A DNA stretch of 64,000 bases. Source: Olsenella porci (GTDB lineage Bacteria; Actinomycetota; Coriobacteriia; Coriobacteriales; Atopobiaceae). Below the pieces are notes generated by a model. The model ran no database searches and was not told the origin of the DNA. It was given only the letters and a program-made list of their open reading frames with translations. Positions 1 to 64,000 of the stretch are shown here, one piece after another. How positions within the stretch are numbered: position 1 is the first letter of the stretch; each line of letters begins with the position of its first letter. Made by a program: the position numbers and the translations under genes. The stretch covers positions 186,001-250,000 of the forward strand of contig NZ_VUNC01000003.1 of the NCBI RefSeq assembly GCF_009695875.1, given 5' to 3'.

Positions 1-585
<585 letters not shown>

Positions 586-590
586 GCCCA

Positions 591-631
591 CGCGCGTGCC
601 GCCGCGCCTCGACGTGGTGGTGGCACGCGCG
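591..631 (+). terminator. Inverted repeat after ligA, possible terminator
   Basis: Arms CGCGCGTGCC (591-600) and GGCACGCGCG (622-631) are perfect complements around a 21-nt loop, five bases after the ligA stop. No T-run follows, so this may be a 3'-end stabilising hairpin or a non-canonical terminator. The rest of the 350-bp gap up to gltB shows no gene; its last 60 bases are promoter-like. Confidence 0.4.
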
Positions 632-884
632 CCGGTCGTGCCCCCGCGCTCCAAGGGGACGCCGAATCCCGTCGGGTCCTCTCGCAAGACGGGGCCCCGT
701 CCCTCTCGTCTGCATGAATACTTCCTGAAATCCAATATCTTGCGAGTGGGGGAGAGGGACGCGGATGCGTTGTCGCGCCCCGTTCAGCCGCCCGTTTGTT
801 TCGTCGTGGCTACGAGAAGGTGACGCGGCTTTGTCATGTTCACGGAGCGGGGGCGTCGTAATCGGCGCGAAACCAAGCGGGTTA

Positions 885-911
885 TATGATTCCAAACCCA
901 CAATGGAATCA
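885..911 (+). promoter_or_regulatory. gltB promoter -10 with overlapping inverted repeat
   Basis: TATGAT at 885-890 is a good -10 hexamer about 45 bp ahead of the gltB start; no convincing -35 is visible at the right distance. An 8-bp perfect inverted repeat, TGATTCCA (887-894) and TGGAATCA (904-911) with a 9-nt centre, overlaps the -10 and the expected transcription start. That is where a repressor or nitrogen regulator would act. The regulator is not identifiable from the sequence. Confidence 0.45.
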
Positions 912-936
912 GTGCCACTAGGAAACGGGAGAGGCA

Positions 937-3900
937 ATGAGCTATAGCGAACTGTCCGAGGGCGTGAGGGACCTCGAGAAGAGGGGGCTGTACCGCCAGG
1001 AGTTCGACCACGACGCCTGCGGCATCGGCGCACTGGCGCAGATTGACGGCAAGCGCAGCCACGCCATCGTGGACGACGCCCTGTCGGTGCTCCTCAACCT
1101 CGAGCATCGTGGCGGCAAGGGGCTGGAGCACAACACCGGCGACGGCGCGGGAATCCTGTTCCAGGTGCCTCACCGCTTCTTCCGCAAGGAGGCGCAGCGC
1201 TGGGGCCAGATCCTCCCGGAGGAGGGCGACTACGGCGTCGCGATGCTCTTCTTCCCCCAGGACGACGCGGGTGTCGCGGCAGCCAAGCGCGTGTTTGAGG
1301 AGGGCTGCGCCGAGGAGGGCGTGCCCCTGCTGTTCTGGCGCGAGGTCCCCGTGGACGCGCATGACCTGGGCGAGACGGCGCGCGACTGCATGCCCACCAT
1401 CCTGCAGGCGTTCCTCGCCCGTCCCGAGGGCGTCGAGCGCGGCGACGACTTCGAGCGCCGACTGTACGTGTGCCGCCGCACCATCGAGGGCAGGGCGAAG
1501 GCCGAGCACGCGCTGGAGGGCAAGATCTTCTACGTGTGCTCCATGAGCTCGCGCACGATCGTCTACAAGGGCATGCTCGTCGCCACCCAGATGCGCCGCT
1601 TCTTCCTCGACCTCAACGACGCCGCCGTGGAGAGTTCGCTCGCCCTGGTGCACTCGCGCTACTCCACCAACACCACCCCCAGTTGGGAGCGCGCGCACCC
1701 CAACCGCCTGATCATCCACAACGGCGAGATCAACACGCTGCGCGGCAACGTCAACTGGATTCGCGCCCGCGAGCCGAACCTGTACTCGCCCGTGCTGGGC
1801 GAGGACCTCAAGAAGGTCGTCCCCATCATCGACCGCGAGGGCTCCGACTCCGCGATCCTGGACAACGTGCTCGAGTTCCTGCACGTCAACGGCTGGGAGC
1901 TCCCGCGCGCCGTCACGCTCATGCTCCCCGAGCCCTGGGACCACAACAAGGCCCTCTCGCGCCAGCGCCGCGCCTACGACGCCTACCTCTCCATGCTCAT
2001 GGAGCCGTGGGACGGCCCCGCCGCCATCGCGTTCTCCGACGGCCGCGGCATGGGTGCGGCACTCGACCGCAACGGCCTGCGTCCCGCCCGCTACTACGTC
2101 ACGCGCGACAACCGCTTCGTGCTCTCGAGCGAGGCGGGCGCCCTCGACGTCGACCCCGAGAACCTGCTGCAGTCCGGCTGCCTTGGCCCGGGCGAGATGC
2201 TCTTCGTGGACCAGGAGGAGGGCCGCATCCTCTGGAATGACGAGCTGAGGGACCGCTTCGCCAGTAGGAAGCCCTATGCCGACTGGCTGCGCGCCGAGAC
2301 CCTCGACGTCCAGGACCTGCACGAGCCCGAGGGCGAGGCCGCTCCTCGCGATGCCGGCGTGGGCCAGACCAGCCGCATGGCAAAGCTGGGCTACCACTAC
2401 GACGACGTGGACGAGGCCCTGCGCCCGATGGCCAACCAGGGCAAGGCGCCCCTCTCGTCCATGGGCTCAGACATCCCGCTGGCCGTGCTCTCGCACCACC
2501 CGCGCTCGTTCTACGACTACTTCAACCAGCTGTTCGCCCAGGTCACCAACCCGCCCATCGACGCCCTGCGCGAGAGCCTGGTCACCTCGACGGTGCTCTA
2601 TCTGGGCAACCACGGCAACCTCCTGGAGGACTGCCGCGACACCTGCCGGCTGATTCGCCTAAAGTCGCCCATCCTCACCAAGGGGGAGTTCGAGCGCATC
2701 GCGTCCGTGGACCGCACCGGCTTCCACGCCCGTCGCTTCTCGGCAACCTACCGCCGCGACGGCGGCCCCGACGCCCTGGAGAAGGCGCTCAGGGACCTCT
2801 GCCTCCAGGTCGAGGACAGTGTCCGCGCCGGCACCAACATCATCGTGCTCTCCGACCGCGCGGACGAGGGGGAGGTCCCCATCCCGTCGCTCCTCTCCCT
2901 TGGCGCTGTGCACAACCACATGATCCAGGCGGGCATCCGAATGCTTGCCGACATCGTTATGGAGACGGGCGACGCAATCACGCCCCACGACTTCGCCACG
3001 CTGGTGGGCTACTCCGCCTCGGGCATCTACCCCTACATGGCGCACGAGACGATCGAGCGCATGGCCGAGAAGGGCGCCATCGACGTCACTGCCGAGCAGG
3101 GCATTGCCAACTACGACAAGGCCGTGGTCTCGGGCATCGTCTCTATCATGAGCAAGATGGGCATCTCCACCGTCCAGGGCTACCACTCCGCCCAGATCTT
3201 CGAGATCGTGGGCCTCTCCGACGAGGTCGTGAGCACCTGCTTCGAGGGCACCGTGAGCCGCGTGGGCGGCCTGGGGTTTGCCGACATCGAGCGCTGGTGC
3301 GACCGTCGCTACGACGAGGCGCTCGCCCTCTCAAAGTCGCACGCGCCCAACCAGCTTGCGACCGCCGGCCTCACCAAGTGGCGTCCGCTTGGCGGCGAGG
3401 ACCACATAATCAGTCCCGACGTGATCTACGACCTGCAGCGCTCCGTGCGCGAGGGTGACTACGAGCGCTTCAAGAGCTACAGCGCGGGCGTCCACCGCAA
3501 GGGCCGCACCGTGGTGCTGCGCGACCTCCTGGAGTTTGTGCCCCTGCCCTCCGGCCCCGTGCCCCTGGACGAGGTCGAGCCCGTGGAGTCCATCGTTAAG
3601 CGCTTCAACACCGGCGCCATGAGCTTTGGCGCCATCTCGCAGGAGGCGCACGAGTGTCTTGCCATCGCCATGAACCGCCTGGGCGGGCGCTCCAACACCG
3701 GCGAGGGCGGCGAGGACCCTGCTCGCGAGGACGCGCTCCCCAACGGCGACAGCGCCAACTCCGCCATCAAGCAGGTGGCCTCGGGCCGCTTTGGCGTCAC
3801 GAGCCGCTACCTGTGCAGCGGCACCGAGATCCAGATCAAGATGGCCCAGGGCGCCAAGCCCGGTGAGGGCGGCCACCTGCCCGGCAAGAAGGTCTGGCCG

Positions 3901-5559
3901 TGGGTCGCGCGCGTAAGGCGCTCCACGCCCGGCGTGGGGCTTATCTCGCCCCCGCCCCACCACGACATCTACTCCATCGAGGATCTTGCCGAGCTCATCT
4001 TCGACCTGCGCAATGCCAACCCGTCCGCGCGGGTCTCGGTCAAGCTCGTGAGCGAGGCGGGCGTGGGCACCATCGCCACGGGCGTCGCCAAGGGCGGTGC
4101 CTCCAAGATCTCGATCTCGGGCGCCAACGGCGGCACGGGCGCAGCCCCGCGCGACTCGGTGTACCATGCCGGCCTGCCTCTGGAGCTCGGCCTGGCCGAG
4201 ACCCAGCAGACCCTGCTCATGAACGGCCTGCGCTCCCGCGTGGTGCTCGAGGCCGACGGCAAGCTCATGGACGGCCGCGACGTGGCCGTTGCGGCGCTCC
4301 TGGGCGCCGAGGAGTTTGGCTTTGCCACCGCCCCGCTCATGGCGATGGGCTGCCTCATGCAGCGCGCGTGCCAGCAGGACACCTGCCCCGTGGGCATCTG
4401 CACCCAGAACGCCTATCTGCGCAGTCACTTTGCCGGCAAGCCCGAGCACGTGGTCAACTTCATGACCTTCGTCGCCCGCGAGCTGCGCGAGATCATGGCC
4501 AAGCTTGGCTTCCGCACCGTCGACGACATGGTCGGGCACCCCGAGTGCCTGCGCCAGGTCAAGGTCGAGGGCGCCGAGAAGGCCAACCTCTGCGACCTGT
4601 CCCGCATCCTCGCGCCGTCCACCAACGTGTTCGGCAAGAACGTGCCCGGTGCCGAGTGCGCTCACCACCTGGAGTCCATGGACTTTGACCCCGAGCTCGA
4701 CCGCACGCTCGACTCCACGCTCTTCGTGCCCTACACGAGCGACGCGCGCGAGCACCTCAAGCCCATCCACTTCCACGTGGACATCGCCAACGTCAACCGC
4801 TGCGTGGGCACGCTGCTGGGCTCCACGGTCACCAAGGCGCATCCCGACGGCCTGCCCGACGGCGCCATCACCATCGACTGCTCGGGCTCCGGCGGACAGA
4901 GCTTTGGCGCGTTCCTGCCCAAGGGTGTCACGCTCAACATCCAGGGAGACGCCAACGACTACTTTGGCAAGGGCCTCTCCGGTGGCATCCTGACGGTTGC
5001 CCCCTCGCCGCGCGCGAGCTACAAGTTCGACGAGAACGTGAGCATCGGCAACGTCGCCTTCTACGGGGCGACCTCGGGCCGCGGCTTCATCAACGGACTC
5101 GCCGGCCAGCGCTTTGGCGTCCGCAACTCCGGTGCCACGATCGTGTGCGAGGGCGTAGGCAACCACGGCTGCGAGTACATGACCGGCGGAGAGGCGCTCA
5201 TCCTCGGCGAGGTCGGGCAGAACTTCGCGGCAGGCATGAGCGGCGGCGTCGCCTACGTCTACGACGAGTTTGGCACCCTCGAGCAGCGCTGCAACATGGA
5301 CATGGTCCAGATCGAGCGCCCGAGCGACGACGAGATAGAGCACGTCCGCGAGCTCATCAGGGAGCACGTGGAGCGTACCAACAGCCCCAGGGGCATCAGG
5401 CTCCTGTACCAGTTTGACGCAGAGCGCAGCCGCTTCAAGAAGGTCATCCCCGTCGAGTACGCCCAGATTCTGGCACTCGTGCGCGAGGAGGAGTCCAAGG
5501 GAGCGACCCACGACGACGCGGTCGAGACTGCGTTCGAGACCATGAGGAGGGGAATGTAA
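937..5559 (+). CDS. gltB: Glutamate synthase (NADPH), large subunit
   Basis: A 1540-residue protein of the usual GOGAT alpha-chain length. It takes the amide nitrogen of glutamine and transfers it through an internal tunnel to 2-oxoglutarate to give glutamate. The class II amidotransferase domain is at the N-terminus, with the candidate nucleophile Cys28 in HDACGIG; as in the family, a short leader would be removed to expose it. The central and FMN-binding synthase domains follow, with the 3Fe-4S cysteines at 1139, 1145 and 1150 (C-x5-C-x4-C). The C-terminal part is the glycine-rich GltB helix domain (near 1310-1440). ATG 937 follows GGGAGAGG. gltD overlaps its stop codon by one base, so the two subunits are translationally coupled. 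Confidence 0.97.
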   Translation: MSYSELSEGVRDLEKRGLYRQEFDHDACGIGALAQIDGKRSHAIVDDALSVLLNLEHRGGKGLEHNTGDGAGILFQVPHRFFRKEAQRWGQILPEEGDYGVAMLFFPQDDAGVAAAKRVFEEGCAEEGVPLLFWREVPVDAHDLGETARDCMPTILQAFLARPEGVERGDDFERRLYVCRRTIEGRAKAEHALEGKIFYVCSMSSRTIVYKGMLVATQMRRFFLDLNDAAVESSLALVHSRYSTNTTPSWERAHPNRLIIHNGEINTLRGNVNWIRAREPNLYSPVLGEDLKKVVPIIDREGSDSAILDNVLEFLHVNGWELPRAVTLMLPEPWDHNKALSRQRRAYDAYLSMLMEPWDGPAAIAFSDGRGMGAALDRNGLRPARYYVTRDNRFVLSSEAGALDVDPENLLQSGCLGPGEMLFVDQEEGRILWNDELRDRFASRKPYADWLRAETLDVQDLHEPEGEAAPRDAGVGQTSRMAKLGYHYDDVDEALRPMANQGKAPLSSMGSDIPLAVLSHHPRSFYDYFNQLFAQVTNPPIDALRESLVTSTVLYLGNHGNLLEDCRDTCRLIRLKSPILTKGEFERIASVDRTGFHARRFSATYRRDGGPDALEKALRDLCLQVEDSVRAGTNIIVLSDRADEGEVPIPSLLSLGAVHNHMIQAGIRMLADIVMETGDAITPHDFATLVGYSASGIYPYMAHETIERMAEKGAIDVTAEQGIANYDKAVVSGIVSIMSKMGISTVQGYHSAQIFEIVGLSDEVVSTCFEGTVSRVGGLGFADIERWCDRRYDEALALSKSHAPNQLATAGLTKWRPLGGEDHIISPDVIYDLQRSVREGDYERFKSYSAGVHRKGRTVVLRDLLEFVPLPSGPVPLDEVEPVESIVKRFNTGAMSFGAISQEAHECLAIAMNRLGGRSNTGEGGEDPAREDALPNGDSANSAIKQVASGRFGVTSRYLCSGTEIQIKMAQGAKPGEGGHLPGKKVWPWVARVRRSTPGVGLISPPPHHDIYSIEDLAELIFDLRNANPSARVSVKLVSEAGVGTIATGVAKGGASKISISGANGGTGAAPRDSVYHAGLPLELGLAETQQTLLMNGLRSRVVLEADGKLMDGRDVAVAALLGAEEFGFATAPLMAMGCLMQRACQQDTCPVGICTQNAYLRSHFAGKPEHVVNFMTFVARELREIMAKLGFRTVDDMVGHPECLRQVKVEGAEKANLCDLSRILAPSTNVFGKNVPGAECAHHLESMDFDPELDRTLDSTLFVPYTSDAREHLKPIHFHVDIANVNRCVGTLLGSTVTKAHPDGLPDGAITIDCSGSGGQSFGAFLPKGVTLNIQGDANDYFGKGLSGGILTVAPSPRASYKFDENVSIGNVAFYGATSGRGFINGLAGQRFGVRNSGATIVCEGVGNHGCEYMTGGEALILGEVGQNFAAGMSGGVAYVYDEFGTLEQRCNMDMVQIERPSDDEIEHVRELIREHVERTNSPRGIRLLYQFDAERSRFKKVIPVEYAQILALVREEESKGATHDDAVETAFETMRRGM

Positions 5560-7022
5560 TGGGCAAGTCCGGAGCATTTCTGGATGTCAAGCGCCAGGAG
5601 CACGGCGAGCGGCCCAAGGACCAGACGCTGCTCGACTACGACGAGTTCGCCATTCCCCTGGACGAGGAGGGCCAGCGCCGCCAGGCATCGAGGTGCATGA
5701 TGTGCGGCGTCGCGTTCTGCCAGACCGGCATGCCCTTCGGCGACCGCGGGCGCGTCTCGGGCTGCCCGCTTCACAACCTCATCCCCGAGTGGAACGACCT
5801 CGTGTGGCGCGGCCTGTGGTCCGACGCCGCCCAGAGGATGAGCCTCACCAACCCGTTCCCCGAGTTCACGGGCCGCGTGTGCCCCGCCCTGTGCGAGAAG
5901 GCCTGCAACCTGGGCCTGTACGAGGGCGCCACCACGATCAGGGACAACGAGCGCGCGATCTCCGACCACGCCTGGGCAGCGGGCGAGGTCGAGCCGCTCC
6001 CCGTGCCCGCGGAGGGCGCCCCCAAGGTGGCGGTCGTGGGCTCCGGCCCCTCCGGTCTCGCCTGCGCATGGGAGCTCGCAAGCCGCGGCGCCGCCGTCAC
6101 CGTGGTGGAGCGCAGCGACCGTGCGGGCGGCCTTCTCATGTACGGCATCCCCAACATGAAGCTCCCCAAGGACGTGGTGAGGCGCCGGAGCGACCTCATG
6201 GAGAGGAGCGGCATACAGTTCCGCCTCTCAACCGACGCCTCCGACCCCAAGGTCGCTAAGGCGCTCAAGGACGAGTTCGACGCCGTGGTCGTTGCCGTGG
6301 GCGCGGGTGACGCGCGCACCCTGCGCGTCCCGGGGATGGATGCCGACGGCGTCGTCCTCGCGGTCGACTACCTCACCCAGGCCACAAAGGGCGTGCTGGG
6401 GGACGGTGCTCCCAAGGTGAGTGCCGAGGGCAGGGACGTCGTTGTCATCGGTGGTGGCGACACCGGCACCGACTGCGTTGCCACGGCACTTCGCCAGGGC
6501 GCCAAGAGCATCCGGCAGTTCGAGTTCCTCCCCGAACCTCCCCACGAGCGCCTGGCGGGCAATCCCTGGCCCGAGTGGCCCGACGTCCGCAAGGACGACT
6601 ACGGCCAGCTCGAGGCCGACCAGAGGTTTGGCCACGACCCCCGCACCTGGGCCACCGACACGCTCGAGGCCCTGGTGGGCGAGGACGGCTCCGTCGAGGG
6701 GCTGCGCATCGTCTCGCTCGACTGGTCCAACGGCAAGCCCGAGCGCATCGAGGGAAGCGAGCAGACCATCCCCGCCCAGCTCGTGCTCATCGCCTGCGGG
6801 TTCACCGGTCCCCAGAGGTCGGTCTACGATGCCCTGGGCGTCGAGGTGGACTCCGTGCGCGGCGGCGTTCGTCCGCGCCTTGCGGAGGTCGGCTCTCACC
6901 GCACGGTCACCGATGCTGTCTATGCGACCGGCGACGCGCGCAACGGCTCGACCCTCGTGGTCACCGCCATCAGTGACGGCCTCGCCTGCGCCGGTGAGGT
7001 TGCGGCAGACCTGGGGCTCTAG
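5559..7022 (+). CDS. gltD: Glutamate synthase, small (beta) subunit
   Basis: A 487-residue flavoprotein that passes electrons from NADPH through FAD and iron-sulfur clusters to GltB. The N-terminal ferredoxin-like domain has cysteines at 46, 49, 54 and 69 and a second set at 108, 112 and 116, as in GltD and dihydropyrimidine dehydrogenase-type subunits. The FAD-binding motif GSGPSG is at 161-166 and the NADPH-binding motif GGGDTG at 298-303. The start ATG shares its A with the gltB stop (TAATG). The gltBD pair plus the type III glutamine synthetase at 14764 would give a complete GS-GOGAT cycle. A strong hairpin follows. Confidence 0.97.
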   Translation: MGKSGAFLDVKRQEHGERPKDQTLLDYDEFAIPLDEEGQRRQASRCMMCGVAFCQTGMPFGDRGRVSGCPLHNLIPEWNDLVWRGLWSDAAQRMSLTNPFPEFTGRVCPALCEKACNLGLYEGATTIRDNERAISDHAWAAGEVEPLPVPAEGAPKVAVVGSGPSGLACAWELASRGAAVTVVERSDRAGGLLMYGIPNMKLPKDVVRRRSDLMERSGIQFRLSTDASDPKVAKALKDEFDAVVVAVGAGDARTLRVPGMDADGVVLAVDYLTQATKGVLGDGAPKVSAEGRDVVVIGGGDTGTDCVATALRQGAKSIRQFEFLPEPPHERLAGNPWPEWPDVRKDDYGQLEADQRFGHDPRTWATDTLEALVGEDGSVEGLRIVSLDWSNGKPERIEGSEQTIPAQLVLIACGFTGPQRSVYDALGVEVDSVRGGVRPRLAEVGSHRTVTDAVYATGDARNGSTLVVTAISDGLACAGEVAADLGL

Positions 7023-7052
7023 TAGCCGGGGGAGAGAAGAGACGTGCTCAGG

Positions 7053-7092
7053 CGAGGGGCGCCCGTGGAAACCCGCGGGCGCCCCTCGTTGT
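7053..7092 (+). terminator. Rho-independent-like terminator of gltBD
   Basis: A perfect 13-bp stem (CGAGGGGCGCCCG at 7053-7065 with its complement at 7076-7088) and a 10-nt loop is followed by TTGT. It begins 31 bases after the gltD stop. Confidence 0.75.
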
Positions 7093-7454
7093 ATCCGCTC
7101 TCGCCGGGTAGGGCGGTTTCCGTGGGTGTAAGCCAAAAGAGTCAGGGAAGGGAGGGGGGGTTGGCTCCCCTTCACACGGGTAAGCGTGTCTTCGCGGACG
7201 GGGAGGCCCCAGCCACTCCGCAGGTGATGGAGGCGTCAGAGTCAAAGAACGGGGCGGGGGCAGGGAACTGTCCCCACGGCTCTTCTTCGCAGGTCTGGGT
7301 CATCAACCTGGAGGGGAGGGCCGCTTCGGGCTTGCGACTCTCCCATCCCATGGCGGGGACACCCTCCGCCAGAACTGCCATGGCGCGCACGCACGGGGAT
7401 TCGACGCTCGTGTGCTTAACATCCCTGGCCTTCATGTCGAATCCGTAGAGGGAT
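7093..7454. other. Non-coding stretch after gltBD
   Basis: About 360 bp with no reading frame I can support on either strand. It is rich in G-runs and holds one copy of a GTCAAAGAA-type motif near 7240, which recurs at 63148 and 63490 and, on the minus strand, near 7825. No promoter or RNA gene is recognisable. Confidence 0.4.
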
Positions 7455-7645
7455 GCTTAGAAACGCTAGGCCTCGTGCGGGTTTGTCGGCCGGAATCAAC
7501 AAGAGGCCTAGTGCCGCTAAGCACGCGGGGGCCCAATCCACAAGTGGCCTAGTGCCACTAAGCACACGCTTCCCGAACCTCCACGGAGACTAGCGTGGCT
7601 AATCACCCGGAGGAAAACCCGTGCGGGGGGCTAGTGGGACTAAGC
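7455..7645. repeat. Family A repeat array A1 (one forward, four inverted units)
   Basis: Five 29-nt units. One is forward (7455-7483). After a 10-nt turn (7484-7493) come four inverted units at 7494-7522, 7535-7563, 7576-7604 and 7617-7645, each separated by exactly 12 variable bases. The forward consensus is GCTTAG, four variable bases, GCTAGSCCTC, then about nine bases like GTGTGGATT. Within a unit, TTAGC-N3-GCTAG forms a short dyad; in two inverted units both dyad positions change together (read in the forward sense, TTAGT-N3-ACTAG). The array lies between the 3' ends of two convergent genes. Confidence 0.85.
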
Positions 7646-7902
7646 GGACGAGGCATCCGTCCATGCGGGGCCACGCCCTCCCAGGAGGCACCTGGTCGTC
7701 GGCTCCCCTCTTTGCCGCCCTTCCCCTGACAGGGTAGGCGTAACCCGCCGTCCCGAACGAGGCGCGTGACGCAAACCGAGACCCGGGAGAGGGCAGGGCC
7801 AGGGCCCACCGCACCTTACTCGTGAACCCCTTCTTTGACCATGCTCTTTACTCTTGCGAGCCTCTCGTCTGCTTGATGCGCGGAACCGGTGGGGACGCAA
7901 AG
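7646..7902. other. Non-coding stretch between array A1 and the minus-strand gene
   Basis: About 250 bp without a supportable gene. It contains the minus-strand copy of the GTCAAAGAAGGGG motif near 7825-7840. Nothing else is recognisable. Confidence 0.35.
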
Positions 7903-7932
7903 GCCGAGGGAACCCTTGGGGGCTCCCTCGGC
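7903..7932 (-). terminator. Hairpin downstream of the minus-strand membrane gene
   Basis: A 9-bp perfect stem (GCCGAGGGA at 7903-7911 and TCCCTCGGC at 7924-7932) with a 12-nt loop. Read on the minus strand it is followed by CTTTGC, a short T-run. It lies 33 bases past the stop codon at 7966. Confidence 0.5.
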
Positions 7933-7965
7933 AACGTGGGAGCGGATGCCGACGGATGCCGGCGC

Positions 7966-8847
7966 CTAGCCGATTTCCCCGTCCCTCTCGCCTTCCGCGT
8001 CCTTGCGCGCCTGGTCCCTGATCTGGCGGGAGAGGTGAACGCAGGAGAGGGTGAAGAGGATCGCGAGGAAGGTCAGCGGCAGCTCGCTCACGGTGATGTC
8101 CCTGCGCATGAGCTGCAGCACGGTCCAGGCAACCTCCAGTGCGAGGACCGCGGTTGAGACAACGAGGAAGGGTCCGATGTGCTGGGGGTGGTTTGCCCCG
8201 AACGTGGCGAGGAGTCCGGATCCAAGGAGGAGGCCACCGGTGATCGCGAGGGCGATTATCCCAGGGGTGCTGACCCAGCCAGCCCCGTTGGGTGCGATGC
8301 CATTGGCACCGAGCAGCCAGGCGAGGAGCGAGAGGAGCAGGGCAACCACGCCCTGGAGCAGGAGCACCATGCCCATGAAGTGGAGGCGACGCTGGGTTCC
8401 GTCCAGCACGAGGAGCTCGCCCTTGACGCCGAGGGCGTAGTCCTTCTCGACCTCGTCGGCAAGAGAGGAGCATATCAGCACGTAGATGACCGTGGCGGCG
8501 AGCACCACGGGGTCAAAGATCACGATCTTCCCGTTTGACCACCCCGCGATGATCACCAGAAGGATCAGGAGGCTCACGGTGTAGCAGAGCGATCGGTAGG
8601 CGCCCGCCTTGGAGTAGTCGCGGGCGGCCCGCATTCCGAGCCAGGCGGTGACTCCCAGTAGGGCAGCGGCGCAGGCGACCAGGCCTCCCATGCGGGTCTG
8701 CTGGTTTGCGAGGCTTGCGTGGCCCATCACCACGAGGATGACGCCCAGCGCGAGGATGAGCCCTGCGAGGACCGCCATGAGGACCGAGACAAAGTAGAGC
8801 AGCGTCTGCGAGGGCGTGCGCCTCGTCACAGTTACGTCGTGTCGCAT
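7966..8847 (-). CDS. Multi-pass membrane protein of unknown function
   Basis: A 293-residue protein that I do not assign to a family. Hydrophobic segments suggest about eight transmembrane helices (near 15-40, 53-72, 86-104, 110-128, 155-183, 193-215, 225-243 and 250-270). A short cytoplasmic N-terminus and a charged C-terminal tail (RKDAEGERDGEIG) flank them. A polar loop around 128-155 (DEVEKDYALGVKGELL) separates two groups of four helices. The start at 8847 is well supported by AGGAGGT. It is divergent from the CPA2 antiporter, with 110 bp between them and a TATGAT-like -10 on the minus strand at 8883-8888. No catalytic motif is visible. Confidence 0.8.
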   Translation of the reverse strand: MRHDVTVTRRTPSQTLLYFVSVLMAVLAGLILALGVILVVMGHASLANQQTRMGGLVACAAALLGVTAWLGMRAARDYSKAGAYRSLCYTVSLLILLVIIAGWSNGKIVIFDPVVLAATVIYVLICSSLADEVEKDYALGVKGELLVLDGTQRRLHFMGMVLLLQGVVALLLSLLAWLLGANGIAPNGAGWVSTPGIIALAITGGLLLGSGLLATFGANHPQHIGPFLVVSTAVLALEVAWTVLQLMRRDITVSELPLTFLAILFTLSCVHLSRQIRDQARKDAEGERDGEIG

Positions 8848-8920
8848 GGGACCTCCTGACCCTCGCCTGCCTCCACGTCACCATCATACTGTTATGTGCC
8901 TGCGGATTTCTCCCCTCGGC

Positions 8921-8949
8921 CTGTCGTGGTTCCCTGGGACGAATATACT
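8921..8949 (+). promoter_or_regulatory. Promoter of the CPA2 antiporter, probably leaderless
   Basis: CTGTCG (8921-8926) and TATACT (8944-8949) are separated by 17 bp. The ATG of the antiporter begins only eight bases after the -10, so transcription should start at or one to two bases before the start codon. No ribosome-binding sequence precedes the ATG, which agrees with a leaderless mRNA. Confidence 0.6.
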
Positions 8950-8957
8950 TTCGTGCC

Positions 8958-10478
8958 ATGGAAACTACGCTGCTCTCCCTCTTCGTCATCCTCGTGGTGA
9001 CCGCGATAGCCCCCTTCCTCGCCAGCCTGGTCCCGGGACGCGCCGTCCCGGAGGTCGTGTTCCTGGTGTTTGCCGGGGCGCTCCTCGGGCCGTATGGCGC
9101 CAACCTCGTGAGCAACGAGGGACTTGCGATGCAGACGCTCTCGGACCTTGGCCTGGGCTTCCTCTTCCTCATGGCGGGCTACGAGATAGACCCGCGCGAG
9201 CTCCTGGGCCACCAGGGAAGGGTCGCTTCGGTGTCCTGGTTCGTCTCGCTTGGGCTGGGCTTTGCCTTCGTGGCGCTGGTCTTCTCCCACCTGGGGTTTG
9301 AGCGGTCGTCGTGGCCAGCCATGGCGCTGCTCATGACCACCACGGCGTACGGAACGCTCGCCCCCATCATGAGGGATAGGAACCTTGGCCCCACGCGCGT
9401 GGGCAAGGCCGTCGTGGCGTACGGCTCCACCGGAGAGCTGCTCCCCGTCGTGGCGATGTCGCTCATGCTGTCGGGCAGGACCCTCTCGCGCTCCCTCGTG
9501 GTGCTTGGGGTGTTTCTGGCGGTGTGTGTGGTGGTCCTGGTGTTCTCGATGACCCTCAAGCGCATAGGCGGCAGATTCTGGACCTTCGTGACCCAGAGCG
9601 CCGGCCCGTCCTCCCACGCCATGATGCGCCTGGTCACGGCGATTCTGGTGCTGCTCCTCCTGGCAGCCGAGTTCTTCTCGATGGATGCCGTGCTGGGAGC
9701 CTTTGCCGCCGGCTTCATCCTGCGTGCCCTCTTCCCCGAGGGCAACGAGGTCATGGAGCGCAACCTCCACGTGGTTGGTGCGGGTCTCTTCCAGCCCATC
9801 TTCTTCGTGGTCTCGGGCGCGGGCATCGACCTTGGGGCCGCCGCCTCCAACCTCCCGGTGCTGTTTGGGTTCATCGGGGCGCTCGTGCTCGTTCGCGGCG
9901 TGGTCGTTGGCATCTCGCTCAAGGTCGACCCCCAGACGCGCGACATGGGCTGGCGCGAGGTCCTCTCGGCCTCCGCCTACTGCACCATGGCGCTGCCGCT
10001 CGTCGTCGCCATAACGGGGGTCGCCGTGGGCAACGGCGTGATGCTCGACTCCACCGCCTCGGTGCTCGTGACCTCCGGTGCGCTCACGGTCCTGCTGGTG
10101 CCGGCACTCACGTCGCTGGTCCACGCGGCGGACGAGTCGGGCGTGGCGGACATCTCGCAGGAGCTCGCCCAGGGCGACCAGACCGTGCGCGAGGTCCTGC
10201 ACCGCCACAACGAGGAGTGGCACCAGGCGCACCACGCCTACCTGGAGCAGCGAGCCCGCAGGCGCAGCCAGGGCACCTACCTCTCCGCGGCGGACTTCTA
10301 CGCGCTGTCGGGCGGGATGTCGGGCTACGTACCGCGCAAGGGGCTCGACCTGCACGACCGGCGCGGGCACGGCGGCCATGGCGGCAGGGGTAAGCCTGCC
10401 GCAGAGCATGGGGGACAGGCGCATGGCGACGTCCGTGCCACCGAGGGCATAGGCACGGAGGGGCGTTCCGACTCCTGA
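8958..10478 (+). CDS. CPA2-family cation/proton antiporter with a histidine-rich tail
   Basis: A 506-residue protein with about twelve hydrophobic helices in the first 385 residues. The pattern is that of monovalent cation:proton antiporters of the Kef/NapA type (PGRAVPEVVFLVFAGALLGP near the N-terminus, GFLFLMAGYEID near 70, DAVLGAFAAGFILRALFP near 245). It would exchange Na+ or K+ for H+ across the membrane. Instead of the nucleotide-binding RCK domain of KefB/KefC it has a soluble tail of about 120 residues rich in His, Arg and Gly (HRHNEEWHQAHHAYLEQ, then RGHGGHGGRG). The tail could bind metal or sense pH; that is inference. Ion specificity cannot be read from the sequence. Confidence 0.87.
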   Translation: METTLLSLFVILVVTAIAPFLASLVPGRAVPEVVFLVFAGALLGPYGANLVSNEGLAMQTLSDLGLGFLFLMAGYEIDPRELLGHQGRVASVSWFVSLGLGFAFVALVFSHLGFERSSWPAMALLMTTTAYGTLAPIMRDRNLGPTRVGKAVVAYGSTGELLPVVAMSLMLSGRTLSRSLVVLGVFLAVCVVVLVFSMTLKRIGGRFWTFVTQSAGPSSHAMMRLVTAILVLLLLAAEFFSMDAVLGAFAAGFILRALFPEGNEVMERNLHVVGAGLFQPIFFVVSGAGIDLGAAASNLPVLFGFIGALVLVRGVVVGISLKVDPQTRDMGWREVLSASAYCTMALPLVVAITGVAVGNGVMLDSTASVLVTSGALTVLLVPALTSLVHAADESGVADISQELAQGDQTVREVLHRHNEEWHQAHHAYLEQRARRRSQGTYLSAADFYALSGGMSGYVPRKGLDLHDRRGHGGHGGRGKPAAEHGGQAHGDVRATEGIGTEGRSDS

Positions 10479-10524
10479 GGCAGTCCGCGGGACCCATCGT
10501 TTGAGGCATGAGGTGCGACACAGG

Positions 10525-10569
10525 GCGAGGGCGCACGCAGGGGATGAGGTCCCTAGCGTGCGCCCTCGC
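10525..10569. terminator. Bidirectional hairpin between convergent genes
   Basis: A perfect 14-bp stem (GCGAGGGCGCACGC at 10525-10538, complement at 10556-10569) with a 17-nt loop fills the 113-bp gap between the antiporter and the convergent phospholipase-like gene. There is no T-run on either side, so termination efficiency is uncertain. Confidence 0.5.
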
Positions 10570-10591
10570 GCCTCTCGCCCAAGGCATCTGC

Positions 10592-11518
10592 CTAGCGTGC
10601 CAGGGGGACTCCGTCGTAGTCGCGCGTGACGAACGGGGCAAGGCGGTCGCGCTCGCCCGAGGCATAGGCGCGCGAGATGCCGTCCCACTCGCCGAGTGCG
10701 TTCCAGAAGAGGTCCGGGAAGCTCTCGGTGCGCACCTCGCCGGTGGAGGGGTCGTGCCAGGGCTGGTGGTCCAGGTTGGCGTCGGGACAGGCGTCGCCCC
10801 TTTGGTTGAGGTGCGCCTGCGCCATCGCCAGCGAGTGTGGGCGCGCGATCCTCTCGACCGAGCCGATAAGGCGATTGCGCCGCCCGTCGGCGGGCTCGAT
10901 GGCGCGGTAGAGAAACCCAAAGTCTGCCAGGCTGCCCTCGTACTGCCGCGCATCGACCGAGACGCCAAACACCTGCATCGCCACCTGCGAGAAGATGGCA
11001 CCGCCCACGCGGGAGACGCGTTCGGTCCTCGCCAGAGAGGTGCCGATGATCGAGGGGTCGACCTCTGCCTGCCGCATGGACCAGAGCATCCACACGTCCA
11101 GGTCGCTCTCGATGAGGGCGTGGAGCTCGCTCTGAGCGTTCTGCAGCGAGGGGTCGGCGTGCGCGAGCGCGTGCTGCTGCGAGTACACGAACGCGTGGCT
11201 GCGGCTATCCAGAAGGTAGTGTGCCAGCTGCCCCAGCGCGAAGGCGCGGCCAACGCGCATGTCGTCGCGATGCAGGTGGGCGACCGTCTCCCTCATGGCG
11301 AGGAGGGACTCCATCGCCTTGGGCCCGTGCATCAGGTGCGCTAGGCTGCGGCAGCGCGCCGCCCGGTCGGGCAGCGTGGCGAAGCGAGCGAAGAGGGGGT
11401 CGGGACCCAGGTTGCCAAGGAGGAAGGCCAGAAGCTCCTCCTCGCCGTCCAGAAGGCCCTCGGGAAGGGCGTGAGCCGCCTCCTCCCCAAAGAGGTGGTG
11501 CGTGATGAGTGCGGGCAT
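10592..11518 (-). CDS. Zinc-dependent phospholipase C-like protein
   Basis: A 308-residue protein resembling the zinc-dependent phospholipase C family (alpha-toxin N-domain fold). Supporting features are the N-terminal MPALITHHLFGEEAA and the helix LGQLAHYLLDSRSHAFVYSQQHALAHAD, whose His and Asp residues match a metal-binding pattern. No signal peptide is present, so a cytoplasmic role is more likely than a secreted toxin. The ATG at 11518 is chosen because GGAG lies just upstream and the family-like sequence begins there; the frame stays open further upstream without support. It diverges from mntP. Substrate and function are unknown. Confidence 0.7.
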   Translation of the reverse strand: MPALITHHLFGEEAAHALPEGLLDGEEELLAFLLGNLGPDPLFARFATLPDRAARCRSLAHLMHGPKAMESLLAMRETVAHLHRDDMRVGRAFALGQLAHYLLDSRSHAFVYSQQHALAHADPSLQNAQSELHALIESDLDVWMLWSMRQAEVDPSIIGTSLARTERVSRVGGAIFSQVAMQVFGVSVDARQYEGSLADFGFLYRAIEPADGRRNRLIGSVERIARPHSLAMAQAHLNQRGDACPDANLDHQPWHDPSTGEVRTESFPDLFWNALGEWDGISRAYASGERDRLAPFVTRDYDGVPLAR

Positions 11519-11726
11519 GTCTGCTCCAAGTGATCCGGCATCGCGACCGGTCGTTGTTTTCGTTGTGCGTGTGACAGTGAAGAGGTTATCCCAATTTCGC
11601 GTGGTTTTTCTCGCGAGGAGCCTGATTGGCCGACCTTTGCCTAGCATTACGCACTTATGCATGCGTGGCGGCATCGTATTCGGTGCGGAAGAAGCGCCCC
11701 CGTGCCGCTGGGGGAGAGGAGCAGAG

Positions 11727-12287
11727 GTGTCGGTCGTAGAGGTCATCCTTCTGGGCGTCGCGCTCTCGGCGGACGCTTTCGCCGTCACCATATCCAACTG
11801 CTTCGCCTATCCCTGCGAGTGCCGTCGCAGGCTCTACCTCATGCCGCTCTTCTTCGGCTTCTTCCAGGCGCTCATGCCCGTCCTCGGCTACTTTTTGGGC
11901 GGGGTCGCCGCCGAGCTCATTGAGCGGTACGCAGGACTCGTGACGCTGGTGATTCTTGGCTTCATCGGCGGAAACATGATCCGCGAGGGCGTGCACGCGC
12001 TCAGGCACCCCGAGGAGGCCTCGTGCGAGGAGGGGAGCCTCACCATCGCGAAGCTCCTCTTTCAGTCGGTCGCCACGGCGATCGACGCGTTCGCCGTGGG
12101 CGTTTCCCTGCGCGCCATGGCGGTGAGCCTGCCCTTCGCCGTGACCACGATTGGCATCACGACGGCCCTCTGCTGCTGCGTGGCGCTCGCCATTGGCCGC
12201 AGGCTGGGCCAGGCGCTGGGCGATCGCGCCGAGGTCGTGGGCGGTATCGTGCTGGTCTGCATTGGCATCAGGGCGTTCTTGGGCTAG
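11727..12287 (+). CDS. mntP: Manganese efflux pump MntP
   Basis: A 186-residue membrane protein of the usual MntP (YebN) size with six predicted helices in two repeats of three. The paired signatures LSADAFAVTISN (Asp16) and ATAIDAFAVGVSLR (Asp120) carry the acidic residues known to matter in this family, which exports Mn2+ from the cytoplasm. GTG 11727 is chosen: it follows GGGGAGAGGAG at good spacing and gives the family length. An open frame continues upstream without homology. An Mn2+ riboswitch was looked for in the leader and not found. Confidence 0.9.
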   Translation: MSVVEVILLGVALSADAFAVTISNCFAYPCECRRRLYLMPLFFGFFQALMPVLGYFLGGVAAELIERYAGLVTLVILGFIGGNMIREGVHALRHPEEASCEEGSLTIAKLLFQSVATAIDAFAVGVSLRAMAVSLPFAVTTIGITTALCCCVALAIGRRLGQALGDRAEVVGGIVLVCIGIRAFLG

Positions 12288-12391
12288 CCGCCTAACGCCA
12301 CGGAGGGTCGTGTCGGGGGAGGGCGTCGGTCGTCTCCCCGGCAATGGAACCAACGGGGTGCCCTTGTGGCGCCAGGGCTCCTCCGAGGCAC

Positions 12392-13771
12392 CTACGCCGT
12401 CTGGCGCCCCTGCGAGCGTGCGTCCGCGCGCCTGAGCCAGCCCCCGCGGAGGTAGTATGCCACGAACAGCGCGCAGGTGAGAATCCACGTCACGGGATAG
12501 CCCAGCATGATCATGTTGAGCGTGTGGTGCGAGGGCACAAAGCCCAGGAGCCACACCAGTCTGAACACGCAGGTGCCCAGGATCGTCAGCACCATGGGCA
12601 TGAAGCTCTCGCCTGCCCCTCGAATGGTCCCGGCAAAGTTGTCCATGAACGAGTAGAAGACGTAGAACGGCCCGATGAAGAGCAGCACCCTGGTCGAGAT
12701 GCCCGCCACCACCATGTCGCGCATGAAGAAGTACGAGATGGGATAGGCAAACACGACGAGGAGCGCCGACACGCCTCCCACGACCACGACGGCGAGCGAG
12801 AGCGACGTGCGGACCCCCTGACGCATGCGGTCGTAGTTGCGGGCGCCAAAGTTCTGGGCGGCGAACGTGGTGACCGAGGAGCCGAGGGCGTCGGAGACCA
12901 TCCAGATCACCGAGTCGATCCTGCCCGAGAGGCCCCATCCCGCCACTACGTTTGTCCCGAGCCCGTTGATGGCGGACTGGGCGACGATGTTGGACACGGA
13001 GTACACGGACCCCTGCACGCCCAGCGGGACGCCGGTGCGAAGCATGGTTGCGGCCATTCTCCGGTCGATGCGGATCTCGCGCAGCCGCATGCGCCAAGGC
13101 CCCTTCGCACGGGCGAGGGCGTGCAGCGTCGCCGCGGAGGAGAGGGTGAGCGTGGCGAAGGTGGCGATGGCGCAGCCCTCGACGCCCATGTGCAGACCTG
13201 CCACAAGCAGCAGGTCGAGCGAGATGTTGACCACGCAGCTCACGGCCACGATGAGCGAAGGTGTGCGCGTGTCTCCCACGGCGCGCTGGAGCGCCGACCC
13301 GGTGTTGAACACGATCGAGAAGAGCATGGCGCTCATGTAGATGCGTGAGTACAGCAGGGACTGGGCGTAGATCTCGGACGGCGTGCCCATCAGGCGCAGC
13401 GCCCCTCCAACCAGAAGCACGCCCAGGACGGAGCAGCCGATGCCGCCGATGATGGCGATGCCCATGGCGGTGCGCACGGCACGGGACACGCCCTCGTCGT
13501 CGTGCGAGCCAAAGTGCTGGCTCACCACCACGCCAAAGCCCACGCCCATGCCAACGGAGAAGCTCACGACCAGGTCGTTGAGCGTGACCGTCGCCTCCAT
13601 GGCAGCGAGGGCGTCCTTGCCCGCAAAGCGGCCGACCACCCATGCGTTGGCGAGGGAGTAGGTCTGCTGGAAGAAGGAGCTCAGGAACACGGGGACGAAC
13701 AGCGTGAGGAGCTGCTTCCAGATGACTCCCGACGTGACGTCGAGCGACTCTTGGGCGGAGCGGCGTGGCAT
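12392..13771 (-). CDS. MATE family multidrug/toxin exporter
   Basis: A 459-residue protein with twelve predicted helices in two homologous halves, as in the DinF/NorM-type MATE transporters. These use a Na+ or H+ gradient to expel cationic compounds. Typical sequence runs include LTLFVPVFLSSFFQQTY at the start of the first half, GTGSALQRAVGDTRTPS-like residues near 160, and AAQNFGARNYDR in the second half. The start at 13771 has GGGAGGT upstream. The C-terminus is short and basic. It converges with mntP, leaving 104 bp between the stops. The substrate cannot be predicted. Confidence 0.9.
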   Translation of the reverse strand: MPRRSAQESLDVTSGVIWKQLLTLFVPVFLSSFFQQTYSLANAWVVGRFAGKDALAAMEATVTLNDLVVSFSVGMGVGFGVVVSQHFGSHDDEGVSRAVRTAMGIAIIGGIGCSVLGVLLVGGALRLMGTPSEIYAQSLLYSRIYMSAMLFSIVFNTGSALQRAVGDTRTPSLIVAVSCVVNISLDLLLVAGLHMGVEGCAIATFATLTLSSAATLHALARAKGPWRMRLREIRIDRRMAATMLRTGVPLGVQGSVYSVSNIVAQSAINGLGTNVVAGWGLSGRIDSVIWMVSDALGSSVTTFAAQNFGARNYDRMRQGVRTSLSLAVVVVGGVSALLVVFAYPISYFFMRDMVVAGISTRVLLFIGPFYVFYSFMDNFAGTIRGAGESFMPMVLTILGTCVFRLVWLLGFVPSHHTLNMIMLGYPVTWILTCALFVAYYLRGGWLRRADARSQGRQTA

Positions 13772-13931
13772 GGTACCTCCCTAGGCGAGGATCGGGTTGC
13801 GGTGGATGGGTGGGATGGATGACACCGCCGGAGCTTGCGACGTGGTTGCCGCTTGTGGCGGATTCATACAAGAATATGGGTATCACAAGCGTAGGCCCCG
13901 CGTTCGCGAGGCATCGGAGTGAGGAGAAACC

Positions 13932-14465
13932 ATGGAGCGCATGACCACCTCAAAGGCGGGGACGATCTTCGCGGGGATCGTCTCGATCGCCCTCGGTCTC
14001 GTCCTGTTCATGAACCCAAACGGCTCCACCGTGGCGATCGTGCAGATCATCGGGTGGGCGTTGATCGTGGGAGGGGGCTTCTCGCTTGCGTGTGCGCTCT
14101 CCAGTTGGAACGTGATCCTGATGCAGGCTGACCTCTACATGGGTCTGCTCGGCCTGCTGTTTGGCTTCCTCATGGTCAACATGCCGGGCATCTTCGTGGC
14201 GTGGCTGTTCATTCTGCTGGGCATCTACGTCATCGTCCTGGGCTTTGAGTCGCTCGCGGCGGTCAACCTCGCCGGACGGCTCACGGGGAGCAACTCCACG
14301 GGCTCTCGCATTGGCGCGCTGCTGGTGATTGCCCTGGGCGTGGTGGTCATGCTGTCGCCCATGGGGTCCGCCAGCATCGCAATGTCCATAACGGGCATCG
14401 TGCTTGTTGCCCTGGGCATCGGCAAGATCATGGAGGGCATCCGGATGCCTGGCAGGAAGGGATAG
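13932..14465 (+). CDS. HdeD-like (DUF308) small membrane protein
   Basis: A 177-residue protein with six short hydrophobic segments and little outside the membrane. The repeated pattern (AGIVSIALGLVLFMNP, IIGWALIVGGGFSLACAL, ITGIVLVALGIGKIMEGI) is that of the HdeD/DUF308 family, where each pair of helices carries a glycine-rich stretch. In enterobacteria HdeD is linked to acid resistance, but the molecular function of the family is not settled. ATG 13932 follows GAGGAG. It is monocistronic and converges with glnN, with repeat family C in the gap. Confidence 0.75.
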   Translation: MERMTTSKAGTIFAGIVSIALGLVLFMNPNGSTVAIVQIIGWALIVGGGFSLACALSSWNVILMQADLYMGLLGLLFGFLMVNMPGIFVAWLFILLGIYVIVLGFESLAAVNLAGRLTGSNSTGSRIGALLVIALGVVVMLSPMGSASIAMSITGIVLVALGIGKIMEGIRMPGRKG

Positions 14466-14562
14466 CCCCTCCCGTTTTGGCCCGGGGCTTCCCTCCGCCA
14501 CCTGATCCGTGAAGGCGCGTCCCCCACGGGGGAGCCCCTCTCCACGGCGCAAGGTTATACGT

Positions 14563-14676
14563 CTCGTAAGGATTGGCGCGGTTAGCACCCCTCTAACCGC
14601 GCCGAATCTTATTGAATCTCGCATCGCGTAAAGATTGACGCGGTTAGGGGCGCTGTAAACGCGTCAAATCTTACGG
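14563..14676. repeat. Family C dyad elements, first pair
   Basis: Two long inverted repeats with centres at 14589 and 14651, 62 bp apart. The first pairs GTAAGGATTGGCGCGGTTAG (14566-14585) with a near-complementary arm at 14593-14612. The second pairs GTAAAGATTGACGCG with CGCGTCAAATCTTACG and has a less regular middle. The elements lie between the 3' ends of the HdeD-like gene and glnN. The same family recurs at 63240-63354 with the same 62-bp spacing. Confidence 0.8.
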
Positions 14677-14699
14677 GAAGGGGAGAGACCCAACATAAC

Positions 14700-14737
14700 G
14701 GGGAGAGGCGCCACCCACCCGGGCAGCGCCTCTCCCC
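14700..14737 (-). terminator. Terminator hairpin of glnN
   Basis: A perfect 12-bp stem (GGGGAGAGGCGC at 14700-14711, complement at 14726-14737) with a 14-nt loop, 26 bases past the glnN stop. On the minus strand it is followed by GTTATGTTG, a weak T-containing tail. Confidence 0.6.
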
Positions 14738-14763
14738 CTTGGCATCTGTGGTGCCCGTGCTCG

Positions 14764-16854
14764 CTACACGTAGAAGAGCATCTTGTTGTAGCTGGGAACG
14801 GGCCAGTAGTCCTTGCCGCAGACCTTTTCCATCTCGTCGACGGCGGTACGCAGCGTCGCCATCGCGGGGAGGACGTCATCGCGGTAGGCGTTGTCCTGCT
14901 CGGTGCAGTCCTCGATCTGGTGGGCCTTCTTGTTCTTGGCCTCAAGGTCGTCCACGGCGGCCGAGATCTTGTTGATCCCCTCGGTGAGCGTGGTCACGAG
15001 GGCCTTCTCGGCGGTCGCGGCGATGCCCAGCTCGGCCTTGGTGGCGACGGTGGTCGCGATGTCGCCCGAGTACTCGAACAGCGCGGGCAGGTACATGTGC
15101 CTGGTCATGTACGCCATCGTGTTGGCCTCGATGTTGATGAGCTTGGCGTACTGCTCGGCGGCGGCGACGTAGCGGGCGCGGGTCTCGGACTCGCTCAGGA
15201 CGCCGTACTTGGCAAAGAACTCGATGTTCTCGGGCTTCACCAGGTAGGGAAGGGCGTCGGGCGTGGTCTTGAGGTTGAGCAGGCCGCGCTTCTCGGCCTC
15301 CTCCTCCCACTCCTTGGAGTAGCCGTTGCCGTCGAAGAGGACGCGCTTGTGGTCGCGGAACGTGTGGCGCACGAAGCGCATGGCAACTGCGGTGAAGTCC
15401 TCGGGGGCGACGCCGTCCATGTACTTGACGAAGCGGTCGCACTGCTCGGCTACGGCGGTGTTGAGCACCACGTTGGGGTCGGACAGGTTCTGCTGGCTGC
15501 CGCACATGCGGAACTCGAACTTGTTGCCGGTGAAGGCAAACGGGCTGGTGCGGTTGCGGTCGGTGTTGTCGCGGCGCGCGTCGGGCAGTGCCGGGACGCC
15601 CAGGTCCATGAGCTCGGCGTCCTTGGAGTCGGCGTGCTCCTTCTTCACCAGGGCGTCCACGACGGGGGTCAGGGCGTCGCCCAGGAAGATGGAGATGATC
15701 GCGGGGGGAGCCTCGTTGGCGCCAAGGCGGTGGTCGTTACCGGCCGAGGCAACGGAGAGCCTCAGCAGGTCGGCGTGGGTGTCGACCGCGGCGACCAGGC
15801 AGGCCAGGAAGACCAGGAACTGCAGGTTGTCCTCGGGCTTGTCGCCGGGCTCCAGCAGGTTCTTGTCGTCGGCGCAGATGGACCAGTTATTGTGCTTGCC
15901 CGAGCCGTTGACGTAGTCAAAGGGCTTCTCGTGCTGTAGGCACACCAGGCCGTGGTGCGAGGCCAGGAGGCGCATCTTCTCCATGGTCAGTAGGTTGTCG
16001 TCGATGGCGACGGAGCCCTGCTCAAAGATTGGGGCGAGCTCGTGCTGGCACGGCGCGACCTCGTTGTGCTTGGTCTTGGCGGGGATGCCGAGCTTCCACA
16101 GCTCGTCGTCGAGCTCCTTCATGAACTCGTTGACGGTGGGGCGGATGGCGCCGAAGTAGTGTTCCTCGAGCTCCTGTCCCTTGGCGGGCTCGCAGCCAAA
16201 GAGCGTGCGGCCGGTCAGGATGAGGTCGGGGCGTGCGGCGTAGTCCTCCTCCTTGATGAGGAAGTACTCCTGCTCGGGGCCAACGGTAGTGAAGACGCGG
16301 CGGGGCTTGGAGCCAAACAGCGCCAGGACGCGCTTTGCCTGCTCCTCCAGGGCGACCTCGGAGCGCAGCAGCGGGGTCTTCTTGTCAAGCGCCTCGCCGG
16401 TGTAGCTGATGAACGCGGTGGGGATGCACAGGACCTCGTCCTTGATGAAGACGGGGCTCATGGGGTCCCACACGGTGTAGCCGCGGGCCTCGAAGGTGGC
16501 ACGTAGGCCGCCGGAGGGGAAGCTCGACGCGTCGGGCTCGCCCTGGACCAGCTCCTTGCCGGAGAAGGCCATGAGCACCGTGCCGTCAGACTTGGGGTTG
16601 ATGAAGCTGTCGTGCTTCTCGCTCGTGATGCCGGTGAGCGGCTGGAACCAGTGGGTGAAGTGCGTGGCGCCCTTCTCCAGAGCCCAGTCCTTCATCGCGT
16701 GCGCGACCTCGTTGGCGATGTCGATGTCCAGGGACTTGCCCTCGTCGATGGTCTGACGCAGCTTCTTGTAGGTGGGCTTTGGCAGCCGCTCCTGCATGTC
16801 GGCGTCTGTGAAGAGCAGACTGCCGTACTCCTGCGATACCTTGTCCATGCCCAT
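14764..16854 (-). CDS. glnN: Glutamine synthetase type III
   Basis: A 696-residue glutamine synthetase of the large GSIII class, far longer than the roughly 450-residue GSI. It makes glutamine from glutamate, ammonia and ATP. Recognisable features are the N-terminal GSIII domain ([18 protein letters not shown]), the metal-binding glutamates in [27 protein letters not shown], and the ATP-binding [11 protein letters not shown] followed by [15 protein letters not shown]. The start at 16854 is chosen for its GCGAGG site and fit to family length; an in-frame ATG two codons later is also possible. It is monocistronic and divergent from polA. Together with gltBD it provides ammonia assimilation. Confidence 0.95.
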
Positions 16855-17192
16855 GGAGCCTCGCTTCCGATTGCTTGCTTGCCAGGACGTCCCAGATTGT
16901 GGCACGGCTGCAGCCCCCGTGCCGCCCTAAGACTGAAGTCATATTAATTTCGAAATGTTACCCGCAGATAAATCGTTTGGGACGCGCGTGTGAACCGCAC
17001 ACTGCCGCTTCGTGAAACGGCTGGTAGGGACATACGTTTGGTCATCATGGACCAAACTCGACAAGACGGGGCGCCTGTGTGGGCGGCCAGGCGGCCCGCT
17101 GCACAGAAGCCGTGGCCTTGCCCCCGCGCCATCCGGTCCGTCCCGCCCCGCCGTTACAATGTCAAAAGACAACGCGAGAGGGGACATGCCTC
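16855..17192. promoter_or_regulatory. Divergent control region between glnN and polA
   Basis: A 338-bp gap with no gene. It holds a 10-bp palindrome, ATTTCGAAAT (16947-16956), in a short AT-rich island that includes a TAATAT-like minus-strand -10 for glnN. A second inverted repeat is TTTGGTC (17037-17043) with GACCAAA (17050-17056). A TACAAT -10 for polA lies at 17155-17160, without a clear -35. The two dyads are candidate operators only; nothing links them to a named regulator. Confidence 0.4.
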
Positions 17193-19904
17193 ATGCCACA
17201 GACCAACCAGGAAGCCGCGCAGGTCGCGGGGGAGAAGCGCGTCATCGCCGTGATTGACGGCAACTCCCTCATGCACCGGGCGTTCCACGCCATCCGCCAG
17301 CCCATGACCGCGCCAGACGGCAGGTCGACCAACGCGCTCTTTGGCTTCTTCAACATGTTCATCAAGTTTGTGGAGACCTTCCACCCCGACGGCGTGATCT
17401 GCGCCTTCGACAAGGGTAAGCCACAGGTGCGCATGGACATGCTCCCGCAGTACAAGGCCCAGCGCCCGCCCATGGACCCGTCGCTGCACGAGCAGTTTCC
17501 CATGGTGAAGGACCTGCTGCGCGCCATGGACGTGCCCGTGGTGGAGCTCGAGGGCTGGGAGGGCGATGACATCCTGGGGACCCTCGCGCGCCGCGGCGAG
17601 CGGGCGGGATACGAGATGCTCCTGGTCACGGGCGACCGCGACATGTACCAGCTGGCAACGGACAACGTCAAGGTCGTCAGCACAAAGAAGGGCACCTCCG
17701 ACGTCGCGATCATGACGCCCGAGAGCGTGGACGACCTGTACCACGGCATCACACCCGACCTCGTGCCCGACTTCTACGGCCTCAAGGGCGACAGCTCCGA
17801 CAACATCCCCGGCGTCCCCGGCATCGGCCCCAAGAAGGCCGCGGCCCTCATCGTGCAGTATGGCAACCTCGACCAGGTCATCGCGCATGCGGACGAGGTC
17901 AAGGGCAAGATGGGCGAGAACCTCCGCGCCCACGTGGACGACGCCCTCCTCAGCCGCAAGGTGGCAACGATCCGCACCGATGCCCCGCTGGACGTGCGCC
18001 TTGAGGACGCCAAGTTCCCGACCTTCGACCCCGCCGAGGTGAGCCAGGCCTTCTCCGCCCTGGGGTTTACCGGCATGACCGCGCGGGTGCTCAGGCTCGA
18101 GGGGGCACGCCCCGGCGACGTGCCCACCCCCGTGGCCAAGGACGCGCTGAGCATTCCCCAGCCGCTGACAGGGGACGACGCGTGCAGGGCCCTCGGCGAG
18201 GCCGTGAAGGCGGGCTCCTGGGTCGGTGCGTGCGTGCAGCCGGAGGGCGAGAAGAAGGGCCAGCAGTCGCTCTTCGATGCCGTCGCGCCTCAGGTAGTGT
18301 GGGCCTTCGACGGCAGCCGCCTCATGCGCCTTGAGGGTGACGACGCAGTGGAGGGGGTGGCACTTCTCGCCCGCGACGGACGCATCGTCTCGGCCGACGT
18401 CAAGCTGCTGCTGCACGTGGCGTGCCCCATGGACTCGAGTGAGGACGCCGTCCTCGAAGCCGACGAGGTTGAGGCAACGCGCATCTTTGACGTGGGCGTT
18501 GCCGACTACCTATTGGAGTCGGACCGCTCCGATTTCTCCGCCAGGGGGCTCGCCGCCACCTACCTGGACTCGCCGCTGCCCGAGGTGACCGACGAGCTGC
18601 CTGAGGCGGCAATCGACGCCGTCGCCTCGCTCCTGCTCCGCGAGCCGCTCCGCAAGGCGCTCGAGACCGATGGCAAGTCCCTCGCCCTGTTTGAGGACGT
18701 GGAGATGGAGCTTCTCCCCGTGCTGCTGCAGATGGAGCGCACGGGGCTCCACGCCGACCGCACCCGCCTGGCCGAGCAGTCGGGCGAGCTGGGGGCAGAG
18801 ATCGACCAGATGGTGGCCCACATCCGCGAGGAGGCGGGGGAGGACTTCAACCTGGACTCCCCGCAGCAGCTGAGTCACGTCCTGTTTGAGGTCTGGGGCC
18901 TCCCCACCACCGGGCTCAAGAAGACCCGCAAGGGCTTCTACTCCACCAACGCCAAGACGCTCGACGGCCTGGCAACCCGGGACGAGCGCGTGCGGGAGGT
19001 GCTCGACTACCGCGAGCGCGCCAAGATCAAGAGCACGTACCTCGACGCTCTGCCGGGCCTCATCAGGGGAGACGGGCGCATCCACACCACGTTTAACCAG
19101 ACCGTCGCGGCGACGGGGCGCCTCTCCAGCTCCGACCCCAACCTGCAGAACATCCCCACGCGCTCGCAGCTTGGCCATAGGGTGAGAACCGCGTTCACCG
19201 TGCCCGAGGGCTGCGTGTTCCTGGCGTGCGACTACTCGCAGATCGAGCTCAGGCTGCTGGCCCACCTCTCGGGGGACGAGCACCTGGTGGCGGCCTTCCG
19301 CGAGGGGGCCGACTTCCACGCCAGCACCGCCGCCCGCGTGTTCGACGTCCCCGTGGACCAGGTCACGCCGCAGATGAGGAGCAGGGCAAAGGCCGTCAAC
19401 TTTGGCATCGTGTACGGGCAGCAGGCGTTTGGCCTCTCCACCTCGCTCAAGATTCCCCGCGCCGAGGCCCAGCAGATGATTGACCGCTACTTTGAGGTCT
19501 ACCCCGGGGTCCGCACGTTCCTGGACCAGCAGGTGGAGTTTGCCCGCGAGCACGGCTGGGTTGCCACCATGTACGGCCGCAAACGCCACATCAAGGACAT
19601 CAACAGCCGCAACTTCCAGCTCCGCTCCTTTGGTGAGCGCACCGCAATGAACCACCCCATGCAGGGAACCGCCGCGGACATCATCAAGATCGCCATGACC
19701 CGCGTGCCCTCCCTGCTCCGCAAGGAGGGGCTCAAGAGCCGCCTCGTGCTCCAGATCCACGACGAACTCGACTTCGAGGTGCCGGAGGGCGAGGTTGAGG
19801 CCGTCTCGCAGCTGGCAAAGGAGGCCATGGAGGGCGTCGCCCGACTAAAGGTGCCCCTGATCGCCGAGGTGTCGTACGGCTCCAACTGGGCGGAGGCGAA
19901 GTAG
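17193..19904 (+). CDS. polA: DNA polymerase I
   Basis: A 903-residue polymerase that fills gaps in excision repair and removes RNA primers. The N-terminal 5'-3' exonuclease domain (about 18-310) has [17 protein letters not shown] and the acidic GDRDMYQLA and [14 protein letters not shown] runs. The middle domain (about 310-500) lacks the DxE exo I motif expected of a working 3'-5' proofreading site. The polymerase domain carries motif [11 protein letters not shown] (Asp680), the O-helix with Lys733 before NFGIVYG, and motif C HDELDF (Asp857). ATG 17193 has GAGAGGGG upstream. rnhA follows one base after its stop, which makes a primer-removal pair. Confidence 0.96.
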
Positions 19905-19905
19905 C

Positions 19906-20481
19906 GTGGCAGAGGGCATGAGCTACGAGCAGATGCTCGCCGCCCAGCGTGACGGGCGGGTCTCGGGCGGCGTGACGCCGGTGGACGAGACGGACCGCAT
20001 GCGGGTCGTGGCGTACACCGATGGCTCCTCGCGCGGCAACCCCGGGCCCGGCGGCTACGGGGCGGTGCTCCTCTACACCGACCCCAACGGCGTCACGCAC
20101 ACCAAGGAGCTGAGCCAGGGGTATCGCAGAACCACCAACAACCGTATGGAGCTCATGGGGGTCATCGCGGCGCTCGAGGCGCTGCGGCGTCCGTGCCAGG
20201 TGGAGCTCCACTCCGACTCCCAGTACGTGGTCAACGCGTTCAACAAGCACTGGGTGGAGGGCTGGCAGAAGCGCGGCTGGAAGACGGCGAGCAAGCAGCC
20301 GGTCAAGAACCCCGACCTGTGGAGGCGCCTCCTCCAGGCCAAGCGGGCGCACGAGGTCACCTTCGTGTGGGTCAAGGGTCACGCCGGCCACCAGTACAAC
20401 GAGCGCTGCGACGAGCTGGCAACCACCAGCGCCGATGGCCTTGCCGGCCCGCTCCTCGACGACGACGGCTTCGAGGGGTAG
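19906..20481 (+). CDS. rnhA: Ribonuclease HI
   Basis: A 191-residue RNase H that cleaves RNA in RNA:DNA hybrids, acting with PolI on Okazaki primers and R-loops. The catalytic residues are visible: Asp39 in [14 protein letters not shown], Glu82 in NNRMELMG, Asp104 in HSDSQYV and Asp169 in NERCDELA. About 30 residues precede the domain, which may be a small accessory extension. It starts with GTG one base after the polA stop, so the two are co-translated. Nothing in the sequence suggests a C-terminal fusion. Confidence 0.95.
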
Positions 20482-20525
20482 GACCTGACGGCCGAAGGGA
20501 CGTGTCGTCCGTTTGGAGTTACGCT

Positions 20526-20595
20526 CCTCTCCTCTCGCAAGGTACCCCCATGGGGTATATAGTAAACCTCGGATAACAGATAGCGAGAGGAGAGG
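20526..20595 (+). promoter_or_regulatory. CsoR-type copper operator, -10 and RBS-masking inverted repeat
   Basis: TACCCCCATGGGGTA (20543-20557) is a perfect C-run/G-run dyad of the kind bound by CsoR/RcnR-type copper sensors. It runs into a TATAGT -10 (20558-20563). A separate 13-bp perfect inverted repeat flanks it: CCTCTCCTCTCGC at 20526-20538 and its complement at 20583-20595. The right arm is the ribosome-binding site of the next gene. RNA entering from rnhA would fold the site away, while RNA made from the internal promoter lacks the left arm. Confidence 0.7.
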
Positions 20596-20597
20596 TC

Positions 20598-20981
20598 ATG
20601 CTGGCAAACGTGATCATCGTCGCCGTTGTCGCGGCATTCGTGGTGGTGGGCGTTAAAAGGATCGTGGGGACGGCGACGGGCAAGCGGGACTGCTGTTCCG
20701 GGGACGCCAAGGAGGCGGGGAGGAGCTTCCGACCCGTCACCATCGACGACACGGACGAGAGCCACTACCCCTACCATGCCGACCTCACCATCTCGGGCAT
20801 GCACTGCGACAACTGCGCGCGCAACGTGACCAATGCGCTAGACTCGGTGGAGGGCACCTGGGCAAGGGTCGACCTGGGCACGCGTACTGCCCACGTGCTG
20901 AGCAAGGAGCCCATCGACCAGGCTGCATATCGTGACGTCGTGGGCCAGGCGGGCTATCGCGTCATCGGAGTTGCCGAGTAG
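20598..20981 (+). CDS. Membrane-anchored heavy-metal-associated (HMA) protein
   Basis: A 127-residue protein with one N-terminal membrane helix (about 3-20), a Cys-Cys pair at 32-33 in a charged linker, and a C-terminal HMA domain with the metal-binding loop GMHCDNC (Cys70, Cys73). HMA domains of this kind carry Cu+ or similar soft metals to P-type ATPases. The CsoR-like operator just upstream makes copper the likely metal. No copper ATPase or csoR gene is visible nearby, so partners must be elsewhere. ATG 20598 sits right after GAGAGGAGAGG. Confidence 0.82.
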   Translation: MLANVIIVAVVAAFVVVGVKRIVGTATGKRDCCSGDAKEAGRSFRPVTIDDTDESHYPYHADLTISGMHCDNCARNVTNALDSVEGTWARVDLGTRTAHVLSKEPIDQAAYRDVVGQAGYRVIGVAE

Positions 20982-21089
20982 GCGCCTGGGCGTGAGACTG
21001 CGCAACGTTCCAAGTCGCTTGCTGCGGAGGATGCCGACAGGCTGGGAAGCATCGGGGCGCCACGGCGAGTCGTGGCGTTGGGGGTGACG

Positions 21090-22502
21090 ATGGGACGTTC
21101 GAAGCACCTAAGACTTTGTGACGGGGAGGGCGCTCGCAAAGGGGCGCCCCTCGCGGTCATATGGCAGCTGTGCCTTGCGTATCTCGCCTGCACGGCGGCG
21201 TTCAGCCTGCTCTCGGTCGGAGCGGCAGCGATTCCCGTCGGCGCGGTGGAGGAAAACGTGCGGTCGTCCCTGTCGACCCTTGCTCGGGAGGGCCAGTATC
21301 CCAGACTCTGGTCTGGCGGTGAGAGCTGGACCGTCGACAACTACACCACGGCAATCATGCTCAACCAGGCGACTCATGACGCAGGCAACCCGGTCCTCTC
21401 GGCTGCCTATAACTTCCAGTGGCATGGGACGGACGGGGGAGACAACCAGATCGTCGCGCTCCGCGACGGGCTCCAACGGCAGATGGGTAGCGTGGACGGC
21501 GCGGGGTGGATCGCATATGGGCGCTACTGGCACGGCTACCTCGCGTTTCTCAAGCCGCTCCTCGTCTATTTCGACCTAAGGCAGATCAGGCTGGCGATCT
21601 CCGTGGCGTTCGTGGGTCTCCTCGCCTGGTCGGCTATGCGGTTGGGAAGGCGTGGGGGAGCCGTTGCGGCAGTCCTCTACGTCTGCTCCTTCCTCGCGGT
21701 TCATTTTCCTGTCGCGATGGCATCCCTGTCGTTTGCGCCCACCTTTCTGATAGCCGTGGGGGCGACCGTCTTCGTGCTGTCCAGACGGGCGGGGGAGAGG
21801 GGCCTCCTCGGAGGGGACGCACGTCTCCCATTTTGGGCGACCTTCTACTTTGTGATTGGCGCTGTCACGGTCTACCTGGACTTCCTCGACACACCGATCA
21901 TCACTCTGGGCGTTCCGCTTGTGGTGCAGCTGTATCTGGAGAGGGACTTCGTCAGTAGGCGAGACCTGCCCCGGGCGCTTGGCGCAGTCCTCCTGGTCTC
22001 GGCGTGCTGGGGTCTGGGTTACGGCGGGCTCATGGTTACCAAGTGGGTCCTCTCCACGCTGGTCACGGGGCACGATTTCATCGCGGACGGTCTTGGGACG
22101 GCGCTCTACCGTTCGGGAGAGACCTCCACCGCGGGAGACATCACGCGGGCAATGGCCATTAGCAAGAACGTGAGCTTCCTGGGCGCGCGGCGAATGGTGG
22201 CTGCGTTCGTCGTTCTCGTCGTGGTGGCTGGGGCGTGGCTGGTGCGGCGCGCCTTCCATGGGGCGGTCCCTAGGGCGTCGTGGTGGTTTCTCCCCCTGCT
22301 CCTCCTGGTGGCCCTCTATCCCTACCTCTGGTATCTGGCGGCAGCAAACCACTCGTACATACATACGTTCATCACGTATCGAGACCAGGTCGTCACGCTC
22401 GTGGCGCTGGGCCTTGCGATTGGCGCGGCGTTTTACATGCCCCGTCTCGACGGTACTGACGAGAGTGCGGACGGGGCGGACGCGGCAGCATCCCCGCGCT
22501 AG
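21090..22502 (+). CDS. Polytopic membrane protein of unknown function, GT-C-like topology
   Basis: A 470-residue protein I cannot assign. A first helix (about 20-50) is followed by a long external loop with WSGGESWTVDNYTTAIMLNQATHD and YNFQWHGTDGGDNQ, then eight or more helices. A large first extracellular loop with Asp and Trp residues followed by many helices resembles GT-C glycosyltransferases and related envelope proteins, but no signature is conclusive. ATG 21090 (six codons into a longer GTG frame) is preferred because GGGGGTG precedes it. It stands alone and converges with the cysteine desulfidase gene across repeat array A2. Confidence 0.7.
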   Translation: MGRSKHLRLCDGEGARKGAPLAVIWQLCLAYLACTAAFSLLSVGAAAIPVGAVEENVRSSLSTLAREGQYPRLWSGGESWTVDNYTTAIMLNQATHDAGNPVLSAAYNFQWHGTDGGDNQIVALRDGLQRQMGSVDGAGWIAYGRYWHGYLAFLKPLLVYFDLRQIRLAISVAFVGLLAWSAMRLGRRGGAVAAVLYVCSFLAVHFPVAMASLSFAPTFLIAVGATVFVLSRRAGERGLLGGDARLPFWATFYFVIGAVTVYLDFLDTPIITLGVPLVVQLYLERDFVSRRDLPRALGAVLLVSACWGLGYGGLMVTKWVLSTLVTGHDFIADGLGTALYRSGETSTAGDITRAMAISKNVSFLGARRMVAAFVVLVVVAGAWLVRRAFHGAVPRASWWFLPLLLLVALYPYLWYLAAANHSYIHTFITYRDQVVTLVALGLAIGAAFYMPRLDGTDESADGADAAASPR

Positions 22503-22596
22503 CCACAATGGCCAGAGGGAGTGCTTGCGGCGTCGCATGCGTGGGGTTCCCAGGCTGCCGCCCACATAAACCTGGCTGGGGAGATGGGGGAGAGGT

Positions 22597-22698
22597 GCTT
22601 AGCGCACCTAGTCCCCACGATGATCGGCAACCTGGATGCTTAGCCATGCTAGCCCTCATGGGAATCCTGGGACGAGATGCTTAGTCCCGCTAGCCCTC
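22597..22698. repeat. Family A repeat array A2 (three forward units)
   Basis: GCTTAG begins at 22597, 22638 and 22679, a spacing of exactly 41 twice. The second unit is a good match to the 29-nt consensus. The third matches for 20 bases (22679-22698) and then runs into the coding sequence of the minus-strand cysteine desulfidase. That gene's stop codon (22690-22692) and last Glu-Gly codons are part of the repeat. The 12-nt spacers between units are unrelated to each other. Confidence 0.82.
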
Positions 22699-23997
22699 CG
22701 ACACGTCGGTCTTGCCGATCATGATGTTGAGGATCTCGACGTCGGTGGGGTGCATGCCAACGCGGCCCACGTACCCCATGGAGCGGATCGTCTCCTCGGC
22801 GTTCCTGCCCACCAGGCCATCTCCGGCGAGAAAGTTGTCGTCCGAGAGGGCCATGTCGCAGCCCAGGATAGCCGCGTCCACGGCGGCACTGATCTTTGCG
22901 GCACAGCTGGGCTTGGCGCCGTCGCAGACGATGCCGCCCACGTTTGCGAGCGTGTTCACGATGGTGGCCTCGTACTGGGCAAACGACCCGCCGCGCAGGT
23001 AGCAGATGCCTGCGCCCGCCCCGCACGATGCAGAGACTGCCCCGCAGAACGCGCTCAGCTCGCCGATGAAGTACTTCACGTGCACGGCGGTGAGGTCCGA
23101 GAGGACCACGGCGCGCACCAGGTCGTCGTGCGAGGACCACAGGTCGTGCGCGTACTCCAGCACGGGCTGCGAGCAGGTGATGCCCTGGTTGCCGCTTCCG
23201 CAGTTGATGACCACCGGCAGGGGGCAGCCGCTCATGCGGGCGTCCGAGCCCGCGGCTGCCGCGGCGCGCGCCTTGCACGAGATGTCGTTGGGACGCGAAT
23301 GGAGCAGCGTGCTGCCGATGTTCGCTCCCCACCTTCCGCTGAGCCCCTCGCGCGAGATGTTCTGGTTGAGCTCTATCTGGCGAGAGATGAGCCCGTCGAC
23401 GTCGGTGACCTCAAGCTGGTGGGCAAACTCCCAGATTGACTTGAGCGATAGGTCCTCGCGCCTCGCGCCGGAGCGCCCGTCTCCGCCCTCGCCGTCCGTC
23501 GCCTGTGTCACGCCGGCGGCGGTGACCACCTCGCCGTCGAGGGTGAGCTCGACCACGTTGGTGTGGCGCTCCTCTATGCATGCCACGGCCTCGTGGCCCT
23601 GTGCGCGGGCGACAACGCGAACGTACAGGTTGGGGACGCCCTCGGCGAGCTCCACGTCGCAGAAGCCGGCATCTACCAGCTCCTTGGTGCGCTCAACGTC
23701 CTGCGGCTGCACCGCCTGCAGCACCTCCAGCTCGCGGGTGGGGTCACCACCGAGCGCGCCCAGCGTCGCTGCCGCCTCGATGCCGCGCAGGCCGCCCGAG
23801 TTGGGGACGGTGACGCTCTTCACGTTCTTGATGATGTTCCCGCTGCAGGCAACGACCAGCGACTCGGGGCGCTGTCGAAGCGCCGCGCGGGCGAGCGCCG
23901 CCGCATAGGCGACGGCGATGGGCTCGGTGCAGCCGAGGGCGCACACCAGCTCCTCGCGGAGGATCGCAACGTGGTTGTCGTATTCGCTGGGGGTCAT
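22690..23997 (-). CDS. cyuA: L-cysteine desulfidase (CyuA/YhaM, UPF0597 family)
   Basis: A 435-residue member of the UPF0597 family, whose characterised members are 4Fe-4S L-cysteine desulfidases giving pyruvate, ammonia and sulfide. The N-terminal GCTEPIAVAYAAA (Cys23) and the C-terminal cysteine-rich stretch (CGAVSASCGAGAGICYLRGG, then GGIVCDGAKPSCAAK) are the cluster-binding regions. The family is also annotated as serine dehydratase alpha chain-like, which is the main alternative. The start at 23997 follows AGGAGAG. It lies 62 bp after the HAD gene on the same strand and is likely co-transcribed. Its last codons lie in a repeat of array A2. Confidence 0.85.
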   Translation of the reverse strand: MTPSEYDNHVAILREELVCALGCTEPIAVAYAAALARAALRQRPESLVVACSGNIIKNVKSVTVPNSGGLRGIEAAATLGALGGDPTRELEVLQAVQPQDVERTKELVDAGFCDVELAEGVPNLYVRVVARAQGHEAVACIEERHTNVVELTLDGEVVTAAGVTQATDGEGGDGRSGARREDLSLKSIWEFAHQLEVTDVDGLISRQIELNQNISREGLSGRWGANIGSTLLHSRPNDISCKARAAAAAGSDARMSGCPLPVVINCGSGNQGITCSQPVLEYAHDLWSSHDDLVRAVVLSDLTAVHVKYFIGELSAFCGAVSASCGAGAGICYLRGGSFAQYEATIVNTLANVGGIVCDGAKPSCAAKISAAVDAAILGCDMALSDDNFLAGDGLVGRNAEETIRSMGYVGRVGMHPTDVEILNIMIGKTDVSEG

Positions 23998-24059
23998 CGT
24001 CTCTCCTGTCGTCCGGTGCCGCAGGTCGCGGCAATTGGCCTCACGTCACTCTCGCCTGC

Positions 24060-24812
24060 TTAGACCTTCTTGCCAGCGCCTTGCGAATCGAGGGTGGCAC
24101 AAATCTCCTGAAGGTGGTTGCCCAGCTCTCCAATGGGACCGCGCCACACCGCCCGCTGGGGGAGACCATGTCCCACGTACGCGGTGCAGAGCCCAATGTC
24201 CGGGCGTGGGAAGTCCCTGGACGCGTCGTTGCCAACCATCAGGCACTCCTCCGGGGCGAGACCCAGCTGCGCGCAGAACTCCTGGTAGTAGCGCGCCTCG
24301 GGCTTGCAGCGCGTGGAGTTGCCAATGTGCGATATCAGCCTGAAGTCCAGGTCGTCCACGTGTGCCCACTCCATGCGCACCAGGTCGACGGCGAGCGAGA
24401 ACGTGGGATTGGTCGCCAGAGCCACGGTGTAGCCAAGCGACATCGCGCGCTCCACCGTCTTGCGGGCACCCCTCTGCGGCCGCGCCATCACCAGGCCGTC
24501 GCGAAAGCGGCGTATGTACTCCCGCTCGTAGAAGCCGAAGGCGTTCACGAGGGATGCCTCGTCCATGGGAACGCCCGAGAGCTCCGACACGCGGCGGTCA
24601 AAGAACTCGCCGTTGGTGAGGGAGTCTTGGCGCCGCCCCGGGGCGTTTATCTCGAGATAGCCCTGTGCCTGCCATGCGTAGGCAAGGGGGAGGGGGACGC
24701 GTGCGGCACGGGAGAGGATCTTGGCCCTGCCCCAGAGGAAGCGCGCCACGAAGGCGGTGAGGTTGATGTCGAGGAGCGTGTCGTCGAGGTCGAAGAGGAC
24801 CGCCTTGATCAT
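24060..24812 (-). CDS. HAD-superfamily hydrolase
   Basis: A 250-residue haloacid dehalogenase-type hydrolase. The catalytic FDLDDTLLD motif (Asp8 nucleophile, Asp10 acid) is at the N-terminus, ATNPTFS provides the motif II Thr, and MVGNDASRDF is motif IV. The helical cap between about 15 and 95 suggests a C1-type small-molecule phosphatase. ATG 24812 is chosen because motif I begins five residues later, with GGGAG upstream. The frame is open further upstream but without similarity. It precedes the cysteine desulfidase in a probable two-gene operon; the substrate is unknown. Confidence 0.85.
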   Translation of the reverse strand: MIKAVLFDLDDTLLDINLTAFVARFLWGRAKILSRAARVPLPLAYAWQAQGYLEINAPGRRQDSLTNGEFFDRRVSELSGVPMDEASLVNAFGFYEREYIRRFRDGLVMARPQRGARKTVERAMSLGYTVALATNPTFSLAVDLVRMEWAHVDDLDFRLISHIGNSTRCKPEARYYQEFCAQLGLAPEECLMVGNDASRDFPRPDIGLCTAYVGHGLPQRAVWRGPIGELGNHLQEICATLDSQGAGKKV

Positions 24813-25047
24813 GTGTGCCACACTCCCTTCCGCGTCCCGAACGTCCTGCATCGTCCCTGTTCCCCACACCGCCTGTGAAATTGCGGATTTGGCAACGAAG
24901 TTCTTGAAAAAGGGACGTACGTAAAGGTAACCTATCAAACGCATGAGTAGGATGCTCATGCAAAGTATCTGTCGGCCCCCGAGAGCATGTAAGTTTCCAA
25001 TTGCGCAACGCCCAAGCCGAGCGCCCTAGGCAGCGATCATGTGGTCG

Positions 25048-25071
25048 GGGCCCCGTTTTTCGAAAGGGGTC
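25048..25071 (+). promoter_or_regulatory. rpsA leader hairpin around the ribosome site
   Basis: CCCC (25051-25054) can pair with GGGG (25066-25069) around GTTTTTCGAAA. This would fold away the AAAGGGG ribosome-binding site of the TTG-initiated rpsA. The 264-bp gap between the HAD gene and rpsA otherwise shows only a weak promoter-like TTGAAA near 24903. An autoregulatory role is inference. Confidence 0.3.
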
Positions 25072-25076
25072 CACCT

Positions 25077-26243
25077 TTGAGTGAGATTCAGAACTCGTCC
25101 ATCTTCTCGCTAGATGATGTGTCCGACGAGGAGATGAACAACCTCATCGACGGCACCATCACCAACTTCGACGAGGGTGATCTTGTGACGGGTACCGTCG
25201 TCAAGATCGAGCATGATGAGGTTCTGCTGGACATCGGCTTCAAGTCCGAGGGCGTCATTCCGTCTCGCGAGCTGTCCATCCGCAAGGACGTCAACCCCGA
25301 GGACGTCGTCCACCTGGGCGACACCATCGAGGCACTTGTCCTCCAGAAGGAGGACAAGGAGGGTCGCCTGATCCTTTCCAAGAAGCGCGCCGAGTACGAG
25401 CGTGCGTGGAACCGCGTGGAGGAGAAGTTCCAGAACGGCGAGAACGTCGAGGGCGAGGTCATCGAGGTCGTCAAGGGCGGCCTTATCCTCGACATCGGCC
25501 TGCGCGGCTTCCTGCCTGCGTCGCTCGTCGACCTCCGCAGGGTCAAGGACCTCAACGCCTACCTCGGCACCCGCATCGAGGCCCGCGTCATCGAGATGGA
25601 CCGCAACCGCAACAACGTCGTCCTCTCCCGTCGCGTCGTCCTCGAGGAGGCCCGCAAGGCCGAGCGTACGGAGATTCTCTCCAAGCTCAAGCCTGGCATG
25701 CGCCTCAGGGGCACCGTCTCGTCCATCGTGGACTTTGGTGCCTTCGTGGACCTTGGCGGCATCGACGGCCTGATCCACATCTCCGAGCTCTCCTGGAACC
25801 ACGTCAATCACCCCTCCGAGGTCGTCAAGGTCGGCCAGGAGGTCGAGGTCCAGGTGCTCGACGTCGACCTCAACCGCGAGCGCATCTCGCTCGGCCTGAA
25901 GCAGACCACCGAGGATCCCTGGCGCACCCTGGTCAAGAAGTACCCCGTGGGCGCCATCGTCGAGGGCACCGTCACCAAGCTCGTCACCTTTGGTGCCTTC
26001 GTTGACCTTGGCGACGGCGTCGAGGGCCTGGTCCACATCTCCGAGATGGCCAAGCAGCACGTTGACCAGCCTTCCCAGGTCTGCAACGTGGGCGACAAGG
26101 TCCAGGTCAAGGTCATGGAGATCGACCTCGACCGTCGCCGCATCTCGCTGTCAATGAAGGCAGCTGCCGAGACCCTGGGCACCGAGGTCGAGGTCAAGCC
26201 GCTGGACAAGCCCGAGGAGGACGAGGAGAACGCCGCCGAGTAG
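25077..26243 (+). CDS. rpsA: 30S ribosomal protein S1
   Basis: A 388-residue S1 with four S1 (OB-fold) RNA-binding domains at about 33-103, 121-186, 207-275 and 292-361, the shorter Gram-positive arrangement rather than the six domains of E. coli. It helps recruit mRNA to the 30S subunit. The last two domains carry the strongest signatures ([17 protein letters not shown] and [18 protein letters not shown]). The start is taken as TTG 25077, with AAAGGGG six bases upstream. An in-frame GTG at 25041 would add twelve residues without similarity. The acidic tail EEDEENAAE is typical. A canonical terminator follows. Confidence 0.95.
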
Positions 26244-26272
26244 GCTGCGTCTCTGACAGTCTGGCATTGTGG

Positions 26273-26302
26273 GGGAGTCGCCTTCGGGGCGGCTCCCTTT
26301 TT
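26273..26302 (+). terminator. Rho-independent terminator of rpsA
   Basis: Stem GGGAGTCGCC (26273-26282) with GGCGGCTCCC (26288-26297), one G-T pair, a TTCGG loop and TTTTT directly after it. Confidence 0.92.
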
Positions 26303-26446
26303 CATGGGTAATGCGACGCTTGGGGTGTCCCAACGGAGGTCGTGTGAGTTGGAGCCTTGTCGCTCGAGGTTGCCAATCCTCCCGCAATCTTTGAAATGGG
26401 CGAGTATAAGCCCCAGCTCATGGGGCATATCAAGAAAAGCGATAGC

Positions 26447-26464
26447 TGGGATTGCACAATCCCA
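26447..26464. promoter_or_regulatory. Perfect 18-nt palindrome upstream of the ABC transporter operon
   Basis: TGGGATTG-CA-CAATCCCA (26447-26464) lies 34 bp ahead of the -35 element. Its position and symmetry are those of an activator or repressor operator. The regulator cannot be named. The stretch from 26303 to 26446 shows nothing else. Confidence 0.5.
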
Positions 26465-26497
26465 TTATCTCTGGCGTTAATTGTTACCGTGCTCGTC

Positions 26498-26525
26498 TTG
26501 ATTAATCCCACCGCGAGGGTATAGT
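26498..26525 (+). promoter_or_regulatory. Sigma-70-type promoter of the amino acid ABC transporter operon
   Basis: TTGATT (26498-26503) and TATAGT (26520-26525) are separated by 16 bp in an AT-rich island, leaving a leader of about 100 nt before the first gene. Confidence 0.7.
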
Positions 26526-26635
26526 TTCACCAAAGATTGCGGAAGGCCACCTAATCAAGCTCGGTGGCATTCACCGTGCGGAGCGGCCGCTGCCCTTGGC
26601 CAACGCTCTGGCACACGAGAAGAAGGGGCTCCACC

Positions 26636-27637
26636 ATGAAGTCAATCGATAACATCGTCCTGAGCAGGCGCCAGGCCATCACGCTGGCTGGCGGCAGCAT
26701 CGCCACCGCTGGCCTCCTCAGCCTCGTCGGCTGCGGGTCCACGGATGACACGACCGCAGCATCCACCGGCTCCTCGGACTCCTCCGCGGACAGCGCATCC
26801 AGCGCCTCGACCGAGCTCGACGCGGATGCGTACGATCAGCTCATCGCTGGCGGCAAGACCGCTGACGACGCAACGATCCAGGCGAGCGAGTGGGCCAAGA
26901 AGGTCAAGGACGCCGGCGCGCTCCGCGTTGGCGGCACCCGCACCTCCACGCTGTTCAGCCTCCTCAACGAGCAGGACAACAAGATTCGCGGCTTCGACGC
27001 CGGTCTGTACCAGCTGCTCACCCGCTACATTCTGGGCGACGAGTCCAAGTACGAGCTCACCCAGGTGACGTCTGACACCCGCGAGTCCGTCCTCCAGAAC
27101 GATCAGGTCGACACGGTCTTTGCCACGTACTCCATCACCGACGACCGCAAGAAGGTCATCTCCTTCGCCGGCCCGTACTTCGTGGCGCAGCAGGCTATCC
27201 TCGTCCTCAAGGACAACACCGACATCAACAGCGTGGACGACCTCGACGGCAAGACGGTCGCAGTCCAGTCCGGCTCCACCGGCCCCAGCATCGTCAAGAA
27301 GTACGCCCCCAAGGCGACCCAGCAGGAGTTCAGCACCGACGAGGAGGCTCGCCAGGCACTCGAGCAGCGTCGCGTCGATGCCTACGTCATCGACAACACG
27401 CTGCAGATGGGCTCCGTCGTCAAGAACCCCGGCAAGTACCGCATCGCCGGTGACACCTTTGGCCCGGACGACCCCTATGGCATCGGTCTCCCGCTCAACT
27501 CCGATGGCGTCGACTTCGTGAACAACTTCCTCAAGGAGATCGAGGACGACGGCACTTGGGCGCAGCTGTGGAAGATTGCGATCGGCGATCGCACCGGCCT
27601 CGACAAGGCTCCCACGCCTCCCACGATCGGTGCCTAG
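26636..27637 (+). CDS. Polar amino acid ABC transporter, substrate-binding lipoprotein
   Basis: A 333-residue family 3 extracellular binding protein, like the glutamate/glutamine-type GluB or PEB1. The N-terminus is a lipoprotein signal: SRRQAITLAGG, a hydrophobic core and LVGC with the lipidated Cys33. The Arg pair at 11-12 suggests Tat rather than Sec export. A Ser/Thr/Ala linker (34-65) precedes the binding domain (LRVGGTRTSTLFSLLN, GFDAGLYQLL, VDTVFATYSITDDRKK, FAGPYFVAQQAILV). The Arg and Asp in these runs sit where family members hold the substrate's alpha-amino acid group. ATG 26636 has GAAGGGG upstream. It is the first of four transporter genes; glutamate or a similar acidic amino acid is the best guess for the substrate. 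Confidence 0.9.
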   Translation: MKSIDNIVLSRRQAITLAGGSIATAGLLSLVGCGSTDDTTAASTGSSDSSADSASSASTELDADAYDQLIAGGKTADDATIQASEWAKKVKDAGALRVGGTRTSTLFSLLNEQDNKIRGFDAGLYQLLTRYILGDESKYELTQVTSDTRESVLQNDQVDTVFATYSITDDRKKVISFAGPYFVAQQAILVLKDNTDINSVDDLDGKTVAVQSGSTGPSIVKKYAPKATQQEFSTDEEARQALEQRRVDAYVIDNTLQMGSVVKNPGKYRIAGDTFGPDDPYGIGLPLNSDGVDFVNNFLKEIEDDGTWAQLWKIAIGDRTGLDKAPTPPTIGA

Positions 27638-27677
27638 CACGTCTCACGGAAACATTACTTTGTTGTAAAACGAAGTC

Positions 27678-27710
27678 TGAGGTCTCCGCTGTTGTATGGC
27701 GGAGACCTCA
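27678..27710 (+). terminator. Intercistronic hairpin between binding-protein and permease genes
   Basis: A perfect 12-bp stem, TGAGGTCTCCGC (27678-27689) with its complement at 27699-27710 and a 9-nt loop, followed by TATTAATAATG. Placed after the binding protein, it probably protects the upstream mRNA or partly terminates. That gives more binding protein than permease. Confidence 0.6.
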
Positions 27711-27784
27711 TATTAATAATGTATGCAAGACCCGGTGTCGCCCCATCGTCCCGGGCCGCCCGTCGAGGGGGAGGGAGAGGATGC

Positions 27785-28444
27785 ATGGGATTCGCTGAGC
27801 TCTGGAAGACCTACGGTGGCGACTACCTGGTCGCGCTCCTCACTACCTGGCAGCTTACTGCCATCTCGTTCGTCTTCGTCATGATCCTGTCGGTGCTCGT
27901 CACCGTCATGCGCGTGTGCCCCATCAAGCCGCTCAGGGTCGTTGGGGACGTCTACGTGCAGATCTTCAGGAACATCCCAGGCGTCTCGCTGCTGATCATC
28001 TGCGTGTACGCACTGCCATTCCTCAAGGTCCTTCTCGACTACCGCACCTGCGTCATCGTGACCACGATCCTGCTGGGCTCCGCCTTTGGGTCCGAGAACT
28101 TCATGAGCGGCATCAACACCATCGGCGTCGGACAGATCGAGGCGGCGCGCTCCCTGGGCCTCACCTTCACGCAGATCCTGCGCAAGATCGTGATTCCACA
28201 GGCGCTTCGCTCCGCAGTGCTGCCCATGACCAACCTGTTGATTGCGGTCATGCTCACGACGGCCCTGGGATCCCAGGTCCCGCTGTCGCCACCCGAGCTC
28301 ACCGGCCTGGTGTCGGTGATCAACACGCAGGTGAGCGGCGGCATCACCACGTTCTTCATCTCCGCCCTTGGCTATGCGCTCTCGGCCCTGGCCATAGGCT
28401 ACGTCGGCAACGCGATTGACAAGAGGGTGAGGATTCTTCGATGA
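27785..28444 (+). CDS. Polar amino acid ABC transporter permease 1
   Basis: A 219-residue inner-membrane subunit of the HisM/GlnP type with five predicted helices. The cytoplasmic coupling loop has the conserved EAA pattern GQIEAARSLGLTFTQILRKIVIPQAL. Together with the next permease it forms the channel fed by the binding protein. ATG 27785 is selected for the GGGAGAGG site and because family similarity (FAELWKTYGGDYL) begins there; the frame is open for another 31 codons upstream. It overlaps the next gene by four bases. Confidence 0.9.
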   Translation: MGFAELWKTYGGDYLVALLTTWQLTAISFVFVMILSVLVTVMRVCPIKPLRVVGDVYVQIFRNIPGVSLLIICVYALPFLKVLLDYRTCVIVTTILLGSAFGSENFMSGINTIGVGQIEAARSLGLTFTQILRKIVIPQALRSAVLPMTNLLIAVMLTTALGSQVPLSPPELTGLVSVINTQVSGGITTFFISALGYALSALAIGYVGNAIDKRVRILR

Positions 28445-29286
28445 GCGATGCAACCACCTCCATGCGCGACGCGCTCTACGAGGCCCCCGGCCCCAAGACA
28501 CGCCGTCGCATCCGCTTCTGGACGTTCGTCTCCCTGCTCCTCGTGGCATGGGGGGTGTGGGCGATCATCCGGCGGTTCTACGTCACCGGACAGCTGTCGC
28601 CCAAGTACTGGCTGTTCTTCACCCGCTGGACCACCTGGCGCTTCCTGTTGCAGGGACTGATGGGCACCATCGAGGTTGCCGTCACCTCGGGCATCATCGC
28701 GCTCGTTCTTGGTCTTCTCCTCATGCTCGGCAGGATCAGTTCCAACCGCGTGCTGTCCGCTGTGTGCCACGTGGTCATCAACTTCTTCCGTGGCGTCCCC
28801 AGCCTGCTGCTGATCTACTTCTTCTTCCTGGTCATTCCGCAGTACGGGATCAAGATGTCGTCGTTCTGGATGATTGCGCTGCCGGTTGCCCTCGCCGCGT
28901 CGGGCGTCCTCGCAGAGGTCTTCCGCGCCGGCATGAATGCGGTCCCCAGGGGCCAGACCGAGGCGGCCCTCTCGCTTGGCATGAGCCCCATGCACGTCAA
29001 GCTCAAGATCGTGTTTCCCCAGGCGCTGCGCATGGTCATACCGTCGCTCGTGTCGCAGCTCGTGGTCGTGGTCAAGGACACCACGGTCGCCTACGTCGTG
29101 AGCTTCCCGGACATGCTCCAAAACGCGCGCGTGCTCATCACCAACTACGATGCGCTGGTCTCCACGTACTTCGTCATCGCAATCATCTACATTCTCATCA
29201 ACTACGGCATCAACCAGCTCTCGGTGTACCTTGCGAGGAGGTCGGGGACCAGGATCGTCGCACGCACGTCCGAGAACCCCATGTAG
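28441..29286 (+). CDS. Polar amino acid ABC transporter permease 2
   Basis: A 281-residue permease with a longer N-terminal segment (about 70 residues including one extra helix) and a core of five helices. The EAA loop is [33 protein letters not shown], and the runs [18 protein letters not shown] and [14 protein letters not shown] are typical of the glutamate permease GluD group. Its ATG overlaps the stop of permease 1 (ATGA), so the two are translationally coupled and probably heterodimerise. The ATPase gene follows after 52 bp. Confidence 0.9.
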
Positions 29287-29338
29287 GTTCGCTCAGGGTC
29301 ATACTGATCGTGGCCCACGTGCCACGGATGGGAGGGAC

Positions 29339-30106
29339 ATGGCCACCACCATGCAGGACGAGGGCAAGCAGACCCCCGTCATCGAACTCAGGGACGTCGA
29401 CAAGCACTACGGCGACCTCCACGTGCTCAAGAACATCAACCTCGAGGTCGACAAGGGCGAGGTCCTCGTCATCATCGGGCCCTCCGGCTCGGGCAAGTCC
29501 ACGCTCTGCCGAACCATCAACCGCCTCGAGACCATCGACTCGGGCCAGATCCTCATCGAGGGCAAGCCGCTCCCCCAGGAGGGCAAGGAGCTCGCCGCGA
29601 TGCGCGCCGAACTGGGGATGGTGTTTCAGCAGTTCAACCTCTTCGCCCACATGTCCATCCTCGACAACGTCACCATCGGCCCCATCGACGTTCTGGGCGT
29701 GCCCAAGGAGAAGGCGCAGGCGGAGGCGATGGAGCTCCTCAAGCGTGTGGGAGTGGCGGAGCAGGCCTCCAAGGTGCCCGCGCAGCTCTCCGGTGGACAG
29801 CAGCAGCGAGTGGCCATTGCGCGCTCCCTCGCCATGCACCCCAAGGCGATGCTGTTCGACGAGCCCACGAGCGCGCTCGATCCCGAGATGATCAACGAGG
29901 TCCTCGACGTGATGGTCGAGCTCGCTCGCCAGGGGATGACCATGATCGTGGTCACGCACGAGATGAGCTTTGCCCGCCGCGTGGCCGACCGCGTCGTGTT
30001 CATGGCGGACGGCCAGATCGTGGAGGAGGGTGCTCCGGACGAGTTCTTCGACCACCCCAAGAGCGAGCGCGCCAAGGAGTTCCTGGAGTCGATTAGCGGA
30101 CACTAG
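29339..30106 (+). CDS. Polar amino acid ABC transporter ATP-binding protein
   Basis: A 255-residue ATPase that drives the importer. Walker [10 protein letters not shown] is at 47-55, the Q-loop in FQQFNLF near 96-102, the signature LSGGQQQ at 150-156, Walker B with DEPTSALD at 174-181 and the switch His207 in THEMS. Overall it resembles GluA/GlnQ. ATG 29339 has GGAGGG just upstream; a longer open frame overlapping permease 2 is not coding. It closes the four-gene operon and is followed by a hairpin. Confidence 0.93.
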
Positions 30107-30130
30107 GCGTCTTGGGTGTTCTGTTTCCAT

Positions 30131-30170
30131 GAAAGCGCCTCGAGGTTGCCATAGGCCCCGGGGCGCTTTC
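30131..30170 (+). terminator. Hairpin at the end of the ABC transporter operon
   Basis: A 12-bp stem with one T-G pair, GAAAGCGCCTCG (30131-30142) and CGGGGCGCTTTC (30159-30170), with a 16-nt loop. The following sequence is CTAGAAT, so there is no T-run. Confidence 0.5.
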
Positions 30171-30214
30171 CTAGAATGCATGGAGTTCAAGGCGAGCGAG
30201 AAGGGGGAGTCCGA

Positions 30215-31003
30215 GTGACTGAGGCTCATGTGGACGAGGTCGTATCCAGCAGAAGGGAAGAGGAGCGTGGCCCCATCATCGGCGTCGCCCCTCGCTGGGA
30301 GGTCCAGGAGCCGTCGCTGAGGATCCCCGAGCACCTTGCGCCGAGCGAGTCCATGATTTCGGTCTTTGCCGACGCCATCATCGACGCGGGCGGCGTCCCC
30401 CTGATGCTTCCCCTCACCCACGACGAGGGGCTCATCTCCCACCTCGTCGACATCTGCGACGGCTTCGCGATTCCCGGCGGTCCGGATGTTGACCCGCGCC
30501 GCTTTGGCGACGAGAGCCCCTACGACCAGTCCCTGCTGTGCCCCGAGCGCGACGGCTTCGAGTTCCCCCTCGTCGAGAGGGTCCTCCAGGCGGACAAGCC
30601 CCTGTTCACCACATGCAGGGGGACGCAGCTGCTCAACGTTGTCCTCGGCGGCACGCTGTGCATGGACGTCCCCGGCCTCAAGCCCCGCGAGGGCATGGCC
30701 CTGTGGCGTCACGCGATGGTGCTCACCGATCCCGCCCACCCCGTCGAGGTGCGAGAGGGGACGCTCCTGTCGAGCATCGTGCGGTCGCCGCTCATCCAGG
30801 TGAACTCCAGCCACCACTGCTGCGTGGGCAGGCTGGGGGAGGGCGCCGTCCTCTCCGGCGAGTCGACGGACGGCGTGCCCGAGTGCATCGAGCTCCCTGA
30901 CAAGCGGTTCGTGCTCGGCGTGCAGTGGCACCCCGAGTACACGTGGCGCTCGCTCGCAAGCGACCGTGCGCTCTGGCACGCGTTCGTGGAGGCCGCGAGG
31001 TAG
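30215..31003 (+). CDS. Class I glutamine amidotransferase-like hydrolase (peptidase C26, PuuD type)
   Basis: A 262-residue member of the gamma-glutamyl-GABA hydrolase family. PGGPDVDPRRFG near 88 is the family signature. The nucleophile is Cys134 in TTCRGTQLLN, and the catalytic His239 and Glu241 are in GVQWHPEYTW. Relatives remove the gamma-glutamyl group from small amides; the true substrate is not known. The GTG at 30215 is chosen because AAGGGGGAG precedes it. It follows the amino acid transporter and could process an imported gamma-glutamyl compound, but the hairpin between them argues for separate transcription. Confidence 0.87.
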   Translation: MTEAHVDEVVSSRREEERGPIIGVAPRWEVQEPSLRIPEHLAPSESMISVFADAIIDAGGVPLMLPLTHDEGLISHLVDICDGFAIPGGPDVDPRRFGDESPYDQSLLCPERDGFEFPLVERVLQADKPLFTTCRGTQLLNVVLGGTLCMDVPGLKPREGMALWRHAMVLTDPAHPVEVREGTLLSSIVRSPLIQVNSSHHCCVGRLGEGAVLSGESTDGVPECIELPDKRFVLGVQWHPEYTWRSLASDRALWHAFVEAAR

Positions 31004-31088
31004 TCCCTCGCTGGCGCTCGGATCGGGTGGTGGGCTTTGTGGGGCCATTGCGGGGGCGCGGGCATAGCCCTGGCGCGATGCGCTAAGC

Positions 31089-31107
31089 TACTGTACTACC
31101 GTAGTAC
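31089..31107. promoter_or_regulatory. Operator-like dyad ahead of the zinc-ribbon membrane gene
   Basis: GTACTAC (31093-31099), one base, GTAGTAC (31101-31107) is a perfect inverted repeat about 70 bp ahead of the gene. Read with an N6 centre it is ACTGTA-N6-TAGTAC, partly like the his dyads at 50088 and 58754. The regulator is unknown. Confidence 0.4.
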
Positions 31108-31177
31108 CTGGGCGGGTTTGACCCGTCCGATGGCTTGAAGGACAATCGCACGGGAGCCTCGTCCCGGGAAAGAGGTC

Positions 31178-31591
31178 ATGGTGGCAAAGAGCGGCTTTGG
31201 CGGCAACTCATCCAACTTCATGAACGGTCGCAACGGGGTTGACCAGTTCTCCATCCTCGTGGTGATCGTGGCGGCGATCCTGCTCGTTATCAACCTGTTC
31301 GCCCGCACGCTGCCCCTTACGATCATCGTCCTCCTGCTCGTCGCATACGCGGTGTTCAGGATCCTCTCGCCCGACGTGGCGTCTCGTCGCAGGGAGAACG
31401 ACCAGGTAATGTCCAAGCTTGGCCCCGTGAGCGGCTGGATCTCTAACCCCGCTGCCGCCGCCCGCGAGGGGCGCGAGTTCAAGCATGCCACCTGCCCCAA
31501 CTGCCACCAGCACGTGCGCGTCCCGCGTGGAAAGGGTCACATCAGGGTCACCTGCCCGCGCTGCCACCAGAAGTTTGACCTTCGCTCCTAG
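31178..31591 (+). CDS. Small membrane protein with C-terminal zinc ribbon
   Basis: A 137-residue protein with two predicted helices (about 24-41 and 45-62), a basic linker, and a C-terminal ribbon with CPNC (106-109) and CPRC (126-129). The four cysteines would bind one zinc. This layout is seen in uncharacterised actinobacterial and firmicute proteins; I know of no assigned function. ATG 31178 follows AAAGAGGT. It is monocistronic, with a strong hairpin before coaE. Confidence 0.78.
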   Translation: MVAKSGFGGNSSNFMNGRNGVDQFSILVVIVAAILLVINLFARTLPLTIIVLLLVAYAVFRILSPDVASRRRENDQVMSKLGPVSGWISNPAAAAREGREFKHATCPNCHQHVRVPRGKGHIRVTCPRCHQKFDLRS

Positions 31592-31610
31592 ACCCACTTC
31601 CAATTATCAC

Positions 31611-31645
31611 GGGGGCGCGGCTGGCTTCTGGCCTGCCGCGCCCCC
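31611..31645 (+). terminator. Terminator-like hairpin before coaE
   Basis: A perfect 11-bp G+C stem (GGGGGCGCGGC at 31611-31621, complement at 31635-31645) with a 13-nt loop, followed by TGCTTCTTCC. Confidence 0.6.
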
Positions 31646-31706
31646 TGCTTCTTCCGCGTACCCTACCGCCAGACGGGCGTGAGGCGCCACTTCTCAAGGG
31701 GGAGAG

Positions 31707-32339
31707 ATGTACGTTGCGTTCGTGGCCGGTGGCATCGCCTCCGGCAAGTCAAGCTTTGCCCGCCGCCTCCAGGCCAGAGGGGCGCGGAGGATTGACCTCG
31801 ACCAGCTCTCTCGCGAGGTCCTGGCACCAGGGTCAGACTGTCTCAAGGCGGTCGCACGCGAGTTTGGTGGCGACCTCCTGGACCCCGTCACTGGCGAGCT
31901 GGACCGGGCGCTCCTCGCCCAGAGGGCGTTTGCCACGGCAGGGGACACGGCGCGTCTCGAGGCGATTGAGCTTCCCCACATCGGGCTTGCGCTCATGAGA
32001 AGGCTGTCGAGCCTGAGCAGGCTCTCCGACGCACCCTCCTGCGTCGTGGTCGAGGTCCCGCTCCTCGATCGGTTTCAGTCGTACGTCCATCTCGCGGACG
32101 AGGTCGTCGCCATCGCCTGCCCACTGGAGGAGCGTCGACGCCGTGCCATCGGGCGCGGCATGGACGGTGCGGACTTCGATGCACGTGCGGCACGCCAGCC
32201 GAGCGACGAGTACCTGGGCTCTCACTGTGACACGCTCGTCGACAACCGTGGTGGCGCCGACGAGCTGATGGCACGTGCCGACGCCTGGTGGGAATCCCAC
32301 CAGGCCAATGGCTGGCGGCCTGCCAGGAAGGCGGAGTGA
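31707..32339 (+). CDS. coaE: Dephospho-CoA kinase
   Basis: A 210-residue P-loop kinase for the last step of coenzyme A synthesis, phosphorylating the 3'-hydroxyl of dephospho-CoA. The N-terminal GGIASGKS (8-15) is the Walker A motif, RIDLDQLSREVL carries the substrate-binding acidic residues, and VVVEVPLLDRF matches the conserved core. The usual lid arginines are in LEERRRRAIGRGMD. ATG 31707 sits right after GGGGGAGAG. The lytic transglycosylase gene begins two bases after its stop. Confidence 0.92.
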   Translation: MYVAFVAGGIASGKSSFARRLQARGARRIDLDQLSREVLAPGSDCLKAVAREFGGDLLDPVTGELDRALLAQRAFATAGDTARLEAIELPHIGLALMRRLSSLSRLSDAPSCVVVEVPLLDRFQSYVHLADEVVAIACPLEERRRRAIGRGMDGADFDARAARQPSDEYLGSHCDTLVDNRGGADELMARADAWWESHQANGWRPARKAE

Positions 32340-32341
32340 GC

Positions 32342-32932
32342 ATGGGAGACACGCGCTTTCTCAGGTGGTACCGGACCATCCCCATCACCCTCATGGCCAT
32401 CGTGTGCGCGCTCACCTTTGGCTTCTCGCTGGTGCCGGACAACCTCGTGAGGTCCATCTTCTACCCGGTGAAGTATGCGGACATCATCCAGGAAGCGTCG
32501 GATCGCTACGGCGTGGACCCCTACCTGGTGTGCGCGGTCATCAAGTGCGAGTCAAACTGGAACCCCACCGTGCAGTCTGACGCAGGGGCGCAGGGGCTGA
32601 TGCAGCTGATGCCTGCGACCTCGCAGGAGCTTGCGACCCTGGGTTCCGTGGACTCGTCCACCTACGATCCCACGGCGCTCACGGACCCCACGACCAACAT
32701 CGAGTATGGAACGGCGTACCTGGCCTACCTGCAGGCCAACCTTAACTCCACCGACGAGGTGATAGCGGCGTACAACGCCGGGCTTGGCTCCGTGAGCAGC
32801 TGGCAGAGCTCGGGCGGCGACATCTCCAACAACATCACGTATGCCGAGACGGCCGCCTACCTCGTGCGGGTGAAGGATGCCTACGCCAAGTACCAGGAGC
32901 TCTATCCCAACGGCATCACCGACTCCAACTAG
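32342..32932 (+). CDS. Membrane-anchored lytic transglycosylase (SLT domain)
   Basis: A 196-residue protein with a signal-anchor helix (about 12-30) and an SLT/goose-lysozyme-like domain. The catalytic Glu70 is in VIKCESNWNP, followed by SDAGAQGLMQLMPAT and NIEYGTAYLAYL, and the pattern ends with AAYNAGLGSV. Such enzymes cut the glycan strands of peptidoglycan outside the membrane. ATG 32342 has GGAAGGCGGAG upstream. It is coupled to coaE, a gene pairing also found in related bacteria according to general knowledge. Confidence 0.9.
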   Translation: MGDTRFLRWYRTIPITLMAIVCALTFGFSLVPDNLVRSIFYPVKYADIIQEASDRYGVDPYLVCAVIKCESNWNPTVQSDAGAQGLMQLMPATSQELATLGSVDSSTYDPTALTDPTTNIEYGTAYLAYLQANLNSTDEVIAAYNAGLGSVSSWQSSGGDISNNITYAETAAYLVRVKDAYAKYQELYPNGITDSN

Positions 32933-33038
32933 CCGCTGCATGTGCGGGGCAGCTCAAATCCGCACGGGTGCCAGGGAAAGCACTGGTGGCATCGCCTCCA
33001 TGGCTGTGGAAGGCTCCTCTCCCATAGGGTACACTTGT

Positions 33039-33050
33039 TCTGCTGGAGAG
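33039..33050 (+). promoter_or_regulatory. Possible LexA box at the uvrB promoter
   Basis: GTAC-ACTT-GTTC differs by one base from the Gram-positive SOS consensus GAAC-N4-GTTC. It overlaps a TACACT -10-like hexamer (33040-33045) and lies 17 bp ahead of the uvrB start codon. The single mismatch keeps the confidence low. Confidence 0.4.
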
Positions 33051-33066
33051 AAGAAGGAGGCTTGCC

Positions 33067-35364
<2,298 letters not shown>

Positions 35365-35394
35365 CGGCGGTCCAGCCATGTGCAGCCAACGGGG

Positions 35395-35422
35395 GGCGCG
35401 TCCCGCGGGGGACGCGCCTTCC
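35395..35422 (+). terminator. Terminator hairpin of uvrB
   Basis: A 10-bp perfect stem (GGCGCGTCCC at 35395-35404, complement at 35409-35418), loop GCGG, then TTCC; about 30 bases past the uvrB stop. Confidence 0.65.
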
Positions 35423-35485
35423 ATCGCGTTTCGACAGGCATGTCTCGCGTGCATGCGAACATGTTCATTAGACTCCTGTTTCCGA

Positions 35486-35515
35486 TTGCCCAAACGGGCG
35501 AATTCTGCGTAGACT
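35486..35515 (+). promoter_or_regulatory. Promoter of the orphan PTS IIB gene
   Basis: TTGCCC (35486-35491) and TAGACT (35510-35515) with an 18-bp spacer, about 35 bp ahead of the start codon. Confidence 0.55.
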
Positions 35516-35550
35516 TAGTGCAGTTGTGAGTCAGTTGAGAGGGGATGCAC

Positions 35551-35832
35551 ATGCCCAAGGTCGTTGTCGCATGCGGGTCGGGCGTCGCCACCTCGCAGGT
35601 CGTGGCAGACAAGGTCAGGAAGATGCTGGCAGCCCGTGGCGTCGACGCGGATGTCGTCGCGGTTGAGGTCGCGGACCTGCCCAAGGCGCTCGAGGACGCG
35701 GACGCGTACGTCTCGGTCGTGAAGTCCGAGGGCGAGGACTACGACGTGCCCGTGTTCAACGGGGTCGCCTTCCTCACCGGCATGAACGTGGAGTCCGAGC
35801 TGTCCAGGCTGATCCTGGCACTGGGCAAGTAG
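35551..35832 (+). CDS. PTS system galactitol-type IIB component (orphan)
   Basis: A 93-residue phosphocarrier of the GatB type. The phosphorylated cysteine is Cys8 in VVVACGSGVATSQVVADKV, the standard P-loop-like motif, and the small alpha/beta fold length matches. IIB passes phosphate from IIA to the sugar held by IIC. Here no IIA or IIC gene lies nearby, so it either serves a PTS elsewhere or has a regulatory role. ATG 35551 gives better spacing from GAGAGGGG than the ATG two codons earlier. It has its own promoter and terminator. Confidence 0.85.
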   Translation: MPKVVVACGSGVATSQVVADKVRKMLAARGVDADVVAVEVADLPKALEDADAYVSVVKSEGEDYDVPVFNGVAFLTGMNVESELSRLILALGK

Positions 35833-35907
35833 AAGTTTCCGCGGGCCTTTCGCCCAGTGGGCGTTCCTTTGTGCGGGAACGTTCCCACGCCAGCCTGAAA
35901 GACGCAA

Positions 35908-35942
35908 GGGGCGCCGCCGTCCGTGATGGGCGGTGGCGCCTC
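35908..35942. terminator. Hairpin between convergent PTS IIB and flavoprotein genes
   Basis: A 15-bp stem with three G-T pairs (35908-35922 with 35928-35942) and loop GTGAT. A 12-bp palindrome GGGAACGTTCCC lies at 35874-35885 just before it. The pair likely terminates transcription from both sides. Confidence 0.6.
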
Positions 35943-35973
35943 GCTTGTGCGCATTTGTACGGTGCCAGGGCTG

Positions 35974-37635
35974 CTACTTGAGGGATGCGACCAGGGCCTC
36001 AGCAACGCGAAGGCCGTCGGTCGCGGCGCTCATGATGCCACCGGCATAGCCCGCACCCTCGCCGCACGGCCAGAGGCCTGCGCACGAGACGGACTGCAGC
36101 TCCTTGCCGCGCGTGACGCGCACGGGGGAGCTGGAGCGGGTCTCGACCCCCGTGAGCACCGCGTCTTCCGTCGCAAAGCCGTGCAGGTAGCGGTCCATGA
36201 CCGGGATGGCCTCGCGAAGGGTCTGCGCGATGTAGTCGGGGAGACACGTCGCGACATCGCCCCAGGCGACCCCGCGCGGGTAGGTGGGCAACACGTCGCC
36301 GCCCGCAGTGGAGGGGACACCCCTCAGGAAGTCGCCCACCAACTGCGCGGGAGCGACGTAGCCGCCGCCACCGGCCTCGAACGCCGCACGCTCGCATGAG
36401 CGCTGGAGCTCCACGCCAGCGAGCACGTCGTCGCCGGGAAGGTCCTCCGGGAACACGTTGGCAAGGAACCCCGCGTTGGCGTTCTGCCCGTCGCGCGCGG
36501 AGAGGCTCATGCCGTTGGTAACCACGCCGCCCGGCTCGCTGGCGGCGGCGACCACGTAGCCGCCCGGACACATGCAGAAGGAGAACGCGCTCCTGCCGGA
36601 GGGGAGGTGCGCCACGAGCTTGTACGAGGCGGGGTCGAGGGCGGGATGGCCAGCGACGGGGCCGTACTGCGAGCGGTCCACCATCGACTGCAGGTGCTCG
36701 ATGCGCACGCCCATGGCGAAGGTCTTGCGCTCGAGGCGGATGCCCGTCTCAACCAGCATGGAGAAGACGTCGCGCGCGGAGTGGCCGCAGGCGAGCACCA
36801 CGTTGTCCGCCGGGACGCGTTCCTCCACCACGATCCCGGTCTGGGGGTCGCGACGCTCGAGCGTGACCCCGCTCACACTGCCACCCGACGTGGAGATGCC
36901 CGTGAGCCGGGTGCCAAAGCGCACCTCTCCGCCCAGGACGCCAATGCGCCCGCAGATGTTGGTCACGACCGTGGGAAGGACGTCGCTGCCCACGTGCGGC
37001 TTGGCGTCCCACATGATCTTGGGGTCTGCCCCCGCGTCCACGAAGGTCTTGAGGATGAGGCGGTGCGCGGGACTCTTTGTGCCCGTCCCGAGCTTGCCGT
37101 CCGAGAAGGTCCCGGCGCCGCCGAGCCCAAACTGTATGTTGCTCTCGGGGTCGAGCTCGCCGGTCTCCTCAAAGCGGTCGATCTTCTCGCACCGCCGCTC
37201 GGCGTCCTCGCCGCGCTCCACGAGCAGCGGCTCGAGCCCCGCCTCGGCGAGTGCGAGCGCGCAGAAGAGCCCGGCACAGCCCGCGCCAACGACCACGGGG
37301 CGCTTTGCCGGCATGGTGCCCAGGTGCGCGGGGAAGCGGTAGGTGGTCTCGTTGTACTCGCGAACGCCGCGCAGCTCGTGATGCCTCCTCAGGCGGTGGA
37401 GCAGCTCGCGCTCAGCCTCCGCGCCGCCGCAGAGCGTAACGAGGAGGGTGTAGTTGTAGCGGACGTCCGACTTCTTGCGGGCGTCGAGAGAGCGCTTCCT
37501 GAGCTCGATCTGGTCGATGTCGCTAAGGGGGAGGCGCAGCTTTCGGAGGACCGCCTTCTGGATTGCCTCCTCCTCGGTGGGGAAGGTGCCGTCCAGGCGG
37601 TCCAGGGGGATGCGAATGCCGGTGAGCTCGAGCAT
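35974..37635 (-). CDS. FAD-dependent dehydrogenase (COG2509-like)
   Basis: A 553-residue flavoprotein. About 110 residues of alpha/beta sequence (IPLDRLDGTFPTEEEAIQKA, then ELRKRSLDARKKSDVRYNYTL) precede the FAD-binding GAGCAG motif at 117-122. The body contains QFGLGGAGTFSDGKL and HVGSDVLPTVV, and ends with GLWPCGEGAGYAGGIMSAATDG, which contacts FAD. This pattern matches the uncharacterised COG2509 dehydrogenases. The start at 37635 lies one base past the stop of the upstream flavoprotein, so translation is coupled. The reaction is unknown. Confidence 0.85.
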   Translation of the reverse strand: MLELTGIRIPLDRLDGTFPTEEEAIQKAVLRKLRLPLSDIDQIELRKRSLDARKKSDVRYNYTLLVTLCGGAEAERELLHRLRRHHELRGVREYNETTYRFPAHLGTMPAKRPVVVGAGCAGLFCALALAEAGLEPLLVERGEDAERRCEKIDRFEETGELDPESNIQFGLGGAGTFSDGKLGTGTKSPAHRLILKTFVDAGADPKIMWDAKPHVGSDVLPTVVTNICGRIGVLGGEVRFGTRLTGISTSGGSVSGVTLERRDPQTGIVVEERVPADNVVLACGHSARDVFSMLVETGIRLERKTFAMGVRIEHLQSMVDRSQYGPVAGHPALDPASYKLVAHLPSGRSAFSFCMCPGGYVVAAASEPGGVVTNGMSLSARDGQNANAGFLANVFPEDLPGDDVLAGVELQRSCERAAFEAGGGGYVAPAQLVGDFLRGVPSTAGGDVLPTYPRGVAWGDVATCLPDYIAQTLREAIPVMDRYLHGFATEDAVLTGVETRSSSPVRVTRGKELQSVSCAGLWPCGEGAGYAGGIMSAATDGLRVAEALVASLK

Positions 37636-37636
37636 G

Positions 37637-38923
37637 CTAGCGTGTCCTCTCCGCGGCGTTTGAGCCGGCAACCAGTCCGCTCTTCCAGGCCCAAGAGAGA
37701 TTGTATCCCCCGCAGTCCCCATCCACGTCGAGCGCCTCGCCACAGGCGAAGAGACCACGCATCCCCCGTACCCCCATGGTGCGGGGATCAACCTGCGAGG
37801 TTGCGATTCCGCCCCTGGTGACCTGGGCAGGTCCGCCCTGGTGCACTCCCGTCACGCGCAGGGGCAGCCCGCTCACCAGGCGCACGAGGGCCTCGGAGTC
37901 GGAGCGGGGAGGGTCCTCTCTTCCGGGGAGCTCGAAGCCGGCGTCCCAGCGCTCGCGCGCGAGGCGTTCGAGAAGACGTGCAATCGCGGGGTCCAGGATC
38001 CCGTCAAGGCAGCCCTCCTCGAAGGTGCCGTGGGCGAAGGGGTCCACGAGCCCCTGAAGCTCGGAGCGTGCCACGTCGGGTGCAAGGTCGATCGTCACGG
38101 CGTCGCCCGGCTGGACGCGGCGGGAGAGGTCGAAGACCACGATTCCCGAGAGGCCGTAGTCGCGGAAGAGGACCTCGCCCCTCTCCCTCCAGCAGGGGAA
38201 GTGCCCGTGGACGAGCGAGACCGCGGCCTGGTCCCTCCTGCCGTCGAGGCCGAGCACGGGGGAGTCCTCGCAGTCGACGGGACAGAGCGCCCGGGACGTG
38301 GGGGTGACCTCCAGTCCCAGGTGGCGGGGGAGGTCCAGGGCGCCGCCGCCCATCGCCAGGACGACGCGGCGGGCGAGGAGCCCGGAGACGGCCTCCTCGC
38401 CCTCTGTGGAGAGGGCGAGGGAGAACCCGTCGGGGCCGGGCTCGAGCGAGACGACCGTGCGTGCGGGAGCGAGGGTGACGCCCGCCTTGCGCGCGCGGCG
38501 AAGCAGCACGCTGCGCACCGACGACGCCTGGCGCGAGACGGGGTACAGGCGTGGACCCTCGAGGGACCACCGCAGCCCGGACTCGCGGAAGAACGCGAGG
38601 ATGTCGTCCAGGGGAGTCTCGCCGAGGGCGGCGGAGACGAACGCGGGGTCGTTGTAGCGGTCCGCGCCCAGCTCGACGGTCGAGAAGTTGCAGCGGCCGT
38701 TGCCCGTTGCGAGGATGGTGCGACCGCACTCCAGGTCGCGCTCGAGCACGACGACACGTGCGTCAGCCTCGGCGGCGGCGATGGCGGCACAGAGGCCCGA
38801 CGCGCCTCCTCCGACGACGGCGACGTCACAGGACGTGGGCAGCTCGATGGAGCGGGCCCGCCGAAGCTGGCCCTCGCGGACCGCCGCCCGGGAGGGGCCG
38901 CGTCCAGCCCTGCGCTGCGTCAT
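37637..38923 (-). CDS. BaiN/HI0933-family flavoprotein
   Basis: A 428-residue NAD(P)/FAD-dependent oxidoreductase of the HI0933/BaiN group. The FAD motif GGGASG is at 38-43 and ATGNGRCNFS near 72-81 is the family signature. The C-terminal GLFACGEALDVDGDCGGYNLSWAWKSG closes the flavin site. Some gut relatives act in bile acid dehydroxylation, but most have no proven substrate. The start overlaps the mrp stop (ATGA). An N-terminal basic stretch of about 25 residues is unusual and may mean the real start is internal. Confidence 0.85.
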   Translation of the reverse strand: MTQRRAGRGPSRAAVREGQLRRARSIELPTSCDVAVVGGGASGLCAAIAAAEADARVVVLERDLECGRTILATGNGRCNFSTVELGADRYNDPAFVSAALGETPLDDILAFFRESGLRWSLEGPRLYPVSRQASSVRSVLLRRARKAGVTLAPARTVVSLEPGPDGFSLALSTEGEEAVSGLLARRVVLAMGGGALDLPRHLGLEVTPTSRALCPVDCEDSPVLGLDGRRDQAAVSLVHGHFPCWRERGEVLFRDYGLSGIVVFDLSRRVQPGDAVTIDLAPDVARSELQGLVDPFAHGTFEEGCLDGILDPAIARLLERLARERWDAGFELPGREDPPRSDSEALVRLVSGLPLRVTGVHQGGPAQVTRGGIATSQVDPRTMGVRGMRGLFACGEALDVDGDCGGYNLSWAWKSGLVAGSNAAERTR

Positions 38924-39786
38924 CGGCCGTCCGCCTCGTCGTGCGCGAGGATCTGGTCAATTGTCTTGGCGACCAGGCCCTGTGGCATCTTCTGCTCAAA
39001 GTCGCCCTCGTCGCAGCTGGCGGCGATGGCAGGGTCAATGGGGAGCTGGTCAAGCGCCATGATGCCAAAGTGGTCGGCGGTCTCCTGGAGTCGGCTGGGA
39101 CCAAAGGGCTCGATCCTCTCGCCACAGTGCGGGCAGGTGAGGTAGCCCATGTTCTCGACCAGGCCGACCACGGGGACCTCCATCATGGCGGCCATGTTGA
39201 GCGCCTTGCCCACGACCATCTGGACCAGGTCCTGGGGGGAGCTCACGATGACCACGCCCTCGACGGGGAGCGACTGGAACACCGTGAGGGCGACGTCGCC
39301 CGTTCCCGGGGGCATGTCCACGAGCAGGTAGTCGAGCTCGCCCCAGTCCGTGTCGCCAAAGAACTGCTTGAGTGCGCCCATGAGCATGGGGCCGCGCCAC
39401 AGCACGGGGTCGGTCTCGCTCTGCAGCACGAGGTTGGTGCTCATGACCTCGATGCCGCCCTTGGACACCGCGGGGAGGATCTTCTCGTCGCGTGCCATGG
39501 CGTGGACCCCGGACATCCCGAACATCTTGGGGATGGAGGGGCCGGTGATGTCGGCGTCGAGGATGCCAACGCGCTTGCCCGCGCGCCTGAGGCTGGTTGC
39601 CACCGCGCCGGTGACCAGCGACTTGCCGACGCCGCCCTTGCCCGAGATGACGCCGATCACGTGCTTTGCGGAGGAGCCCTCCGCCATCTGGAACTGCTCC
39701 GGACCCTGGTGCTGGGGGGCGCTCCCATGCCCCAGCGCCTGGTCGACCTCGCGGCGGAGCTGGTCCCTGTCCAGTTCGTCTGCCAT
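38920..39786 (-). CDS. mrp: Mrp/ApbC-type iron-sulfur cluster carrier ATPase
   Basis: A 288-residue P-loop ATPase of the Mrp/NBP35 family, which binds and delivers Fe-S clusters. The deviant Walker A GKGGVGKS is at 49-56, followed by ILDADITGPSIPKMFG and DMPPGTGD. The cluster-binding CPHC is at 218-221. The start at 39786 has AAGGAG upstream; the frame is open for 25 more codons without support. It begins a three-gene operon with two flavoproteins (overlap of four bases, then a gap of one base). That suggests these enzymes need cluster delivery or share a redox role. Confidence 0.92.
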   Translation of the reverse strand: MADELDRDQLRREVDQALGHGSAPQHQGPEQFQMAEGSSAKHVIGVISGKGGVGKSLVTGAVATSLRRAGKRVGILDADITGPSIPKMFGMSGVHAMARDEKILPAVSKGGIEVMSTNLVLQSETDPVLWRGPMLMGALKQFFGDTDWGELDYLLVDMPPGTGDVALTVFQSLPVEGVVIVSSPQDLVQMVVGKALNMAAMMEVPVVGLVENMGYLTCPHCGERIEPFGPSRLQETADHFGIMALDQLPIDPAIAASCDEGDFEQKMPQGLVAKTIDQILAHDEADGR

Positions 39787-39866
39787 GAAGGCACTCCTTT
39801 TTTGCTTGCCAAGCTTGCGGATGTCTGACCAGACGATTCTACCCCGCGGCATGGCCATCATGCGCC

Positions 39867-39895
39867 TTCTGTGAGTCGTCTACGGCGGCTATACA
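39867..39895 (+). promoter_or_regulatory. Promoter of uvrA
   Basis: TTCTGT (39867-39872) and TATACA (39890-39895) with a 17-bp spacer, about 76 bp ahead of the uvrA start. No GAAC-N4-GTTC box is visible. Confidence 0.6.
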
Positions 39896-39971
39896 CTGGT
39901 AGGCTGACCAAAACGATTTGTCCCGTGCCCAGGCCGTCACGGCCGGGCAAAGTAGCATAGGGGTCTCTCAC

Positions 39972-42863
<2,892 letters not shown>

Positions 42864-43355
42864 ATGACCAAGCGGGACAAGGTCCAGAAGACAAACGCCA
42901 TGCGCGAGCTGGAGCGCGGGGGCGTCTCGTACGAGTGGCACGAGATGGAGGAGGACGACCTCTCGCGCGGACTGGGGCTGCGGATGGCCGAGGAGGCGGG
43001 CGAGGACCCCGACTCCTCGTTCAAGACGCTGGTGACCGTGGCGCCGTCGGGCGACCACGTGGTGTGCTGCATCCCCGTTGCGCAGGAGCTCGACTTCAAG
43101 AAGGCGGCCGCGGCGGCGGGGGAGAAGAGCCTCTCCCTCATCCCCGTTAAGGAGCTCGAGGGCCTCACGGGCTACGTGCGCGGCGGCTGCACGCCCGTGG
43201 GCATGAAGAAGGCGTTTCCCACGCTCATCGACGAGACCGCCCAGCTGTTCGACACCATCATCATCTCGGGTGGGCGGCGTGGCCTCTCGCTCACGCTCGA
43301 CCCCGTCGCGCTCCGCGACTTCCTCGGCGCCACCTTCGCCGACATCACCCGATAG
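42864..43355 (+). CDS. ybaK: Cys-tRNA(Pro)/Cys-tRNA(Cys) deacylase YbaK
   Basis: A 163-residue YbaK/ProX-type editing protein that hydrolyses mischarged aminoacyl-tRNA. Its core has FKTLVTVAPSGDHVVCCIPVAQELDFKKAA, the GYVRGGCTPVGMKK loop and IIISGGRRGLSLTLDP, which line the active site. The start codon follows the uvrA stop with no gap, and murJ follows after 11 bases, so the three genes appear co-transcribed. Family assignment is secure; the exact mischarged tRNA is inferred from characterised members. Confidence 0.92.
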   Translation: MTKRDKVQKTNAMRELERGGVSYEWHEMEEDDLSRGLGLRMAEEAGEDPDSSFKTLVTVAPSGDHVVCCIPVAQELDFKKAAAAAGEKSLSLIPVKELEGLTGYVRGGCTPVGMKKAFPTLIDETAQLFDTIIISGGRRGLSLTLDPVALRDFLGATFADITR

Positions 43356-43366
43356 AGGAGGAAGCC

Positions 43367-45313
43367 TTGTCTTCGGCACCCAAGCACCTCGCCGCGGGGG
43401 ACGGATCGACCCCGCGCCCCAACATGGATCCCAGCCAGCGCGGAAGGCGCCTCTCGCCCGACGAGACCATGCTCTACGTGCGCCTTGCCCAGGAGAGCAG
43501 GGAGGGGGCGGCTCCCGTCTCGTCCGGCACTTCGCGCGAGGTGTCGGGCGGGTCCGTCAGGGCCGGACAGGGCGACCCGTGGCTGGTGGATGACTCTCTC
43601 GCCAATATGGAGCCGATTGCCGTGGAGGACGACGCGCTTGCTGCCATCGGGACGATCGGGGCGGAGGACGGCGCGTCCCTCTCCCCTAAGGAGGGGTCCG
43701 TCGAGGCTTCCGAGCAAGAGCCCTCCGAGGAGGAGAAGGCCGCCCAGGTGGGCCGCAACACCGTCCTGATGAGCGTGCTGGTGATCATCAGCCGCCTGAC
43801 CGGCTTCTTCCGCACCTGGGGACAGGCCTACGCGCTGGGCGTCACGGTCACGGCGAGCTGCTACTCGGTGGCGAACAACCTGCCCAACCAGCTCTACGAG
43901 CTCGTGGTGGGCGGCATGCTGGTGACGGCGTTCCTGCCCGTGTACCTCTCGGTCAAGAAGAGGCTTGGCACCAGGGGGGCGAGCGAGTACACCTCAAACC
44001 TCATCTCGCTCGTGGTACTCATCATGGGCGCGGTCACCATCCTGGGCTTTGTCTTTGCGGCGCAGGTGGTGTGGACGCAGTCGTTCTCGGCGAGCTCGGA
44101 CTTCGACTCCAACCTGGCAACGTACTTCTTCCGGTTCTTCGTGATTGAGGTCGTTCTGTACTCGCTCGACTCGATCTTCTCGGGCGTGCTCAACGCCGAG
44201 CGCGACTACTTCTGGAGCAGCGCCGCGCCAATCTTCAACAACTTCGTGACCACGGCGTCGTTCTTCGCGTACGCGTTCCTGGTGCCGAGCAACCCCAAGC
44301 TTGCGCTCCTCGTGCTGGCCATCGGCAACCCGCTCGGCGTTGCCATCCAGGCGGGCATCCAGATCCCCTCGCTCCGCAAGCACGGCATCCGCATTCGCTG
44401 GCACGTGGACGTGCATGACCCGGCGATCAAGGAGACCCTCTCAATCGGAATCCCGTCGCTCGTGGTCATGGTCTGCTCGTTCGTGACGGTCTCGGTCATG
44501 ACCAGCTCGGCGCTCTCGGTCACCGCGGCGGGCGCCTCGGTCTCGTACTACGCGCGCCTTTGGTACACGCTGCCCTATGCCATCCTCGCGGTGCCCATCA
44601 CCACCGCCATGTTCACGGAGCTCTCCGACGACGTCGCGCGCGGCGACATGGAGTCCTACCGCCACGGCGTGTCGGCGGGCACCAGCCAGATCCTCTTCCT
44701 CATGATTCCGTTCATGATGTACCTCATCGCGTTCTCGCGCCCGCTCATCACGCTGCTTGCCGCCGGCAAGTTCACGGGCGACCAGATTGGCCTCACGGCG
44801 ACGTACCTCGCGACCCTCTCAGTGTCGCTGCCCGTGTACGGCGTGTGCATGTACCTGCAAAAGGTGTGCTCGTCCCTCAGGAAGATGGGCGTGTACGCCG
44901 TGGCAAACGTGGTCGCTGCGGGCGTGCAGGTGGTGGTGTGCATGACCCTCACCCAGAGGACCGGGCTGTGGATGGTAGCGTTCTCGTCTTTCCTATACTT
45001 TGCCGCGGTCGACATCGTGACCTTCGCGATGCTGCGCGGCGAGCTCGGACACGTGGGGCTTCGCAGCATCATCGGCGCGGGGGTGCGCGCGACCCTCTAC
45101 GGGCTTGCTGGGACCGCCATCGGGATGCTGATCGTGGGCCTTACGCCGTTGGGCGACTACGCGGTGACCAACTCGGTTGGCCGCGCCCTGCTCTACATCG
45201 TGGTGGGAGGGGTGCCTGCGGTTGCCGTCACCTTTGGCCTTGCGCTCGCCACCAAGGCGCCCGAGATGGGCGTCGTCCGCCGTCTTCTGAACCGGGTGCT
45301 CCACCGCGGGTAG
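43367..45313 (+). CDS. murJ: Lipid II flippase MurJ (MviN)
   Basis: A 648-residue MOP-superfamily flippase that moves lipid II across the membrane for peptidoglycan synthesis. About 130 hydrophilic, acidic residues come first; then fourteen predicted helices begin with TVLMSVLVIISRLTGFFR. NQLYELVVGGMLVTAFLPVYL is the MurJ signature. The long soluble N-terminus is more extensive than in E. coli MurJ, but N-terminal extensions are known in actinobacteria. It starts with TTG, supported by AGAGGAGG six bases upstream. The gene ends in a convergent gap that holds repeat family B. Confidence 0.93.
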   Translation: MSSAPKHLAAGDGSTPRPNMDPSQRGRRLSPDETMLYVRLAQESREGAAPVSSGTSREVSGGSVRAGQGDPWLVDDSLANMEPIAVEDDALAAIGTIGAEDGASLSPKEGSVEASEQEPSEEEKAAQVGRNTVLMSVLVIISRLTGFFRTWGQAYALGVTVTASCYSVANNLPNQLYELVVGGMLVTAFLPVYLSVKKRLGTRGASEYTSNLISLVVLIMGAVTILGFVFAAQVVWTQSFSASSDFDSNLATYFFRFFVIEVVLYSLDSIFSGVLNAERDYFWSSAAPIFNNFVTTASFFAYAFLVPSNPKLALLVLAIGNPLGVAIQAGIQIPSLRKHGIRIRWHVDVHDPAIKETLSIGIPSLVVMVCSFVTVSVMTSSALSVTAAGASVSYYARLWYTLPYAILAVPITTAMFTELSDDVARGDMESYRHGVSAGTSQILFLMIPFMMYLIAFSRPLITLLAAGKFTGDQIGLTATYLATLSVSLPVYGVCMYLQKVCSSLRKMGVYAVANVVAAGVQVVVCMTLTQRTGLWMVAFSSFLYFAAVDIVTFAMLRGELGHVGLRSIIGAGVRATLYGLAGTAIGMLIVGLTPLGDYAVTNSVGRALLYIVVGGVPAVAVTFGLALATKAPEMGVVRRLLNRVLHRG

Positions 45314-45435
45314 GGGGTCACCCTGACCGGACGGGGCGCGTGGCACGCCTCTGGCTCGCGCATGGTGTGAAAGGCCGGTATTTGTGTCCCAACGGTGGTT
45401 ACCGGATCTCTGGCGGGTTTGCGGGAGGCCGAGGT

Positions 45436-45648
45436 GCTGAGGAAAGTCGAGTTGTGGCAATCCGCAGACCCAATCCGCCGAGGAAGGCGGAGCATTGGCA
45501 GCTGGAAGGGGACCCCGGGCTGCCAAACCTCGCGATTCCTGAGCTTCCGACAGGCCCGGATTGCCAATGCTCGGCTTTCCTCGGCGGGGAATCGGCGCCT
45601 CGCGCCCCCGCCAATCGCGTCGATTGCCACAACTCAAGATTCCTCAGC
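45436..45648. repeat. Family B repeat array (two forward, three inverted units)
   Basis: The sequence differs from family A but the geometry is the same. Forward 29-nt units lie at 45436-45464 and 45477-45505 (12-nt spacer). A 10-nt turn follows, then inverted units at 45516-45544 and 45557-45585 (12-nt spacer). A third inverted unit ends at 45648 after a 34-nt gap. The forward consensus is GCYGAGGAA, three variable bases, CGAG, two or three variable bases, then TTGGCAATCC. The first and last units are the best complementary pair, as are the second and fourth. The array fills the gap between convergent murJ and azlD. Confidence 0.83.
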
Positions 45649-45725
45649 AGGTTGGTTGCCGGGGACGGAGCCAAAAGACTGACGAGCTCCGTGAGGGCAG
45701 GAGCGGGGCCCCGCACCCCATCGTC

Positions 45726-46061
45726 CTAAAGCAGTGACAGCAGCACGTACGCTAGGACTCCCGCAACGCAGCACCAGAGCATCGACTTCGTGCGCCATGC
45801 CACCAGCACCACGACGCCTCCCGCGACGAGCGGCATCAGGCCCGTCCACGGGCCAGCCGAGAACATCCCGGGGGAGAGGAGGTCGTTGGCGACGAGCGCG
45901 GCAAACGCCGCGGGCGGGATGTACCCCAGCGCGTCGACGACCCGGGGCGAGAGGGGCCGCCCCCTCAGGGCGACGACCGGCGCCACGCGGCAGAACAGGA
46001 TGAAGCCGAACGAGGAGAGCCAGAGGATCATGAAGTCGCCGGTGCCCATAGGTGCCGTCAT
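45726..46061 (-). CDS. azlD: AzlD-type branched-chain amino acid exporter subunit
   Basis: A 111-residue membrane protein with three to four helices, matching the small AzlD partner of the AzlCD (LIV-E) exporter. Family-like runs are VDALGYIPPAAFAALVANDLL and AWRTKSMLWCCVAGVLAYVLL. The start at 46061 overlaps the azlC stop by four bases (ATGA), so the two subunits are coupled. A longer upstream frame on this strand is an overlap shadow of azlC. Confidence 0.88.
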   Translation of the reverse strand: MTAPMGTGDFMILWLSSFGFILFCRVAPVVALRGRPLSPRVVDALGYIPPAAFAALVANDLLSPGMFSAGPWTGLMPLVAGGVVVLVAWRTKSMLWCCVAGVLAYVLLSLL

Positions 46062-46771
46062 GCGCGTGACCTCCCGCTCTTCCTGGCAGGTAGCGCCTGC
46101 GACGCCATTCCCGCGGCAACTCCCACCAGGGCGGCGACGGGGACCGCAATCCCCGAGACCCCCGACCACTTGCAGGCGACCACCGCCGCGACCGCCCCGA
46201 CGACGGCGCAGGCGTTCCCACGGGTGTGCGGCTGGGACCAGAGCAGATAGATGAACAGCGAGGTCATGGCAAAGCCCGCGATTGCCGTGGGCACGTCCAC
46301 GATGCTCCCGAGCGCCGCCCCGGCCGCGCACGAGAGCGCCCAGGTTAGCTGTACCGTCACGTTGAGCGCGAGGGCCCGGCGCGCGTCCCAGTCGCCGCCG
46401 CCGGCGAGCTTTCCCAGCGTGATGCCGTACGCCTCCTCCGTGTAGCAGCAGGAGATGGCAAGGGCGTCCCTACGACGGAATCGGGTGAGGTAGGGGGAGA
46501 GCGACGCCGAGTACAGGGCAAAGCGCGTGGATATCGCGGCAACCGAGGCAACTATCGAGGGGAGGGGAGTCCCCGCCAGCCACAGGTTGCTCATCATGAA
46601 CTGGCCGCCGCCCGTGAGGAATGTGAGCGAGAGGACGAAGTTCATCAGCGGGTCCATGCCCGCCTTGGCGGCAAGCACCCCGCAGGGCAGTCCGACCGCG
46701 ACGTACGAAAGCATAACCGGCCAGGCGACCGTCAGCACGTCGCGCATGACCGCCCGTCTCTCTTCTGCCAC
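46058..46771 (-). CDS. azlC: AzlC-type branched-chain amino acid exporter subunit
   Basis: A 237-residue permease with about seven helices. PVMLSYVAVGLPCGVLAAKAGMDP, TFLTGGGQFMM and CCYTEEAYGIT are family features; AzlCD complexes export leucine, isoleucine, valine or related analogues. GTG 46771 is preferred because GAGGGGAG lies six bases upstream; an ATG eight codons later is possible. A dyad with arms CATGGT and ACCATG (46855-46868) lies about 85 bp upstream and may be an operator. No Lrp-like regulator is adjacent. Confidence 0.88.
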   Translation of the reverse strand: MAEERRAVMRDVLTVAWPVMLSYVAVGLPCGVLAAKAGMDPLMNFVLSLTFLTGGGQFMMSNLWLAGTPLPSIVASVAAISTRFALYSASLSPYLTRFRRRDALAISCCYTEEAYGITLGKLAGGGDWDARRALALNVTVQLTWALSCAAGAALGSIVDVPTAIAGFAMTSLFIYLLWSQPHTRGNACAVVGAVAAVVACKWSGVSGIAVPVAALVGVAAGMASQALPARKSGRSRA

Positions 46772-46854
46772 GCTCGCTCCCCTCGGGTGAAAACGGCCCG
46801 CCCCGCGTCGCCGGACGATCCCGGTGAGCGGAGCGGGCCTCTGTCGGTGGAAAG

Positions 46855-46868
46855 CATGGTACACCATG
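46855..46868. promoter_or_regulatory. Operator-like dyad upstream of azlCD
   Basis: CATGGT-AC-ACCATG is a perfect 14-nt inverted repeat between azlC and the P-type ATPase gene. A role in azlCD control is inferred from position alone. Confidence 0.3.
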
Positions 46869-46871
46869 GTC

Positions 46872-46908
46872 GGCGACGGGCGTGGTTAGGGGCGCTGGTC
46901 ACGTCGCC
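46872..46908 (-). repeat. Hairpin after the P-type ATPase gene, possible degenerate family C element
   Basis: Outer arms GGCGACG (46872-46878) and CGTCGCC (46902-46908) enclose GGTTAGGGGCGCTG (46884-46897). That 14-nt run is identical to the middle of the second family C element at 14642-14655. The outer GTAAGATT arms are missing. It may act as the terminator of the ATPase gene, whose stop is at 46934. Confidence 0.4.
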
Positions 46909-46933
46909 TGCGTCGGTGCCGTTCCGCGGCCCC

Positions 46934-48964
<2,031 letters not shown>

Positions 48965-50087
48965 GGTGACCTCCTAATATTGAACACATGAACAGACACT
49001 CATAACTACTGGTGCATAAGCTATCAGGGGCAAGGTGGGGTGTCAAGTACGGAGGGAGCTTTGGCTGGTCGATCTTCTCGAGTAATTGAGGCGCGGAAGG
49101 GAGAGAGAAGAGCCGTCGCCTCGCCCCCGACTGGTCCCGCCGGCATCAGCGTTGACGCGCTGGTTGGAGGTCGTTGTGCCCCCGGTTCCCGTCGCTGGCG
49201 TCCGCTGAGCCGCGCGCAGGGCGCGGCAGCCGTGAGCCTAGCTCAGCGTCAGAAGTTGCATCCCGCATGGGCACACGGGACGTGGTTTCCGACAAGGCTT
49301 GGGCTCTGGTGGGCCACTAGGTTCGCGTTGCTGAGTCGCCCTCCCCGTGCGCTGCCTGGGGAAGGCGCACATCCACGCATTCCAATCCTCTCGGCTCGCC
49401 TGGTACATGACATCAAGGCTCGAACCATGGAGACGAGAGTCCGACGTGAGCGCTTCTTATGGGGGGTTCATCCGGGCGTTGGCCATAACCTTCATGTTTT
49501 CGCAGGTAAAAAGGATGGGAGAGGCACCGTCTCCCAACTGCTGGCAAGAATCTCCCGATGTGAGCACTCACATCGGGAGTTTCCAGCCAGATGCCCAGTG
49601 CAGCCGCACTCTCCTTGAGTCCTTTCGTCTTGATCTGCATTGCTTCGAACCCGTGGTTCTCGCGTCGACGCTGGACGAGGATTCTTGGAAGAGGCGCAGG
49701 AGCAGCCAGCTTACACCGGGTGTCTGGAGTCATCTTGGCTGTTGCGCCGCCGTGCCCTCCACCTCTGGGCGGTCGTGAAGACATGAAGGGCAACCCGATG
49801 CGTTCCGGCCCTAATCTCCGTACCCGTGATCCCCTTCTGTGAGTTCTTCCGAAGTGGCGCCATGCAAAACGAGCGCCACTTCCGATCCCTAGTGTCCCCG
49901 CGCTTCTCTTCCAAGAGCTCTTCTTAGAACCTTACCCGTGGAGGTGAGCTGGGAGCCATCGTGAGCAAGGCATGATGATTGCGCTCCTCCAGCCAGAGGA
50001 GAAACCCCGTTCCTGTCACCCGCAAGGTGCGCCCAATGTGGCGATGACATTTCGAGCGCGTTACCTCAGCGCCGGACTGTCACCACT
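48965..50087. other. Long non-coding gap between the metal ATPase and the his operon
   Basis: About 1.1 kb between divergent genes with no frame I can support. Frames near 49040-49618 (+) and 49413-49793 (-) show no family features. It holds one family D dyad (49540-49590) and a 10-bp inverted repeat GAAGTGGCGC/GCGCCACTTC (49851-49860 and 49873-49882). Its lower coding quality suggests decayed sequence, possibly a lost mobile element or gene. I see no tRNA, riboswitch or other RNA. Confidence 0.45.
49540..49590. repeat. Family D dyad element (isolated copy)
   Basis: CTCCCGATGTGAG (49552-49564), CA, then its perfect complement (49567-49579), flanked by CTGGC and CAGCCAG-like ends. The core GTGAG-CA-CTCAC and the outer GGCAG/CTGCC-like ends match the elements at 63665-63992. 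Confidence 0.7.
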
Positions 50088-50110
50088 GGCACTTTATCGC
50101 GCTAAAGTAC
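50088..50110 (+). promoter_or_regulatory. Candidate his operator at the hisZG promoter
   Basis: GGCACTTTA (50088-50096), six bases, TAAAGTAC (50103-50110). ACTTTA and TAAAGT are perfectly inverted. The same arrangement, with identical N6 spacing, lies in front of hisI at 58754. A CTGTCA -35-like hexamer is at 50078-50083, and the dyad would cover the -10 region. A TrpR-family (HisR/YerC-like) regulator is a possible binder by analogy only. Confidence 0.65.
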
Positions 50111-50198
50111 AACCATCACGAAGGGAGCGAGACGCCGCACGGGAAGGTCGGCGTACCGCAGCCGGGCCGTTGGGGCCCGCCAGACGAGGGGAGCAAGC

Positions 50199-51869
50199 GT
50201 GCTGTCAGGAACGCCCAGCGGATTCAGGGACATCCTCCCGACCGAGGCGCTCGCCCGCGAGCGCATCAGCCGAACGGTCACCGAGGGCTTCGCGTCGCAT
50301 GGGTACCTCCCGGTGGAGACACCCCTCCTGGAGGACCGCGCGGTCATCGAGCGGGGCGGCCGCATACAGGACAGCCCGTTTCAGCTCTTTGACACGGACG
50401 GCAGCCTGCTCGTCCTCCGTCCCGACCTCACGCTTCCCATCGCGCGCCTGGTGGCGGCCCGCGTTTCGGACGCGCAGCTGCCCGCCCGTCTGCGCTATGC
50501 GGCACCCATCGTGCGCGAGGAGTCGGTCCTCGGCGGCCAGCCCCGTCAGTTCACGCAGCTGGGCGTCGAGCGCTTTGGCGGCGACGGCATGGAGGGCGAG
50601 GTCGAGGTCGTGACGCTGCTTGGCGAGGCCCTGCGCGCCCTCGACGTGCCCGCCTGGCGCATCGTGTGCGGCTCCGTCTCGCCCCTCAAGGCGCTGCTCG
50701 ACTCGTGCGCTCCAAGCGACGAGTTCCGCGAGACCGTCCAGCGCCTGGTGCACGAGTCCGACCTGGTCTCGCTCGACGAGTTCGTTGCCGCCTCTGACGT
50801 CGACCCCGCCGCGGCCCGCGCAATCTGCGCCATTCCGCGCCTGGCCGGAGACGCCTCGGTCATCGACGAGCTCGACCGGCTCCTCGACGCAGCGGGCGTT
50901 ACGGCGGAGAGGCGCGGCACCGCCGAGCTCCGTTCCTTCGTCCGCGGGCTGGGCAACCTCGTGGCTGAGGACCACGTGTCCTTCGACTTCAGCGTCATCA
51001 ACTCCTTCGACTACTACACCGGCCTCATCTTCCGCGCCTACTGCGAGAGCTCGTCCGGCGCCCTCGCCATGGGCGGGCGCTACGACGCGGTCCTCGCCAA
51101 CTTCGGTCGTCCCGACGTGGCGTCCTGCGGCTTCGCGCTTCTCCTCGAACGCCTTCAGGAGGTCTTGGGCGAGCAGGGCGAGAGCGGCGTGGTCTCCGGC
51201 GTCGCGCCCCGTGGCCAGCGGCCGCTCAGGGTCGCCGTGCCCAAGGGCTCCCTCTTCGAGGGCTCCGTCCGCCTCCTGGAGCAGGCGGGCATGCCGGTGG
51301 ACGAGCTGCGCGAGCCGGGACGCCGCCTGATCATCCCGGCGGGCGACGTGGAGTACGTGATCGTGCGCGCCCAGGACGCCCCGAGCTTCGTGGGCCACGG
51401 CGGCGCGGACTGCGGCATCTGCGGCAACGACTCGGTCATCGAGGCGGGCATCGACCTGCTGCAGCTCGTCGACCTCGGCTTTGGCCGCTGTCGCTTTGTG
51501 GTGGCGGAGCCCAGGAGCCGCGCGGGCGAGGCAGAGCGCGCCTATCAGTGGCGCGGCACCGTTCGCGTTGCCACCAAGTACCCGCGCATCACGCGTAGGT
51601 ACTACGACGCCATCGGCCAGCATGCCGACATCGTGCAGCTGCACGGCAACATCGAGCTCGGGCCCATCGTGGGCATGACCGACCGCATCGTGGACATCAC
51701 CGCAACGGGCACCACGCTGCGCGAGAACGACCTGGTGGTCGTGGACGACGTAATGGAATGCACCGCCCGCTTCTTCGCGAGCCCCGCCGCGTACCGCACC
51801 GACGTGCGTGTGCGCGACCTGGCCGCGAGGCTCGGGCGGATCTGCCAGAGTGAAGGGAACCAGCAATGA
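50199..51869 (+). CDS. hisZG: Fused HisZ-HisG: ATP phosphoribosyltransferase with its regulatory subunit
   Basis: A 556-residue fusion. Residues 1 to about 335 are HisZ, the histidyl-tRNA synthetase-like regulatory subunit (GTPSGFRDILPTEALARERI, LLVLRPDLTLPIARLVA, RYAAPIVREES, FDYYTGLIFRAY, AMGGRYDAVLANFG). From about 343 the short form of HisG begins (LRVAVPKGSLFEGSVRLL, DVEYVIVRAQDAPSFV, GADCGICGNDSV), ending with the PRPP-binding TATGTTLRENDL. HisZG catalyses the first step of histidine synthesis, ATP plus PRPP to PR-ATP. HisZ and short HisG are normally separate proteins that form an octamer; fusion fixes their ratio. The start is GTG with GAGGGGAG ahead, and hisD overlaps by four bases. 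Confidence 0.93.
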   Translation: MLSGTPSGFRDILPTEALARERISRTVTEGFASHGYLPVETPLLEDRAVIERGGRIQDSPFQLFDTDGSLLVLRPDLTLPIARLVAARVSDAQLPARLRYAAPIVREESVLGGQPRQFTQLGVERFGGDGMEGEVEVVTLLGEALRALDVPAWRIVCGSVSPLKALLDSCAPSDEFRETVQRLVHESDLVSLDEFVAASDVDPAAARAICAIPRLAGDASVIDELDRLLDAAGVTAERRGTAELRSFVRGLGNLVAEDHVSFDFSVINSFDYYTGLIFRAYCESSSGALAMGGRYDAVLANFGRPDVASCGFALLLERLQEVLGEQGESGVVSGVAPRGQRPLRVAVPKGSLFEGSVRLLEQAGMPVDELREPGRRLIIPAGDVEYVIVRAQDAPSFVGHGGADCGICGNDSVIEAGIDLLQLVDLGFGRCRFVVAEPRSRAGEAERAYQWRGTVRVATKYPRITRRYYDAIGQHADIVQLHGNIELGPIVGMTDRIVDITATGTTLRENDLVVVDDVMECTARFFASPAAYRTDVRVRDLAARLGRICQSEGNQQ

Positions 51870-53269
51870 GAACGGTGGAGCTTAGGGGAGAGGAGCGTCT
51901 CTCCAAGAAGGACCTCGCGCGCACGGGCGCACTGCCCCGCGAGGTCATGGACAGCGCGCAGGCGATCGTGGACGACGTCCGCGAGCGCGGCGACGTCGCG
52001 GTGCGGGAGTACTGCCAGCGCTTTGACGGCGCCTGCCCCAGCGAGTTCCGCGTGCCGGACGAGGTGGTGAGGGGCGCCCTCGACATGGTTGATCCCGAGT
52101 TCCTCTCGTCGCTGCGCAAGGCGTACGACCAGATCCGCGACTTCCACGAGCGCGAGCGCGAGCAGTCGTGGTTCACGACCAAGCCCGATGGCACCATCCT
52201 GGGCGTCAAGGTGACCCCGGTCCCCTCCGTCGCCGTGTACGTGCCCGGCGGGCGCGCCCAGTACCCCTCCACCGTGCTCATGGACACGATCCCGGCCAAG
52301 GTCGCCGGCGTGCCCCGCGTGGTCATGGTGACCCCGCCCCAGCGCGATGGCTCGCTCTCGGCCTACACCCTCGCCGCGGCTGCGGTCGCTGGCGTGGACG
52401 AAGTCTACGCCGTCGGAGGCGCCCAGGCCATCGGTGCCGTTGCTTACGGCACCGAGAGCATTCCCGCCGTCTCGAAGGTGGTGGGCCCGGGCAACGCCTA
52501 CGTCGCCGCGGCTAAGCGCTACGTCTCGGGCGACGTGGGGATCGACATGGTCGCCGGCCCCTCCGAGGTGTGCGTGCTCGCGGATGCCACGGCCGACCCC
52601 GCCATCGTCGCAGCCGACCTCATGGCCCAGGCGGAGCACGACCCCATGGCCGCCTGCTACCTGGTCACGGACGACCCCACGCTTCCGGACCGCGTGTTCC
52701 CCGCCATCGAGGCGCTGGTCTCGCAGAGCCCCCGCGAGGAGATAACGCGCGCCTCCCTCGACGGCAAGGGGCTCTGCGTAGCATGCGACTCCCTCGACGC
52801 CGCCGTCGACGCCGTCAACCTCATCGCCCCGGAGCACCTTGAGCTCCACTGCGCCGATGCCTTCTCGCTTCTCGGCAGGATCCAGAACGCCGGTGCGATC
52901 TTTGTCGGCCCCTGGAGCTCCGAGCCCCTGGGCGACTACGTGGCGGGCCCCAACCACACGCTTCCCACGGGCGGCACCGCGCTCTTCTCCAACCCGCTCG
53001 GCGTCTACGACTTCCAGAAGCGCTCGTCGGTCATCGGCTACACCCCCGAGGGGCTGCTCGCCGACGCACCTGCCGTCCAGGCGCTCGCGCAGGCGGAGGG
53101 CCTGTGGGCCCACGCGCTCTCGGTGGGCATGCGCCGCAAGCTCCTGGCGGAGGGCGGCGACAATTTCGCCGATGTAACGGAAGCCTGCGCAGATGCCATG
53201 CAGACGGCGTGGCCGCGTAAGCTGGAGGAGCCCGGCAGGCCCGTCCTCTCCGGGTACGAGTCGCGCTGA
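51866..53269 (+). CDS. hisD: Histidinol dehydrogenase
   Basis: A 467-residue zinc enzyme that performs the last two oxidations, histidinol to histidine, with NAD+. Family signatures include VAVYVPGGRAQYPSTVLMDTIPA, KVVGPGNAYVAAAKR, DMVAGPSEVCVLAD and the active-site region GPNHTLPTGGTALF. It is slightly longer than the usual 430 residues, mainly at the C-terminus (HALSVGMRRKLLAEGG, then WPRKLEEPGRPVLSGYESR). The ATG overlaps the hisZG stop (ATGA), so translation is coupled. Confidence 0.96.
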   Translation: MRTVELRGEERLSKKDLARTGALPREVMDSAQAIVDDVRERGDVAVREYCQRFDGACPSEFRVPDEVVRGALDMVDPEFLSSLRKAYDQIRDFHEREREQSWFTTKPDGTILGVKVTPVPSVAVYVPGGRAQYPSTVLMDTIPAKVAGVPRVVMVTPPQRDGSLSAYTLAAAAVAGVDEVYAVGGAQAIGAVAYGTESIPAVSKVVGPGNAYVAAAKRYVSGDVGIDMVAGPSEVCVLADATADPAIVAADLMAQAEHDPMAACYLVTDDPTLPDRVFPAIEALVSQSPREEITRASLDGKGLCVACDSLDAAVDAVNLIAPEHLELHCADAFSLLGRIQNAGAIFVGPWSSEPLGDYVAGPNHTLPTGGTALFSNPLGVYDFQKRSSVIGYTPEGLLADAPAVQALAQAEGLWAHALSVGMRRKLLAEGGDNFADVTEACADAMQTAWPRKLEEPGRPVLSGYESR

Positions 53270-53287
53270 CGCGGGGGAGGTCGTCCT

Positions 53288-54388
53288 TTGGCACAGCAGA
53301 TTTCCCAGGCGGTGCGGGCGGTCATGAGGCCGTCGGCGGTGAGCCTGGAGCCCTATGACCCGTCCTTCTCGCCCTGCAGGGTCAACCTGTCGGCGAACGA
53401 GAACACCTACGGCATGCCGGCCGAGGTGCGCGACCACGTGTCGCAGGCCCTCGCCCAGGTGGCGACCAACCGCTACCCCAAGCCCATGAGCGACGAGCTC
53501 AGGGCGCAGATCGCGGAGTGGCATGGCGTCATGCCGGAGCAGGTGATCGTGGGCAACGGGGGAGACGAGCTTCTCTTCAACCTGTTCCTGGCCTTCGGTG
53601 GCAGTGGGCACACCATGGTCGACTGCCCGCCCACGTTCTCGGTGTACCGCCTGTACGCGGAGCTGGTCGAGACCACCGTGCGCGACGTGCGGCGAAATCC
53701 GGAGGACTTCTCGATCGATCCAGACGAGCTGGTCAAGGCCGCCACGGACGCGAGCATCGTGGTCCTGACCTCGCCCAACAACCCCACGGGCAACCTCGTC
53801 CCCACCGAGCTGGTTGCACGGGTGTGCGAGGCGTGCCCGGGCGTCGTGCTCGCGGACGAGGCCTACGGGGAGTTCTCGGCTGCGGGCTCCTCGGCCGAGC
53901 CGCTGCTGTCCGGCCACCCCAACCTCGTGGTGCTGCACACGTTGTCCAAGGCGTACTGCATGGCCGGCGCGCGCGTGGGCTACCTCCTGGGCTCGCCCTC
54001 GGTCATCGGCGCGCTCTCGGCGGTGCGGCAGCCCTACTCCGTCAACGTCCTCTCGCAGGCGGCGGCATCCGTCGTTGTAAGCGAGCGCGAGGCGTTTGAG
54101 CCCACCATCGCCCGGATCGTCTCGGAGCGCTCCCGCCTCGCGGGCGGGCTCTCGTCGCTCGAGCGCCTGGGCGTGCGCGTGTGGCCCAGCGAGGCCAACT
54201 TCCTCCTCGTGCGCATGCCGGACGCCCATCGCGTCCGCTGCCTGCTGCGCGACGAGCACTCCATCCTCGTGCGCGACTTCTCCAGCACCCCGGGGCTAAG
54301 GGACTGCCTCCGCGTCACCGTGGGCACCCCCGCCGAGAACGACGAGGTCGTCTCGGCCATATCCCAGATCCTGAGCAGGGAGGACTGA
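53288..54388 (+). CDS. hisC: Histidinol-phosphate aminotransferase
   Basis: A 366-residue fold-type I PLP enzyme converting imidazole acetol-phosphate and glutamate to histidinol-phosphate. NLSANENTYGMP is the N-terminal substrate region, SPNNPTGNL and DEAYGEF follow, and the PLP lysine is Lys221 in HTLSKAYCMAGARVGY. The start is TTG 53288 with GGGGGAGG upstream, 18 bases after hisD. hisB overlaps its stop by one base (TGATG). Confidence 0.95.
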   Translation: MAQQISQAVRAVMRPSAVSLEPYDPSFSPCRVNLSANENTYGMPAEVRDHVSQALAQVATNRYPKPMSDELRAQIAEWHGVMPEQVIVGNGGDELLFNLFLAFGGSGHTMVDCPPTFSVYRLYAELVETTVRDVRRNPEDFSIDPDELVKAATDASIVVLTSPNNPTGNLVPTELVARVCEACPGVVLADEAYGEFSAAGSSAEPLLSGHPNLVVLHTLSKAYCMAGARVGYLLGSPSVIGALSAVRQPYSVNVLSQAAASVVVSEREAFEPTIARIVSERSRLAGGLSSLERLGVRVWPSEANFLLVRMPDAHRVRCLLRDEHSILVRDFSSTPGLRDCLRVTVGTPAENDEVVSAISQILSRED

Positions 54389-54975
54389 TGGGCAGGACAT
54401 CCACCGTATCCCGCAAGACGGGCGAGACGGACATCACGGTCACCCTCGACCTGGACGGGTCGGGACGGTGCGACATAGACACGGGCATCGGCTTCTTCGA
54501 CCACATGCTGTCGGCGCTCGGGCGCCACTCGCTCATGGACCTGACCGTCCATGCCAAGGGTGACACCTGGGTGGACGACCACCACACGGTCGAGGACGTG
54601 GGGATCGTGATGGGGCAGGCCATCCGCCAGGCGCTGGGGGACAAGAGCGGCATCGCGCGCTTCTCCCAGGCGATCGTCCCCATGGACGAGGCGCTGGTGC
54701 TCGCCGCCATCGACGTGAGCGGGCGCGGGGAGCTGTACTGGGACGTCCCCATTGGCCCCGACAAGGTGGGGACCTTCGACACCGAGCTGGGCCACGAGTT
54801 CTTCCAGGGGCTCGCTCGCGACGCCGGCATCACGCTGCATCTGCGCGAGCTGGCGGGCGAGAACGCCCATCACATCCTGGAGTGCGCGTTCAAGGCCGCC
54901 GCGCGCGCCCTCAGGCAGGCCGTCGAGCCCGACCCGCGCGTGAGCGGCATCCCATCGACCAAGGGGAGCCTGTGA
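54388..54975 (+). CDS. hisB: Imidazoleglycerol-phosphate dehydratase
   Basis: A 195-residue monofunctional HisB without the N-terminal phosphatase domain found in enterobacteria. The manganese-binding histidine motifs are DDHHTVEDVG and ENAHHILECAF, and TGIGFFDHMLSALGRH is the family signature. Since the histidinol-phosphatase is neither fused nor visible elsewhere in the operon, that step must be encoded outside this window. One-base overlaps (TGATG) link it to hisC and hisH. Confidence 0.95.
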   Translation: MGRTSTVSRKTGETDITVTLDLDGSGRCDIDTGIGFFDHMLSALGRHSLMDLTVHAKGDTWVDDHHTVEDVGIVMGQAIRQALGDKSGIARFSQAIVPMDEALVLAAIDVSGRGELYWDVPIGPDKVGTFDTELGHEFFQGLARDAGITLHLRELAGENAHHILECAFKAAARALRQAVEPDPRVSGIPSTKGSL

Positions 54976-55640
54976 TGAGTGCCGGCGACATCGTCGTGGT
55001 CGACTACCACAAGGGGAACCTGCAGAGCGTCGTCCGCGGCATCAACGCCGTGGGAGGGAGCGCGACTGTCACAGACGACCCGCGGGCCATCTCCGAGGCC
55101 TCGGGCGTCGTGCTCCCGGGCGTCGGCGCCTTCGAGGACGCAATGGCCTTCCTCCGCCAGAGCGGTCAGGCCGACGCAATCGTCGACTCCATCCGCCGTG
55201 GCGTTCCGTTCCTGGGCATCTGCCTGGGCCTTCACCTGCTTTTTGAGCGGGGGGACGAGCGCAGCGCCACTCCCGGCAAGTCGTTCGAGGGCAAGTGGGT
55301 CCCCGGACTGGGCGTGCTCAGCGGCTCGGTGACGCGCCTTGAGTCGACGAGGCTCAAGGTCCCGCACGTGGGCTGGGACCAGGCCTACCTCACCCAGGTG
55401 GGCGAGAGGTGTCCGCTCCTGGTGGACGTGCCCCAGGGCGCCAACGTGTACTTCACGCACTCCTACGCCGTCTCGGACGACGTGGACGACGGCATCGTGG
55501 CGGCGCGCACCCACTACGTGCGCAGCTTCGCCTCGTGCGTGTGGCGCGACAACGTGTACGGGGTCCAGTTCCACCCCGAGAAGTCCTCGGGAACGGGCGG
55601 CAGGATCCTCTCCAACTTCGTGCGCGTGGTGAGGGGATAG
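54975..55640 (+). CDS. hisH: Imidazole glycerol phosphate synthase, glutaminase subunit
   Basis: A 221-residue class I amidotransferase that supplies ammonia to HisF. The nucleophile is Cys83 in FLGICLGLHLLFE, the oxyanion strand is LPGVGAFEDAM near 48-57, and the His-Glu pair is in GVQFHPEKS. KVPHVGWDQ is a HisH-specific run. Its ATG overlaps the hisB stop by one base, and hisA starts two bases after its stop. Confidence 0.95.
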   Translation: MSAGDIVVVDYHKGNLQSVVRGINAVGGSATVTDDPRAISEASGVVLPGVGAFEDAMAFLRQSGQADAIVDSIRRGVPFLGICLGLHLLFERGDERSATPGKSFEGKWVPGLGVLSGSVTRLESTRLKVPHVGWDQAYLTQVGERCPLLVDVPQGANVYFTHSYAVSDDVDDGIVAARTHYVRSFASCVWRDNVYGVQFHPEKSSGTGGRILSNFVRVVRG

Positions 55641-55642
55641 CG

Positions 55643-56419
55643 ATGGTCCTACTCCCGGCGATAGACCTGGTGGCGGGCAAGGTCGTTCGTCTCTCCCGCG
55701 GCGACCGCTCCAAGATGGACGTGTACTCCGACGACCCGGTGGCGGTGGCGCGCGACTTTGCCGCGAGCGGGGCCACGTGGGTGCACGTGGTGGATCTCTC
55801 GGCGGCGTTTGGCGAGGACGAGCGGGCGCTCGAGGCCAACCGCCGTGCCATCTCGGCCATCTGTGCTCTCGGCGACCTCAGGGTCGACACGGGTGGTGGA
55901 GTGCGGTCCATGGAAGCCATCGAGCGCCTTGCGCAGGTGGGCGCAACCCGCATCGCCGTGGGCACGGCACTCGTTCGCGACGCCGACTTCGCTCGCGAGG
56001 CGGCACGGCGCTACGGGTCGCTCCTGGCGGCAGACGTTGCGGGCCGTGACGGCATGGTCCGCGTGAACGGCTGGCGAGAGGGAGTCGGCCTCAGGGTGGA
56101 CGAGCTCGTCTCGTCGCTCGCGGCCATGGGCTACCGGCACCTGGTCTACACCGACGTCGCCCGCGACGGCATGCAGTCGGGCATCGACGACCAGGCATAC
56201 CGGCACGTCGCCCAGGTGGCGGGCTTCCCCGTGGTCGCCTCGGGCGGCATCGCGTCGATCGACGACGTGCGCCGGCTCGCTGGTCTGGGGAGCGACGTGG
56301 TGGAGGGCGCGATTACCGGACGTGCCATCTACGAGGGGAGCCTTTCGCTGCGCGAGGCGCTTGCCGCCGCGGCGGGCGAGGGTGATTTCGTGACCAAGGG
56401 AGAAGCGCATGCTGACTAA
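55643..56419 (+). CDS. hisA: Phosphoribosylformimino-AICAR ribotide isomerase
   Basis: A 258-residue (beta/alpha)8 barrel that isomerises ProFAR to PRFAR. The catalytic Asp8 is in [15 protein letters not shown] and the second acid is in [12 protein letters not shown]. Phosphate-binding glycines are in VDTGGGVRS and [11 protein letters not shown]. It is not the bifunctional PriA annotation by any feature I can confirm, although a dual His/Trp isomerase cannot be excluded in an actinobacterium. It overlaps hisF by eleven bases. Confidence 0.92.
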
Positions 56420-57176
56420 GCGCGTCATCCCCTGCCTGGACGTGAAGGACGGCAGGGTCGTGAAGGGCGTCAACTTTGTGGGGCTCCGCGACGCCGGGGA
56501 CCCCGTGGAGCTTGCGGCGGCGTACGACCGCGAGGGCGCCGACGAGGTCGTGTTCCTGGACATTACGGCGACCTCCGACGACAGGGACACCACCGTGGAG
56601 CTCGCCTCGCGCGCCGCCGAGGAGGTCCGCATTCCGTACTGCGTGGGTGGCGGCATGCGCACCGTGGCGGACATGAGGCGCATGATAGCCGCGGGCGCCG
56701 ACAAGGTCTCGGTCAACTCCGCTGCGGTGAGAGACCCGTCGCTCATCACCTCCGCGGCGGACGCCTTTGGCAGCCAGGCGGTCGTCGTCGCAATCGACGC
56801 GCGTCACGTGGGACCCGGCGACAAGTGGGAGGTCTACACCGCGGGTGGCCGCACTCCCACGGGCATCGACGCGGTGGAGTGGGCCGAGGAGGCCGCGCGT
56901 CGCGGTGCGGGCGAGATTCTCCTCACCAGCATGGACCGCGACGGCACCAAGGACGGCTTCGACATCCCCCTCACCAGGGCGGTCGCCCGTGCCGTGCCCA
57001 TCCCCGTGATTGCCTCGGGCGGCGTGGGCTGCCTGGAGCACTTTGCCGAGGGCATCGTGGACGGCGAGGCAGACGCCGTCCTCGCCGCGAGCGTGTTCCA
57101 CTTTGGCACGTACACCATCCGCCAGGTCAAGGAGTACATGGCCTCGCAGGGCATCGCCGTGCGTCTGGACTTCTAG
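56409..57176 (+). CDS. hisF: Imidazole glycerol phosphate synthase, cyclase subunit
   Basis: A 255-residue barrel that uses ammonia from HisH to make imidazole glycerol phosphate and AICAR. The catalytic Asp11 is in [17 protein letters not shown] and the second Asp is in VVAIDARHV. The phosphate sites are VGGGMRT and [11 protein letters not shown]. It starts inside the end of hisA and is the last gene of the first his operon; a canonical terminator follows. Confidence 0.96.
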
Positions 57177-57217
57177 GCTTGTCTCCCCGTGAATGAACTC
57201 CCGCCTCCTGCGGTAGG

Positions 57218-57254
57218 AATCCCCTGGCGTCGCATTTGGCGCCAGGGGATTTTT
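57218..57254 (+). terminator. Rho-independent terminator of hisZGDCBHAF
   Basis: A perfect 12-bp stem (AATCCCCTGGCG at 57218-57229 with its complement at 57240-57251), a 10-nt loop and a TTTTT tail (57250-57254). Confidence 0.93.
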
Positions 57255-57260
57255 AGTCGA

Positions 57261-58184
57261 ATGGAAGTGGTTCTCGTGGGGGAGAAGATCGGTTTCATCG
57301 GGCTTGGCAACATGGGAAGGCCGATGGCGACCAACCTCGTGCGTACGGGATACGACCTCATGGTGGGCGACCTCAACCGGGAAGCCGTCGACGCGCTGGT
57401 CGCCGAGGGTGCGCAGACGGGCACCAACGACCAGATCGCCGCGTGGGCGGACGTCCTGGTGACGATGCTTCCCAACGGCCCCGTGGTCCAGTCGGTCCTC
57501 TTCGGTGCGCCGGGGGCGACGTCCGTCGAGCCCGGCACGGTCGCCGCATCGCTGCGGAAGGGTGCGCTGGTCTGCGACATGAGCTCGGTCAAGCCGTCGG
57601 AGTCCCGTGCCTGCGCGCGTCTCCTCGGCGCGGTCGGCGTGGGCTTTGTGGACGCTCCCGTCTCCGGCGGACAGAAGGGTGCCGAGGAGGGCAGGCTCGC
57701 AATCATGTGCGGTGGGAGCCAGCCAGACTTCGACCGCATGTCTCCCATGCTCGACGTGATGGGCGCCTCCGCCAGGCTCATCGGACCCGTTGGCTCGGGC
57801 AGCGTCGCCAAGCTCGTCAACCAGATGATCGTCGCCAACACCACCGCGGTCGTGTGCGAGGCGTTCACGTTCGCTCGCAAGGAGGGCGTGGACCCCAAGA
57901 CCGTCTTCGAGGCGATTCGTGGCGGAGCGGCCGGCTCTGCAGTGCTCGACATGAAGCTTCCCCAGATGCTCGCGCACGACTTCACGCCGCCCAGCGCTGC
58001 GACGAGCATCCTCCACAAGGACGTGGCGAACTGCCTGGCCGCCGCGCACGAGGCGGACTCTCCCGTGCCGTACACCGCCCAGGCGTACGAGATCCTCCAG
58101 GCGATGAGGGCAAACGGGCTCATGGACCAGGACTTCGCCTCGATGGTGACCTACTTCGAGCGACTGGCGGACTGCACGCTCTAG
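57261..58184 (+). CDS. 3-hydroxyisobutyrate dehydrogenase-type NAD(P)-dependent reductase
   Basis: A 307-residue beta-hydroxyacid dehydrogenase, the group that includes tartronate semialdehyde reductase GarR. The nucleotide-binding run is IGFIGLGNMGRPMATNL. The substrate loop DAPVSGGQKGAEEG and the catalytic Lys184 in GSVAKLVNQM are clear. Substrate is unknown. The ATG is only six bases past the T-run of the his terminator and has no ribosome site, so it may be leaderless or start at GTG 57276. It interrupts the histidine genes and has no clear metabolic link to them. Confidence 0.85.
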   Translation: MEVVLVGEKIGFIGLGNMGRPMATNLVRTGYDLMVGDLNREAVDALVAEGAQTGTNDQIAAWADVLVTMLPNGPVVQSVLFGAPGATSVEPGTVAASLRKGALVCDMSSVKPSESRACARLLGAVGVGFVDAPVSGGQKGAEEGRLAIMCGGSQPDFDRMSPMLDVMGASARLIGPVGSGSVAKLVNQMIVANTTAVVCEAFTFARKEGVDPKTVFEAIRGGAAGSAVLDMKLPQMLAHDFTPPSAATSILHKDVANCLAAAHEADSPVPYTAQAYEILQAMRANGLMDQDFASMVTYFERLADCTL

Positions 58185-58242
58185 GGGACGCCGGGGAATC
58201 CGTGGGCCATTGCCGCCCCACGTGACCCTGGAGACCCCGGCC

Positions 58243-58516
58243 GCTTAGAAAAACCGGTGCCCGTGCGAATCCCGAGACATGCCTGCTTAGCTTTCTCGGG
58301 CCTCGTGCGATTTCCGTCTCTCGGTGCTTAACAAACCTAGCCCTCGGGTGGATTTAGGTGAGAGATGCTTAGACACGCTAAGCCTCTTGTCGATTTCGGG
58401 GCGATATGCTTAACAACGCTAGCCCTCGTGTGAGTTGCGCGGCGGTAATCCACAAGAGGGCTAGCATCGCTAAGCACGCGGGAATCAAATCCACACGAGG
58501 GCTAGCACCGCTAAGC
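58243..58516. repeat. Family A repeat array A3 (five forward, two inverted units)
   Basis: Forward units begin at 58243, 58285, 58326, 58367 and 58408 (spacings 42, 41, 41, 41). A 10-nt turn (58437-58446) leads to inverted units at 58447-58475 and 58488-58516, again 41 apart, and then a fragment of another inverted unit near 58529-58540. The first two forward units are degenerate; those nearest the turn are best conserved. This is the largest copy and the one not located between convergent genes: it lies between the GarR-like gene and hisI. Confidence 0.87.
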
Positions 58517-58540
58517 ATCCCGGGACGGAATCCGCATGGG

Positions 58541-58743
58541 AGCAGTGACTCTCCGTGCGCGTCTCGACGGCGGCGAATGAGCGGTTACCCCCAGCCAAAA
58601 GGCACCCTCCGTCGTCCCTCCTTAGCCGCTCTTCCCTCTCCCGCGGAACCTTTGGAGTCTGCTTCGCCGCACCCCCGGGCGGCTCCGCGACAGCCCGACA
58701 TCCCACGCCCCCAAGCCGCCTTCCGTTTCCAGTTGATGCGACC
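58541..58743. other. Non-coding stretch between array A3 and the hisI promoter
   Basis: About 200 bp with no gene, strong hairpin or recognisable site. Confidence 0.35.
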
Positions 58744-58776
58744 TTGTCGGCCTGGCACTGTAGTGTAGTAAAGTGA
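58744..58776 (+). promoter_or_regulatory. hisIE promoter with candidate his operator
   Basis: TTGTCG (58744-58749) and TAGTAA (58766-58771) with 16 bp between. The overlapping dyad GGCACTGTA (58754-58762), six bases, TAAAGTGA (58769-58776) matches the hisZG dyad at 50088 in sequence and spacing. The dyad covers the -10, as expected of a repressor site. Confidence 0.65.
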
Positions 58777-58812
58777 GCGCGAACGCAAGGCGTCCAGGGG
58801 AGGTTGGCACAC

Positions 58813-59223
58813 ATGGCGGAGTCGCGGCAGGGGGGATCCCCCTCCACGTATGCGGGCGAGTCACTGCAGCAGGTCACGGCAGGCGAGACGAGCATCAGGT
58901 ACGATGACCGCGGGCTCGTCCCGGTGGTGGTTCAGCAGGTCGGCACCGGCGAGGTCCTGATGGTCGCGTGGGCAAACGACGAGGCCGTGCGCCTGACCTT
59001 CTCCACCGGCACCAGCTGGTTCTGGTCGCGCTCCCGCCGAGAGCTGTGGAACAAGGGCGCCACCAGCGGCAACATGCAGCAGGTGCGTCGCGTGCTCGTC
59101 GACTGCGACGCTGACACGCTGCTGTACGAGGTGGACTCGCCCGGCCCGGCGTGCCACACGGGAAAGAGGAGCTGCTTCTTCCGCCAGCTCACGGCGGAGG
59201 ATGACGCAAAGGGGGAGTGTTAG
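58813..59223 (+). CDS. hisI: Phosphoribosyl-AMP cyclohydrolase
   Basis: A 136-residue HisI that opens the adenine ring of PR-AMP (third step). The metal site is VDCDADTLLYEV (Asp97, Cys98, Asp99, Asp101) with Cys114 and Cys121 in PACHTGKRSCFF; SWFWSRSRRELWNKG is the family signature. The first 25 residues are an unconserved extension. ATG 58813 is nine bases after AGGGGAGG. It is separate from HisE, unlike the fused HisIE of enterobacteria, and is directly followed by hisE. Confidence 0.94.
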   Translation: MAESRQGGSPSTYAGESLQQVTAGETSIRYDDRGLVPVVVQQVGTGEVLMVAWANDEAVRLTFSTGTSWFWSRSRRELWNKGATSGNMQQVRRVLVDCDADTLLYEVDSPGPACHTGKRSCFFRQLTAEDDAKGEC

Positions 59224-59541
59224 ATGGGTGTGAGGACGGCCAACGTTCAGGACGGCGACATGGGAGAGACGCTCGCGAGCCTGGCCCAGACCATCCACGG
59301 CCGCTGGGATCACGACCCCGCCGAGTCGTACACCGCGCGCCTGCTCAACGGCGAGGAGGACGAGCTCCTGAAGAAGCTCGCCGAGGAGGCCAGCGAGGTC
59401 ATCATGGCCTGCAAGGACGACGACCACGACCACATTCGCTACGAGGCCGGCGACCTCGTGTACCACCTGCTGGTGACGCTCGAGCGCTACGGCGTCACGC
59501 TGCCCGAGCTCGCGGGTGAGCTCAACGCCAGGATGAGGTAG
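59224..59541 (+). CDS. hisE: Phosphoribosyl-ATP pyrophosphohydrolase
   Basis: A 105-residue all-helical pyrophosphohydrolase (MazG-like fold) for the second histidine step, PR-ATP to PR-AMP. The metal-binding acids are in EEDELLKKLAEEASEVIMACKD and IRYEAGDLVYHLLVTLE. The ATG directly follows the hisI stop, with no gap. It completes the set of his genes here. Confidence 0.94.
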   Translation: MGVRTANVQDGDMGETLASLAQTIHGRWDHDPAESYTARLLNGEEDELLKKLAEEASEVIMACKDDDHDHIRYEAGDLVYHLLVTLERYGVTLPELAGELNARMR

Positions 59542-59664
59542 CCCCAGCCGCGTGGCCCCGTCCCTCTCGCCTGCCGGGAATGTCTGCGTCGTGTGGCGGG
59601 CCCAAGGTTGCCATACACTGTTGAGCGTCTTTTTCGCAGCCAACACCATGGGGGCGTCCAACCT

Positions 59665-60951
59665 ATGTCAAAGAGTCCCGCGGCAGCTTCTATCAACAGC
59701 CTGGACGATGTTAAGGAGAAGCTCGTTCCCGTCGTCCTTGGGGGAGACATACTCGGCTACTCGTACGTGAGGGAGTTCCACCGGGTGTACGGGATCAACT
59801 CGATCCTGCTCGCCACAGCGGACGTGAAGGCGGCCTCGTCGAGCCGCTTCTGCGACTACCGGGTGGTCAAGGGGGTCGACCAGGAGGAGTCCCTCATCAG
59901 CTACCTCATGGACCTGGGAGACGAGCTCGCCGCAAAGGGCAAGGTGGGCATCCTCGTGGGCTCCGGCGACTGGTACGCCCGCATCTTCTCGCAGAACAAG
60001 GCAAAGCTCGAGCACCGCTTCGTGGTGCCCTACATCGACTTCGACCTCCTCGACCAGATCACCCAGAAGGAGCGCTTCTACTCCATCTGCGAGGAGCTGG
60101 GCATCGACTACCCCAAGACCTGGCTGTTCGACTGCGCCGACCGCGACGCCACCATCGACGCGGACCAGTTTGACTACCCGCTCATCGCCAAGCCGTCCAA
60201 CTCGGCGCGCTACCACTACGCGGAGTTCCCGGGCAAGAAGAAGATCTTCGAGGTTCAGACGCCGGACGAGCTGCGCGCGATCTACCACAACCTGCAGGAG
60301 TCCAGCTACGACCGCGAGCTCATCGTGCAGGAGTTCATCCCCGGCGAGGACGACGGCCTGCGCTCCGTCACCACCTTCAGCGACGACGAGGGCAACCTGC
60401 GCGTGAGCTGCATGGGCCAGGTCGTGCTGCAGGACCACGCCCCCTCGGCCATCGGCAACCCCGTGGTCATACGCGACGCCCGCGTGGAGTCCGTGGTGGA
60501 GCAGGCCGCGCGCTTCCTCAAGCACGTGGGCTACCACGGCTTTGCCAACTTCGACGTCAAGTACGACCCGCGCGACGGCTCGTATCGCTTCTTCGAGGTC
60601 AACACGCGTCCCGGCCGCAACACGTTCTACCTCAGCCTGGCCGGTGTGCCGTTTGTGAGCCTGTTCGTGGAGGACTACGTGCTGGGGCACCAGATTCCCG
60701 TCACCGTGGCGGGCGACCCCTTCCTGTATGCGTGCGTGCCGCCCACCGTGGTGCGCCGCACGGTCAAGGACCCCGCCCTGCGCGACGACGTCCTGGCGCG
60801 CTACCGCAGCGGCATGGCACAGTTCCCGCTGTTCTACGAAGCGGATTCGCTCAACCACTGGTTCTGGGCCGAGGTCACCTACTACCACCAGATCCAGAAG
60901 TTCAAGAAGTACGTGTGGGACACCGGTGGCAGGCAGGCAGATGCGGACTAG
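59665..60951 (+). CDS. ATP-grasp carboxylate-amine ligase, D-aspartate ligase-like
   Basis: A 428-residue ATP-grasp enzyme. The N-terminal domain starts LVPVVLGGDILGYSYVREFHRVYG, as in D-aspartate ligases of peptidoglycan cross-bridges and related COG3919 proteins. The ATP-grasp part contains YPLIAKPSNSARYHY, ELIVQEFIPGEDDGLRSVTTF and FEVNTRPGRNTFYLS (metal-binding Glu and Asn). It probably joins an amino acid to a carboxylate; a cell-wall role is attractive but inferred. The ATG at 59665 lacks a strong ribosome site. uvrC starts inside its last codons (ATG 60941), so the two are co-translated despite no obvious shared pathway. Confidence 0.85.
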   Translation: MSKSPAAASINSLDDVKEKLVPVVLGGDILGYSYVREFHRVYGINSILLATADVKAASSSRFCDYRVVKGVDQEESLISYLMDLGDELAAKGKVGILVGSGDWYARIFSQNKAKLEHRFVVPYIDFDLLDQITQKERFYSICEELGIDYPKTWLFDCADRDATIDADQFDYPLIAKPSNSARYHYAEFPGKKKIFEVQTPDELRAIYHNLQESSYDRELIVQEFIPGEDDGLRSVTTFSDDEGNLRVSCMGQVVLQDHAPSAIGNPVVIRDARVESVVEQAARFLKHVGYHGFANFDVKYDPRDGSYRFFEVNTRPGRNTFYLSLAGVPFVSLFVEDYVLGHQIPVTVAGDPFLYACVPPTVVRRTVKDPALRDDVLARYRSGMAQFPLFYEADSLNHWFWAEVTYYHQIQKFKKYVWDTGGRQADAD

Positions 60952-63088
60952 CCCAGACCACGGCGACCCCTCTCGGGAGGATGGCCCGAGCGAGGGCGGC
61001 GCGCGCGATGCCGGCGAGGTTGCCAGCAGGCGAGAAGGGACGTCCCTCTCGCCTGACGATGGAGTCGCCAAGGCCGTGACGCCCCCGTACAGTGCGGCGG
61101 GCGCCCCCGTTGCCCCAGCGCACCTTCCCTCGATCGCCGAGCAGGTGAACCGGGTTCCCACCGAGCCCGGTTGCTACCTGTGGAAGGACGCCAAGGGCGA
61201 GGTCATCTACGTGGGCAAGGCCAAGAACCTGCGCGCCCGCATGCGGCAGTACGTCACGCTGCAGGACGACCGCGCCAAGATTCCCCTGATGATGCAGGTC
61301 GTGCGGGGGTTCGACTACGTGGTGGTGGGCTCGGAGCACGAGGCGCTGGTGCTGGAGCGCAACCTCATCGCGCAGTACCACCCCTACTTCAACGTCGACT
61401 TCAAGGATGACAAGAGCTACCCCTACATCGCCGTCACCGAGTCGGACGTGTACCCCGCCATCAAGTACACTCGCGAGCGTCACCGCAAGGGCACCAGGTA
61501 CTTTGGGCCCTACACCGATGCCAAGGCGGCGCGCGAGACCATCGACACCCTCCGCAAGGCGGTCCCCATCTGCATAGGCACCTGCGCCGAGTGGAAGCGC
61601 GCGCGGCGTTATCTCAACAGCCACCCCGATGACATCCCGGTGGCCAACATGGTGCTGGCCAAGCGCGGCCGCCCGTGCTTCGACTACCACGTGGGGCGCG
61701 GTCCCGGCGTATGCTGCGGCGAGATCGACACCGTGGAGTACGCCCGTCACGTTGATCAGGTCGAGAAGTTCCTGGGCGGCAAGCGCTCGCAGATCGTGGA
61801 CGAGCTCCAGGACCAGATGCGCGAGGCCGCCCAGAACCTGGAGTTTGAGCGTGCGGGGCGCATCAAGCGGCGCCTCGACGTGATCGCCGGGCTGGACGAC
61901 CGCCAGGAGGTCATGTTCTCGTCCGACGTGAGCATCGACCTCATCGGCTTCTACCGCGAGGAGACCATCAGCGCCGCGTGCGTGTTCGTGGTGCGCGAGG
62001 GGCGGACCATCCGCTCCAGCGAGTTCGTGCTCAACAAGGGCATGGATGTGGACCGCGTGGAGCTGGCGGAGGGCTTCCTCAAGCGCTACTACGACGAGAC
62101 CGCCGACGTCCCCCAGGAGGTCGACCTGGCGTGCGAGCTTCCCGACGAGCCTCTCCTCGAGGAGTGGCTGGGCGAGAAGCGCGGCCACGTGTGCCGCATC
62201 CACCATCCCGTGCGGGGCGAGAAGGCACACCTCCTCAAGATGGCCGAGAGCAACGCCCGGCACGCGCTCAACCGCTACATGGTGCGCACGGGGTACGCCG
62301 ACGACCGCACCAACCAGGCACTGCTGCAGCTGGAGAGCGCGCTCGCCCTGGACCGCCCACCGCTGCGCATCGAGTGCTTTGACATCTCCACGCTGCATGG
62401 CACGTTCACGGTCGCGTCCATGGTCGTGTTCACCAACGGCCGCCCCGACAAGGGGCAGTACCGCCGCTTCAAGATCCGTGCCGAGCTGGACGAGGCAAAC
62501 GACTTCCAGAGCATGGAGGAGGTCCTGGGCCGTCGCTACGGGGAGAAGAACATGGCCGACGAGCGCTTTGCCGAGCGCGCGCCCGACCTGCTCGTGGTCG
62601 ACGGCGGAAAGCCGCAGCTCACGGCAGCCATGAACCAGCTCTCGGCGTTGGGGCTCAATATCCCCGTGTGCGGACTCGCCAAGTCAGACGAGGAGGTGTT
62701 CGTCCCCTGGGACGAGACCCCGGTGGTCCTGCCGTCGGGGTCCGCCTCGCTCTACCTCATCAAGCAGGTGCGCGACGAGTCGCACCGCTTTGCCATCACC
62801 TTCCACCGCGAGCTGCGCACCAAGGCACAGTCCGTCTCGATCCTGGACGAGGTCGACGGGGTGGGGCCAAAGCGCAAGCGCGCCATCATGCGTGCGTTTG
62901 GCTCCATGAAGCGGCTGCGTGCGGCGACCGAGGAGCAGATCGCCGCCGTCAAGGGGGTTCCGCCCGAGGTCGCGCGTGCTGTGTGGGAGACCCTGCGTGC
63001 CTGGGACGACGAGGCCGCGGGCGTCGCCGCTGCCGCCGCGGGTGACGGCGCGCCCGACGGCAACCCTGGGGCGGGCGTCGCCGACTAG
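60941..63088 (+). CDS. uvrC: Excinuclease ABC subunit C
   Basis: A 715-residue UvrC, the nuclease that makes both repair incisions. The first 65 residues are a Pro/Ser-rich extension not usual in the family. The GIY-YIG nuclease domain follows (PGCYLWKDAKGEVIYVGKAKNLRARMRQY), then a UVR motif (AAQNLEFERAGRIKRRL), the RNase H-like 5' nuclease (ECFDISTLHGTFTVASMVVF, LLVVDGGKPQL) and a helix-hairpin-helix pair (VDGVGPKRKRAIMRAFGSM, VKGVPPEVARAV). The start at 60941 overlaps the ATP-grasp gene; an internal start would remove the extension. A hairpin follows the stop. Confidence 0.96.
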   Translation: MRTSPDHGDPSREDGPSEGGARDAGEVASRREGTSLSPDDGVAKAVTPPYSAAGAPVAPAHLPSIAEQVNRVPTEPGCYLWKDAKGEVIYVGKAKNLRARMRQYVTLQDDRAKIPLMMQVVRGFDYVVVGSEHEALVLERNLIAQYHPYFNVDFKDDKSYPYIAVTESDVYPAIKYTRERHRKGTRYFGPYTDAKAARETIDTLRKAVPICIGTCAEWKRARRYLNSHPDDIPVANMVLAKRGRPCFDYHVGRGPGVCCGEIDTVEYARHVDQVEKFLGGKRSQIVDELQDQMREAAQNLEFERAGRIKRRLDVIAGLDDRQEVMFSSDVSIDLIGFYREETISAACVFVVREGRTIRSSEFVLNKGMDVDRVELAEGFLKRYYDETADVPQEVDLACELPDEPLLEEWLGEKRGHVCRIHHPVRGEKAHLLKMAESNARHALNRYMVRTGYADDRTNQALLQLESALALDRPPLRIECFDISTLHGTFTVASMVVFTNGRPDKGQYRRFKIRAELDEANDFQSMEEVLGRRYGEKNMADERFAERAPDLLVVDGGKPQLTAAMNQLSALGLNIPVCGLAKSDEEVFVPWDETPVVLPSGSASLYLIKQVRDESHRFAITFHRELRTKAQSVSILDEVDGVGPKRKRAIMRAFGSMKRLRAATEEQIAAVKGVPPEVARAVWETLRAWDDEAAGVAAAAAGDGAPDGNPGAGVAD

Positions 63089-63106
63089 CCCCGCTGGTAG
63101 CCTCGA

Positions 63107-63145
63107 GGAAGGGCACCTCGCCTCCCCTCACGTGGGAGGGCTTCC
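63107..63145 (+). terminator. Hairpin after uvrC
   Basis: A two-part stem, GGAAG/CTTCC outside (63107-63111 with 63141-63145) and CCTCCC/GGGAGG inside (63121-63126 with 63134-63139), followed by TTGTC. Likely terminator with an internal bulge. Confidence 0.5.
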
Positions 63146-63239
63146 TTGTCAAAGAAGAGGAGAGGGGGCATCTTCCGTGGCCGTGGTCGCGCATGGCGGC
63201 TGTGGCTCCTTTCTCATCCTAGGCGCCCCGCCGGGGCGT

Positions 63240-63354
63240 CCCGTAAGACTTCGCACGTTTAGGAGGCGGTTAACCGCGCCAATCCTTACGGGATTCCAAT
63301 TCCCGTAAGGTTCCGCGCGGTTACGGGGTCCCTAACCGCGCGAAGTCTTACGGG
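63240..63354. repeat. Family C dyad elements, second pair
   Basis: Two 53-bp inverted repeats, 63240-63292 and 63302-63354, with centres 62 bp apart and a 9-bp gap. Both begin CCCGTAAG and end CTTACGGG. The second is nearly perfect, pairing GCGCGGTTA with CTAACCGCGC around a short loop. Sequence and spacing match the pair at 14563-14676. Confidence 0.85.
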
Positions 63355-63664
63355 ACCGGCTTCCGCGCGCCGCGCAGCTCCCTCTCCCCGGGCGGCGGCC
63401 CCGGCGCGGGGGTTAGGGAAGGGGAGGTGACGCGTCCTCGCCGTAGGGTGCGGGACACGTCGTGTCTTCGACTGGGGGAGGGTCTGCCGGTCAAAGAAGG
63501 GGGAGGGCCTCCTGGCACGCGCGAGTCTTGGCCAGTGTGCAAGCCTCCCTCACCGGTGATCGCCGTTGCCCGCCCGGTAATCCCCTGCTGCCACTTCTCC
63601 GAGGGCTTTCTGCACGGTAGCGGGCCCCCTTTCCTGGGGGAGACCCTAACTCCTTACGGACGCC
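63355..63664. other. Non-coding stretch between repeat families C and D
   Basis: About 310 bp without a supportable gene. It contains a GTCAAAGAAGG-type motif at 63490, resembling ones at 63148 and 7240. No promoter or RNA is clear. Confidence 0.35.
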
Positions 63665-63992
63665 TGTCGAAAAGTTCCCCGCGTGTGTACACACGCGACG
63701 CGATTTTGGACAGAGTGGCCTTCCGTCGTAGACTTTCCCCAGTTGTCATCCAATCAAGTTTCTAACTTTGGCAGATAGTCCTTCGCGTGTGTACACACGC
63801 GGCGCGGTTTCTGCCATTCGGGCACCCGAGATGGGGCCGATTGTCAGAAAGTCCCTCGCGTGTGTACACATGTGACGCAGTTTCTGCCAGCGGAGTTTGC
63901 CCGACCGGCATTTCCACAGGTCGCATGACATCAATATTCGAATGAAGGCAGGAACTCGCCCGCGTGAGTGCTCACGTCGGGAGTTTGCTGCC
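63665..63992. repeat. Family D dyad array (four elements)
   Basis: Four dyads of about 48 bp with centres at 63688.5, 63792.5, 63865.5 and 63969.5. The first two cores are an identical palindrome, CGCGTGTGTACACACGCG; the third is a near copy. The fourth has CGTGAGTGCTCACG. Outer arms read GGCAGA-type on the left and TTTCTGCC-type on the right, so whole units are imperfect inverted repeats. No open frame spans them. The array continues close to the window end and may extend beyond it. Confidence 0.83.
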
Positions 63993-64000
63993 ACTAAAGG

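Follow-up and report, generated by a model that had tools for sequence, protein, structure and literature searches.

The 3' end of the window (the whole 64,000-nucleotide stretch analysed here, bases 186001–250000 of contig C9 in the 2.36 Mb genome of Olsenella porci) raises the question of what a series of long, regularly spaced palindromes does between genes: whether it ends transcripts, is mobile DNA or is read by proteins as double-stranded DNA. The series lies between uvrC, which was named from its sequence and ends at ~63088, and a gene that starts ~400–500 bp past the window end, as seen in locus L016. It contains four 48-bp dyads, assigned to neither strand, with centres at 63688, 63792, 63865 and 63969 and hence with the spacings of 104, 73 and 104 bp (~10, 7 and 10 turns) given in a preliminary description of this DNA. 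Three of them are of the T type (63665–63712, 63769–63816 and 63842–63889), with the core GTGTGTACACAC, the right core half of the third being degenerate (ACACAT), and the last one (63946–63993) has the A core GTGAGTGCTCAC. The run is therefore T, T, T, A, and not the alternation of cores described at first; the outer GGCAGA/TCTGCC arms, said to be kept throughout, are kept in part, the first dyad reading TGTCGA/TGGACA. A linker motif, CTTTCCCCAGTTG, is found on the + strand at 63733–63745, inside the first 104-bp spacer and at ~5 turns from either dyad; it belongs to a family-wide consensus, CGTTTnCCCAGTTGG. The second 104-bp spacer contains, in the same orientation, a degenerate copy at 63909–63920 (+ strand; CATTTCCACAGG), a weak match found by inspection.

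Other repeats surround the array. Just upstream of it, two 55-bp units, 75% alike and also inverted (TCCCGTAAG...CTTACGGGA), form a large compound dyad at 63238–63356, which apparently represents another intergenic repeat family; its end word is also found once at 14670. The word TCAAAGAAG is present at 63149 and 63491 and at 17 places in 40 fetched loci of the source genome, often followed by a purine-rich GGGAGGG; it is possibly part of a terminator-like repeat.

A second site in the window, previously described as an isolated copy near 49540, turned out to have partners. Its A-type dyad (49542–49589, no strand, centre 49565) is preceded by a lone A half-site on the + strand, TGGAGACGAGAGTCCGACGTGAGC (49428–49451), which has its core toward the dyad, lies exactly 114 bp (11 turns) upstream of the dyad centre and scores 15.9 against a null maximum of 13.4. 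The linker motif is found between the two, on the – strand (TTTACCTGCGAAAACAT, 49494–49510). A weak T-type dyad (49247–49294, no strand, centre 49270; E 3e-4) lies 295 bp upstream of the A dyad, which is thus not isolated.

The dyads form a family that is dispersed through the source genome. A genome search for the 14-bp core with at most one mismatch, a check suggested at the outset, located 23 places (46 strand matches), as compared with 0 for the reversed control, and profile searches gave E ~1e-8 to 1e-14 for most sites, so that the family is not due to chance. With profile models of both types and a cut-off of E ≤ 1, 58 T places (core GTGTGTACACAC) and 81 A places (core GTGAGYRCTCAC) were found in 44 clusters. 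Typical layouts are T-105-T-73-T-105-T, T-84-T-73-T-84-T and A-105-A-72-A, an A array often being located 200–500 bp from a T array. By simple gene calling, the clusters are intergenic, except for a few overlaps with weakly supported open frames, and they are often nearer the 3' end of the adjacent gene. Their flanks are convergent in 15 cases and divergent in 4, according to our own count from the gene calling; for related elements in other genera the figures are 21 and 8 (p 0.0007 when pooled with the source genome). The arrays avoid divergent promoter regions. When the genes neighbouring the clusters were compared, no recurring gene family was found beside them, transposases included, and no shared neighbour that might point to the binding protein.

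The spacings follow the helical repeat. Neighbouring full dyads in the source genome are found at 72 (A), 73 (T, 13 of 13), 84/85, 102–105 or 124 bp. A scan for single halves added ~30 lone A half-sites, with the core end toward the array, mostly at 113–116 bp and otherwise mainly at 93–95 bp from a full dyad; most of these score 20–34, compared with the null maximum of 13.4. The resulting ladder of 72/73, 84, 94, 104/105 and 115 bp corresponds to 7, 8, 9, 10 and 11 turns, and 12 turns occur once. For the complete phasing set (n = 92), which includes the half-sites within reach of an A dyad, the Rayleigh R is 0.91 at 10.5 bp, with a best period of 10.6 and a root mean square residual of 0.74 bp, and at distances above 130 bp a clear phase is lacking (R 0.37, n = 14). 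The spacing distribution across the genome is therefore not random, and the proposal that all elements face one side of the helix is supported, also by spacings of 73 and 84 bp in a second genome and by a 73-84-73 array in a third species (see below).

How much of this regularity is inherited has to be considered, since the clusters share ancestry: stretches are 66–94% identical between loci, with the edges of the shared segments near dyads. Part of the constant spacing could thus be inheritance, and the nominal p-values (~1e-23) overstate the significance, as the counts do the number of independent cases, because the clusters are related by descent. Most linker classes, however, are 40–49% identical (shuffled ~30%) at unchanged length, the 84-bp linkers being more alike (60–67%). 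Exact length combined with diverged sequence points to current selection on geometry, and several turn numbers are represented. Two distant loci (L080:3242–3467 and L113:2620–2845) share a 226-bp segment that is 94% identical and starts a few bases outside a T dyad, as would result from recent copying or gene conversion.

The linker motif bears on the symmetry of the arrays. The 84- and 105-bp spacers contain the asymmetric motif CGTTTgCCCAGTTGG or its reverse complement, located by inspection 44/40 bp from the dyad centres in 84-bp spacers and 54/50 bp in 104-bp spacers, so that the change from 84 to 105 bp adds one turn on either side of it. The 115-bp spacers between A dyads and half-sites contain a related motif, nnACCTGsGnAAACG, displaced outward by one turn relative to the 94-bp spacers and pointing away from the central A pair on both sides, which makes the A units two-fold symmetric (half-115-A-72-A-115-half). 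The two linker motifs of the T arrays point in the same direction, and the T array is therefore polar, not symmetric.

Phased arrays recur outside the source genome. In G136, which belongs to another genus of the same family and is apparently Olsenella sp. Marseille-P4559, a third core, GTGCGTACGCAC (C type), is found within the same outer arms at spacings of exactly 73 and 84 bp, with 184 forward places at ≤2 mismatches against 26 for the control. The 117 forward-strand core matches of this genome have no counterpart above background in six of its seven congeners; the seventh, G133, contains a single four-dyad 73-84-73 array beside clpX (named by eye from the translated sequence). Adjoining this sole array of G133 is a simple inverted element with AAAAGTGAACACGA arms around CGCGTTTTACCAGGAAGCTGG (L319, ~1640–1740). 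No matches were obtained with the exact T pattern in a genome-contig collection or with the T model in single genomes representing 39 other genera. A spaced degenerate core pattern run against a collection of 84,980 genomes, which may leave out the source genome, matched, besides Olsenella sp. Marseille-P4559, just unrelated repeats (Paractinoplanes, Bacteroidales and others); those of Paractinoplanes lichenicola (L160, L163) consist of TAAGTGAGTACTCAC-type words repeated in tandem every ~36–37 bp, and their remaining sequence is unrelated.

The linker motif is more widespread than the dyads. As TTTnCCCAGTTGG it is enriched across the family, with for example 54, 34, 33 and 19 copies per genome and ~0 in the control, and in the rest of the class its longer form is seldom seen. 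The 19 copies belong to one tandem repeat in G073 (L207, G073:C123:54009–55210), in which each of 19 units of 66 bp carries TTTCCCCAGTTGG. In other genera, two words in inverted orientation flank the motif. They differ between species, several word families being present per genome; the arms match within one element and differ between elements, and they may base-pair. Three of 20 loci (L227, L230 and L213) have such motif-centred inverted elements near tRNA genes. The arm spans in these genera, 43–107 bp, are not quantised, and general helical phasing across the family is unsupported; phasing thus belongs to the arrays of the source genome, G136 and G133. One further genome, G011, has an exact 112-bp period (10.7 turns) with nearly identical linkers.

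The relation between the two halves of a dyad indicates what kind of molecule is recognised. Two halves of one dyad match no better than halves taken from separate dyads (z –1.0 for A, with n = 63; 0.0 for T, with n = 52; –0.5 for C, with n = 51), in a comparison for which simulations with 10% of positions held complementary give z ~4. Neighbouring dyads show no complementary covariation either, some being alike in direct orientation, as local duplication would bring about. At the centre of the A dyads the palindrome is broken by a preference for T|G or C|A. In other genera, the orientation of the linker motif relative to tandem genes shows no strand preference (11 same, 15 opposite), and an Rfam search returned no relevant family. 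For the array-rich genomes, RNA, terminator and cruciform models are thereby rejected, and the early impression of protein sites rather than terminators is borne out. The lack of covariation favours double-stranded sites for a dimeric protein, each half of which would be read by one subunit.

With the anatomy, the phasing, the independence of the halves, the genome-wide copy number, the location bias and the recurrence in other species directly observed, we consider it probable that the locus is a helically phased array of long double-stranded binding sites with an architectural role, for which the proteins, their dimeric binding, the shape of the complex and its function may be pictured as follows. 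Each 48-bp dyad would bind a dimer of a sequence-specific protein, one subunit reading the TGGCA arm, a middle contact and the GTGNG core of each half, and the T and A types would probably be bound by two paralogous proteins. Dyads seven turns apart would act as pairs, extended on either side, across the linker, by one more element at 8 to 11 turns, either a dyad or a lone half-site. The linker site (consensus nnACYTGGGnAAACG) may bind a second protein that bends or bridges the DNA. With every part on the same face of the helix, the proteins could assemble into a compact looped or wrapped complex of ~300–350 bp. The most likely role would be an architectural one, in which short stretches of chromosome or transcription units are pinned or insulated, as has been suggested for the BIMEs of enterobacteria. 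Some observations count against it: sequence words that change fast from one species to the next, something unusual in an essential architectural site, the shared ancestry of the clusters, the unphased related elements of other genera and the polar T arrays.

The main alternative is that a transposase or recombinase, supplied in trans, binds the dyads and half-sites, so that the arrays are non-autonomous mobile elements, phased by the geometry of a synaptic complex and spread by copying without a host function. The species-specific amplification in G136, compared with background in six congeners and one array in G133, fits such an origin, as do the segments that distant loci have in common, which have their edges close to dyads and reach 94% identity over 226 bp, the dispersed intergenic distribution and the arms that vary between species around a constant centre. 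However, no array was found in any of the phages, plasmids and viral contigs searched, which yielded nothing relevant, no transposase or other gene family recurs beside the clusters, and the exact length of diverged linkers points to selection that is still acting on geometry. We regard this alternative as rather unlikely.

Control of adjacent genes by DNA looping, the arrays being ordinary operators of a repressor or activator, is improbable. Helical phasing together with a lac-operator-like core, as in the A type, is typical of looping repressors, and LacI-type operators, like the arrays here, are separated by whole turns, so that the bridged proteins share a face. Unlike such operators, the arrays form 44 clusters throughout the genome, with 24-bp half-sites, and few lie in divergent, promoter-bearing regions; they are often nearer the 3' end of genes that have no class in common.

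An equally poor fit is a REP, REPIN or BIME of the RAYT type, that is, single-stranded hairpins spread by a Y1 (IS200-like) transposase. REP elements (PMC3733652) are hairpin palindromes of 20–40 bp, one end of which bears an unpaired tag, GTAG or CGTC, and BIMEs, in which REP units flank an IHF site, form arrays that bind gyrase (PMC2817692). The arrays described here are likewise palindromic, high in copy number, extragenic, mosaic and near 3' ends, have a conserved motif between two inverted units as in the IHF-binding BIMEs, and share with BIMEs the regular spacing of palindromic units in extragenic clusters. They also resemble REPINs (PMC3116915) in the inverted pair with a spacer, the species-specific arms and the intergenic location, and the simple forms in other genera look similar. 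Genes for Y1_Tnp, moreover, occur in 7 of 11 motif-bearing genomes tested and in 1 of 9 motif-poor ones. Against this, Y1_Tnp (PF01797) is absent from the two array-rich genomes, the source genome (G000, 98.95% complete) and G136, in a search that was positive in 5 of 14 control genomes, E. coli included. Compensatory changes between paired arms, common in REPINs (PMC3116915), are seen neither within dyads (z ~0) nor, as a complementary excess, between neighbours. The sites are symmetric over 48 bp, with T or C at the outer position of both ends and no GTAG or CGTC tag conserved at one of them. Six Y1 loci from other genera were read, and none has a genuine element beside the gene, one carrying the motif with two mismatches. 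For the source genome the arrays thus fail as REP or REPIN elements, on the hairpin, compensatory-change and transposase tests. Most Y1_Tnp genes of the family have open frames of ~250–280 amino acids, and the two array-rich genomes are the exceptions to the trend in their distribution.

RNA hairpins or transcription terminators, suggested by the dyad symmetry and the position after genes, are hardly tenable, since the halves do not covary as a stem selected for pairing on one strand would, the family-wide linker motif is strand-neutral in other genera, Rfam is negative and the spacing tracks the helical repeat of DNA.

The architectural reading can be compared with known chromosomal sites. 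The enterobacterial BIME and RIB elements, for which a role in chromosome organisation has been suggested, likewise consist of palindromic units outside genes, which form regular arrays, in part alternating, that often follow genes and have a motif for a second protein in the spacer (PMC2817692). They differ in their shorter units (20–40 bp instead of 48 bp); here, moreover, the halves do not covary, the spacing is quantised in turns, lone half-sites are present, no RAYT-type gene was found and the sequences are unrelated. Binding of IHF, gyrase or Pol I is a further mark of BIMEs as architectural elements. SlmA binds a 12-bp palindrome, GTGAGTACTCAC (PMC3116907), which is nearly the 12-bp A core GTGAGYRCTCAC, a resemblance limited to the core. 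Like SlmA sites and matS, the arrays are present in tens of chromosomal copies that are not tied to promoters, but their sites are 48 bp long, are grouped in phased arrays that also include a second type and a linker motif, and lie between genes rather than in coding DNA. The arrays match no described system, and a literature search on the motif found nothing relevant among the matches listed.

More tentatively, a wider interpretation that we hold to be possible is that of an undescribed nucleoprotein system, in which a composite site found throughout the family, its centre (CGTTTnCCCAGTTGG) invariant and the words on either side changing fast, is predicted to have given rise, in two lineages, to phased arrays that would organise the chromosome or insulate transcription units through at least two co-evolving DNA-binding proteins. 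To our knowledge, few bacterial genomes show genome-wide binding sites arranged by helical phase. What makes the words change so rapidly around a centre that stays constant, mobile-element turnover or co-evolution with a protein, is a question that follows. With an exact geometric ruler of 7 to 11 turns, natural half-site and full-site forms and, over two species, three types of core, the sites would allow the protein to be found by affinity and short-range DNA looping to be tested in chromosome organisation.
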